Positions 1-33,343 of a stretch of DNA of 33,343 nt are shown piece by piece. This stretch comes from a virus. Below the pieces are notes generated by a model, which saw only the letters and a program-made list of their open reading frames with translations, was not told the DNA's origin and made no database searches. The stretch's first letter is position 1. Every line of letters begins with the position of its first letter. The DNA lies in IMG/VR virus record IMGVR_UViG_3300006790_000009, positions 1 to 33,343 of that record. One strand, written 5' to 3'. A program made the translations under genes and the position numbers.

Positions 1-123
1 TAACAATTCGTGACGCTACGTCACTTTGAACACAGTACATTTCTGTACCATTGGCTAAATTATAAAGTTTATCTGTTGCATACTGAGCATTGTAACAGGA
101 TTCATAGTCTTTAAACCAAACTA
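1..123. repeat. Terminal redundancy, left copy
   Basis: Bases 1-123 are identical to 33221-33343. A leftward gene starts at 184, runs off position 1, and continues in frame from 33220 to a stop at 33198. The repeat therefore marks circular closure of the assembled genome, or a circularly permuted packaged genome, rather than an intergenic T7-style terminal repeat. The length, 123 bp, also fits a k-mer overlap left by an assembler. Unit genome length is 33,220 bp. Confidence 0.95.
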
Positions 124-184
124 TTGTTTCTGCTTCTTCTGATTTGAGTTGATAAACTAGAACTAATGCAGTGAAGAAATCCAT
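1..184 (-). CDS. Small unknown protein spanning the contig join (N-terminal part)
   Basis: Starts with ATG at 184 after an AAAGGA ribosome site. Sixty-one codons are read before the window edge, and across the join the frame continues to TGA at 33198-33200, giving a 68-residue protein that begins MDFFTALVLVYQ. The N-terminus is hydrophobic but too short to call a membrane anchor. The C-terminus is basic (KPKRKPQ). The stop overlaps the next leftward start as ATGA, so the two are probably translationally coupled. I do not recognise the family. It lies downstream of the terminator at 560-588, at the tail of the leftward transcript. Confidence 0.75.
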   Translation of the reverse strand, partial: MDFFTALVLVYQLKSEEAETIVWFKDYESCYNAQYATDKLYNLANGTEMYCVQSDVASRIV

Positions 185-227
185 TGCAATCCTTTCTATC
201 TTTGGTATTCATTGTTTGGGGTGATGA

Positions 228-250
228 GCGTGAGTATGGTTAGGTCACGC
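228..250. repeat. Short inverted repeat between two leftward genes
   Basis: GCGTGA at 228-233 pairs with TCACGC at 245-250 around an 11-base loop. A weaker flanking pair (GGTGA 220-224 with TCACC 269-273) could extend it. It occupies most of the 89-base gap between the genes ending at 274 and starting at 184. There is no T-tract, so it is not a canonical terminator. It may protect or process the transcript. Confidence 0.4.
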
Positions 251-273
251 ACTGCAATTACTTTCTTGTCACC

Positions 274-549
274 TCACGACATTTCTTTTTTTACTTTTTC
301 TACTGAAGATCTGCTGACTCCACAGACCATCGAAGTAGAACTTACGCACCACCCTCTTTGTAAAAAGTATACTATGTCTTTGATTTCACTGGCTTTTAAC
401 GGGTCGTTGCGCCAACCGTCACCTCTGGTTACTGCTTGCTTCGTTACCTTTGGCTCTTTCTTTATTCGTGTTCCAAATTTTTTATTTTGTTTGGCTGCTA
501 TTTGTTTTGCATCAGCAAGCATTGCTTGTGCTAATTCTTCTTCTGTCAT
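274..549 (-). CDS. Small protein with probable C-terminal helix-turn-helix
   Basis: 91 residues, starting at an ATG preceded by TTGGAG six bases upstream. Residues 1-50 are Lys/Ala/Gln-rich and basic. Residues 50-91 look like a DNA-binding helix-turn-helix, with two helices ending VSSTSMVCGVSRSSVEKVKK, the pattern seen in resolvase- or transposase-like recognition helices. It may be an accessory regulator of the leftward operon. The gene lies directly after an intrinsic terminator whose T-tract abuts its ribosome site, so its expression probably depends on readthrough. The HTH call rests on pattern only. Confidence 0.6.
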   Translation of the reverse strand: MTEEELAQAMLADAKQIAAKQNKKFGTRIKKEPKVTKQAVTRGDGWRNDPLKASEIKDIVYFLQRGWCVSSTSMVCGVSRSSVEKVKKEMS

Positions 550-559
550 TTGTTACTCC

Positions 560-588
560 AAAAAAAAGGCCGCCCCTTTCGAGGCGGC
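560..588 (-). terminator. Intrinsic terminator in the leftward operon
   Basis: Read leftward: a perfect six-pair stem GCCGCC/GGCGGC (583-588 with 569-574) around TCGAAAGG, followed by a seven-base T-tract. It lies downstream of the SSB-like gene and immediately upstream of the ribosome site of the 91-residue gene, so it limits transcription into the last three leftward genes. Confidence 0.85.
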
Positions 589-596
589 AAGGTATA

Positions 597-635
597 CGCA
601 TGGTCTTGTTTAACAAAACAGGCAGTGTCCATGCG
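597..635. repeat. Inverted repeat upstream of the terminator
   Basis: CGCATGG at 597-603 is an exact inverted match of CCATGCG at 629-635. The 25-base interior can form a second small hairpin (GTTT/AAAC). With the terminator at 560-588 it makes a compact 76-base two-hairpin 3' end after the SSB-like gene stop at 652, which could yield a stable small RNA or protect the message. Confidence 0.5.
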
Positions 636-651
636 GAGAACTATGTTGCTA

Positions 652-1053
652 TTAAAACGGAATCTTGTCATCTTTCAAGCCCGAATTTGATTCTTGTTGT
701 TTTTGTTGAGGGTCAGATATTTCTACACTCATGTATGGCTTTTCATCTTTCATGCGTATCCAAGATGCAATGCGCTTTAACATTGGTGGTGTAGTCCAAG
801 GCATACGCTTATCATTGGGATTGTACATAGTCCCAGTATAAGCAGGTGCGCCTTCTTTGCTATTGTCATTTGGAAACATCACCCCGACTTTTTCAAAGAC
901 TTCAATTAATTCTTTTTGATCGCGTGTCATTCTTCTTACGAATGCATAACGAGAGTCACGACCTGCAACATTTATGCTGCCTTGTAGTATAAGTTCCATG
1001 TCTTCGAATGGAGGCCATAACGCTCCATCATTTGTTTTGTCATATTCTGCCAT
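652..1053 (-). CDS. SSB-like protein of unknown family
   Basis: 133 residues. The ribosome site AAGGAG lies about ten bases before ATG 1053. The protein ends in LKDDKIPF, close to the acidic tip (DDDIPF) with which bacterial single-stranded DNA binding proteins recruit partners. Its body (NDGALWPP near the start, then YTGTMYN and SWIRMKDEKPYMSVEIS) has the alternating beta pattern of a compact nucleic-acid binding fold. It lies directly downstream of the annealing protein and exonuclease, where phage SSBs are common. I infer single-strand binding during recombination; a different DUF fold with a convergent tail is possible. Its leader holds the structured element at 1081-1151. Confidence 0.6.
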   Translation of the reverse strand: MAEYDKTNDGALWPPFEDMELILQGSINVAGRDSRYAFVRRMTRDQKELIEVFEKVGVMFPNDNSKEGAPAYTGTMYNPNDKRMPWTTPPMLKRIASWIRMKDEKPYMSVEISDPQQKQQESNSGLKDDKIPF

Positions 1054-1080
1054 GCTTTTGGCTCCTTGTTTAAAGTTGGT

Positions 1081-1151
1081 GAGGGGTTCTTGGGGAAAAC
1101 CTGCCCCTCGATCAGGCCGTATAATCGCAATAGAGATTGCTTCCCCAAGAA
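1081..1151 (-). ncRNA. Candidate structured RNA: three-way junction with pseudoknot
   Basis: Read leftward, it begins at the base after the erf stop codon. P1 is a perfect 11-pair helix (TTCTTGGGGAA 1151-1141 with TTCCCCAAGAA 1097-1087). P2 is GCAAT-CTCT-ATTGC (1140-1127), stacked directly on P1. P3 is CCTG/CAGG (1116-1113 with 1103-1100), with a loop containing GAGGGG (1109-1104). That loop is an exact complement of CCCCTC (1086-1081) just after P1, so a pseudoknot can form. The element sits in the leader of the SSB-like gene, about 20 bases before its AAGGAG. I infer a cis-regulatory RNA or translation switch. No known riboswitch class was matched by eye. Confidence 0.6.
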
Positions 1152-1607
1152 TTAGCTAGGCCATTTAGTTACAACATTCTTTGTTGCTTTGCTTACTTCG
1201 GTGCTTCGCCCTGACTGCGGCACCGAAGTTCGCGCAACAGCATCATTGCCATCATCATCTTCTGTAGGCAAGTTCAGTAGCGATAGGATGCCGTAACGTC
1301 TGGCATAAGTGATCGCACTGCCTAAGCCTTGCATATCATTTTTGCCAAGTACCAGAGGTATTTCTGTATAGATGCCATCACCATCTACATGTTTAATTTC
1401 TGTAGTGATGCACATACCATGCTCATTGTTAATACCTCTGTGAAACAGAAAGAATCCATTGTTCTTCAATGGTTCTGTTACAGCATCTATTACATTCTCA
1501 AGTGTAGCATAGTTGCTTTTGAAGTGAGGGTTGCGACCATCACGCTTGATAGGTTGTATTTCATCACGAACCTTCAATAGTTTTTCAGTTAAGTTAGACT
1601 TTGTCAT
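1152..1607 (-). CDS. erf: ERF-family single-strand annealing recombinase
   Basis: 151 residues. The ERF core is visible: RNPHFKSNYATLENVIDAV (about 25-43), PLKNNGFFLFH (about 46-56) and QGLGSAITYARRYGILSLL (about 93-111), followed by NLPTEDDDGNDA, a typical end of this domain. ERF proteins form rings that anneal complementary single strands, as P22 Erf does when it circularises or concatenates the genome. The C-terminal 30 residues are Ser/Thr/Lys-rich and probably disordered. The start overlaps the exonuclease gene by 14 bases, with a GGAG inside that gene. Exonuclease and annealing protein together make a two-component recombination system of lambda Red type. Confidence 0.92.
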   Translation of the reverse strand: MTKSNLTEKLLKVRDEIQPIKRDGRNPHFKSNYATLENVIDAVTEPLKNNGFFLFHRGINNEHGMCITTEIKHVDGDGIYTEIPLVLGKNDMQGLGSAITYARRYGILSLLNLPTEDDDGNDAVARTSVPQSGRSTEVSKATKNVVTKWPS

Positions 1608-2385
1608 TGTGTGCAGTTCTCCTTGTTATGCGGATTGCTCCGCGTTTATCACGTTTTAGTCTGACGGTATCACAGAATACTTCTCGTTCGTTATGACCGA
1701 CCATATCCTTGAGATTCTTTTTCGCTCTGTCATTGATCTGAGCGGCGTTGAGTGTGCTGATGTATGAGTGCGCTTCTTCGACAAACTGATTGTCTCTTGA
1801 TGCGTCACGTACCACCATTTGATCCAGTATGATTTCTTTTGTGGAGAGAACTTCGGTCTCAAAATCAACTGGCCTTTCCTTGTTTTGAACGTGTGTCCAG
1901 AATTGTGTAACCAACTCCCACATTTGATTGAGATAGTCTTGGTTGTAAGCAATGTGTAAACACTCCCATTTACTGTTACCAAAAATAACAGACAGGTATG
2001 CCCCATCTGCTTTTGCAATGTGACAATATAATTGTATTTGTGGCATGTATTTGTTTACGACTTTGTCCATATTATAAAAATTATTTGTATGCTTTGCTTC
2101 GATAATATTATTTTCACCTTGGATTGCACCATCTATTGTACCTTTGACTGGTATATTATTGATTGATGCTATGTATTCTTTTTGGTGTGCAACAACAGCT
2201 TTGGCTTCATGCATTGCAAACCATTTAAGATTAAAGTTTTCAGTATGTATGCCAAGCTGCACAGGAAGATTACGAAGTAAAGACTCTGGTTCTTTAATGC
2301 CAGTCTTTACTTCCCATAGTTCTTCCCATTCGCCTCCTACTATTTTGACGCAATCACTGCCGCCAATAAAACCTTTTCGTTCCAT
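1594..2385 (-). CDS. YqaJ-type viral recombinase exonuclease (PD-(D/E)XK)
   Basis: 263 residues. I chose ATG 2385 over the upstream ATG 2397 because GGAG lies six bases before it, while nothing precedes 2397. Residues 7-11 read IGGSD, the usual opening of YqaJ/lambda-exo nucleases. The catalytic core shows D85 (KGTIDGA), E96-A-K98 (IIEAKHT) and the QIQLYCHI helix at 116-123 that completes the fold. The enzyme digests one strand of duplex DNA ends to expose single strands for the ERF protein encoded next. The tail (about 240-263) is very basic, suited to DNA binding. A neighbouring 16-bp palindrome may be its operator. Confidence 0.88.
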   Translation of the reverse strand: MERKGFIGGSDCVKIVGGEWEELWEVKTGIKEPESLLRNLPVQLGIHTENFNLKWFAMHEAKAVVAHQKEYIASINNIPVKGTIDGAIQGENNIIEAKHTNNFYNMDKVVNKYMPQIQLYCHIAKADGAYLSVIFGNSKWECLHIAYNQDYLNQMWELVTQFWTHVQNKERPVDFETEVLSTKEIILDQMVVRDASRDNQFVEEAHSYISTLNAAQINDRAKKNLKDMVGHNEREVFCDTVRLKRDKRGAIRITRRTAHNDKV

Positions 2386-2434
2386 ATAGTTCTCCATTTG
2401 TGGGCATTTAGATGCCTATTTATTTGCCTACACT

Positions 2435-2450
2435 ACTGCACTTATGCAGT
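2435..2450. promoter_or_regulatory. Palindromic operator candidate ACTGCA-N4-TGCAGT
   Basis: A perfect 6+6 inverted repeat, ACTGCACTTATGCAGT, overlapping the end of one leftward gene and preceding the exonuclease gene. The twelve bases CACTTATGCAGT recur exactly at 4253-4264 upstream of the regulator genes, and the same CTGCA-N4-TGCAG pattern occurs at 5867-5880. There is no T-tract, so it is not a terminator. It could be the binding site of one of the two HTH proteins. A small hairpin, GGCAT-TTAG-ATGCC, follows at 2403-2416. Confidence 0.5.
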
Positions 2451-2816
2451 TGATGCAAGCTCTTTGAAATGCTTTTCCCCATAAGCTTGTGCTTCTTCGA
2501 GGCTTTTTATTTTTTGTTCGGCAAGGTCTTTGTTGAAGTTATCATACAGTCTGCCTTTGAGTTCTGTACGATACGGCTCAAGTTCAGCTTTGGTTACATA
2601 GCCAAAGTGAACAAGAGCAGCAGCTTCTTTACCATAGATAAAATGTTCGCCAATCTTTTGATTTTGTTTTATTCGATTGGCTGTGACTCGATAGGTATCT
2701 ACCTTCCAATGCTTTGCTCGATCAAAGTCTGGTTGATAAATTTCTTTGGATGGTCTGCTTAGACTAGCTTCCCACATTTGTTTGGTAACAACTTGTGTTA
2801 ATGATTTAGTTTTCAT
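2442..2816 (-). CDS. Unknown protein of the leftward operon
   Basis: 124 residues starting MKTKSLTQVVTKQM. I chose ATG 2816 because CGGAGGAC lies just upstream; the longer reading from 2843 has no ribosome site. No membrane segment or signal peptide. The sequence is mixed and helical, with a Lys/Glu-rich C-terminal half (about 85-120) likely to form long helices, and a central YGKEAAALVHFGYVTKAELEP stretch. It overlaps the upstream gene by 11 bases. Function unknown. It sits just ahead of the exonuclease, so a recombination accessory role is possible but unsupported. Confidence 0.72.
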   Translation of the reverse strand: MKTKSLTQVVTKQMWEASLSRPSKEIYQPDFDRAKHWKVDTYRVTANRIKQNQKIGEHFIYGKEAAALVHFGYVTKAELEPYRTELKGRLYDNFNKDLAEQKIKSLEEAQAYGEKHFKELASTA

Positions 2817-3159
2817 AGAAGTCCTCCGTTTTTGTATACTCACCCTTGTTGTTTGCTAATTGTGTTGCGCTCTTTCTTGGGCGTGTTCGAAAAAAACCTT
2901 TGTACTCTGGAAAGGTTTCCATAAATTTTCTTGCATACCATGCGCGATGGTTATTGCTTAGTTTGAATTGTGTTTTACCATTTACATCTGGCACATCTGT
3001 TTCCCAACGAATGCGCTCGAAGATAGCGTTGACTGAGTAATGTTGATAGCCTCGAGCAATAATCTCTTTGGTAAACTTTACAAAAAGTATTGACACTCGT
3101 GGGTATTTTTTATGAAACTCTTCAGCCTGTTCATTCATTTCTTCTTCACGAGTTTTCAT
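2806..3159 (-). CDS. Conserved phage protein of unknown function
   Basis: 117 residues from ATG 3159, which has GAAGGA eight bases upstream; the upstream ATG 3168 directly abuts that site and is unlikely. The middle and end carry FERIRWET (about 46-53), FKLSNNHRAWYARKFMETFP and GFFRTRPRKS, a pattern I have seen in many phage and prophage hypothetical proteins with no assigned role. The protein is basic and aromatic-rich, suggesting nucleic acid contact, but that is inference. It overlaps the preceding gene by 14 bases within a tightly packed leftward run. Confidence 0.72.
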   Translation of the reverse strand: MKTREEEMNEQAEEFHKKYPRVSILFVKFTKEIIARGYQHYSVNAIFERIRWETDVPDVNGKTQFKLSNNHRAWYARKFMETFPEYKGFFRTRPRKSATQLANNKGEYTKTEDFYEN

Positions 3160-3409
3160 GACGCGCATCCTTCATAAGATTATATATTCTAGTAAGATAG
3201 CTTCTTAACTTTTCTACTTCTTCAATAGAAAAACTATTCATCCAACCGTCAATATTGGGATCGGAAGAAAGTAACTGCAAATAAAGTTTATCAGGAAATG
3301 AGTTTGAATATTCTAATATTAGATCACGCTTAATAGTATTGTCAGCATCATCCATTAGGTGGACTACATCAACTCGTAGCCGTCTTGTCTCCATCATTTT
3401 TTCTGTCAT
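3146..3409 (-). CDS. Unknown small acidic protein
   Basis: 87 residues. GGAGA lies about nine bases before ATG 3409, and the gene start sits inside the upstream nuclease gene (41-base overlap). Residues about 10-55 alternate as beta strands (RLRVDVVHLMDDADNTIKRD, then LYLQLLSSDP), and residues 60-82 form a helix (SIEEVEKLRSYLTRIYNLM). No family recognised. Compact genes between nucleases and regulators in phage early regions are often host-takeover or anti-defence factors, but nothing in this sequence shows that. Confidence 0.65.
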   Translation of the reverse strand: MTEKMMETRRLRVDVVHLMDDADNTIKRDLILEYSNSFPDKLYLQLLSSDPNIDGWMNSFSIEEVEKLRSYLTRIYNLMKDARHENS

Positions 3410-3731
3410 TTAAGTTCTCCATTATGGTTTGAAATTGTTCGCCACTCATTATGACGAGCGTTTGCGGAGTTCCTCTCCGTCTTTTATAGAAGGCAATGTC
3501 TCTGCCTTCGAGGACACTGAAAGGGTTAGGAAACCCAGACTTGTCTCTATACTTTACTTCTCCCACCAGTTCTTGGTCTTTGATTGTGAGCTTGATGTCG
3601 CCTGAATACTCTCCTCCCAAGCTGCCCGAGAGGGGTTGGCGTTTCGCTTTGATCTGCGCTTTGATTTCGTTAAGCCATTTGACAAACCACTTTTCGTGGT
3701 AGGTTCCTTTTGACTTGTTATTGTTTGCCAT
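3369..3731 (-). CDS. Holliday-junction-resolvase-like PD-(D/E)XK nuclease
   Basis: 120 residues. AGGAAGACAG precedes ATG 3731. The order KAKRQPLSGSLGGEYSGDI (29-46) then VGEVKYRDKSG (56-66) matches small archaeal-type resolvase and related phage endonucleases: D45, E58 and K60 form the metal-binding D-(E-x-K) core, and S35/S37 sit in the usual upstream serine loop. Such enzymes cut branched DNA, which fits a phage that relies on strand annealing and must resolve junctions before packaging. A restriction-like or VRR-NUC-like endonuclease is the alternative. The first 178 bases of this gene also carry the tail of an overlapping zinc-ribbon frame. Confidence 0.75.
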   Translation of the reverse strand: MANNNKSKGTYHEKWFVKWLNEIKAQIKAKRQPLSGSLGGEYSGDIKLTIKDQELVGEVKYRDKSGFPNPFSVLEGRDIAFYKRRRGTPQTLVIMSGEQFQTIMENLNDRKNDGDKTATS

Positions 3732-3880
3732 CTGTCTTCCTCATAACAACGCAAGCATACATACCAATGCTTTTCGTTTGTTCTTCGATGATTATTTTTA
3801 AGTATTGCTACAAAGTATTCAGACATTTGATCGCAAGCAATACAATGAGCTTTATTCCTCTTTCCTTTTTTTGATTTCAA
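3554..3880 (-). CDS. Zinc-ribbon mini-protein overlapping the nuclease gene
   Basis: 108 codons from TTG 3880, with AGGAT about six bases upstream. Residues 11-45 hold two knuckles, C13-I-A-C16 and C42-L-R-C45, separated by 25 residues, a convincing zinc ribbon. From about residue 50 the frame runs inside the nuclease gene in another phase for 178 bases, and the tail (Ser/Lys/Thr-rich, ending KTKNWWEK) looks like unselected overlap. The functional part is probably the first 50-60 residues. The start overlaps the XRE gene by 29 bases. Role unknown; DNA or RNA binding is a reasonable inference. The TTG start is less certain than the reading frame. Confidence 0.6.
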   Translation of the reverse strand: MKSKKGKRNKAHCIACDQMSEYFVAILKNNHRRTNEKHWYVCLRCYEEDRWQTITSQKEPTTKSGLSNGLTKSKRRSKRNANPSRAAWEESIQATSSSQSKTKNWWEK

Positions 3881-4082
3881 TGTCGTATCCTAATGCATCA
3901 AGCCAACACATTAATAAAAAACCAGAAGGAATTCTTTTGTGTTGCTCCCATTTATGAACCAATGATTCGGTGCAACCTATTATTCCTGCCAATTTATCTT
4001 GGCTAAGTTTCTTTTCGTGCCTCGCTGCGATAAGCATTGTTATCATTTGATTGTAGTTGTGAGGCAATCTCGTGTTGATCAT
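3852..4082 (-). CDS. XRE-family (Cro/CI-like) transcription regulator
   Basis: 76 residues. Residues about 17-60 form a classic XRE helix-turn-helix: ARHEKKLSQDKLAGIIGCTE then SLVHKWEQHKRIPSG. The rest (LMCWLDALGYDIEI) is the usual dimer-forming end of small Cro-like repressors. It overlaps the upstream HTH gene by 80 bases if ATG 4082 is the start (GGA 11 bases upstream); ATG 4046 is a shorter alternative without a ribosome site. With its partner it probably controls the early operon; the palindrome at 4250-4264, just upstream of the pair, is a candidate target. Confidence 0.85.
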   Translation of the reverse strand: MINTRLPHNYNQMITMLIAARHEKKLSQDKLAGIIGCTESLVHKWEQHKRIPSGFLLMCWLDALGYDIEIKKRKEE

Positions 4083-4248
4083 GAATAGATTCCAAAACTT
4101 TACGAGCGGTTGTATAACGAAGATCTGTTTTATTATTTATTGTTCTGTAATAAGTAGACGTTGGCACTCCTGCTTTTTTAAAAGCAAAGAGTAAGTCAAC
4201 GTCAAGATCATTCGCTGTTTGTTGTAAATAATTTAAATAAGATTTCAT
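4003..4248 (-). CDS. Small HTH DNA-binding regulator
   Basis: 81 residues beginning MKSYLNYLQQTANDLDVDLL. Residues about 18-58 (LLFAFKKAGVPTSTYYRTIN, then TARKVLESI) form a phage-repressor-like helix-turn-helix in which VPTSTYYRTI is the turn and recognition helix. It is the first gene after the 4284-4317 terminator and is preceded by TTGACA and a palindrome, so it looks like a self-regulated unit. GGAG lies directly before the ATG with very short spacing. Its last 27 codons overlap the XRE gene in another frame. Confidence 0.75.
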   Translation of the reverse strand: MKSYLNYLQQTANDLDVDLLFAFKKAGVPTSTYYRTINNKTDLRYTTARKVLESIHDQHEIASQLQSNDNNAYRSEARKET

Positions 4249-4249
4249 G

Positions 4250-4284
4250 CTCCACTTATGCAGTAATAATATTTACTTTGTCAA
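4250..4284 (-). promoter_or_regulatory. Candidate promoter and operator for the regulator genes
   Basis: Read leftward, a consensus -35 TTGACA (4284-4279) overlaps the T-tract of the upstream terminator. A fair -10 (CATAAG, about 18 bases on) lies within ACTGCATAAGTGGAG, the imperfect palindrome shared with 2435-2450. Transcription from it would start almost at the ATG at 4248, giving a very short or absent leader. The -10 is weak, so this is a prediction. Confidence 0.4.
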
Positions 4285-4317
4285 ATAAAAAGGGGGGTAT
4301 TTACACTTACCCCCCTT
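4284..4317 (-). terminator. Intrinsic terminator upstream of the regulator genes
   Basis: A perfect ten-pair stem (AAGGGGGGTA 4290-4299 with TACCCCCCTT 4308-4317) and eight-base loop. Read leftward it is followed by TTTTTATTTG. It ends the transcript coming from the genes at 4415-6159 and insulates the HTH pair. The 97 bases between it and 4415 hold no convincing gene. Confidence 0.85.
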
Positions 4318-4414
4318 GCACAATCACCTTCAAAGGAGCAAAGGCTTGTGCTGCCGTGGTTATGTGTACCAGATATGAATATTCACATTGTTGATGATGA
4401 TAGCACATTCCAAA

Positions 4415-4609
4415 CTAATCAGCATCTTCGCACTCACGGCTTACGAATCCTAGACCACCACATTCATCACAGTTTTCAGTGACTTCTTCCAAAGATGGTG
4501 GGCTGTCTCGACTTATCCATGACTCTGGCCTGTCGTATGTTATTGTGCCAGAGCCATCGCATTCTTGGCATTCTTTATTTAACGTCGAAAATTTCAAATC
4601 CGCTTTCAT
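4415..4609 (-). CDS. DnaJ-type zinc-finger mini-protein
   Basis: 64 residues from ATG 4609, chosen over 4660 because CCGAGG lies eight bases upstream. It has two CxxCxGxG-type repeats, C14-QE-C17-DGSG and C47-DE-C50-GGLG, the zinc-binding arrangement of the DnaJ cysteine-rich domain, separated by a 29-residue acidic, proline-containing linker. Such single-domain proteins are common in phages and may act as small redox or protein-binding factors; the role here is unknown. It is the last gene before the terminator at 4284-4317 and overlaps the preceding gene by 35 bases. Confidence 0.75.
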   Translation of the reverse strand: MKADLKFSTLNKECQECDGSGTITYDRPESWISRDSPPSLEEVTENCDECGGLGFVSRECEDAD

Positions 4610-4787
4610 AATAATACCTCGGTAAGTTTGTTTCTTCCCAAGCTTTGATAGCTCGAGCAACCCATTTGTCTCGATCGAACTCAGGGTTCATTGCTTTGAG
4701 GTCATCACCCATTCGTTCAATGTTTGTTGGTGAGCTAGTGAGTGGCGCAAGTACCTGCGCCACATAGTCTTCTTCTTTCTCAGTCAT
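4575..4787 (-). CDS. Unknown small helical protein
   Basis: 70 residues starting MTEKEEDYVAQVLAPL at ATG 4787, with GGGAG upstream; the longer reading from 4874 lacks a ribosome site and runs through the neighbouring gene. Residues 34-53 (NPEFDRDKWVARAIKAWEET) predict an amphipathic helix, and the tail is Tyr-rich. It overlaps the gene upstream by 8 bases and the gene downstream by 35. No family recognised. Confidence 0.65.
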   Translation of the reverse strand: MTEKEEDYVAQVLAPLTSSPTNIERMGDDLKAMNPEFDRDKWVARAIKAWEETNLPRYYYESGFEIFDVK

Positions 4788-4971
4788 TTGGATCTCCCAA
4801 TCTAACATCAATCTCTTTGTCTGCATTGAAGCAAGTAAACTCAACTGATGTGTTGTTAGTAAAGTAAAAGACAAACTCTGTTACATGTGTGCCATGACTC
4901 ATTTGCCTTCTGTGGATTTTTACAGACTCAACATTGTGTGAGTCCATGTTTAAGATATTGTTTACGATCAT
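4780..4971 (-). CDS. Unknown small beta-rich protein
   Basis: 63 residues from ATG 4971, which overlaps the stop of the DUF932 gene as ATGA. Alternating hydrophobic stretches (VESVKIHRRQM, VTEFVFYFTNNTSVEFTCFN) predict a small beta sheet. The coupling to the DUF932 gene suggests it is co-translated with it and may work with it. No family recognised. Confidence 0.65.
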   Translation of the reverse strand: MIVNNILNMDSHNVESVKIHRRQMSHGTHVTEFVFYFTNNTSVEFTCFNADKEIDVRLGDPND

Positions 4972-5840
4972 GCGTGTACTCCATAATATGTATCAAGTGA
5001 CGCCCACTCTTTGGAATTGATAGCTCGACCAACATCACCTTCTCTGTTGAAGCTAGCAATGTGTGGTGTTCGAGCATCTTGTGTATGAGTAGACCAGTAG
5101 GTTAGGCAATTGTACAAAGCCCATTTGTTACTGCCCAACTGATTCTTTTCTTTGTCCCACAAGCCAAGCAATATTTCTAATTGCTTCTCATTTGTTTTGC
5201 TTACACCTGATTGGCGTGTGTGAGTTTTGCAAACGGTTTCTTTTAGAAAGTTTTCAACATTCCAATCTTCAATGCTTGTCTCAGTCCATCTTTCCCATTT
5301 GTTTTTGTTGGTCATAAATGTTTCGAGACCGATCTGTATTTTATTGGCACTGCCTTCTATGTTAATAGATGTTGTATGCTTAAACTTTGACATAGCTATA
5401 GCAAGACCAGAGACCATACCATTCTTACAAACAAGACGGTGGCCTTCTGCTTTTTGCATGTAGCTCCAAGAACCATCGTAGCTATTTAAGAAATCTACTT
5501 TGAAGTTCACTATGTCACCAACTTCCGCAGACTTTTTGTTTTCAATATACAAATCTCGAAAGTGGACAGTGCCTTTGAGCTTGGCTCCGTTCTCAAAGAT
5601 TTGTGTATCAATATAAAAGTCTTTGGATACTTGTGACTCAAGCACAGCATCTTCGATTGAGTTTACTACATCGCTATGAAGCACAGGTTTGTAGGCACTC
5701 TTATGTACACCAAGAACTTCATTGGTATCTGTTCGAACAATTTGCTTGCTGTTCTCAAGCGGCTCGCCAGTGATAGCATTTGGTGTTGGGTGAACCTCGA
5801 TTGGGAAGTTCCATTCTTCTGTATTTATTGCATCAAACAT
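4968..5840 (-). CDS. DUF932 phage/plasmid-like protein
   Basis: 290 residues, with AAAGGAGAACTATA before ATG 5840. It fits the DUF932 (phage/plasmid-like, TIGR03299-type) family: ETNEVLG-like VLGVHKSAYKPV near 42-53, the central FKVDFLNSYDGSWSYMQKA region (about 113-131) and RLVCKNGMV (about 134-142), a hallmark of the family, then a helical C-terminal half ending in the NKWALYNCLTYWSTH segment. Function is not established; the family often sits beside phage recombination and replication genes, as here. It is the largest early gene. A candidate promoter and palindrome lie upstream at 5867-5899. Confidence 0.88.
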   Translation of the reverse strand: MFDAINTEEWNFPIEVHPTPNAITGEPLENSKQIVRTDTNEVLGVHKSAYKPVLHSDVVNSIEDAVLESQVSKDFYIDTQIFENGAKLKGTVHFRDLYIENKKSAEVGDIVNFKVDFLNSYDGSWSYMQKAEGHRLVCKNGMVSGLAIAMSKFKHTTSINIEGSANKIQIGLETFMTNKNKWERWTETSIEDWNVENFLKETVCKTHTRQSGVSKTNEKQLEILLGLWDKEKNQLGSNKWALYNCLTYWSTHTQDARTPHIASFNREGDVGRAINSKEWASLDTYYGVHA

Positions 5841-5866
5841 TATAGTTCTCCTTTCGTTTGATAGAG

Positions 5867-5899
5867 CTGCATATTTGCAGTTACAATAGATATTGTCAA
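5867..5899 (-). promoter_or_regulatory. Candidate promoter with palindromic operator for DUF932
   Basis: Read leftward, TTGACA (5899-5894) overlaps the stop of the upstream gene. Seventeen bases on is AAATAT preceded by TGC (extended -10 style, weak match). That -10 lies inside CTGCAAATATGCAG, a perfect CTGCA-N4-TGCAG palindrome (5867-5880) like the ones at 2435 and 4250. The arrangement is that of a repressible promoter. Confidence 0.45.
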
Positions 5900-6159
5900 T
5901 ACTTATTGTTTAGATAACTAACCATATCTTTTATTGCATTGGCTAAACCTATTGCGGTTGGACGATACTGAATTACCATCATGTCATCGCCTTCAGATAC
6001 ACACGCTATTTCATGTGTGCATATTGGTTCGCCATGATCATCTTTTAACAATGGCGAAACGTGTTGTGCTATTGAAAGCTTATGCTTTCCATGCAGCAAC
6101 ACAATATTATTCAATCCACTTTGACGAAACTTTATTCCGTCAATTATTAATTCACTCAT
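5896..6159 (-). CDS. Unknown small protein
   Basis: 87 residues. AAGGAG lies seven bases before ATG 6159, preceded by a long A/T-rich leader. The first half alternates as beta strands (LIIDGIKFRQ, NIVLLHGKHKLSI) and the end is a helix (AIGLANAIKDMVSYLN). A histidine- and aspartate-containing middle (KDDHGEPICTHEIACV) could bind metal, but there is no clear motif. First gene of the unit that ends at the 4284-4317 terminator. No family recognised. Confidence 0.68.
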   Translation of the reverse strand: MSELIIDGIKFRQSGLNNIVLLHGKHKLSIAQHVSPLLKDDHGEPICTHEIACVSEGDDMMVIQYRPTAIGLANAIKDMVSYLNNKY

Positions 6160-6231
6160 TTATTTCTCCTTTTTTTTAAAAAAAATTTATAATTTTAAAA
6201 CTTATTAATTTGAATCTTTGTTCCAGATACT

Positions 6232-6237
6232 ATTATA
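6232..6237 (-). promoter_or_regulatory. Candidate -10 element for the 5896-6159 unit
   Basis: A consensus TATAAT read leftward, 43 bases past the terminator T-tract and 72 bases before ATG 6159. No acceptable -35 lies at the right distance (the region is a G/C run, 6246-6258). The leader between is 80-90% A/T and contains runs of A and T. It would need an activator or an alternative sigma factor. Confidence 0.4.
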
Positions 6238-6279
6238 AGTTCGATCCTCCCCCCTGTGGGTGGACATTGAACCTTACAT

Positions 6280-6302
6280 AAAAAAAGGGGGCTTTCGCCC
6301 CC
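6280..6302 (-). terminator. Intrinsic terminator after the 229-residue gene
   Basis: Read leftward: GGGGGC-GAAA-GCCCCC (6302-6287), a six-pair G/C stem with a stable GAAA loop, then a run of seven Ts. It lies five bases after the stop at 6308. Confidence 0.9.
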
Positions 6303-6307
6303 TTCTC

Positions 6308-6997
6308 TTACGCTGCTTTCGCCTGTCTCTTCTTCCTCTTCTGCTCCGCAGCTTCGTCCTTGTCATTGGTCTTACCACTGACATTCGTGCTGTCGCCGAC
6401 TCCGTCGGTCGTCGGCACATAAGCCTCGTTGCCGAGGCTTATTCCACGAGCCGCTAGCTTGGCAGCTAACTCGTCCTTCTTGACGTCTGTCTCAGTCTCT
6501 TCGCCAGAGTCAACAGTCCAAGGTTCAAGCGGCTTGTGGGCGACTCCTGTCGCCACCTCCATCACTGCTGCGATATTATGATACATCTCATCCTGAATCG
6601 CATACTGCGTTTCAAGCCGTTCGACCCATCCTTCGGCTCTGTCAACGGCTTGCAAGGCTATCTCAGTCCCATCGCACTCCTTCGCCACGAGCTTCAGCTG
6701 CGCTGTCGCTCTGTCTAACTTGTGCTTTGTGCCTTTGACATAGCCTTGCTTGTTGGTGCGTGTATCATGCATCTGCGCCCATATGTTGTTGGCAAGACCA
6801 CTGATCATCACCATTTGTGAATAGTACAGATCATTGACCTCCTTGTATGTCCCAGACTCACGATCATATCGTAACCTTGAGTCATAGAACTCAGCACAAA
6901 TGGTTGCTAACGCTTGCGTTAGCGTGATCTGTGTCTCGCCACTGTATGCTGCTTTTAAGTCTGTGTTGATCATTTCATGTAGTTCTTTAGTATTCAT
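6308..6997 (-). CDS. Unknown 229-residue early protein
   Basis: Begins MNTKELHEMINTDLKAAYSG at ATG 6997, with AAGGAAG upstream. The longer reading from 7057 would run through a TATAAT box and is rejected. Residues 1-150 are strongly helical and probably structured (AQMHDTRTNKQGYVKGTKHK in the middle). Residues about 150-229 are Asp/Glu/Thr/Lys-rich, probably disordered, and end in the basic tail EQKRKKRQAKAA. G+C is visibly higher than in neighbours. It forms its own transcription unit, with a -10 box before it and a strong terminator behind it, so it may be made at high level. No family recognised. Confidence 0.78.
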   Translation of the reverse strand: MNTKELHEMINTDLKAAYSGETQITLTQALATICAEFYDSRLRYDRESGTYKEVNDLYYSQMVMISGLANNIWAQMHDTRTNKQGYVKGTKHKLDRATAQLKLVAKECDGTEIALQAVDRAEGWVERLETQYAIQDEMYHNIAAVMEVATGVAHKPLEPWTVDSGEETETDVKKDELAAKLAARGISLGNEAYVPTTDGVGDSTNVSGKTNDKDEAAEQKRKKRQAKAA

Positions 6998-7021
6998 TGT
7001 TTTCTTCCTTATGTTAAATGA

Positions 7022-7027
7022 ATTATA
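7022..7027 (-). promoter_or_regulatory. Candidate -10 element for the 229-residue gene
   Basis: Consensus TATAAT read leftward, 25 bases before ATG 6997 (context GTCAATAAAGACATATAATT). There is no clear -35 at 16-18 bases; the upstream side is G-rich (TTGGGCGGTGGG) and adjoins the large hairpin at 7053-7112. Confidence 0.5.
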
Positions 7028-7052
7028 TGTCTTTATTGACACCCACCGCCCA

Positions 7053-7112
7053 ACCAATCACTAAAAGGCGAAAGTCAAGTCCTACGCGACTTGACTTTTG
7101 CCTGTGATTGGT
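7053..7112. repeat. Long near-perfect hairpin between two leftward genes
   Basis: Three stacked helices: ACCAATCAC/GTGATTGGT (7053-7061 with 7104-7112), AGGC/GCCT (7066-7069 with 7100-7103) and AAAGTCAAGTC/GACTTGACTTT (7071-7081 with 7088-7098). That is 24 pairs, a four-base bulge on one side, one G-T opposition and a six-base loop. No T-tract follows on either strand, so it is not an ordinary terminator. It begins six bases after the stop of the 85-residue gene and may be an RNase III processing site, a message-stabilising structure or a protein-binding site. Confidence 0.75.
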
Positions 7113-7118
7113 AGCGGT

Positions 7119-7376
7119 TTATCTTTCGTTTTCTGCATCATATGTTATCGCTTCAACATGGATCTTCTGTTCCAGAAAACACTGCTCTCTCAAAAGTTCA
7201 TACTTTTTACGTTTAGCAGTTTTTTCTGCTACTCGTATCGCAGTCATCAAAAACCTGTCGCAGTGTTCATAACCTCTGCACGTGAAAAACTGAGATGATT
7301 CCTGCATCCTTCGGATTTCAGTCATCAACTCATCGTATTCACGCTGCATTCGGTTTATAGTATCTAGTTCACTCAT
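7119..7376 (-). CDS. Unknown small coiled-coil-like protein
   Basis: 85 residues. AAGGAG lies ten bases before ATG 7376. The sequence is almost wholly helical and charged, with heptad-like leucines, isoleucines and methionines (MQREYDELMTEIRRMQ near the start, AEKTAKRKKYELLREQCFL later), so a helical hairpin or coiled coil is likely. Cysteines at about 33, 39 and 66 do not form a recognisable metal site. It is the first leftward gene after the 7377-8118 control region and would be co-transcribed with the structured RNA if that is read leftward. Function unknown. Confidence 0.7.
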   Translation of the reverse strand: MSELDTINRMQREYDELMTEIRRMQESSQFFTCRGYEHCDRFLMTAIRVAEKTAKRKKYELLREQCFLEQKIHVEAITYDAENER

Positions 7377-7446
7377 ATCTATATCTCCTTATGATTTATT
7401 GAACACCTTCAGTTCATCGTTAGGAAACCCATAGGTCATGACTTGG

Positions 7447-7480
7447 TGACGTTTCGTCATCTCCGTATGACGTTACGTCA
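7447..7480. repeat. Two TGACG-N3-CGTCA inverted repeats
   Basis: TGACGTTTCGTCA (7447-7459) and TGACGTTACGTCA (7468-7480) are tandem palindromes eight bases apart. Together they also make one long hairpin (7443-7484). Related copies lie at 8012-8024 and 8034-8046 near the other end of the structured region, and at 11-23. Confidence 0.6.
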
Positions 7481-8011
7481 CCAACCGAAGGACAGACATT
7501 CAGAGCCACTTGGCACACGGAACAATAAAAATGTGTCACGCATGGCGTGACTCACTAACGCTTGTGCCAAGTCCGAATGAATGTCGTGGTCTTTGACCTA
7601 TGGGATCGACTGACGTGAGCTTGACAGACGCGAGTATGCTCGCCCTGTCAAACTCACCCAGTCAATCTTGTTTCCGCTGATATGTCCTTGGCGAAGTAGA
7701 ATGGGGTGAATTGCCTCGACCACTCCTCGCCAGTAATCTCTGAAGAGATTACGAATCAGGCGAGTCGACTGTCGGCAATTTAGGCTGCCAAAAGTGGGAA
7801 CGGCAGCCGACCCCTTGCCCCATCGGGGCAAATGGTCATTCCCCATTCACTACATGCAACCCCCGTGTTGCTTTGCGAATCTGCCATTGCATGGCAATGG
7901 GCAGACCTACCTTCTGCCTTTCCTATCGGCCATAGCCGTAGGAAACAGGAAGGTAGAGTCCTGATTCGCAAAAGAGAGGGTTGCAACGTGTCAAGCCGTA
8001 GAATCATTGAG

Positions 8012-8046
8012 TGACCCCACGTCACAACCAGAGTGACGCTACGTTC
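8012..8046. repeat. Two degenerate TGACG-N3-CGTCA inverted repeats
   Basis: TGACCCCACGTCA (8012-8024) and TGACGCTACGTTC (8034-8046) match the motif seen twice at 7447-7480 and once, perfectly, at 11-23 (TGACGCTACGTCA). They flank the right side of the structured region. Confidence 0.45.
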
Positions 8047-8088
8047 GGTATTGACAAGAGATCTTGTTTTGGTGCTTTCTGGGGGGGA

Positions 8089-8119
8089 ACTATATGGGGG
8101 GGCATCCAAAGGATCACAA
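8089..8119 (-). promoter_or_regulatory. Candidate leftward promoter for the structured RNA
   Basis: Read leftward: TTGTGA (8119-8114), 19 bases, then TATAGT (8094-8089, five of six matches to TATAAT). Transcription would start near 8082 and run into the structured region. The site overlaps the terS ribosome site on the opposite strand, giving a divergent arrangement. The -35 is weak and the spacing long, so this is tentative. Two seven-base G runs (8081-8087 and 8096-8102) flank the -10. Confidence 0.3.
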
Positions 8120-8496
8120 TGAATGATATCTTAAATAGAAAATTGACACCAAAACAAGAGGCTCTTGTGGATACACTTGTAGCCTCTGGTTGTTCGGTCA
8201 CTCAAGCTGCAAAAGATGCTGGATATGCCAAGGGTGAGTCTGGAAGAGTCAGTGCTTTCAAAGCCTTACGCCAACCGCATGTCCAACAGTATATGATGAG
8301 AAGAATCAGTGAGCAGTTGGGAATGAATGCTACGGTTGCTGCTGCAAGGGTGATGCGGTTAGCTACAGGCGCGAAGAGTGAGTATGTGCAGCTGGAAGCC
8401 AGCAAGGACATACTCGATCGAGCAGGATATAAGCCTATAGATAGATCCCAAGTGCAGGTGGCTGGTGATATCAAGGTGTCCATTGATTTAGGCTAA
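8119..8496 (+). CDS. terS: Terminase small subunit
   Basis: 125 residues from ATG 8119 (MNDILNRKLTPKQEALVDTL), with AAAGGAT upstream; the longer reading from 8011 crosses the structured region and has no ribosome site. Residues 8-45 follow the small-terminase pattern (TPKQEALVDTLVASG, then TQAAKDAGYA), an N-terminal helix-turn-helix that recognises packaging DNA. The middle is the helical oligomerisation region, and the end (DILDRAGYKPIDRSQVQVAG) is typical of the segment contacting the large subunit. It is separated from terL by nine small genes, which is unusual but seen in some podoviruses. First gene of the rightward late block. Confidence 0.85.
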   Translation: MNDILNRKLTPKQEALVDTLVASGCSVTQAAKDAGYAKGESGRVSAFKALRQPHVQQYMMRRISEQLGMNATVAAARVMRLATGAKSEYVQLEASKDILDRAGYKPIDRSQVQVAGDIKVSIDLG

Positions 8497-8546
8497 CGCC
8501 TGATCAATGACCACATAATACCCAGTTTTTTCTGACACTCTCTGTT

Positions 8547-8552
8547 TATAAT
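8547..8552 (+). promoter_or_regulatory. Candidate -10 element after terS
   Basis: Consensus TATAAT in CTCTCTGTTTATAATGCATA, in the 200-base gap between terS and the first basic protein. No consensus -35 is present (GTTTTT lies at the expected distance). It would drive the cluster of small genes at 8697-11504. The rest of the gap contains only the TTGTGCGTTT element and A/T runs. Confidence 0.45.
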
Positions 8553-8626
8553 GCATACGCCCCCAAAAACCGTTGTAACTTTCTTGCTAGGGATCGTTCA
8601 CTACCATTTTTTTCTCACAAGGTATT

Positions 8627-8636
8627 TTGTGCGTTT
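8627..8636 (+). promoter_or_regulatory. Late-promoter-like element, copy 1 (TTGTGCGTTT)
   Basis: Nine of ten bases match the element found exactly at 13028, 16386 and 27309. It is followed by GAAATAATATTTTTTT and lies 60 bases before ATG 8697. Like the other copies it sits ahead of a functional gene block. Confidence 0.5.
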
Positions 8637-8696
8637 GAAATAATATTTTTTTCATGTAAGGGTCGATTATGTTAAATTGGTTAAAGAGATTATGGC

Positions 8697-9002
8697 ATGG
8701 CAAAAACTCCAGCTTGGCAGAGGAAAGAGGGAAAGAATCCGAAGGGCGGTCTAAACGCAAAGGGTCGAGCAAGTTACAAGGGGGGAACGCTAAAGCCTCC
8801 AGTAAGGAGCGGCGACAACCCTCGAAGGGCAAGCTTTCTAGCAAGGATGGGGGCAGCAAAGGGTCCCGAAAGGGACAGCAAAGGAAAGCCAACCCGTCTT
8901 CTTCTCAGCTTAAAAGCGTGGGGAGCCTCAAGCAAACAGGACGCAAGGGCAAAGGCCAGAGCGATAAGCCGAAGAAACAAAGCTAAGAAAGGAAAAGCAT
9001 AA
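8697..9002 (+). CDS. Conserved basic phage protein, DUF6321-like
   Basis: 101 residues beginning MAKTPAWQRKEGKNPKGGLN and continuing KGRASYKGGTLKPPV, then RASFLARMGAAKGPERDSKG and a Lys/Arg/Ala tail. I recognise this as a widespread small family in marine phages with no established function (my recollection is DUF6321). It is strongly basic with G+C above its neighbours, so nucleic acid or capsid-interior binding is plausible. A second long frame (8669-8986) overlaps it but gives only low-complexity Ser/Lys sequence and is set aside. Its stop overlaps the next start as TAATG. Confidence 0.82.
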   Translation: MAKTPAWQRKEGKNPKGGLNAKGRASYKGGTLKPPVRSGDNPRRASFLARMGAAKGPERDSKGKPTRLLLSLKAWGASSKQDARAKARAISRRNKAKKGKA

Positions 9003-9130
9003 TGCCTATGGGTAAGGGAACATATGGTTCACAGGTTGGTAGACCACCCAAGAAAAAAGGTCTTATAAAAAAAGGCAAAAAGATAACTATGTCTCAATAT
9101 AGAAAAATATTAAAAAGTAGAACTAAGTAA
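9002..9130 (+). CDS. Tiny basic conserved phage protein
   Basis: 42 residues: MPMGKGTYGSQVGRPPKKKG, then a Lys-rich stretch and MSQYRKILKSRTK. The MPMGKGTYGS-x-x-GRPPKK opening is a pattern I know from other marine phage genomes. Both ends overlap neighbours in the TAATG arrangement (stop of the previous gene shares one base with its ATG, and its stop does the same with the next), so translation is coupled. GRPPKK resembles an AT-hook (GRP core), which could bind the minor groove of A/T-rich DNA. Confidence 0.75.
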   Translation: MPMGKGTYGSQVGRPPKKKGLIKKGKKITMSQYRKILKSRTK

Positions 9131-9600
9131 TGGAAGAATTTGAAAAACCCCTTAGAAAAGTAAATGCAAGTATTCGCAGGATTATGCGCGAAATAAATGC
9201 AATGAGTGATGACCACTATCAAAGAAGAGCAGGTGCTCCTTATCGTGGTGGAGATGATTTAACACGACCAGTAAAAGGCATATTCCCTGATTATGAAAGC
9301 ATGGTAGAAGCTATGGAGAAGCATAGCGAAAAAGGGAACCCAACCCGAACTGAGAAATCAAAAATGAAAAAGCTTAAATCTAGGCTTAATAAATTATTTC
9401 GTCAGAAAAAATCTTTGGAAAAAAGAGAGGGTCAGTTTGGGGATCAAAAGAAACCTTACAAAACAAGACAATCTCAGCGTATTGGAGAGTCAAAGTCTAA
9501 AAAGAAACTAAGGAAGCTATCTCTTAGAGGAAGAGGCGGTGGAGGTAGCATGAAAATGCCACAAGAATATGCAAAGCCTTCTTTGTTTAGAAAGAATTGA
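9130..9600 (+). CDS. Basic protein with shared GRGGGGSMKMPQEY tail (A)
   Basis: 156 residues. N-terminal helical region (MEEFEKPLRKVNASIRRIMR), a loop about 30-60, a charged helix (SKMKKLKSRLNKLFRQKKSL) about 76-97, then a Lys/Arg-rich linker and the C-terminal peptide GRGGGGSMKMPQEYAKPSLF (residues 134-153). The next protein carries the same 14-residue core. The codons differ at six of those fourteen positions, all synonymous, so the peptide itself is under selection. Function unknown. Placement between the two terminase genes and strong positive charge suggest a virion or packaging role. Coupled to the preceding gene by TAATG. Confidence 0.75.
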   Translation: MEEFEKPLRKVNASIRRIMREINAMSDDHYQRRAGAPYRGGDDLTRPVKGIFPDYESMVEAMEKHSEKGNPTRTEKSKMKKLKSRLNKLFRQKKSLEKREGQFGDQKKPYKTRQSQRIGESKSKKKLRKLSLRGRGGGGSMKMPQEYAKPSLFRKN

Positions 9601-9611
9601 GGATATAAATA

Positions 9612-10043
9612 ATGGATCGGTTATCAGTAAGTGAAAGATATGGTTTAGGTTATCAGCAAGCCGAAGATAAAAAAGATCTTAAGAAATATTTAAGAAGAGT
9701 TATATCTGATAGTCAAAAGAAAATAAAAACTCTTTTAAAGAACCCCAATAAAGCGATTACTACTTTTGATAGTGAAGACGGACCTCAAAGAAGTACTAAC
9801 AGAGAATTAGCTAATGAGCACAAAGAGGTAAAGAAAAGAGCTGTAAAGGACTTGAATCGACTTAATAAACAAGCAGATGACGAAAAGAATTACAATAAAA
9901 AATTTGGTCCAGATAGGGATACTGGGGAATATAAACGCAAAAGAATTTTTACTAGAACTATGAAAGGTCGTGGCGGTGGCGGTAGTATGAAGATGCCACA
10001 GGAATATACTAAGAAATCATTACTAAAGAAACCTTTATCATAA
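9612..10043 (+). CDS. Basic protein with shared GRGGGGSMKMPQEY tail (B)
   Basis: 143 residues, with GAGG upstream of ATG 9612. The body is helical and charged (KKDLKKYLRRVISDSQKKIK near the start), with little resemblance to the preceding protein, but the C-terminus GRGGGGSMKMPQEYTKKSLL (residues 119-138) is the same peptide. The shared tail on different bodies suggests a common docking partner, such as the capsid shell or a packaging component. Function unknown. The stop overlaps the next start (TAATG). Confidence 0.75.
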   Translation: MDRLSVSERYGLGYQQAEDKKDLKKYLRRVISDSQKKIKTLLKNPNKAITTFDSEDGPQRSTNRELANEHKEVKKRAVKDLNRLNKQADDEKNYNKKFGPDRDTGEYKRKRIFTRTMKGRGGGGSMKMPQEYTKKSLLKKPLS

Positions 10044-10372
10044 TGGCTAAGAAACCAAAGAAATCCTTACTGCGCCCAAAGACTAGAGAAGATAGTCTTG
10101 AAGAGATACAAGCTAGGATTAAAGTCCTTCAGGATGAACTGGGTACATTTGATGACTTCAGAGCTAGTAGTGGTAGAGATAACCTAAAGATACTGCGCCA
10201 ATATGTTGGACGCGGTTTTAGTTTTAAGGAGGGTGGATCTCCTGAAGAGAATGCAAAGATAAGAGAAAGACAAAAGCTTCGAAGGCAGAAAGAGAAAGAG
10301 CTAGATATTCTCTTAGAAAAAATTAATAAGTTTCCAGATCCAGATGCAGGGAAGTTTAAAGGGAAAGTCTAA
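10043..10372 (+). CDS. Basic helical protein of unknown function
   Basis: 109 residues, starting MAKKPKKSLLRPKTREDSLE. Residues 15-35 and 72-98 predict charged helices (IRERQKLRRQKEKELDILLE), consistent with a helical hairpin. The N-terminal KKSLLRPK resembles the SL(L/F) plus basic residue segments found at the ends of neighbouring proteins. Coupled at both ends through TAATG overlaps. No family recognised. Confidence 0.72.
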   Translation: MAKKPKKSLLRPKTREDSLEEIQARIKVLQDELGTFDDFRASSGRDNLKILRQYVGRGFSFKEGGSPEENAKIRERQKLRRQKEKELDILLEKINKFPDPDAGKFKGKV

Positions 10373-10539
10373 TGGCAGTTAATGCAGCAGGTAATTATAC
10401 AAAACCTAATATGAGAAAGACTTTGTTTCGTAGAATAAAAGCTAGAGCTACTCATGGAACGGCAGCAGGTCAGTGGTCTGCTCGAAAGGCACAGCTTCTT
10501 GCCAAGGAATATAAAAAGCGTGGAGGAGGATATAAGTAA
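10372..10539 (+). CDS. Conserved marine-phage small protein (MAVNAAGNYTKP type)
   Basis: 55 residues: MAVNAAGNYTKPNMRKTLFR, then IKARATHGTAAGQWSARKAQ and LLAKEYKKRGGGYK. Both the N-terminal NYTKPxMRK and the GxWSARKAQLLAKxYK-GGGY end are a combination I recognise from many marine phage genomes, where it is annotated as hypothetical. It is basic and glycine-ended, without cysteines or membrane segments. It overlaps both neighbours by one base (TAATG). Likely a virion-associated or DNA-binding small protein, but its role is not known. Confidence 0.82.
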   Translation: MAVNAAGNYTKPNMRKTLFRRIKARATHGTAAGQWSARKAQLLAKEYKKRGGGYK

Positions 10540-10838
10540 TGGCTAAACCAACACATTCATTGTTTCAAGCTTCAACACGAAGATCAGACACTATTAAAAA
10601 CCTTAGAAAAAGGCTTTTATATACTTTAAATGAATTTGGAGAAGATGGTGTTTATAAAAACAAAAGTAAAAATATTTTAAGTCAACTTCAAAATGTATAT
10701 AAAAATTTAGGTTCTCTTGATGCAGATATTAAACCTTCAAAAGAAACTATTAATAAAGCAAAAGAGTTAGTTAAGAAATATCACGATCCATTATTACAAA
10801 TGAATCAAAAAAAATCTAAATCATTGTTAAAAAGATGA
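10539..10838 (+). CDS. Basic helical protein of unknown function
   Basis: 99 residues, MAKPTHSLFQASTRRSDTIK at the start and KKSKSLLKR at the end. The middle is a pair of likely helices (TIKNLRKRLLYTLNEF and NILSQLQNVYKNLG). It is lysine-rich and the most A/T-rich gene in the cluster. Both ends carry the SL(L/F) segment shared by neighbours. The stop overlaps the next ATG (ATGA). No family recognised. Confidence 0.7.
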   Translation: MAKPTHSLFQASTRRSDTIKNLRKRLLYTLNEFGEDGVYKNKSKNILSQLQNVYKNLGSLDADIKPSKETINKAKELVKKYHDPLLQMNQKKSKSLLKR

Positions 10839-11071
10839 AGAAGTCACAGAGGTCATTACTAAACTGGGGCAAGCAGAAGTGGCGCACTAAGTCAGGGAAG
10901 AAGTCTAGTGAGACAGGTGAACGGTACTTACCTAGCGCGGCTATTGCTGCTCTTAGTGATGCTGAATATGCAGCTACAACCCGAGCTAAACGAAAGGGTA
11001 AGGCTAAGGGTAAGCAGTTTGTGGCTCAACCGAAAAAGATTGCTAGGAAAGTAAAACAATATAGGAGTTAA
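10835..11071 (+). CDS. DUF5872-like conserved basic protein
   Basis: 78 residues. KKSQRSLLNWGKQKWRTKSG followed by ETGERYLPSAAIAALSDAEY and a Lys-rich end is the pattern of a small conserved family that I recall as DUF5872, found in phages, large DNA viruses and bacteria, with unknown function. The order is basic strand, acidic turn, ALSxAEYAATTRAKR helix, basic tail. It probably contacts DNA or RNA. It overlaps the previous gene by four bases. Confidence 0.8.
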   Translation: MKKSQRSLLNWGKQKWRTKSGKKSSETGERYLPSAAIAALSDAEYAATTRAKRKGKAKGKQFVAQPKKIARKVKQYRS

Positions 11072-11073
11072 TT

Positions 11074-11307
11074 ATGGGATGGAAGATTGCAAATACTGGT
11101 GAGTTATATGATGGGGAAACTCATGAACTCGCAGGAAATACTTACACAGGTAAGACAAGAACCTCTGAGTCTCGAAGATTAGAGTGGACTAACGAAGAAC
11201 CTAAAAAGAAAGCTGCACCAAAAAAGAAACGTGCTAGGGATGCCAAGGGTAGATTGAAAGCTGATGACCCTTCTACGCCAGATATTAATGAGGCTTACGA
11301 ACAGTGA
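11074..11307 (+). CDS. Conserved small phage protein of unknown function
   Basis: 77 residues. The N-terminal half (WKIANTGELYDGETHELAGN) looks like a small beta unit. A Lys/Ala linker (EEPKKKAAPKKKRARD) follows, and the end AKGRLKADDPSTPDINEAYE is a tail I have seen on other phage proteins near terminase genes. The GTG start of the next gene overlaps its stop. A packaging accessory role is plausible by position only. Confidence 0.75.
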   Translation: MGWKIANTGELYDGETHELAGNTYTGKTRTSESRRLEWTNEEPKKKAAPKKKRARDAKGRLKADDPSTPDINEAYEQ

Positions 11308-11504
11308 GCTTTGTAAATACTTTGAAGGCAGAAGAGCTTACTATGCTTCGAAGAATTGTGAAGAAAGTACATTTTCAACACTTTGATGAAAAGCATGGTA
11401 AGTCTTTTGTAAATAATAAAATGATAGACAATGTAATCGAAAACATTGGTCCAGAAGTTGTTGAGAAGATGATTAAGTCTGGAGTTGACAAGGGGCTGCG
11501 CTAG
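11304..11504 (+). CDS. Small protein preceding terL
   Basis: 66 residues from GTG 11304 (GTGA overlap with the previous stop). Two predicted helices, TLKAEELTMLRRIVKKVHFQ and KMIDNVIENIGPEVVEKMIK, separated by a Lys/His turn. Its TAG stop shares its last base with the GTG start of terL (TAGTG), so it is tightly coupled to terL. Small coupled genes directly before terL are common in marine podoviruses, but their function is not known to me. Confidence 0.72.
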   Translation: MSFVNTLKAEELTMLRRIVKKVHFQHFDEKHGKSFVNNKMIDNVIENIGPEVVEKMIKSGVDKGLR

Positions 11505-13027
11505 TGGTCAATTTTAAATATAAACCAGATGGTAATGTTCTTAAATCATTTATGAAGAATGATATGTTCTTTCGAGGCATTCGAGGACCAGTAGGATCTG
11601 GCAAATCAGTGGGGTGTTGCGTTGAAGTATTTCGCAGAGCTTTGGAACAAAAGAAAGCACCAGACGGAAAACGAAAATCCCGATGGGCTATTATACGAAA
11701 CACAAACCCACAGCTACGAACTACAACTATTAAAACATGGCTTGATTGGTTCCCAGAAAATGATTGGGGAAAGTTCACTTGGTCAGTTCCCTACACCCAC
11801 AACATCAAAAAAGGTGAAATCGAGCTAGAGGTTATCTTCTTAGCATTAGATAGACCAGAAGATGTAAAGAAGCTTTTATCTTTGGAACTAACAGGGATAT
11901 GGATCAATGAAGCAAGAGAAATACCAAAATCTATTATTGATGCTTGTACTATGCGTGTTGGTCGTTATCCTTCGATGCGTGATGGAGGTCCATCTTGGTC
12001 AGGGGTAATATGTGATACTAATGCCCCTGAAGAAGATCATTGGTGGCCTATAATGTCAGGCGAAGTTCCTGTTCCTGATCATATACCAAGAGAACAAGCA
12101 AAGATGTTAGTTAAGCCAGATAACTGGGAGTTCTTTACGCAACCCAGTGGTATGCTTGAAATAAGGGATGAAGATGGAGAAGTGTCCGACTATAAGAATA
12201 ATAAGGAGGCAGAAAATACAAAACATATGCTTTCTAACTATTACTCTAATTTAATTAGGGGGAAGACAAAAAGTTGGATTGATGTTTATGTAATGAATAA
12301 ATTAGGTTCTATCCAAGATGGAAAGCCCATATATCCAATGTTTGCACCAGAAGTCCATATTGCAAAAGAAGAAATAGCTGTTGCGGCAGGTGCGCCTTTA
12401 TACGTTGGTCTGGACTTTGGGCTTACTCCAGCAGCCACTCTTGGACAGAAGATCAGAGGTCGCTGGCTTGTGCAGTCTGAGATAGTGGCCTTTGATATGG
12501 GGATTGTTAGATTCGCCGAGGTGTTGCGTGAGGAGATCTCCTCCCGATTTTCCCAAGCATCTGAGGTGTATATATATGGCGATCCTGCAGGGGACTTTAG
12601 AGCGCAGACAGATGAATCCACTCCCTTTCATATTCTGCGTGGTGCAGGTTTGAGGGCATTCCCTGCCCCTTCTAACTCTGTTGACCTTCGGTTGGAAGCT
12701 GTCTCTTCCCAGTTAACAAAGATGGTCGAGGGCAAACCTGCATTTTTAATTGATAGAAGATGCCCCCAGTTAATCAAAGGATTTGAAGGAGGTTATCAAT
12801 ATAGACGTATGGAAGTGAGTGGCGAAAGGTATGCAGATAAGCCAGATAAAAATATGTACTCTCATATTCATGACGCTTTACAATATATGATGCTTGGAGC
12901 AGGAGAGGGTCGTGCTTTACTTAATACTCAAAAGCAAGCCAAGCCTGTTGTTGCTACTAGAAATTTTGATGTATTTAACAAAAGGCCAGTAAAAGGTAGA
13001 CGCCAAGGACTTTGGGCTAGATTATAA
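11504..13027 (+). CDS. terL: Terminase large subunit
   Basis: 507 residues, GTG start. ATPase domain: Walker A GPVGSGKS (28-35), Walker B hydrophobic strand LTGIWINEA with catalytic E136, and the N-terminal adenine-binding region. Nuclease domain: D304 (VGLDFGLTP), D360 in YIYGDPAGDFRAQTD, and D457 in HIHDALQYM, the three acidic residues of the RNase-H-like headful or cutting domain. It pumps DNA into the prohead and cuts concatemers, partnered by the small subunit at 8119. The family resembles other podovirus Terminase_3/6 proteins. The gene ends at the TTGTGCGTTG element. Confidence 0.95.
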   Translation: MVNFKYKPDGNVLKSFMKNDMFFRGIRGPVGSGKSVGCCVEVFRRALEQKKAPDGKRKSRWAIIRNTNPQLRTTTIKTWLDWFPENDWGKFTWSVPYTHNIKKGEIELEVIFLALDRPEDVKKLLSLELTGIWINEAREIPKSIIDACTMRVGRYPSMRDGGPSWSGVICDTNAPEEDHWWPIMSGEVPVPDHIPREQAKMLVKPDNWEFFTQPSGMLEIRDEDGEVSDYKNNKEAENTKHMLSNYYSNLIRGKTKSWIDVYVMNKLGSIQDGKPIYPMFAPEVHIAKEEIAVAAGAPLYVGLDFGLTPAATLGQKIRGRWLVQSEIVAFDMGIVRFAEVLREEISSRFSQASEVYIYGDPAGDFRAQTDESTPFHILRGAGLRAFPAPSNSVDLRLEAVSSQLTKMVEGKPAFLIDRRCPQLIKGFEGGYQYRRMEVSGERYADKPDKNMYSHIHDALQYMMLGAGEGRALLNTQKQAKPVVATRNFDVFNKRPVKGRRQGLWARL

Positions 13028-13037
13028 TTGTGCGTTG
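13028..13037 (+). promoter_or_regulatory. Late-promoter-like element, copy 2 (TTGTGCGTTG)
   Basis: Exact copy of the ten-base element, directly after the terL stop (context TTATAATTGTGCGTTGCAAA), 48 bases before ATG 13086. The 58-base gap is otherwise A/T-rich. Confidence 0.55.
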
Positions 13038-13085
13038 CAAAAGTTTGATTTCTCTGATTTGGGGAAAATAGATAAGGAGATTTTT

Positions 13086-13418
13086 ATGTGCGGTAAAAAG
13101 AAACGTGATCCTCGCATAGATGAGGAACAAAAGAAAGCTAGAGAAGAAGCTGAAGCAGCAAAAGAAATAGCTGAAAGAGAAAAAGAAGAGGAAAGACTCA
13201 AGCTTGAAGAAGAACAAAAACAGCAAAAAGAAACTGAAGCTGATAAGCTAGAATCTGATATGGGTAAATCAGATCGTCAATCTGAACTTCAATCAACTCC
13301 TGAAACGCCAAGTTTAGCTGCTCTTAGGAGAAGATCGAAAAGAGGAAGCAGAGCAGGTCGAAGTTTACTCAGAACAAGTTCAGCAGGTGGTGCAGGATAC
13401 TATAGCAGGTTTACATAA
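13086..13418 (+). CDS. Coiled-coil virion-associated protein upstream of portal
   Basis: 110 residues from ATG 13086, with AAGGAG upstream; the frame is open from 13035 but lacks a ribosome site. The opening MCGKKKRDPRIDEEQKKARE has a near-N-terminal cysteine that could form a disulphide or accept a modification. Residues 13-60 are a charged Glu/Lys/Ala helix (coiled coil). The end AGRSLLRTSSAGGAGYYSRF matches the GRRSLLTGSxGGxGY tail on many podovirus proteins beside the portal. Probably a head or connector accessory protein; function not established. Stop and portal start overlap as TAATG. Confidence 0.75.
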   Translation: MCGKKKRDPRIDEEQKKAREEAEAAKEIAEREKEEERLKLEEEQKQQKETEADKLESDMGKSDRQSELQSTPETPSLAALRRRSKRGSRAGRSLLRTSSAGGAGYYSRFT

Positions 13419-14956
13419 TGATCACTGATCCTATCGCTAAAAATTATCTAAAAAGATACGAGAAAGCTAAAGCTAAACGTACAAACTTTGTTGACGTATT
13501 CGAAGAATGTTATGAATATGCTTTGCCGCAAAGAGAATCGTTTTACTATGAAGTATCTGGTCAAAGGCGCGATGATAAAATTTTTGATGAAACTGCTGTT
13601 GTAGGCGTTCAAGAGTTTGCATCAAGATTGCAATCAGGACTTGTTCCTAACTTTGCTAGGTGGGCTGATTTTACCGCAGGATCAGAAACACCTAAAGGCG
13701 ATAGAGATCAAGTTAATAATGATCTTGATGAAGTTACTGAGTATGTATTTGAGATATTGCAGAACTCTAATTTTGCACAAGAGGTGCATGAGTCCTTTAT
13801 GGACTTGGCAGTGGGTACTGGTGTCTTAGTATGTGAAGAAGGCGATTCAATAAATCCGATACGTTTTTCAGCTATACCGTTGCCTCATGTCATACTGGAC
13901 ACTGGTCCTAAAGGCGATATAGATCACATCTTTCGAGAGAGAAAATATATAAGATATGATCAATTAGAAATACTTTATCCCAAAGGTAATTTTAATGATC
14001 AGTTAAAATCTTTTATGCAAAACAAATCAGATCAAACAACAACAGTATTAGAGGTTGTTTGCAAAGATTATAGTAAATTGAATCAAGAAGCATTCTTTCA
14101 TTATGCTATTTGTATGACTACAAAATCTGTTTTGATGGCAAGACAGATGTCTGGTGTTGGCTCTAATCCATTTATTTGTTTTCGATGGTCTACATGTGCA
14201 GGTGAGGTTTATGGTCGAGGTCCATTGTTTAATGCATTGTCAGCAATTAAGACAGCTAACCTTACTGTTGAGTTAGTTCTTGAAAATGCTCAGATGGCTA
14301 TCTCTGGTATTTATCAAGCTGAAGATGATGGTGTTATGAACTTAGATACTATTAATCTCGTTCCAGGGACTGTTATTCCCAAAGCTATAGGATCACAAGG
14401 ATTGCAACCAGTACCAAGTGCAGGTCGTTTTGATGTGGCTCAGTTAAACTTAGATCGGGCGCAAAACAATATTAAGAGAGCATTGTATAATGATATGCTT
14501 GGAGATCCTAACAAAACTCCTGCATCAGCTACAGAAGTTGCTGAACGTATGGCAGATTTATCAAGACGTATTGGATCTGCATTTGGTAGATTGCAAGTTG
14601 AACTTGTTCAGCCTGTTTTGCAAAGAGTTGTATATATCCTTAAAAAACAGGGGCGTATTGAAATACCAACAATTAATGGTAGGGAAGTAAAAGTAAAGTC
14701 TATTTCACCATTAGCACAGGCTCAAGCTAATCAAGATATTACTTCTGTATCAAGATTTTTAGAATTAGCTAATCAAGCATTCGGTCCAGAAGCTGTTAAC
14801 ATATTAATTAACAGTGAACAAACAGCAGAATATCTTGCTAAAAAGTTTGGTGTTCCAGATAATTTAATACGAGATAAGTCTGATCGTGAAAGAATGATTG
14901 CATTATTGCAGCAAATGCAGCAAAGTCAGCCTCAAGTACCACAACCAATGGAGTAA
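13418..14956 (+). CDS. Portal (T7-type head-tail connector) protein
   Basis: 512 residues. It matches the head-to-tail connecting family (Head-tail_con; T7 gp8-like): ALPQRESFYYEVSGQRRDD near 39-57, DETAVVGVQEFASRLQSGL near 63-81, TPKGDRDQ, then the conserved RWSTCAGEVYGRGP (about 258-271), the ADLSRRIGSAFGRLQ segment and a Gln-rich C-terminus. Twelve copies form the ring at one capsid vertex through which DNA passes. Length is as expected for T7-like portals. It lies between the coiled-coil protein and a Bbp19-like protein, followed by scaffold and capsid. Confidence 0.93.
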   Translation: MITDPIAKNYLKRYEKAKAKRTNFVDVFEECYEYALPQRESFYYEVSGQRRDDKIFDETAVVGVQEFASRLQSGLVPNFARWADFTAGSETPKGDRDQVNNDLDEVTEYVFEILQNSNFAQEVHESFMDLAVGTGVLVCEEGDSINPIRFSAIPLPHVILDTGPKGDIDHIFRERKYIRYDQLEILYPKGNFNDQLKSFMQNKSDQTTTVLEVVCKDYSKLNQEAFFHYAICMTTKSVLMARQMSGVGSNPFICFRWSTCAGEVYGRGPLFNALSAIKTANLTVELVLENAQMAISGIYQAEDDGVMNLDTINLVPGTVIPKAIGSQGLQPVPSAGRFDVAQLNLDRAQNNIKRALYNDMLGDPNKTPASATEVAERMADLSRRIGSAFGRLQVELVQPVLQRVVYILKKQGRIEIPTINGREVKVKSISPLAQAQANQDITSVSRFLELANQAFGPEAVNILINSEQTAEYLAKKFGVPDNLIRDKSDRERMIALLQQMQQSQPQVPQPME

Positions 14957-14959
14957 AAC

Positions 14960-15232
14960 TTGAGCGATAAACCTTATGTTGGACTTGATGGAGTTCAAAG
15001 ATCTAAGGATGTTGATGAAAGAATAAGTTTAGATGTGTCTGCTTTATTATCAACTCCGTCAGGTCAATCTGTAATGAATTATTTAAAATCTATTACGACT
15101 GATATAGTTAACGGTCCGAATGTCTCAAACGATGAATTAAGGCATTTAGAGGGTCAAAGATTTATTGTTGGTCTTTTATCTTCTAGAGCTAATCATGGTG
15201 CTAATGTAAAAGCTAGGGAAAATAAAAAATGA
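14960..15232 (+). CDS. Bbp19-like virion protein
   Basis: 90 residues from TTG 14960, with GGAG eight bases upstream. The middle and end (DVSALLSTPSGQSVMNYLKS, then DELRHLEGQRFIVGLLSSRA) fit the small Bbp19-like family named after the Bordetella podovirus protein, in which a short helical domain ends in EGxRxxxxxL. The same protein regularly sits between portal and scaffold in podoviruses. It is probably a minor head or connector component. Its last bases overlap the scaffold gene start (ATGA). Confidence 0.65.
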   Translation: MSDKPYVGLDGVQRSKDVDERISLDVSALLSTPSGQSVMNYLKSITTDIVNGPNVSNDELRHLEGQRFIVGLLSSRANHGANVKARENKK

Positions 15233-15939
15233 GTGAAGAGCAAGTAACAGAAACAGTTAATGAATCAGTAAGCACAGAGCAACCTGTTCAAGAGCAAAGA
15301 CCAGAGTGGCTTCCAGAAAAGTTTAATGATCCTGCGGATCTTGGTAAAGCATACAAAGCTTTGGAATCTAAACTTGGTGAAAAAGAAGATGACATAAGAA
15401 CCCGACTTATGGATGAGCTTACAGAGCAAGCATCTGAAGGAGTTCCCTCATCAGCAGGTGATTATGAACTACCAGACTATATTGATCCTGAAGAAGCAAC
15501 AGATAGTCAGTTATTGCAAAATTGGGCAGACCATTGTCATGCCAATGGATATACTCATGAAGAGTTTCAAAAAGGTATTGATATGTATATGGAAGGTCTT
15601 GGACCTGAGGTTGATTTACAAGCTGAAGCTGAAAGGCTTGGTGATAATCATGATGCTCGAATTGATGCTGCATCTGCATTTGCTAATAACTTTTTTCCAG
15701 AAGAAACAATACCTGCTATAGAATCTTTATGCTCATCAGCAGAAGGAATTGTTGCAATTGAAACTATTATGGAAGCCTTGAAAGATCCTTCTGTAACAAA
15801 TCAAACAAACATTGCAGCAAATTTAAATGAAATAGAATTAACTGAAATGATGAAAGATGAACGCTATCACAATCCTGCAAAACGTGATCCACATTATGTT
15901 AAACAGATAGATGATGGTTGGAAAAAACTTCATGGATGA
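15229..15939 (+). CDS. Capsid scaffolding protein
   Basis: 236 residues, very acidic. The early RPEWLPEKFNDPADLGKAYK (about 24-43), followed by a charged helix, is the standard opening of T7-like scaffolds (gp9 family). Residues 60-180 are helical and Asp/Glu-rich, and the C-terminus YVKQIDDGWKKLHG is a short basic helix of the kind that binds the capsid protein. It shapes the prohead and is released before packaging. It lies before the capsid gene as in other T7-like genomes. Confidence 0.88.
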   Translation: MSEEQVTETVNESVSTEQPVQEQRPEWLPEKFNDPADLGKAYKALESKLGEKEDDIRTRLMDELTEQASEGVPSSAGDYELPDYIDPEEATDSQLLQNWADHCHANGYTHEEFQKGIDMYMEGLGPEVDLQAEAERLGDNHDARIDAASAFANNFFPEETIPAIESLCSSAEGIVAIETIMEALKDPSVTNQTNIAANLNEIELTEMMKDERYHNPAKRDPHYVKQIDDGWKKLHG

Positions 15940-16450
15940 AGTTAAGATATTACAAAGTGGGTCATATTATATGACCCCTTTTAATAAGTACCATATACTG
16001 CAAATGCTTCCTATACTTCATAGTGAAACAGAAAAAGAATTAAAAGACCTTGGTTACTCATCATCAGTAGAAGCATTACTTGATTTATGTAATGATGCTG
16101 AAGTTTATACAGTTAGAAATAAAAGTTGGGAAATAATGATGGTGAGTGGAGTATTCTATTCTGAAGATCCACCACAGTTGTTTGCTTTATTTACAAAACA
16201 TATTACTAATAATTTCAAAGGGTTAGCTAAAGGTTCTAAGCTTTTGTTATCTTTTTTAGATGAGTCATATGGTGAATTATCTATGCAAATAAGAGAAGAA
16301 TATGTATCAATGTTGAACTGGGCAGTATGGTTAGGCTTTCATCCTACTGGCTTTACAGAAGAAAAAAATATTCGATATGTTGATTTTGTGCGTTGCAATC
16401 CTAAAAAAAATTATGTTTCAGATAAAACATCAAGGCCCGTAATACACTGA
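15932..16450 (+). CDS. T7 gp13-like (GNAT-fold-like) protein
   Basis: 172 residues from ATG 15932, which overlaps the scaffold stop by eight bases. Features: YHILQMLPILHSETEKEL, a central strand pair (AEVYTVRNKSWEIMMVSGVF), PPQLFALFTKHITNNFKGLA, and LNWAVWLGFHPTGFTEEKNI near the end. In T7, gp13 is an assembly-related protein with an acetyltransferase-like fold, and similar proteins in marine podoviruses have the same 'tail end at a GF' pattern. No acetyl-CoA P-loop (RxxGxG/A) is visible, so it is probably structural or assembly-related. The late-promoter element for the capsid gene lies inside its 3' end. Confidence 0.55.
   Translation: MDEVKILQSGSYYMTPFNKYHILQMLPILHSETEKELKDLGYSSSVEALLDLCNDAEVYTVRNKSWEIMMVSGVFYSEDPPQLFALFTKHITNNFKGLAKGSKLLLSFLDESYGELSMQIREEYVSMLNWAVWLGFHPTGFTEEKNIRYVDFVRCNPKKNYVSDKTSRPVIH
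16386..16395 (+). promoter_or_regulatory. Late-promoter-like element, copy 3 (TTGTGCGTTG)
   Basis: Exact ten-base copy, within the last 22 codons of the gp13-like gene and 136 bases before the major capsid ATG. It is followed by CAATCCTAAAAAAAATTATG. Placing a promoter here would raise capsid protein output. Confidence 0.5.
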
Positions 16451-16531
16451 GAAGCCCGATAGGATACCTTCGTTGAAGATGTTGAGCGGACACCCAAGAT
16501 GCAAAACGTAACTTAACTTAGGAACTGTAAA

Positions 16532-17341
16532 ATGGCTAATACAATTGACCAAGCCTTTATTAAACAGTTTGAGACCGATGTGCATCTTGCATACCAGCGC
16601 ATGGGTTCTAAACTGCGTAATACCATTCGTTCTACGAATGTTTCAGGCAATGTCGCTAGATTCCAAAAAATAGGAACTGGATCAGCGTCAACTAAATCAC
16701 GCAACGGAAATGTCACACCAATGGAACTTGCACATACCAATGTGGAAGTAACAATGTCTGACTTCTATGCAGCCGAGTACATCGACAAACTTGACGAATT
16801 GAAAACAAATATCAATGAACGTCAAGCTGTTGCTGAATCTGCTGCTGCTGCGTTAGGTCGTAAGACCGATGAGTTAATCACAACTGCAATGGATGCAGGT
16901 GCTAACTCAACACAACTTCATGATACATCATCTGCTGTTGAAAAAGCAGATCTTTTATCTGTATTTGAAACATTTGGTTCAGCCGATATTCCTGAAGATG
17001 GACAACGCTATATTGCTATGTCTCCTGCAGGATTTGCAGACTTGTTTAATATTAACGAGTTTGCTTCATCAGACTTCGTTGGTCCACAAAACTTACCATT
17101 CGCAGGTGGTATGACAATGAAAGAGTTCTTGGGCTTCAAGATCTTTTCAACGTCTGCTGTCGCAGGTGGTAAGAACTTTTGTTACCACATGAGAGCTGTT
17201 GGCATTGGTGTTAACTCTGATGTTCAAACTGAAGTAAACTATGTAGCAGAAAAAGTATCGCACCTAGCGACATCAATGATGTCAATGGGTTCAGTTGTTA
17301 TTGACAACAACGGCGTTTACGAACTGCTAGATAATAACTAG
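16532..17341 (+). CDS. Major capsid protein
   Basis: 269 residues, with AGGA eight bases before the ATG. The sequence reads as a podovirus capsid protein of HK97 fold: MANTIDQAFIKQFETDVHLA at the N-terminus, LRNTIRSTNVSGN (about 28-40), NGNVTPMELAHTNVEV (58-73), the DFYAAEYIDKLDELKTN region (77-93), a long central helix, GQRYIAMSPAGFADL (157-171), and a C-terminal spine with DVQTEVNYVAEKVSHLATSM. No delta-domain or protease is needed; the scaffold directs assembly. It is followed by a probable decoration protein and a strong terminator. Confidence 0.88.
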   Translation: MANTIDQAFIKQFETDVHLAYQRMGSKLRNTIRSTNVSGNVARFQKIGTGSASTKSRNGNVTPMELAHTNVEVTMSDFYAAEYIDKLDELKTNINERQAVAESAAAALGRKTDELITTAMDAGANSTQLHDTSSAVEKADLLSVFETFGSADIPEDGQRYIAMSPAGFADLFNINEFASSDFVGPQNLPFAGGMTMKEFLGFKIFSTSAVAGGKNFCYHMRAVGIGVNSDVQTEVNYVAEKVSHLATSMMSMGSVVIDNNGVYELLDNN

Positions 17342-17353
17342 GAGGGTTAGATA

Positions 17354-17617
17354 ATGGCTTTTAGTGCAGCAGGACTAACTCGTATCGGTGGTGCTTCTAA
17401 TGCTAGCTTGTGGTTTTACACAACTGCAGATGCAATTGCTACTGTAAACACAGAAGGTTACTTCAATGATGCAGCTAATATGTTAGCTGTTCGTGATGTA
17501 ATTATTGTAGCCGATACAAATACACCAACAACAAATCTTTGTAGTGTTCTTTCTAATACTGGAACTGTTGTTGATATTTCTGATGGTACAGCAATAGCTG
17601 AAACCGATGGTGACTAA
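17354..17617 (+). CDS. Probable capsid decoration or head protein
   Basis: 87 residues, with AGGAGGG upstream. It begins MAFSAAGLTRIGGASNASLW and shows TTADAIATVNTEGYFNDAAN (about 23-42), MLAVRDVIIVADTN, and an acidic end. This small beta-rich protein is usually found directly after the capsid gene in marine podoviruses. Position, size and beta character suggest a surface decoration or stabilising protein, but this is inferred. It shares a transcript with the capsid gene and is followed by an intrinsic terminator, which suggests the pair is made in excess. Confidence 0.7.
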   Translation: MAFSAAGLTRIGGASNASLWFYTTADAIATVNTEGYFNDAANMLAVRDVIIVADTNTPTTNLCSVLSNTGTVVDISDGTAIAETDGD

Positions 17618-17619
17618 TA

Positions 17620-17645
17620 GGTTGGGGCTTCGGCCCCACCTTTTT
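17620..17645 (+). terminator. Intrinsic terminator after the capsid genes
   Basis: GGTTGGGGC-TTCG-GCCCCACC followed by TTTTT. The stem has a UUCG loop (very stable) with one bulged T. It lies three bases after the stop of the decoration protein and 14 bases before the tail tube A gene, which must be served by readthrough. Confidence 0.93.
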
Positions 17646-17658
17646 CTAAGGATTAAAT

Positions 17659-18252
17659 ATGGCAGTAACCAGTACAAGAGCAGATTCAGCAATAGATATT
17701 TGTGCAAGAGCTTTAATATTGATTGGTGCTGAACCAATTACTTCTTTCGATGATGGAAACAATGAAGCACTTGTTGCTTCTAATATGTATGAAGATGTTG
17801 CTCGATCATCTTTAGTGAACACAAGATGGCGTTTTGCTACAAATCAAGCTATATTAAATAGATTAAGTGATGCGCCCACAGGTAGATTTGATGCAGCATA
17901 TGAACTGCCTAATGATTGGCTTATGACTCATGTTATTACTGTAAATGATTTTCCAATAGAATATCAGACATATGGTCGAAAATTATTTTGTGATGCAGAT
18001 TCATCAGATAGTTTAGTATTAGATTACACATATAGAGCAGAAGAAACAGATTGGCCTTCATATTTTACAGTAGCGGTTGAATACGAACTAGCTGCTGTTT
18101 TTGCTGTATCTTTAGCTAGAGACCAATCTCTTGCTCAGTTAATGACACAGCAAGCAACAATTACAATGACTAAAGCAAGAAACTTAGACTCTCAGCAACA
18201 AACAACAAGAAAGCTTACAACAAGTAGATTTATAACTAATAGGCGTACATAA
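17659..18252 (+). CDS. Tail tubular protein A (T7 gp11-like)
   Basis: 197 residues. Typical markers of the adaptor: MAVTSTRADSAIDICARALI near the start with the LIxGAEPITSFDD segment, EDVARSSLVNTRWRFATNQ (about 45-63), YELPNDWLMTHVITVN (80-96) and the DYTYRAEETDWPSYFTVAVE region (120-140). Twelve copies form the ring between portal and nozzle. The stop overlaps the next start (TAATG), so tubes A and B are co-translated. Confidence 0.92.
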   Translation: MAVTSTRADSAIDICARALILIGAEPITSFDDGNNEALVASNMYEDVARSSLVNTRWRFATNQAILNRLSDAPTGRFDAAYELPNDWLMTHVITVNDFPIEYQTYGRKLFCDADSSDSLVLDYTYRAEETDWPSYFTVAVEYELAAVFAVSLARDQSLAQLMTQQATITMTKARNLDSQQQTTRKLTTSRFITNRRT

Positions 18253-20498
18253 TGCGAAAAGTAAGAGTACCTTTAACAAACTTTTCATTTGGGGAAGTAA
18301 GCCCATCATTATACTCAAGAACAGATTCGCCAATTTATAATCAATCTGCTCAACGTGTTAAGAATTTTTTTTTAAGATCTGAAGGTGGTGTAATTAAAAG
18401 ATCAGGTCTTGAGTTTATACACAAGTTTACTGATATAACTGTTAATACATCAAAGGTACAGCAAAGCAGATTATTGCCATTTGTTTTCTCAGATGATGAG
18501 CAATATATAATTTCATTACAGCATCAGAAAATAAGAGTGTTTCAAATAGATCCATCAACAGGTGATGTTTCATCTATTCAAACTATTACTCAAGATACTA
18601 ACTCTGCGACTCTTGTTTTTGATCATGATTATTTACATGAGTATACATATGCTCAAGCAGGTGATGTATTATTTATTGCTCATAATACCTTTATGCCTCA
18701 ACAGATTGTAAGAACAGGCTTAACTACTTTTCAAGTAGAATCATTTTTGTTTGATCAAAAATCTGACAATAAAAAAGTTTATCAACCATATTATCCTTTT
18801 CAAAGTGCAGGTGTAACTCTTGATGTAAGTAAAACAAGTGGATCAGGTGCAACACTAACTACAAGTTCTGCCTATTGGAATACAGACTCACCATCTAAAC
18901 ATATTGGCACAACTGTTAGGTATAATGGAAATGAAATAGAAATAACTGGTGTAACAAGTTCAACAGTAGCAACGGGAGATATTCTTGACGCTTTAACTGT
19001 TAGGTTGTTGCCAGACTCTTTAAGAACAAATCATAACTCAGATATTGTAGAAGTCAGTTTAGTTAATCATGGATATAAAGTTAATGATTCAATTACATTT
19101 TCTGATTGCGATACAGTAGGTGGTATAGCTATTTCCAATTTAAATGGAGCAAGAACAGTTCAGTCTGTTATTAGTGATGATAAGTTTACTTTTACAGCAG
19201 GTGGGTCAGCAAATGAATCGGAGTTAGGTGGTGGCACACCTAATCTTACAACTCATGCTCCTACTACAAGCTGGGATGAGCAATCATATTCTCAGCTAAG
19301 AGGCTATCCTGCTGCTGTAACATTCCATGAAAATAGATTAGTATTTGGTGGAACACTTGCACAGCCTGATACTATTTGGTTTAGCAAAATAGCTTCTTAT
19401 TATAATTTTGATGTGGGCGAAGCTAAAGACAATGAATCAATACAGTTAACGGCTGCTATTGGTGAAGTTCAGCAAATTCGTCATTTGGTTTCTAATAGAG
19501 ATTTGCAAGTGTTTGCAGCATCTGCTGAGTTCTTTGTTCCTGCATTTCAGAACCAATCAATTACTCCAACTAATGCACAAATGAGAGTTCAAACACCATT
19601 TGGTTGTGGCTTTGAACGGCCTCAAGCTATAGATGGTGCAACCTTATTTGTTCAAAAAGGCGGTCAGATTGTTCGTGAATATTTATTTAGTGATGCAGAA
19701 GCAGCTTATGTTTCTACTCCTATATCTACTATTTCTTCGCACTTAATTAAATCACCATTAGAAATGAATACATTATATGGAGCATTGTCTCGTTCTGAGA
19801 GTTATGTTTTTATATTAAATAATGATGGTACTCTTGCTGTATTTAATTCTAATCGAGCAGAGCAAAGAGCAGGATGGGTTGAGTTTGTAACCAATGGAAA
19901 GTTTCATTCTACTATTACTGTGGATGATAGAGTCTTTGCTAATGTTGAATATGATTTTGGAGATGGAACAACAAGAATTGCTCTTTGTGAATTTAACTCA
20001 AATTTTAATTTAGATGCAGCTAAAAGCTTTACTGGTACGGCAGGTGTTTTTGATGTATCTTCTGTTTTTGCAAACGGAGCAGTAGTCGATGTAATTGAAG
20101 GTAATAACTATGTTGGTTCTTTTACAGTATCGGGTGGTAATGTAGATGTATCAGATGTTGATAGTTCTATTACTTCAGTAGAGATTGGTTATTCTTTTGA
20201 TGTTGAGCTTAAAACAAATCCTATTGATGCAAGCATTAGTGTAGGACCGCTTACTGGTACACCAAGAGCTATTGGTAGTGTTTATGTAGATCTTAATAGT
20301 ACATTAGCTTGCAAAGTTAATAGCACAGCAATGATTGTAAGAAACGTAACAGATGATCTATCAGAGCAGTTAACACCATTTACTGGCAAAAAAGAATTTA
20401 GATTGTTAGGTTATAGTCGTGATCCTCAGATAACAATAACACAAGATGCACCACTTGATTTACAAATAAATGGTTTAGTTGCGGAGTTAATATTTTAA
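18252..20498 (+). CDS. Tail tubular protein B (T7 gp12-like nozzle)
   Basis: 748 residues. The nozzle protein of podoviruses opens as here: LTNFSFGEVSPSLYSRTDSP (about 7-26), then KNFFLRSEGGVIKRSGLEFI. The central FHENRLVFGGTLAQPDTIWF (about 356-375), with WFSKIASYYNFDVG and a beta-propeller-like repeat pattern, continues into SNRDLQVFAASAEFFVPAF. Six copies form the tail tip that contacts the host. Length is close to the T7 relative (about 790). Overlaps tube A and internal protein genes by TAATG junctions. Confidence 0.93.
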   Translation: MRKVRVPLTNFSFGEVSPSLYSRTDSPIYNQSAQRVKNFFLRSEGGVIKRSGLEFIHKFTDITVNTSKVQQSRLLPFVFSDDEQYIISLQHQKIRVFQIDPSTGDVSSIQTITQDTNSATLVFDHDYLHEYTYAQAGDVLFIAHNTFMPQQIVRTGLTTFQVESFLFDQKSDNKKVYQPYYPFQSAGVTLDVSKTSGSGATLTTSSAYWNTDSPSKHIGTTVRYNGNEIEITGVTSSTVATGDILDALTVRLLPDSLRTNHNSDIVEVSLVNHGYKVNDSITFSDCDTVGGIAISNLNGARTVQSVISDDKFTFTAGGSANESELGGGTPNLTTHAPTTSWDEQSYSQLRGYPAAVTFHENRLVFGGTLAQPDTIWFSKIASYYNFDVGEAKDNESIQLTAAIGEVQQIRHLVSNRDLQVFAASAEFFVPAFQNQSITPTNAQMRVQTPFGCGFERPQAIDGATLFVQKGGQIVREYLFSDAEAAYVSTPISTISSHLIKSPLEMNTLYGALSRSESYVFILNNDGTLAVFNSNRAEQRAGWVEFVTNGKFHSTITVDDRVFANVEYDFGDGTTRIALCEFNSNFNLDAAKSFTGTAGVFDVSSVFANGAVVDVIEGNNYVGSFTVSGGNVDVSDVDSSITSVEIGYSFDVELKTNPIDASISVGPLTGTPRAIGSVYVDLNSTLACKVNSTAMIVRNVTDDLSEQLTPFTGKKEFRLLGYSRDPQITITQDAPLDLQINGLVAELIF

Positions 20499-20953
20499 TG
20501 TCTATTTTTCAGGTTATAGGTTTAGGTTTAAGATTAGCGGGTGCCGCTTCAGCAGCAGCAGCCGAAGAACAGCAGTCAAAAGATACTGCGGAAAATATGA
20601 TAACAGATCGTATTCGTGGTGAAGCAGCAGCAGCCCAAGCACAAACAGCAAGGTATAGACAATACTTTGATGATGTTGCTTTTAATGAAGCTGCTTTATT
20701 AAAGAATAGAGATTTTGATGCAAGTGTTGCAGCATTTATGGACAAACAAAAAGATGTTACTTTTGATGATTTAAGAATTATGGCAAGCCAAGCTAACATG
20801 GAAAAATCTAAACAAACATTGCAAAGTCTACTAGAAATACAAAGAGGCAAAAACAGAGCAACAGCAATACGAATAAATGGAGCAGCATCTTTTATGTCTG
20901 GCTTACATGACTTGCAAGCAACAGCAGCAGCAAGCGGTGGTAGTGGAGGATAG
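20498..20953 (+). CDS. Internal virion protein (T7 gp14-like)
   Basis: 151 residues, Ala/Gln-rich and helical. It starts MSIFQVIGLGLRLAGAASAA (a hydrophobic first helix, about 5-22), followed by long amphipathic helices. In T7 the gene after tube B encodes gp14, which is ejected first and forms a channel in the outer membrane; size, position and composition fit. It ends with a small Gly/Ser-rich tail. The stop and ATG of the next gene are three bases apart. Confidence 0.72.
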   Translation: MSIFQVIGLGLRLAGAASAAAAEEQQSKDTAENMITDRIRGEAAAAQAQTARYRQYFDDVAFNEAALLKNRDFDASVAAFMDKQKDVTFDDLRIMASQANMEKSKQTLQSLLEIQRGKNRATAIRINGAASFMSGLHDLQATAAASGGSGG

Positions 20954-20956
20954 TAG

Positions 20957-23900
20957 ATGGCACAGGTAATTCGTAGAGGTGTAACAGCAACAAATAAGAG
21001 AATTGGTGTTGTAAATTTTGATACTGATGCAGGAGCAGTTGGGCAAGCTCTTGCAAATGCAGGTGAAACTCTACGACAAGCAGCATACAAAATAGATGCA
21101 CAAGAAGCCGAAAAAGCAGGAGCAGATGCAGCCGCAGCTATAGAAGATTCTAAGTTTAGATCTTTTGACGAAAAAGGAAATCCTATAGCTTTAAAAGCTC
21201 CAGAAGGCTATGGACGAATTGCAAGATTAAAGTTTCAAGAAGTTGCTGAAAGAAGATTCATTGAAACAATGGATAATGATATTCGGCTTCAGGCTCAGAA
21301 TCTTAGAGTCAAACATGCTAGAAATCCTCTTGGCTTTCAAAATGAAATGGATTCTTACCTTCAAGGTTTATCACGAGGGTCTGATGGTAGATTTAAACAA
21401 TACATAGAAACAGTCGGAAGTGCTGTTCAAGAAGCTACATATATAGGTTTAATTGAGAAACAAAGAGAAAGATCAAGGCAAGATAACGCTGACTTTATTC
21501 AATCACAAAATGTTGATTCAAAAATTTCTATTGCTGCTTTATCAGCGCAAGGTAACCAAGGTTTATCTGACGCAATGTCTTTTGCATATGAAAGAGCTAC
21601 AGCAACAAAGTCTGGAGAAGAAGCTCAACTATTTAGAAAAGGTGCAAGTCAATCATATTTTTATGAAGCTTCAGGTATTGCAGCAGCATCACATATAACT
21701 ACTGAAGCTAGAAACTTTACAGCCTTGGAAAGAGCTTTGCTTGAGCAATCAATATCTACTGGTCAACTTTCTAGTAATACAAAAGTAAATAATCTTTTAA
21801 ATAAAACAATTGAATATAAAGCAGGTGATGAAACCAAATCTATTTTAGTAAGGGATTTAATTGTAAGTGCTAATCAGGTTGAAGTTCAAAGAAAAATAGC
21901 TACTGCTTTTCAGGATATAACAAGTGTTGAAAATATTAAAAGGCAAGAAGCTGATCGTCAAAAAGCTAAAGAAGCTGAAAATTTTAGAATTAGAGAAGAT
22001 GAATTTAACACTGGTGCAAATGAAGCAATAGATGATTTAATTATTGATTCTGTTCAAAATGCTCAAGAAGCTTTTTTGGAAGATGGTGATATTAATAAAA
22101 GTATAGCTTCTTCGTTTAGTGATTATAATAGTCTTGTTAAACGAATAGAAAACGAAGTAGCAATTAATCCAGAGTTTTCTGCTAATGAAGGTTTAGTTTT
22201 AAGAAACAGAGCTATGATTTCAGCAGCTATGCCTTTTATAAAAAGAGCATCAGCTTCAGGAGGAAAGCCAGATAATTTTATAGCTGCTCTTTCAACAATG
22301 GACGTTAACAGTGAAGCGTTTGCTGCTTCTACACGACAGCAAAAAGAAGTTATTATTGCTCTTAGTCAATATGGTTTTAACGAAAACCTAACTGGAGAGT
22401 TTTCTGCTACAATTAATCAAGCAGCAAGTGCTACAGTTGAACAAATTAAACAAGAAGAAATAACTTTTGGTTTAGTAAATGAGTTCCAAGACATACTTGT
22501 AGGTGTAAGAAGTGGTGAACTTAATGATAAAGATGTTGATAAATTTTTTACTAAGTTTGACAAACAAACTAAAAACTTTGAAGGAATACTTGCTCAAAGG
22601 TTTAAACTTACAACAGCATTAGATAAAGAGAATGCTCGAAAAGATTTATTATCTTTTTTATATTCTTCACCGCTACATGATGCTGCATTCATAAAAAATG
22701 TTCAGTATTATATGTTAACAGGTGATCCAAACTCTTTAAAAGAAGCAACTCAACAAAAAGTTGATAAGATTATAAAAGACCTTCCAGTTTCTAGCCAAAA
22801 AGAATTAACAACTTTAGTAGAAAAAATAGCAGTTGATAGAGGTCAGATAGAATTAAAAAAAGAAAAAGACCTTGAACAATACAACAATGTAAAAGATTTT
22901 GAAAATCAAAGCTTATCTAATAGCAAAGGCAGCAAAGTATCTCAATTAATATTAAATCAAACAGGATTTGATATTAGTGACGATAAAACTTGGACAAGGC
23001 AAAACATGCAAATTGCTGCAAAGTATATGCCAGAAGACATTATTAATCAGTTAAAAGGTTTTGCAAGAATGGATAGAGCTAAAAATCCTGACAACTTGCT
23101 TATGTTTTTTGGTAGATTGTATCAATATACATATCCTGATGGAACAATACATAATGTTACAGATGGATTCTTAGACGATGAAACAGAATTAAAACTAAGA
23201 TACGCTTTAACAAGTAGACGTATGGGAAGAACATCAAATGCTGCTCAAGCTATGGAAGAGGTAAATAGACTTTTTACTGAGCCTAATGCGTCAGCTATAC
23301 AAGCTAGAAAAGAACTTCTTTACGGAACAAGAAATGAAGGAACACAAGTAAAAACTCAAAAAGAATTTTTAAGAAACCTTCTTGGTAATGATTATGATGT
23401 TATGGTTGCTTCAGAGCTAGGTATGTACACAGATATATTGCTTGCTTCTAATTTACCTGATGATCAAATAAAATTAGAAATCAAACAAAAATTTGATACA
23501 AAATATAAAGAAGCTCAATATGTATTTGATTCATCAAGACCTGTTGGAGCAAAAAATAAAACACGCCATGCTTTGGATGCGTATCTTCGCCCACCAGAAA
23601 AAGAGTTTTTTGTAACAAGTGTTGAAAGTCAGCTTAATAAGTTTGGTTATACTTTGTATGATCATGTAAATGAAAAAGGCATTGGTAAAATATTTGACCC
23701 TACAAGTTCTGAAAAAGGTTTTATTCCTACTGTTTTAGTTCCTATGTTTCCAGAGTTAGTAAGGGCAGAAGACCAAACATTTATGCCAATGAAGTTAGTT
23801 TATGTAAGCGATATAGGTGATTATGAGCTTCAACCTATTATTATTAATGAAGGTACAGACAAAGAGTTTACTGCTGCTTTTCAAATAAAAGATGAGTTCA

Positions 23901-24025
23901 AGGATTACTTAGGTTCAGCAGGTTCTGTAACAGATGCTATAGGCTTAGAAGGTTTACAAGAATTGTTTAAGAATGCAACAACTGTTCTTGGCGGTGACAG
24001 ATCTAAACCTGTTCCTTTATATTAG
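20957..24025 (+). CDS. Internal virion protein (T7 gp15-like)
   Basis: 1022 residues, almost entirely helical and charged. The opening MAQVIRRGVTATNKRIGVVN is followed by AGAVGQALANAGETLRQAAY, a pattern common to the N-termini of such ejection proteins. Repeating Lys/Glu helices occupy residues 100-700 and a more beta-rich end (FIPTVLVPMFPELVR) follows. In T7, gp15 lines the periplasmic part of the ejection channel. Role assigned from gene order (14-15-16 positions) and length; sequence similarity to T7 itself is low. Confidence 0.78.
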   Translation: MAQVIRRGVTATNKRIGVVNFDTDAGAVGQALANAGETLRQAAYKIDAQEAEKAGADAAAAIEDSKFRSFDEKGNPIALKAPEGYGRIARLKFQEVAERRFIETMDNDIRLQAQNLRVKHARNPLGFQNEMDSYLQGLSRGSDGRFKQYIETVGSAVQEATYIGLIEKQRERSRQDNADFIQSQNVDSKISIAALSAQGNQGLSDAMSFAYERATATKSGEEAQLFRKGASQSYFYEASGIAAASHITTEARNFTALERALLEQSISTGQLSSNTKVNNLLNKTIEYKAGDETKSILVRDLIVSANQVEVQRKIATAFQDITSVENIKRQEADRQKAKEAENFRIREDEFNTGANEAIDDLIIDSVQNAQEAFLEDGDINKSIASSFSDYNSLVKRIENEVAINPEFSANEGLVLRNRAMISAAMPFIKRASASGGKPDNFIAALSTMDVNSEAFAASTRQQKEVIIALSQYGFNENLTGEFSATINQAASATVEQIKQEEITFGLVNEFQDILVGVRSGELNDKDVDKFFTKFDKQTKNFEGILAQRFKLTTALDKENARKDLLSFLYSSPLHDAAFIKNVQYYMLTGDPNSLKEATQQKVDKIIKDLPVSSQKELTTLVEKIAVDRGQIELKKEKDLEQYNNVKDFENQSLSNSKGSKVSQLILNQTGFDISDDKTWTRQNMQIAAKYMPEDIINQLKGFARMDRAKNPDNLLMFFGRLYQYTYPDGTIHNVTDGFLDDETELKLRYALTSRRMGRTSNAAQAMEEVNRLFTEPNASAIQARKELLYGTRNEGTQVKTQKEFLRNLLGNDYDVMVASELGMYTDILLASNLPDDQIKLEIKQKFDTKYKEAQYVFDSSRPVGAKNKTRHALDAYLRPPEKEFFVTSVESQLNKFGYTLYDHVNEKGIGKIFDPTSSEKGFIPTVLVPMFPELVRAEDQTFMPMKLVYVSDIGDYELQPIIINEGTDKEFTAAFQIKDEFKDYLGSAGSVTDAIGLEGLQELFKNATTVLGGDRSKPVPLY

Positions 24026-24032
24026 GTGATGT

Positions 24033-27000
24033 ATGATTGATGCTTATTCAGTTACCCCATTCTTAGCAACAGACAAAGATCCTTTAGCTGTAGATAACAA
24101 AGCTACACTCTGGCAAACCACAGGAGCTTTGCTTGGTGAGTGGTCGCCTTTTATTGAAAACTTCTCAATGATGGGTGATGATATGTTAGATTATGATCCT
24201 GATTTTAATGTGGTAGATGCTGTTGGAAACTTAGATGCATCATATTCGAAGTATGCTTTTAATCTTATGTTTGCTCGAAGTGAGGATCATTTTAATTATT
24301 TAGTTGATAGATTAGATAGATCTAAAGCAAGACAAGATGTATTAGCTAATTCTTCAATAGGAAATATAGTTATTGCATCATTTTTTGATCCTATAAATTT
24401 AGTATCATTGCCTCTTGGTGTAAGTAAAACAGCTTTGCAAACAGGTATGAATGTAGCAAAGTTTAATGTTGCTTTGTCTACTGCTGAAGAAGTTATTAAA
24501 TCAACATCAGATCCTGTTCGAAGAGATCCAACAATGTCAGCTTTAAATATTGGTACATCTGGTATTGCAGGTTTTACCCTTGGTAGTTTGGCAGGATTAA
24601 TTAAAAGCCGTTCTGCTCCACAGGTTGTTAAAACAACAACAAAAGAAACTGATGAGCTTATTGATAAATTAAAAGATGCACAACAAAAATTAAAAGATGG
24701 AACACCTGTTGATAAAGCAGACCCTTCATTGGTAAAAAATTGGTACACTGATAGTTGGTTTTTTAAGTTTGCAACAAGCCCATTTAAAAGAACAATGCTT
24801 AATGATGAAGTTCCAACAGAGGTTAAACAGTTTCAATATGATATAGATGGTGACTTGGGGCAGTTACATAATGCTCATGTAAATGGTCAAACGCTTGGAA
24901 GATCTGTGCATATGGATCAACCAAAGTACAGAGCAGAGTTTGCTGTTTTATATAGTAAAATGCTTAGTGCTTTTGGTCGTGCTGAATCTGAAGGTGTAAT
25001 TAAATTTTTAGATTATCCTTTTGGCAAACAAAGAAGGTTTGACGAGTTTATAACAAGAATTAACGAAAAGCGAATTGATGGGCTAAAAGGCGATAACGCT
25101 ATAGAAGAAGAGTTAATTAATTCTTTAAATATCTTTGCTAAAAAATGGGAAAATAGACTAAGAGACACAGGACTCATTGGAACGCTTGATCATTTTAAAA
25201 AACAAAAAACTTTTTGGGAAGGAGTTATTGAAAGAAACGAAGGAATAATAAAAAGATTAGAAACAAAAGCAGGTTCTAGTCGAAAGCAAGGTTTATCCAA
25301 AAGTGACTTTGATTATTTAAAAAGAGTGCAGCAACGACTTGCAATGTACAAAGCTCACTATGAAGGCATATTAGCTACAATAGATGACGTTGAATTATCT
25401 CAGAGTACATCAGGTATAAAGCCACCTAATGAAACTGTGTTTCATCCAAGATATTGGAAAAAAGATTATATTGAAAAGAACAGACAAGATTTTTATAGGA
25501 TTCTTTATGATTGGTATAAAGATAATCCAGAGGTTATTAAATGGTCGCCTGACAATCCAGTAGAAAGGATTAGAGCAAGCACTAGACCTGATGACATAAA
25601 AGAAAGAGTTAACAAAACAATAGATAACATTCTTGGGATGAATGATGAAACAAGTTTTGAAAATGCTTTTTTTGGTTACGGCAAATCAAAACATTTTATG
25701 CATAGGCAGTTAGATATACCTAACTATCTTGTAAAAGATTTTATAGAAACAAATCCTATGACAACATTTATGGCGTACACTATGAAGGTTGCGCCTCGTT
25801 ATTCTTTTGCTGCTAAATTTGGAAGCAGAACTTTTGATGATGTAGCGGAAGATAGGTTTGATGATTTAATAGAATCAGGTATGAGTTTTGATAAAGCTAA
25901 TAAGGTAATAGCTGATATTCGTACATCTTATGATAGAGTTATGAATACACCAATTAGAGCACCTCACTCAACATCAGCAAAATATGCAAGAATAGTTAAA
26001 GATCTTGCAACTCTTAACTATATGGGTCGTGTTGGTTTTTCATCTATATCAGAGCTAGGTCGAATAATGGCAGAGCATGGTGTTGGCCGTACTCTTAGAA
26101 CTGTTTTATCTAGAAATGATTTAAAAATTAAACTAGCAGCCGATGAAGCTGCTAAAGCAGGTGAAGCATTAGAGGGTGCTTTACAAAGTACAAGCATGCG
26201 ATTTAGCGATGAAATGTTTGCTAACCCATTATACCACAGTGTATGGGAAAGAGGTAAAGATGCTTTTTATATTCTTAATTTACTTACACCAATTACTAAA
26301 GGGTTAAAAAGATTAGATGGAACTATAAGGCAAGACAGTCTTATTTCTATGGCTATTAAAGAACATAATCCTAAATTAGCTAAACAATTTGGTTTACCTA
26401 AAATAAAAAAATGGGAACTAGAATATTTACGAAGAAATAATATTTCTGTTGAAGATTCAAAAAAGTTAGCTTTTCAAAAAGGTACTAAATGGGAGCGTGG
26501 CGACTCTGGTCTTATTTATGCAAACACTGATGAATGGACTGACTTAGAATTACAAGCAACATTTAGAGAGTCTTTATCATCTGGTATTTTAAATACTATT
26601 ATGATGGGTACTTCTGCTGATCGACCTCGTATTGCTGATGGTGTTGCTTTAATACCTATGAGAGTCGCAAGACAGTTTGGTATGAAAGAAGATGCAAAGT
26701 ACAAAGGTTATGCTCGAATTGAAAATCAATTCTTAAGTTTACCTTTTCAGTTTTATGGATACACATTAGCTAATATAAATAAAACTATTGCAGCTTACAC
26801 AACTGGTCAAATGAAGTCACCAATATTTGGTACTATGTGGATGGTTGGTTTAGCGTATCTTAGCTTAGAACTAAAATCACAAACATCAAAAGGTAGTGAA
26901 AGAGCTTGGGATAGTTTATCTTACACAGATCAATTTATAAGAGCATTTGATTATTCTGGTGCAGCAGCTATTTACACAGATTTCTTTTATCAAAGCATTG

Positions 27001-27308
27001 CAACATCAATGGCACTTACTGGCGAAAACTATTTAGAAGGTTTGGTAAAAGAAAAGTTTCCAGAAGAACAAGGTGTTTTTAATGCCTTAACAGGAGTAGG
27101 TGGCGCAGGTCCATCAATACTAAAAGATTATGTTGATGGCTTTGTTGAAATGACGACAGGAGACTTTGGACAAGGTGCTAAAGAAACTATTAGAGCATTA
27201 CCTTATATGAGGCTTTGGTTTATTCATGGTTTAGTAAACAACATGACATCAGCTTTAGATGATGCAATAGATGAAGATGGCGGTTTTGTTGGTTTTGGTA
27301 GGTATTAA
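24033..27308 (+). CDS. Internal virion protein (T7 gp16-like), no transglycosylase seen
   Basis: 1091 residues. Early NSSIGNIVIASFFDPINLVSL (about 111-131) is a hydrophobic, possibly membrane-active segment; further hydrophobic parts occur near IFGTMWMVGLAYLSLELKSQ (about 930-950). Large Lys/Glu helical regions lie between. In T7, gp16 carries an N-terminal lytic transglycosylase; here I see no E-x-G-x-S-x-x-P-x-A catalytic pattern, so this version appears to lack the enzyme, as in other marine podoviruses. It probably forms the inner part of the ejection tunnel. Gene position and size fit. It is the largest gene of the window. Confidence 0.8.
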   Translation: MIDAYSVTPFLATDKDPLAVDNKATLWQTTGALLGEWSPFIENFSMMGDDMLDYDPDFNVVDAVGNLDASYSKYAFNLMFARSEDHFNYLVDRLDRSKARQDVLANSSIGNIVIASFFDPINLVSLPLGVSKTALQTGMNVAKFNVALSTAEEVIKSTSDPVRRDPTMSALNIGTSGIAGFTLGSLAGLIKSRSAPQVVKTTTKETDELIDKLKDAQQKLKDGTPVDKADPSLVKNWYTDSWFFKFATSPFKRTMLNDEVPTEVKQFQYDIDGDLGQLHNAHVNGQTLGRSVHMDQPKYRAEFAVLYSKMLSAFGRAESEGVIKFLDYPFGKQRRFDEFITRINEKRIDGLKGDNAIEEELINSLNIFAKKWENRLRDTGLIGTLDHFKKQKTFWEGVIERNEGIIKRLETKAGSSRKQGLSKSDFDYLKRVQQRLAMYKAHYEGILATIDDVELSQSTSGIKPPNETVFHPRYWKKDYIEKNRQDFYRILYDWYKDNPEVIKWSPDNPVERIRASTRPDDIKERVNKTIDNILGMNDETSFENAFFGYGKSKHFMHRQLDIPNYLVKDFIETNPMTTFMAYTMKVAPRYSFAAKFGSRTFDDVAEDRFDDLIESGMSFDKANKVIADIRTSYDRVMNTPIRAPHSTSAKYARIVKDLATLNYMGRVGFSSISELGRIMAEHGVGRTLRTVLSRNDLKIKLAADEAAKAGEALEGALQSTSMRFSDEMFANPLYHSVWERGKDAFYILNLLTPITKGLKRLDGTIRQDSLISMAIKEHNPKLAKQFGLPKIKKWELEYLRRNNISVEDSKKLAFQKGTKWERGDSGLIYANTDEWTDLELQATFRESLSSGILNTIMMGTSADRPRIADGVALIPMRVARQFGMKEDAKYKGYARIENQFLSLPFQFYGYTLANINKTIAAYTTGQMKSPIFGTMWMVGLAYLSLELKSQTSKGSERAWDSLSYTDQFIRAFDYSGAAAIYTDFFYQSIATSMALTGENYLEGLVKEKFPEEQGVFNALTGVGGAGPSILKDYVDGFVEMTTGDFGQGAKETIRALPYMRLWFIHGLVNNMTSALDDAIDEDGGFVGFGRY

Positions 27309-27318
27309 TTGTGCGTTG
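27309..27318 (+). promoter_or_regulatory. Late-promoter-like element, copy 4 (TTGTGCGTTG)
   Basis: Exact ten-base copy, directly after the stop of the gp16-like gene (context TATTAATTGTGCGTTGTTGT), 43 bases before the tail fibre ATG. A T-tract follows (TTATTTTTTTAAAC), as in copy 1. Confidence 0.55.
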
Positions 27319-27361
27319 TTGTTATTTTTTTAAACTGTTATGGCAAAGAAAAGGATAATCC

Positions 27362-29296
27362 ATGACTATTAACATTGCTAATAATGATCCTAGAGTATCC
27401 TATTCGGTATCTCAGGGCGTAACTCAAACATCATTTACTGTTTCATTTGAGTTCTTTGCTAACTCAGATTTAAATGTTTACGTTGATGATGTTCTTAAAA
27501 CACTAACAGCAGATTACACTGTGTCAGGTGGTAACGGATCTACTGGATCTATTACAATGAGTGTAACAGGTGCAACAGGTGGATCAACTGTTGTTATTAC
27601 TAGAGATGTAACACAAGAAAGAGTCACTGATTTTCCTAGTTCTGGTCCATTTGTCATTGGCAGCTTAAATACTGAGTTAGATAAATTTACTGCAATGGTT
27701 GCAGATATTCAGGATCAAGCAGATAGATCTATTAGACTATCAGATTTTGATACTGATGTATCAATGGTTTTACCAGTAGCATCAGATAGAGCAGATAAGA
27801 TTTTAGCATTCGATGAGAATGGCGCAATATCTATGGGTACTTCATCTGATTTAGATTTAGACTTGGATACTATAACTCTTGAAACTATTAATACTCCTTC
27901 TCTTACTGATCTTAAAATAAAAAGTGATGTCAGGATTCAAACTGTATCAGGAGATGATAGAATTGTTCTTAGAAATGATACATCTCCAAGAATAGATGCT
28001 ACTGGAACTCTTGAGTTAACATCAACAAGCACTTTTACAGTAGATGCCGAAGGCGACATTAACTTAGATGCTAATGGTGGCGATGTTCGTTTTAAAGATG
28101 GCGGCTCAACTAAATATACATTTAGGATGACAGGAGAGCCAAGAATCTTATCTCATAGTAATGGATTATTAATTGAGACTGACGCTTTTGGTGATATAAA
28201 ATTAAAGCCTGATGCGCTTACTGAAGGTGGAGAAGTACAGTTGCTTGGCACAGGTAGCCAAGAAAGAATTGTGTTTTTCTGTGATGCTACCCCACAAATA
28301 AGAATGCTTCAGGGTTCAGGATCTTTAAATATATCTACTGAAGATCTTACTGCTGTTCGAACAGTTACATTTCCAGATGCTACTGGTACTGTTGCTTTAA
28401 CAAGTGGAGGAACATTTACTGGTAATATTACTTTAGGTGATGATGTTGAAAGCAGATATGGCGATTCAAATGATTTAGTAATTAAACATGATGGTACTAA
28501 TTCAAAAATAACAAACAGTACTGGTAATCTAAATATAGAAAGTGATAACAATCTTACGCTTGGTACTGCTGGATTTGGAAATGAACTTTTCTTTAAAGGT
28601 ATAGCAAATGGTGCTGCTACTATTTATTATAATGGTTCAGAAAAATTAGCTACAACAACTAACGGTATAGATGTAACAGGAACTTTAGATTGCTCTGGTG
28701 ATTTTACAGTAGCTACTGATAAATTTCACGTTGATGAATCTCAGACTAGGGTTGGTATAGGAACTACAAGTCCAGGCGAAATGCTTGAATTGAATGGTGG
28801 ATCTAGTCTTGATGCCTATCTTAAAATTAAAAACTCTTCATCAGTTGCAGCAGGTCTTCAACTTGGTTTGACTTCAGGTAGTAATGTTGCAACTTTAGTA
28901 AACGCAAGTAACTCTGATTTTGATTTTAAAACAAATGGTGCTACTTGGCTAAAATTTGATGTGTCAGTACCTAAAATTGATGCAACTTATTATATTGAAG
29001 CTCCGTATTTTGAAGCGGTTTCTGATATAAATTTAAAAGAAAATATTGTTAAGTTAGAATCTGCTGTAGATAAAATAAAAACAATAAGTGGTTATACTTA
29101 TAACTTCAAAGATAATCCATCTGTTCCTCGAGCAGGTTTGATTGCTCAAGAAGTAGAGCAAATATTACCTGAAGCTGTATCTACAAATGAAGAAGGTAAT
29201 AAAAGTATTGATTATAATGGAACAATAGCTTTACTTGTTGAAGCAATTAAAGAACAACAAGAAGAAATAAATTTATTAAAAAGTAAGATAAGTTAA
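27362..29296 (+). CDS. Tail fibre with T7-type anchor and S74 chaperone
   Basis: 644 residues. The N-terminal 130 residues (VSQGVTQTSFTVSFEFFANS, then YTVSGGNGSTGSITMSV and VITRDVTQERVTDFPSSGPF) match the T7 gp17 tail-attachment domain, which fixes the fibre to the nozzle. The centre (200-520) is a beta-rich shaft with Gly/Asp/Thr repeats. The C-terminus is an intramolecular chaperone of peptidase family S74: S554-D-I-N-L-K559 is the catalytic Ser-Lys dyad, followed by the YNFKDN and GLIAQEVEQILPEAV segments and a terminal coiled coil (EQQEEINLLKSK). After trimer folding the last 91 residues should be cut off. Confidence 0.92.
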   Translation: MTINIANNDPRVSYSVSQGVTQTSFTVSFEFFANSDLNVYVDDVLKTLTADYTVSGGNGSTGSITMSVTGATGGSTVVITRDVTQERVTDFPSSGPFVIGSLNTELDKFTAMVADIQDQADRSIRLSDFDTDVSMVLPVASDRADKILAFDENGAISMGTSSDLDLDLDTITLETINTPSLTDLKIKSDVRIQTVSGDDRIVLRNDTSPRIDATGTLELTSTSTFTVDAEGDINLDANGGDVRFKDGGSTKYTFRMTGEPRILSHSNGLLIETDAFGDIKLKPDALTEGGEVQLLGTGSQERIVFFCDATPQIRMLQGSGSLNISTEDLTAVRTVTFPDATGTVALTSGGTFTGNITLGDDVESRYGDSNDLVIKHDGTNSKITNSTGNLNIESDNNLTLGTAGFGNELFFKGIANGAATIYYNGSEKLATTTNGIDVTGTLDCSGDFTVATDKFHVDESQTRVGIGTTSPGEMLELNGGSSLDAYLKIKNSSSVAAGLQLGLTSGSNVATLVNASNSDFDFKTNGATWLKFDVSVPKIDATYYIEAPYFEAVSDINLKENIVKLESAVDKIKTISGYTYNFKDNPSVPRAGLIAQEVEQILPEAVSTNEEGNKSIDYNGTIALLVEAIKEQQEEINLLKSKIS

Positions 29297-29298
29297 TT

Positions 29299-29898
29299 AT
29301 GTCAATAGGTAGTGTTAAATACAATCAATATGGAATGGATAAGATTGCTACGGTTAGCAATGCAACAATGGCTACTGCTTATGATTTAGATATTAATGAT
29401 GGGACTGGAAGAATAAAAACAACTTGGGTTTTTGGATCTCTTCAAACTGATGTAGATGCAGAAGTTGCTATGAAATATAGTATGTTAGATGCAAGCGATA
29501 ATGCTTTAACTATGCATGGTGCTGTAACTGCTAGCACAACTACTGGTAGATCAGGAGCAGGTTTATCAACAGAATATACTGAAGCAAACTTTATTTATTG
29601 GACAGCTCAAAATGCAGACTATACTACTTATAGCGGAAAGATGGCTCACTTCTGGTTTAAAATACATTTTAATGTGGGCGGTCAATTTGGTAATTCGCTT
29701 GCTAAACACAGAAGACACATTGAACATCAATGTATAACTTATACAGCTAATTGTCATATTGCTCATGGAAACAATGAAATAAAATCCACAACTCTTCCAA
29801 GAAAAATAAAATTTCTTGCTAGTTCTAGCGGTTATGGAAGTGCTAACGTAACCTTAAATGCTACATCTTATGCTGTGTTTAATGATTATACGAGTTAA
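29299..29898 (+). CDS. Tail-fibre-associated beta protein, paralogue 1
   Basis: 199 residues. It starts MSIGSVKYNQYGMDKIATVS; the GxVxYxxYGxxxI signature recurs at the N-terminus of the next two proteins. The body is beta-rich with Thr/Ser/Gly repeats. A histidine-rich segment (HRRHIEHQCITYTANCHIAH, about 137-156) resembles metal-binding receptor proteins and aligns in position with the arginine-cysteine segment of the next paralogues. Probably a trimeric accessory or receptor-binding tip. Follows the fibre gene by two bases. Confidence 0.7.
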   Translation: MSIGSVKYNQYGMDKIATVSNATMATAYDLDINDGTGRIKTTWVFGSLQTDVDAEVAMKYSMLDASDNALTMHGAVTASTTTGRSGAGLSTEYTEANFIYWTAQNADYTTYSGKMAHFWFKIHFNVGGQFGNSLAKHRRHIEHQCITYTANCHIAHGNNEIKSTTLPRKIKFLASSSGYGSANVTLNATSYAVFNDYTS

Positions 29899-29900
29899 AT

Positions 29901-30491
29901 ATGGGTCAAGTTACATATAATAGATACGGTTTAACAGAAATAAAAAACGTTGATAAACCTAACGATCTTTCACAAGTTGTTATTGATTTACATTTTGGTT
30001 CAGGTGGTTTTAATGACATAGATGATATTGCTTATCTTTACATAAGACTTCATACAAGAGTAGTTACAGATGGTAGAAGAGTTCAATTTGAATTTTTAGA
30101 TGGTTCTCTTGGTGCAATAAATGCTCACTATAGAACTTCTAGTGCGGGAACAACTTCAACTCAAAGCGCGTCACAAACGGATAGTAATACTGTAATAAGA
30201 CCCACATATTATAGTTCTGGAAATGATAATTCAGGATCACACTCGTTAGCAAACATGGTAACAAGTAATATTTATATTAAAAATATGAGAAGCACGAGTC
30301 CAGTTTCTAGATGTCATGGATATATTTCTTCTATTGCTGGAGCAACTAATAATTCATTGTATCCAGCAGATTGTGTTTTTATGTTAACAGAAGATACCCC
30401 AGTAAGAGCATTAAAAATTTCTGGTAGCAGTGGAAGTGATATTGAATTGATGGGTTTTGTTTATCATTTATGCGGCAATGTCGCAACGTAA
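29901..30491 (+). CDS. Tail-fibre-associated beta protein, paralogue 2
   Basis: 196 residues. Begins MGQVTYNRYGLTEIKNVDKP, the shared opening. The centre (FLDGSLGAINAHYRTSS) is beta- and Ser/Thr-rich; then SNIYIKNMRSTSPVSRCHGY (about 125-144) aligns with NNERSTSAPIRRCYGF in the third copy. Ends LCGNVAT. Probably receptor-binding or fibre-tip material, exchangeable with its neighbours. No enzymatic motif. Confidence 0.7.
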   Translation: MGQVTYNRYGLTEIKNVDKPNDLSQVVIDLHFGSGGFNDIDDIAYLYIRLHTRVVTDGRRVQFEFLDGSLGAINAHYRTSSAGTTSTQSASQTDSNTVIRPTYYSSGNDNSGSHSLANMVTSNIYIKNMRSTSPVSRCHGYISSIAGATNNSLYPADCVFMLTEDTPVRALKISGSSGSDIELMGFVYHLCGNVAT

Positions 30492-30502
30492 GGATTAACT
30501 TT

Positions 30503-31108
30503 ATGGCAATAGGCGAAGTTAAATATGGCGAGTATGGCTTAACAGAAATAGATAGCGCAATTAGCTCAACGGCTGTTAATTCTTTTGAAGTTGATATAAA
30601 TGATGCTGCAGAATCAAACTCTGTTATTTTAGTTCAGGGAAGTTTTCAAAGTTCTGATTTGGACAATCAAGCTATTTATATTCAGTTTATAGATGCATCT
30701 GATGCAATAATAAATTGTAGTTATGTAACTAAAAATAGCTCAACAAATCAAGTTCTTAGAAATAATGCAGGAAACTCAACATTTTTAAGATTAAATTACT
30801 GGGGTCTTGGTAATCAAAACTCAACTGTTTATGATCCTATTGCGGCAGGTTTAGCTTCAGGATCAGCTGCGGAAAGTGCTGAGTTTCAACTTGTAATTAA
30901 TAATGAAAGAAGTACATCTGCACCTATAAGACGCTGTTATGGTTTTCATCAAACTATTTTTTATAGTACAAGTGCAACTTTACATTTATCAAGAGGCGGT
31001 TTTGACGTTCGAACAGATACAAATGTTAGAAAGCTTCGCATCAAAGGTGGTGGTACAAGTAATGTTACTGCTAGTATAAAAGTTCATTCATTGTTTGCAA
31101 ACGTATAA
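30503..31108 (+). CDS. Tail-fibre-associated beta protein, paralogue 3
   Basis: 201 residues from ATG 30503, chosen because AAGGA lies upstream; the reading from 30470 overlaps the previous gene. Begins MAIGEVKYGEYGLTEIDSAI. The middle FQLVINNERSTSAPIRRCYG matches the second paralogue. Beta-rich, Asn/Ser/Thr-rich, with a late RGGFDVRTDTNVRKLRIKGG stretch. Likely another tip variant. Three unequal but related proteins in tandem suggest gene duplication followed by divergence. Confidence 0.7.
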   Translation: MAIGEVKYGEYGLTEIDSAISSTAVNSFEVDINDAAESNSVILVQGSFQSSDLDNQAIYIQFIDASDAIINCSYVTKNSSTNQVLRNNAGNSTFLRLNYWGLGNQNSTVYDPIAAGLASGSAAESAEFQLVINNERSTSAPIRRCYGFHQTIFYSTSATLHLSRGGFDVRTDTNVRKLRIKGGGTSNVTASIKVHSLFANV

Positions 31109-31118
31109 AGGTTTTAAA

Positions 31119-31442
31119 ATGTCCAGCGCATATTTTTTTAGACAAAGAGAAGATGGTAACTATGATTACATTAAACAGGATTTAGATGATAATTCTGAAA
31201 CTGTAATTCAAGTAATGACACCAACAGAATATCAAGACTTTGGTAAACCAAGTGATGAAGATGCATCTTCAGAAAACAGAAGTTTTCGAGATTCATATTT
31301 AGCAGAAACAGATTGGTGGTGTTTATCAGATCGAACACCAACAGCAGCACAGTTAAATTACAGACAAGCTTTGCGAGATATAACAAGCCATGAGAACTGG
31401 CCTCATTTGCAAAGTAGTGATTGGCCTACTAAGCCGAGTTAG
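31119..31442 (+). CDS. Tail fibre assembly / tail chaperone-like protein
   Basis: 107 residues from ATG 31119 with AAAGG upstream. The end RDSYLAETDWWCLSDRTPTA, then YRQALRDITSHENWPHLQSS and WPTKPS, is the pattern of the small phage tail assembly chaperone family (Phage_tail_APC-like): 'R-x-x-x-L-x-x-x-DW', YRQALRDI, and a terminal WP-x-x-P. Such proteins help tail fibres fold or attach, and are often encoded right after the fibre genes, as here. The N-terminal half (DYIKQDLDDNSETVIQVMTP) is acidic. Confidence 0.72.
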   Translation: MSSAYFFRQREDGNYDYIKQDLDDNSETVIQVMTPTEYQDFGKPSDEDASSENRSFRDSYLAETDWWCLSDRTPTAAQLNYRQALRDITSHENWPHLQSSDWPTKPS

Positions 31443-31919
31443 ATGATTGATCCTGCAAGTGCAATCGCTATAGCGACCACGGCATTTACTGGAATCAAGA
31501 AGGCGGTTGCAGCAGGAAAAGAAATATCACAATTAGGTAAAGACATTTCTGCTTTTGGCAGAGCTGTTTCTGATTTAGATTACATGGGTAACAAAGCGAA
31601 AGACCCTCCGCTGTGGAGAAAGCTTGATCCCAAGTTTGATACATCAGCTATTGAGATATGGGCAGCACAGCAGAGAGCCAAGGAGATGCGCGAGGAGTTA
31701 AGGGAACACATCTCTTTATACTATGGGCCATCTGCATGGGAACAGATCGTTCACATCGAAGCAGAGCAGCGCAGAATGCAGAAGGAAGCTGTATATAGAA
31801 GACAGGAAAAGATAGACAATTTAATTAACTGGATAATAGGCATTGTTTTAGTTGTTACTGGACTTGGAATATTTGCAGTAATTGTTTGGTTTATTGGTAA
31901 ATCACAGGGCAGGTGGTGA
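31443..31919 (+). CDS. Membrane-anchored helical protein near the lysis genes
   Basis: 158 residues. An Ala/Ile-rich start (MIDPASAIAIATTAFTGIKK), a long helical domain with LREHISLYYGPSAWEQIVHI (about 87-106), a charged stretch (EAEQRRMQKEAVYRRQEK), then one strong transmembrane segment near the C-terminus (NWIIGIVLVVTGLGIFAVIV, about 129-150) and a short basic end. I have seen this arrangement in other marine phages ahead of the holin. A membrane or lysis role (anti-holin, spanin-like or injection-related) is plausible; the family is not recognised with certainty. Confidence 0.7.
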   Translation: MIDPASAIAIATTAFTGIKKAVAAGKEISQLGKDISAFGRAVSDLDYMGNKAKDPPLWRKLDPKFDTSAIEIWAAQQRAKEMREELREHISLYYGPSAWEQIVHIEAEQRRMQKEAVYRRQEKIDNLINWIIGIVLVVTGLGIFAVIVWFIGKSQGRW

Positions 31920-32068
31920 GGTTGGTGGAAGTAAGACATAACAGGTGGGTTGTATATACAGATGACAACAAACTGGTTATACAAGTAAGTGACAGTAGAA
32001 TAGCAAGGAGTTTTCTACATGGTAAAGATAACAGCGAGCGCGATAGACCAACTGAAGATACTGCCTAG
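31916..32068 (+). CDS. Small overlapping protein between membrane gene and holin
   Basis: 50 residues from GTG 31916 (GTGA overlap with the previous stop) to TAG 32066-32068, overlapping the holin gene by 50 bases in another frame. Sequence: MRLVEVRHNRWVVYTDDNKL, then VIQVSDSRIARSFL and a charged tail. The beta-alternating start (RWVVYTDDNKLVIQV) is better than chance. Without this gene the 99 bases before the holin would be empty in an otherwise packed region. No family recognised. Confidence 0.6.
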   Translation: MRLVEVRHNRWVVYTDDNKLVIQVSDSRIARSFLHGKDNSERDRPTEDTA

Positions 32069-32240
32069 ACTAGCATTTCTTTGTCAGATTGTTTTGACTT
32101 GGAAAGTTTGTCTTTGGTTTATGACGCTCGAAGATCCAACGACACAACAATCAGCATTTGTTTCTTTGGTTACTGCAATGCTTAGTGCAAGTTTTGCATT
32201 GTGGTTAGGTAAAGAAGCTAAGACAGATAGGGTTGAATAA
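32019..32240 (+). CDS. Putative holin (two transmembrane segments)
   Basis: 73 residues. AAGGAG lies about eight bases before ATG. TM1 is RLAFLCQIVLTWKVCLWFMT (about 17-36), TM2 is SAFVSLVTAMLSASFALWLG (about 45-64), with a short loop (LEDPTTQQ) and a charged C-terminal tail, matching a class II holin. It permeabilises the inner membrane at the end of infection so that the endolysin can act. It overlaps the next gene by TAATG. Position between the membrane gene and a second holin-like gene, just before the endolysin, is strong support. Confidence 0.75.
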   Translation: MVKITASAIDQLKILPRLAFLCQIVLTWKVCLWFMTLEDPTTQQSAFVSLVTAMLSASFALWLGKEAKTDRVE

Positions 32241-32581
32241 TGATTGGTATACTTCAAAGTGTAGCTGGATTAGCTACAACATACATTGACAGTAAGGCAA
32301 AGGTTAAAGCAGCTGAAGCAGAAACTAAAATGAAAATTGCTACTGGTGAAATCAGTTGGGAGCAAGCTGCTATAGAAGCTAGCGCAGATAGCTGGAAAGA
32401 TGAGGCTTGGACTCTTTGCTTCATAGCTATTGTTTTGGGTTCATTTGTTCCTTGGTTACAGCCGTACATGAAACAAGGTTTTGAGAATCTTCAGGCTGCT
32501 CCGCAGTGGTTTAGTTGGGCGATGTATGCCTCCATAGCTGCAAGCTTTGGTATTCGTACAATGAAAGGATTAAAGAAATGA
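32240..32581 (+). CDS. Holin-like protein (Holin_3TM / GTA-type)
   Basis: 113 residues. N-terminal helix with Lys/Ala (DSKAKVKAAEAETKMKIATG), then EASADSWKDEAWTLCFIAIV (about 46-65) leading into two hydrophobic segments (LCFIAIVLGSFVPWLQPYM and FSWAMYASIAASFGI). The SWKDEAWTLxF and the ASFGxR end fit the Holin_3TM family seen in phages and gene transfer agents. Probably a second lysis-timing or holin partner. The stop overlaps the endolysin start (ATGA). Confidence 0.75.
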   Translation: MIGILQSVAGLATTYIDSKAKVKAAEAETKMKIATGEISWEQAAIEASADSWKDEAWTLCFIAIVLGSFVPWLQPYMKQGFENLQAAPQWFSWAMYASIAASFGIRTMKGLKK

Positions 32582-33036
32582 GTTTTAAATTAGGCAAAGG
32601 AAGTTTGGCAAAGCTCGAAGGTGTTGATGAGCGCATGGTTGCAATAGTTAAGTATGCTATTGGAGTTAGTAAACAAGACTTTTCTGTTATTTGTGGTTTA
32701 AGAACTATGGAAGAACAAAGAGCATTAGTTGCCAAAGGTGCTTCTAAAACTATGAAGTCTAAGCATTTGGATGGTCATGCTGTGGATCTAATGGCTTACA
32801 TCAAAGGCGTTGGTGATCGTTGGGAATTAAAACTCTATGATGAAATTGCTGATGCTATGAAGTTAGCAGCCAAAGATCTTGGTATCCCTGTTAGGTGGGG
32901 AGCCGCTTGGCATATTAATAATATTGCTGAGTATGATGGCACAATGGAGGATGCTCTCAAAGATTATTGTGATCTTCGAAGGTCTCAAGGTAAGCGTCCA
33001 TTTATTGATGCGCCACATTTTGAGTTAAGAGTTTAG
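32578..33036 (+). CDS. Endolysin, peptidase M15 family
   Basis: 152 residues from ATG 32578 (ATGA overlap). Peptidase M15 (L-alanyl-D-glutamate / D-Ala-D-Ala type) motifs: S61-K-H63-L-D-G-H-A-V-D70 supplies zinc ligands H63 and D70, and DAPHFEL gives H147 next to E149. FSVICGLRTMEEQRALVAKG (about 35-54) is the typical substrate-side start. It cleaves the peptide part of the cell wall. There is no signal peptide, so it needs the holin. Length matches the T5-like M15 endolysins. It ends 12 bases inside the opposite-strand gene. Confidence 0.92.
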   Translation: MSFKLGKGSLAKLEGVDERMVAIVKYAIGVSKQDFSVICGLRTMEEQRALVAKGASKTMKSKHLDGHAVDLMAYIKGVGDRWELKLYDEIADAMKLAAKDLGIPVRWGAAWHINNIAEYDGTMEDALKDYCDLRRSQGKRPFIDAPHFELRV

Positions 33037-33201
33037 AATACCTTGTAATACTTGTTTTGCTGAATCCATAGCTTTTAATTTACTTGGAGAATATCCAGAT
33101 TCTTCTCCGCTATCACTATCAGCATATGTAGAAAGTTCCCATTCACCTATTGCATCAAGTAACATTAATATTTCTTGTTTAGTAAGTTTTGCTGTTTTCA
33201 T
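33025..33201 (-). CDS. Unknown 58-residue acidic protein
   Basis: An ATG at 33201-33199 overlaps the stop of the upstream gene (ATGA). The protein begins MKTAKLTKQEILMLLDAIGE and continues with a Ser/Asp/Glu-rich middle (residues about 26-37), ending in a lysine- and leucine-containing helix. The stop, TAA at 33025-33027, lies 12 bases inside the oppositely oriented endolysin gene, so the early and late transcription units meet tail to tail here with no visible terminator between them. No family recognised. The tight coupling and good coding character make it a likely real gene. Confidence 0.7.
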   Translation of the reverse strand: MKTAKLTKQEILMLLDAIGEWELSTYADSDSGEESGYSPSKLKAMDSAKQVLQGILNS

Positions 33202-33343
33202 TGTGGTTTCCGTTTGGGTTTAACAATTCGTGACGCTACGTCACTTTGAACACAGTACATTTCTGTACCATTGGCTAAATTATAAAGTTTATCTGTTGCA
33301 TACTGAGCATTGTAACAGGATTCATAGTCTTTAAACCAAACTA
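33198..33343 (-). CDS. Small unknown protein spanning the contig join (C-terminal part)
   Basis: Right-end copy of the gene that begins at 184 at the left end. Here the frame enters from the window edge and ends at TGA 33198-33200. The last residues are RIVKPKRKPQ. The 3' end overlaps the ATG of the following 58-residue gene by four bases. Function unknown. Confidence 0.75.
   Translation of the reverse strand, partial: VWFKDYESCYNAQYATDKLYNLANGTEMYCVQSDVASRIVKPKRKPQ
33221..33343. repeat. Terminal redundancy, right copy
   Basis: Exact copy of bases 1-123, in direct orientation. Joining the two copies restores an uninterrupted 68-codon gene, which is internal evidence that the genome map is circular. 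Confidence 0.95.

Follow-up and report, generated by a model that had tools for sequence, protein, structure and literature searches.

An intergenic region of an uncultured phage (IMG/VR virus record IMGVR_UViG_3300006790_000009; the window is the entire stretch of 33,343 bases that was analysed) was found to hold a conserved RNA-type secondary structure, with homologues in two phage lineages and a conserved orientation. It is best explained, with a probability of about 0.55, as an undescribed large RNA (domains A–C, 7423-7985, plus strand) that heads the late, terminase-first transcript and is followed by a set of helices, domain D, which may gate terS, the gene for the terminase small subunit. 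As to its general kind, it would be a large structured phage RNA, in that a multi-domain structure supported by covariation was found without a coding function.

Genomic setting of the structured region

The left gene block of the window (ERF, YqaJ, DUF932) is on the minus strand, and the right, late block is on the plus strand, with terS (8119-8496; PF03592, phrog_51), terL (11504-13027), a head-tail adaptor and the major head protein. Between a minus-strand ORF (7119-7376) and terS, the 5′-end of which belongs to domain D, there is an intergenic gap of 742 nt (7377-8118). The RNA (∼560 nt; domains A–C, ∼7423-7985) is located there, at the point where the early (minus-strand) and late (plus-strand) genes diverge. 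A preliminary description of this DNA had noted about 740 bases with no credible gene, which agrees both with the size of the gap and with the fate of the four ORFs of 56-109 amino acids followed within it: these are not conserved, frameshifts or stops breaking them in some or most relatives. The G+C content had been described as higher than that of the late genes, and was indeed 0.52 at 7501-8000 vs about 0.32-0.41 for most late-gene windows. ARAGORN detected no tRNA genes in the window. A strong inverted repeat (23-nt arms, 83% complementary) was seen at 7053-7112, between two minus-strand genes; the 200-nt stretch around it has a fold z-score of -8.1.

Judged by the terL of the window, Pelagibacter phage EXVC031P Hodr is the closest isolate found (66% identity); its intergenic stretch at the corresponding place measures only about 340 nt and lacks a G-tract element. 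The relatives used below are metagenomic contigs with no identified host; the label ‘aquatic’ derives from the nearest isolates and from the marine MAGs that carry relatives.

Fold and covariation among near relatives

The plus strand of 7400-8080 is predicted to fold with a minimum free energy (MFE) of -296 kcal/mol (z -16.9), and none of 20 shuffled sequences was as stable. For 7422-7990, z was -13.9 and none of 100 shuffles reached it, in keeping with the earlier claim that the nested helices are beyond chance. The fold of the minus strand was also far below its own shuffles (z -11.8), which is expected since the helices are mostly Watson-Crick (1667 of the 1716 shared cells).

The window and its near relatives were aligned over 7422-8207 (alignment A3, eight sequences, in which L166/L006 is one relative joined from both ends of one contig). 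The 252 consensus pairs are 97.8% intact across the eight sequences. Changes on both sides were seen in 23 of them, vs 11.4 in shuffles (0/500 reached 23), and when the partners were slid only 0-2 compensatory pairs remained. Whole arms have been gained or lost between these relatives (a hairpin at 7606-7664 and an extension of helix P2, both described below), and one arm has been wholly rebuilt, being CACUUGGCAC/GUGCCAAGUC in the window and CAUUAGUCGC/GCGACUAAUC in L164.

Domains A, B and C

Domain A (7423-7675) is closed by GGAAAC (7423-7428) and GUUUCC (7670-7675). The helix proposed earlier at 7428-7438/7594-7604, with two arms inside, was confirmed: it holds a hairpin (7443-7484) and a long arm (7495-7585), and 4 of 14 pairs are compensatory. 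The stretch 7508-7572 of the long arm is closed by helix 7508-7517/7563-7572 and contains the hairpin GUCACGC (7535-7541)/GCGUGAC (7545-7551). In this arm, eight of nine pairs are compensatory over seven sequences and 61 of 63 alignment cells are paired, with three G-U and no A-C; these pairs were registered by hand, the tool alignment (A7) being two columns off for the window group. In groups that have domain B, L346 and L351 included, the arm recurs and precedes the domain B loop by 111-229 nt. A 61-nt hairpin inside domain A (7606-7664) is optional, being present in the window, L084 and L165 and absent from the other five sequences of A3. The architecture of domain A is repeated with other helices in L341.

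The core of domain B (7687-7823), described by covariance models R1 and R2, is a three-way junction. Its order in the window and in L341 is an unpaired ACGCGAUAGCUGAC, P1, P2, UUUA, and P3 with AAAA and a GNRA tetraloop. In the window these helices are P1 at 7703-7707/7810-7814, P2 at 7708-7715/7774-7781 and P3 at 7783-7789/7802-7808, with the AAAA bulge at 7790-7793 and the GNRA loop, GGGA, at 7796-7799. An extension of P2 by about 56 nt (7722-7769) is optional and is absent from L085/L086 (A3 and cmsearch alignments). Four of the five P1 pairs change on both sides across lineages. The MFE fold does contain the helix 7699-7706/7841-7848 of the preliminary description, yet none of its pairs has changed on both sides; P1 is the better-supported pairing, because the same bases covary across lineages in P1 and never in 7699-7706/7841-7848. 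In the R1 alignment, 13 of 24 pairs are compensatory over 10 sequences. In alignment A8, which adds L351, L346 and L186 and was fitted to R1, so that its counts lean to that structure, the value rises to 19 of 24 over 14 sequences, with a covariation score of 0.567 vs 0.200 in shuffled and at most 0.10 in slid controls.

Domain C (7866-7985) has a closing helix, UUGCGAAUC (7873-7881)/GAUUCGCAA (7963-7971), and variable inner arms. Its CGAATCTG...CTGATTCG recurs in L203, L351 and L346 and in L195, L199, L204 and L336, and the closing helix was also found at loci with no recognisable domain B. No covariance model was made for domain C, as the groups have only the closing helix in common.

The proposal of a large multi-domain structured RNA is thus borne out by compensatory change both within the nearest group and across lineages of unrelated primary sequence; the suggested check for covariation among homologues gave a positive result in the near group (23/252 pairs), domain B (19/24) and the domain A arm (8/9). 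The end proposed at 8056 turned out to be arbitrary, since domains A–C span ∼7423-7985 and further long-range helices run from 8007 to 8205, into terS.

Remote relatives and the wider family

At least 24 contigs, including those of a second phage lineage (L351 and L346), carry a recognisable domain B core, and one more gave a weak match; R1 matched in several groups with unrelated primary sequence. L341 has only 62% identity over 219 nt, yet its fold z-score is -8.2 and the domain B core is present. L351 and L346 were added by a loop-pattern scan of IMG/VR; R1 matched both, neither being in the R1 alignment, with E about 1e-14, a rough value given the brief calibration of R1 and R2. The fold z-score of L351 6850-7550 was -17.1. 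Neither contig has a close terS relative, nor the G element or the other downstream control elements. In L346, the RNA and terL are both on the minus strand and the other gene block is divergent; in L351, the RNA likewise points away from the block that carries the phrog_2554 gene. A loop match in L350 was set aside as due to chance (the stem pairs poorly; 16 bits). When isolate phages and plasmids were searched at the nucleotide level, the window RNA gave only a 31-nt chance match in NinG genes, and the homologues from L351 and L197 had no match in isolate phages.

In a survey of 90 loci, the stretch of 450 nt that precedes the G element had a median z of -5.1 on either strand, and coding control stretches had medians of -0.6 and -0.1. 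Values below -4 were obtained on the plus strand for 61% of the 90 loci vs 1-2% of the coding control stretches (12 shuffles each; the loci are not independent, and locus counts here do not equal counts of independent events). R2 found no further member among 190 loci; therefore, most leaders of the family are structured but are too diverged, or are a different RNA.

Short elements shared with other phages were also seen. A hairpin-rich one in the RNA region of L341 (3069-3127) matches a microvirus (KT264808.1; MH572438.1 = L354 601-653), in which it sits between the scaffolding and replication-initiator genes in a stretch with no annotated genes; TTCACGACAGC elements related to it occur in 14 of 177 upstream regions. 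Another, ACTCACC-GAA-GGCAGAG...CTCTGTTCATGAGT, located at 7536-7581 in L351, is common to phages of the window family (L048 1090, L293, L302, L148).

Strand, control segment and dual G-tract element

Reading of the functional RNA from the plus strand, i.e. in the direction of the late genes, is favoured, though not proven, because pairs with only G-U departures outnumber those with only A-C departures when read on that strand (34 vs 16, P = 0.015; pairs predicted from both strands, 11 clusters, control segment left out), because the domain A arm has G-U and no A-C pairs, and because the tetraloop GGGA is of the GNRA type on the plus strand only (it reads UCCC on the minus strand). Against this, in two of the larger clusters the alignment, with the control region left out, is more stable on the minus strand. 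On the plus strand, no sigma-70-like promoter stood out, and no terminator-like site was found between the RNA and terS.

Downstream of domain C lies a control segment (7989-8056, plus strand). It opens with TGTCAA (7989-7994) and ends with TTGACA (8051-8056), and between these hexamers are palindromic sites near 8009-8022 and 8031-8044. The two palindromic sites are 22 nt apart and conserved through the family (family alignment and pattern scan); placed upstream of TTGACA, they look like operators. Palindromes of the TGACGNNACGTCA type are repeated in the window, at 8009-8044 and also at 7447-7459 and 7468-7480. The flanks of TGTCAA and TTGACA extend the complementarity to 8-11 bp in 34 of 175 loci. 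Divergent promoters at these hexamers were considered and rejected, no -10 hexamer being seen in the family alignment.

The control segment is followed by a dual G-tract element (GGGGGGGAACTATATGGGGGGG, 8081-8102, plus strand), which is mirror-like, most often GGGGGGAGAGAGGGAGAGGGGGG; it follows TTGACA by 24-25 nt, precedes terS and could form a G-quadruplex. Two pattern scans yielded 135 testable loci. The G element is present at every one, and at 126 terS follows within 400 nt; at eight of the remaining nine, the sequence stops no more than about 210 nt from the motif, too early for a complete terS. Five contigs (L102, L108, L107, L091 and L115) have their first base at or within the G element, L115 starting with 52 C; there may be a physical DNA end here or a stop in sequencing or assembly. 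In a wider census of 130 contigs, only a few ends fell at the element. An exact 23-nt G element was also seen at 12484-12506 of L286, a 137-kb contig, with no TTGACA or terS match nearby.

Domain D and predicted pairing with terS

In the window, the control segment is joined by four nested helices to the opening 87 nt of terS (8007-8015/8197-8205, 8024-8033/8184-8193, 8048-8059/8163-8174 and 8060-8074/8147-8161, plus strand). They form domain D (8007-8205; z -5.8), inside which lie the G element and the start codon of terS. In eight relatives, terS is nearly invariant over these 87 nt and synonymous changes resume downstream. At 28 of the 90 loci, terS codons 8-14 can pair over 9-13 bp with the spacer before the G element; the helices have at least six different sequences, and the G element lies 15 to 117 nt from terS. 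In controls, about 4% of swapped pairings and 0.6% of shuffled ones reached ≥9 bp. The predicted helices reaching into terS are supported, but more weakly than the structure of the RNA itself. The spacer/terS helix was not found in the other two thirds or so of the 90 loci, so control of terS cannot be general; the comparison supports control by pairing as a candidate only for the groups that have this helix.

Comparison with known RNAs

A cmscan search against Rfam 15, GOLLD and ROOL included, gave no match at the gathering threshold. The only hits were unrelated weak ones, with E up to 10 in the window and up to 1 in the L351 homologue; TD-1, HCV, snoZ221 and mir-1265 were discarded as far below thresholds. 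With no match for either sequence, the suggestion of a divergent GOLLD or ROOL member was not upheld, and the other suggestion made at the time, a new class, is the reading that fits. A literature search, with subscription journals mostly outside its scope, returned no account of this RNA, and an earlier description is possible.

Among phage RNAs, the phi29 pRNA (120-174 nt, one three-way junction), which the packaging motor requires, is associated with packaging; a packaging role is an improbable candidate reading for the window RNA. The put and EAR antiterminator RNAs are structured leaders of about 75-125 nt at the head of operons; no Rfam 15 family matched the window RNA, which therefore was not assigned to them. 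OLE is similar in being highly structured and about 600 nt long, but has no Rfam match in the window RNA and is found mostly in Bacillota (PMC12054373). A CBASS activator of the cabRNA type binds a CdnE cyclase and activates it. The cabRNAs of staphylococcal phages are structured, about 400 nt long and derived from the terminase region, but they lie inside the terS-terL coding sequence and the known examples have no homology to each other (PMC10686824), whereas the window RNA precedes the coding sequence as a noncoding leader, and its fold is conserved.

GOLLD, which is characterised by a homo-oligomeric cage, resembles the window RNA in being phage-borne, several hundred nt long and aquatic, with many junctions and a less conserved 5′ part. 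However, its covariance model did not match, and the window RNA stands where early and late genes meet, next to those for the terminase. GOLLD is often, though not always, near tRNA genes or has a tRNA in its linker, and no tRNA genes are present in the window. ROOL resembles the window RNA in being phage-borne, ornate, about 600 nt long and with no known function, but its covariance model did not match either and no shared motif was seen. The amount of GOLLD rises during phage lysis, and ROOL, often located near tRNA islands, can equal 16S rRNA in abundance (PMC12286853).

Proposed function and alternative explanations

The transcription start, the control of terS and the partners of the RNA are features that we infer. 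The RNA would be made as the 5′ part of the late, terminase-first transcript and would fold while being made. In the window's group, domain D would pair with terS codons and fold up the start region of terS as a long hairpin, which would make translation of terS dependent on the state of the RNA. Domains A–C, in which loops are conserved and stems change, would be the part for binding or assembly, and may act also after processing. Among the points against this, domain B is unrecognisable in most relatives that keep a structured leader, and L351 and L346 have no close terS relative downstream.

Ranked next after a leader of the late transcript, and rather unlikely, is a free, trans-acting ornate RNA, in which domains A–C are cut or terminated off the late mRNA and, like GOLLD and ROOL, accumulate in late infection as a stable RNA or an assembly of RNAs, the position at the operon head only setting the timing. 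Such an RNA would account for a size and complexity like those of GOLLD and ROOL, for the insertion and loss of whole helices, for loops that are conserved while stems change, and for the retention of the RNA in L351 and L346 outside a terS context; the lysis-linked rise of GOLLD and the abundance of ROOL cited above are further points in its favour. However, no terminator or promoter of its own was found, the Rfam models of GOLLD and ROOL did not match, and in the window's own family the RNA is always tied to the terminase operon. That terS and the G element are near-invariable neighbours, that five contigs begin at or inside this element and that the RNA is co-oriented with terL in L346 too could point instead to a region that marks or assists DNA packaging, either through a pRNA-like RNA or as a cos/pac region that is recognised or cut at the dual G-tract. 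This is quite improbable given that only a few ends in the census of 130 contigs fell at the element, the fact that poly-G contig ends can be sequencing or assembly stops, and the presence of the RNA without the G element in L351 and L346.

The functional RNA might also be a minus-strand transcript running leftward from near 8000 into the early genes, since TGTCAA at 7989-7994 is the complement of the -35-like TTGACA and the minus strand has a fold z-score of -11.8. This is more improbable still: the G-U over A-C counts favour the plus strand, the GNRA loop would be UCCC, no -10-like hexamer lies beside TGTCAA in the family alignment, and domain D requires plus-strand mRNA. Finally, perfect and mostly Watson-Crick helices, together with palindromic sites at a spacing of 22 nt, could be expected of a DNA-level element, in which clustered palindromes serve protein binding, replication or recombination, and template switching, not selection on RNA, keeps the arms alike. 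RNA is indicated, and a DNA element made very improbable, by multi-branch nesting, by the combination of changing stems and constant loops in unrelated sequences, by a leader/terS helix that varies in its spacing and by G-U outnumbering A-C.

Returning to the leader of the late transcript, its boldest form is one that we advance tentatively: a new class of large phage RNA would head the terminase operon in at least two lineages and couple folding to the onset of late expression or to packaging. Domains A–C would act as a conserved RNA machine, and some members of the family would have a 3′-end co-evolved with terS codons that holds the terS start closed. RNAs of such size and complexity are very few in bacteria and phages, and the function of GOLLD and ROOL is still open. 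For the window RNA a test of function is feasible, with its defined terminase surroundings, conserved loops and changing stems, a calibrated core model and, in part of the family, a contact with terS. The 61% of the 90 relatives with z below -4 suggests that a large group of uncultured phages has an RNA-structured late control region.
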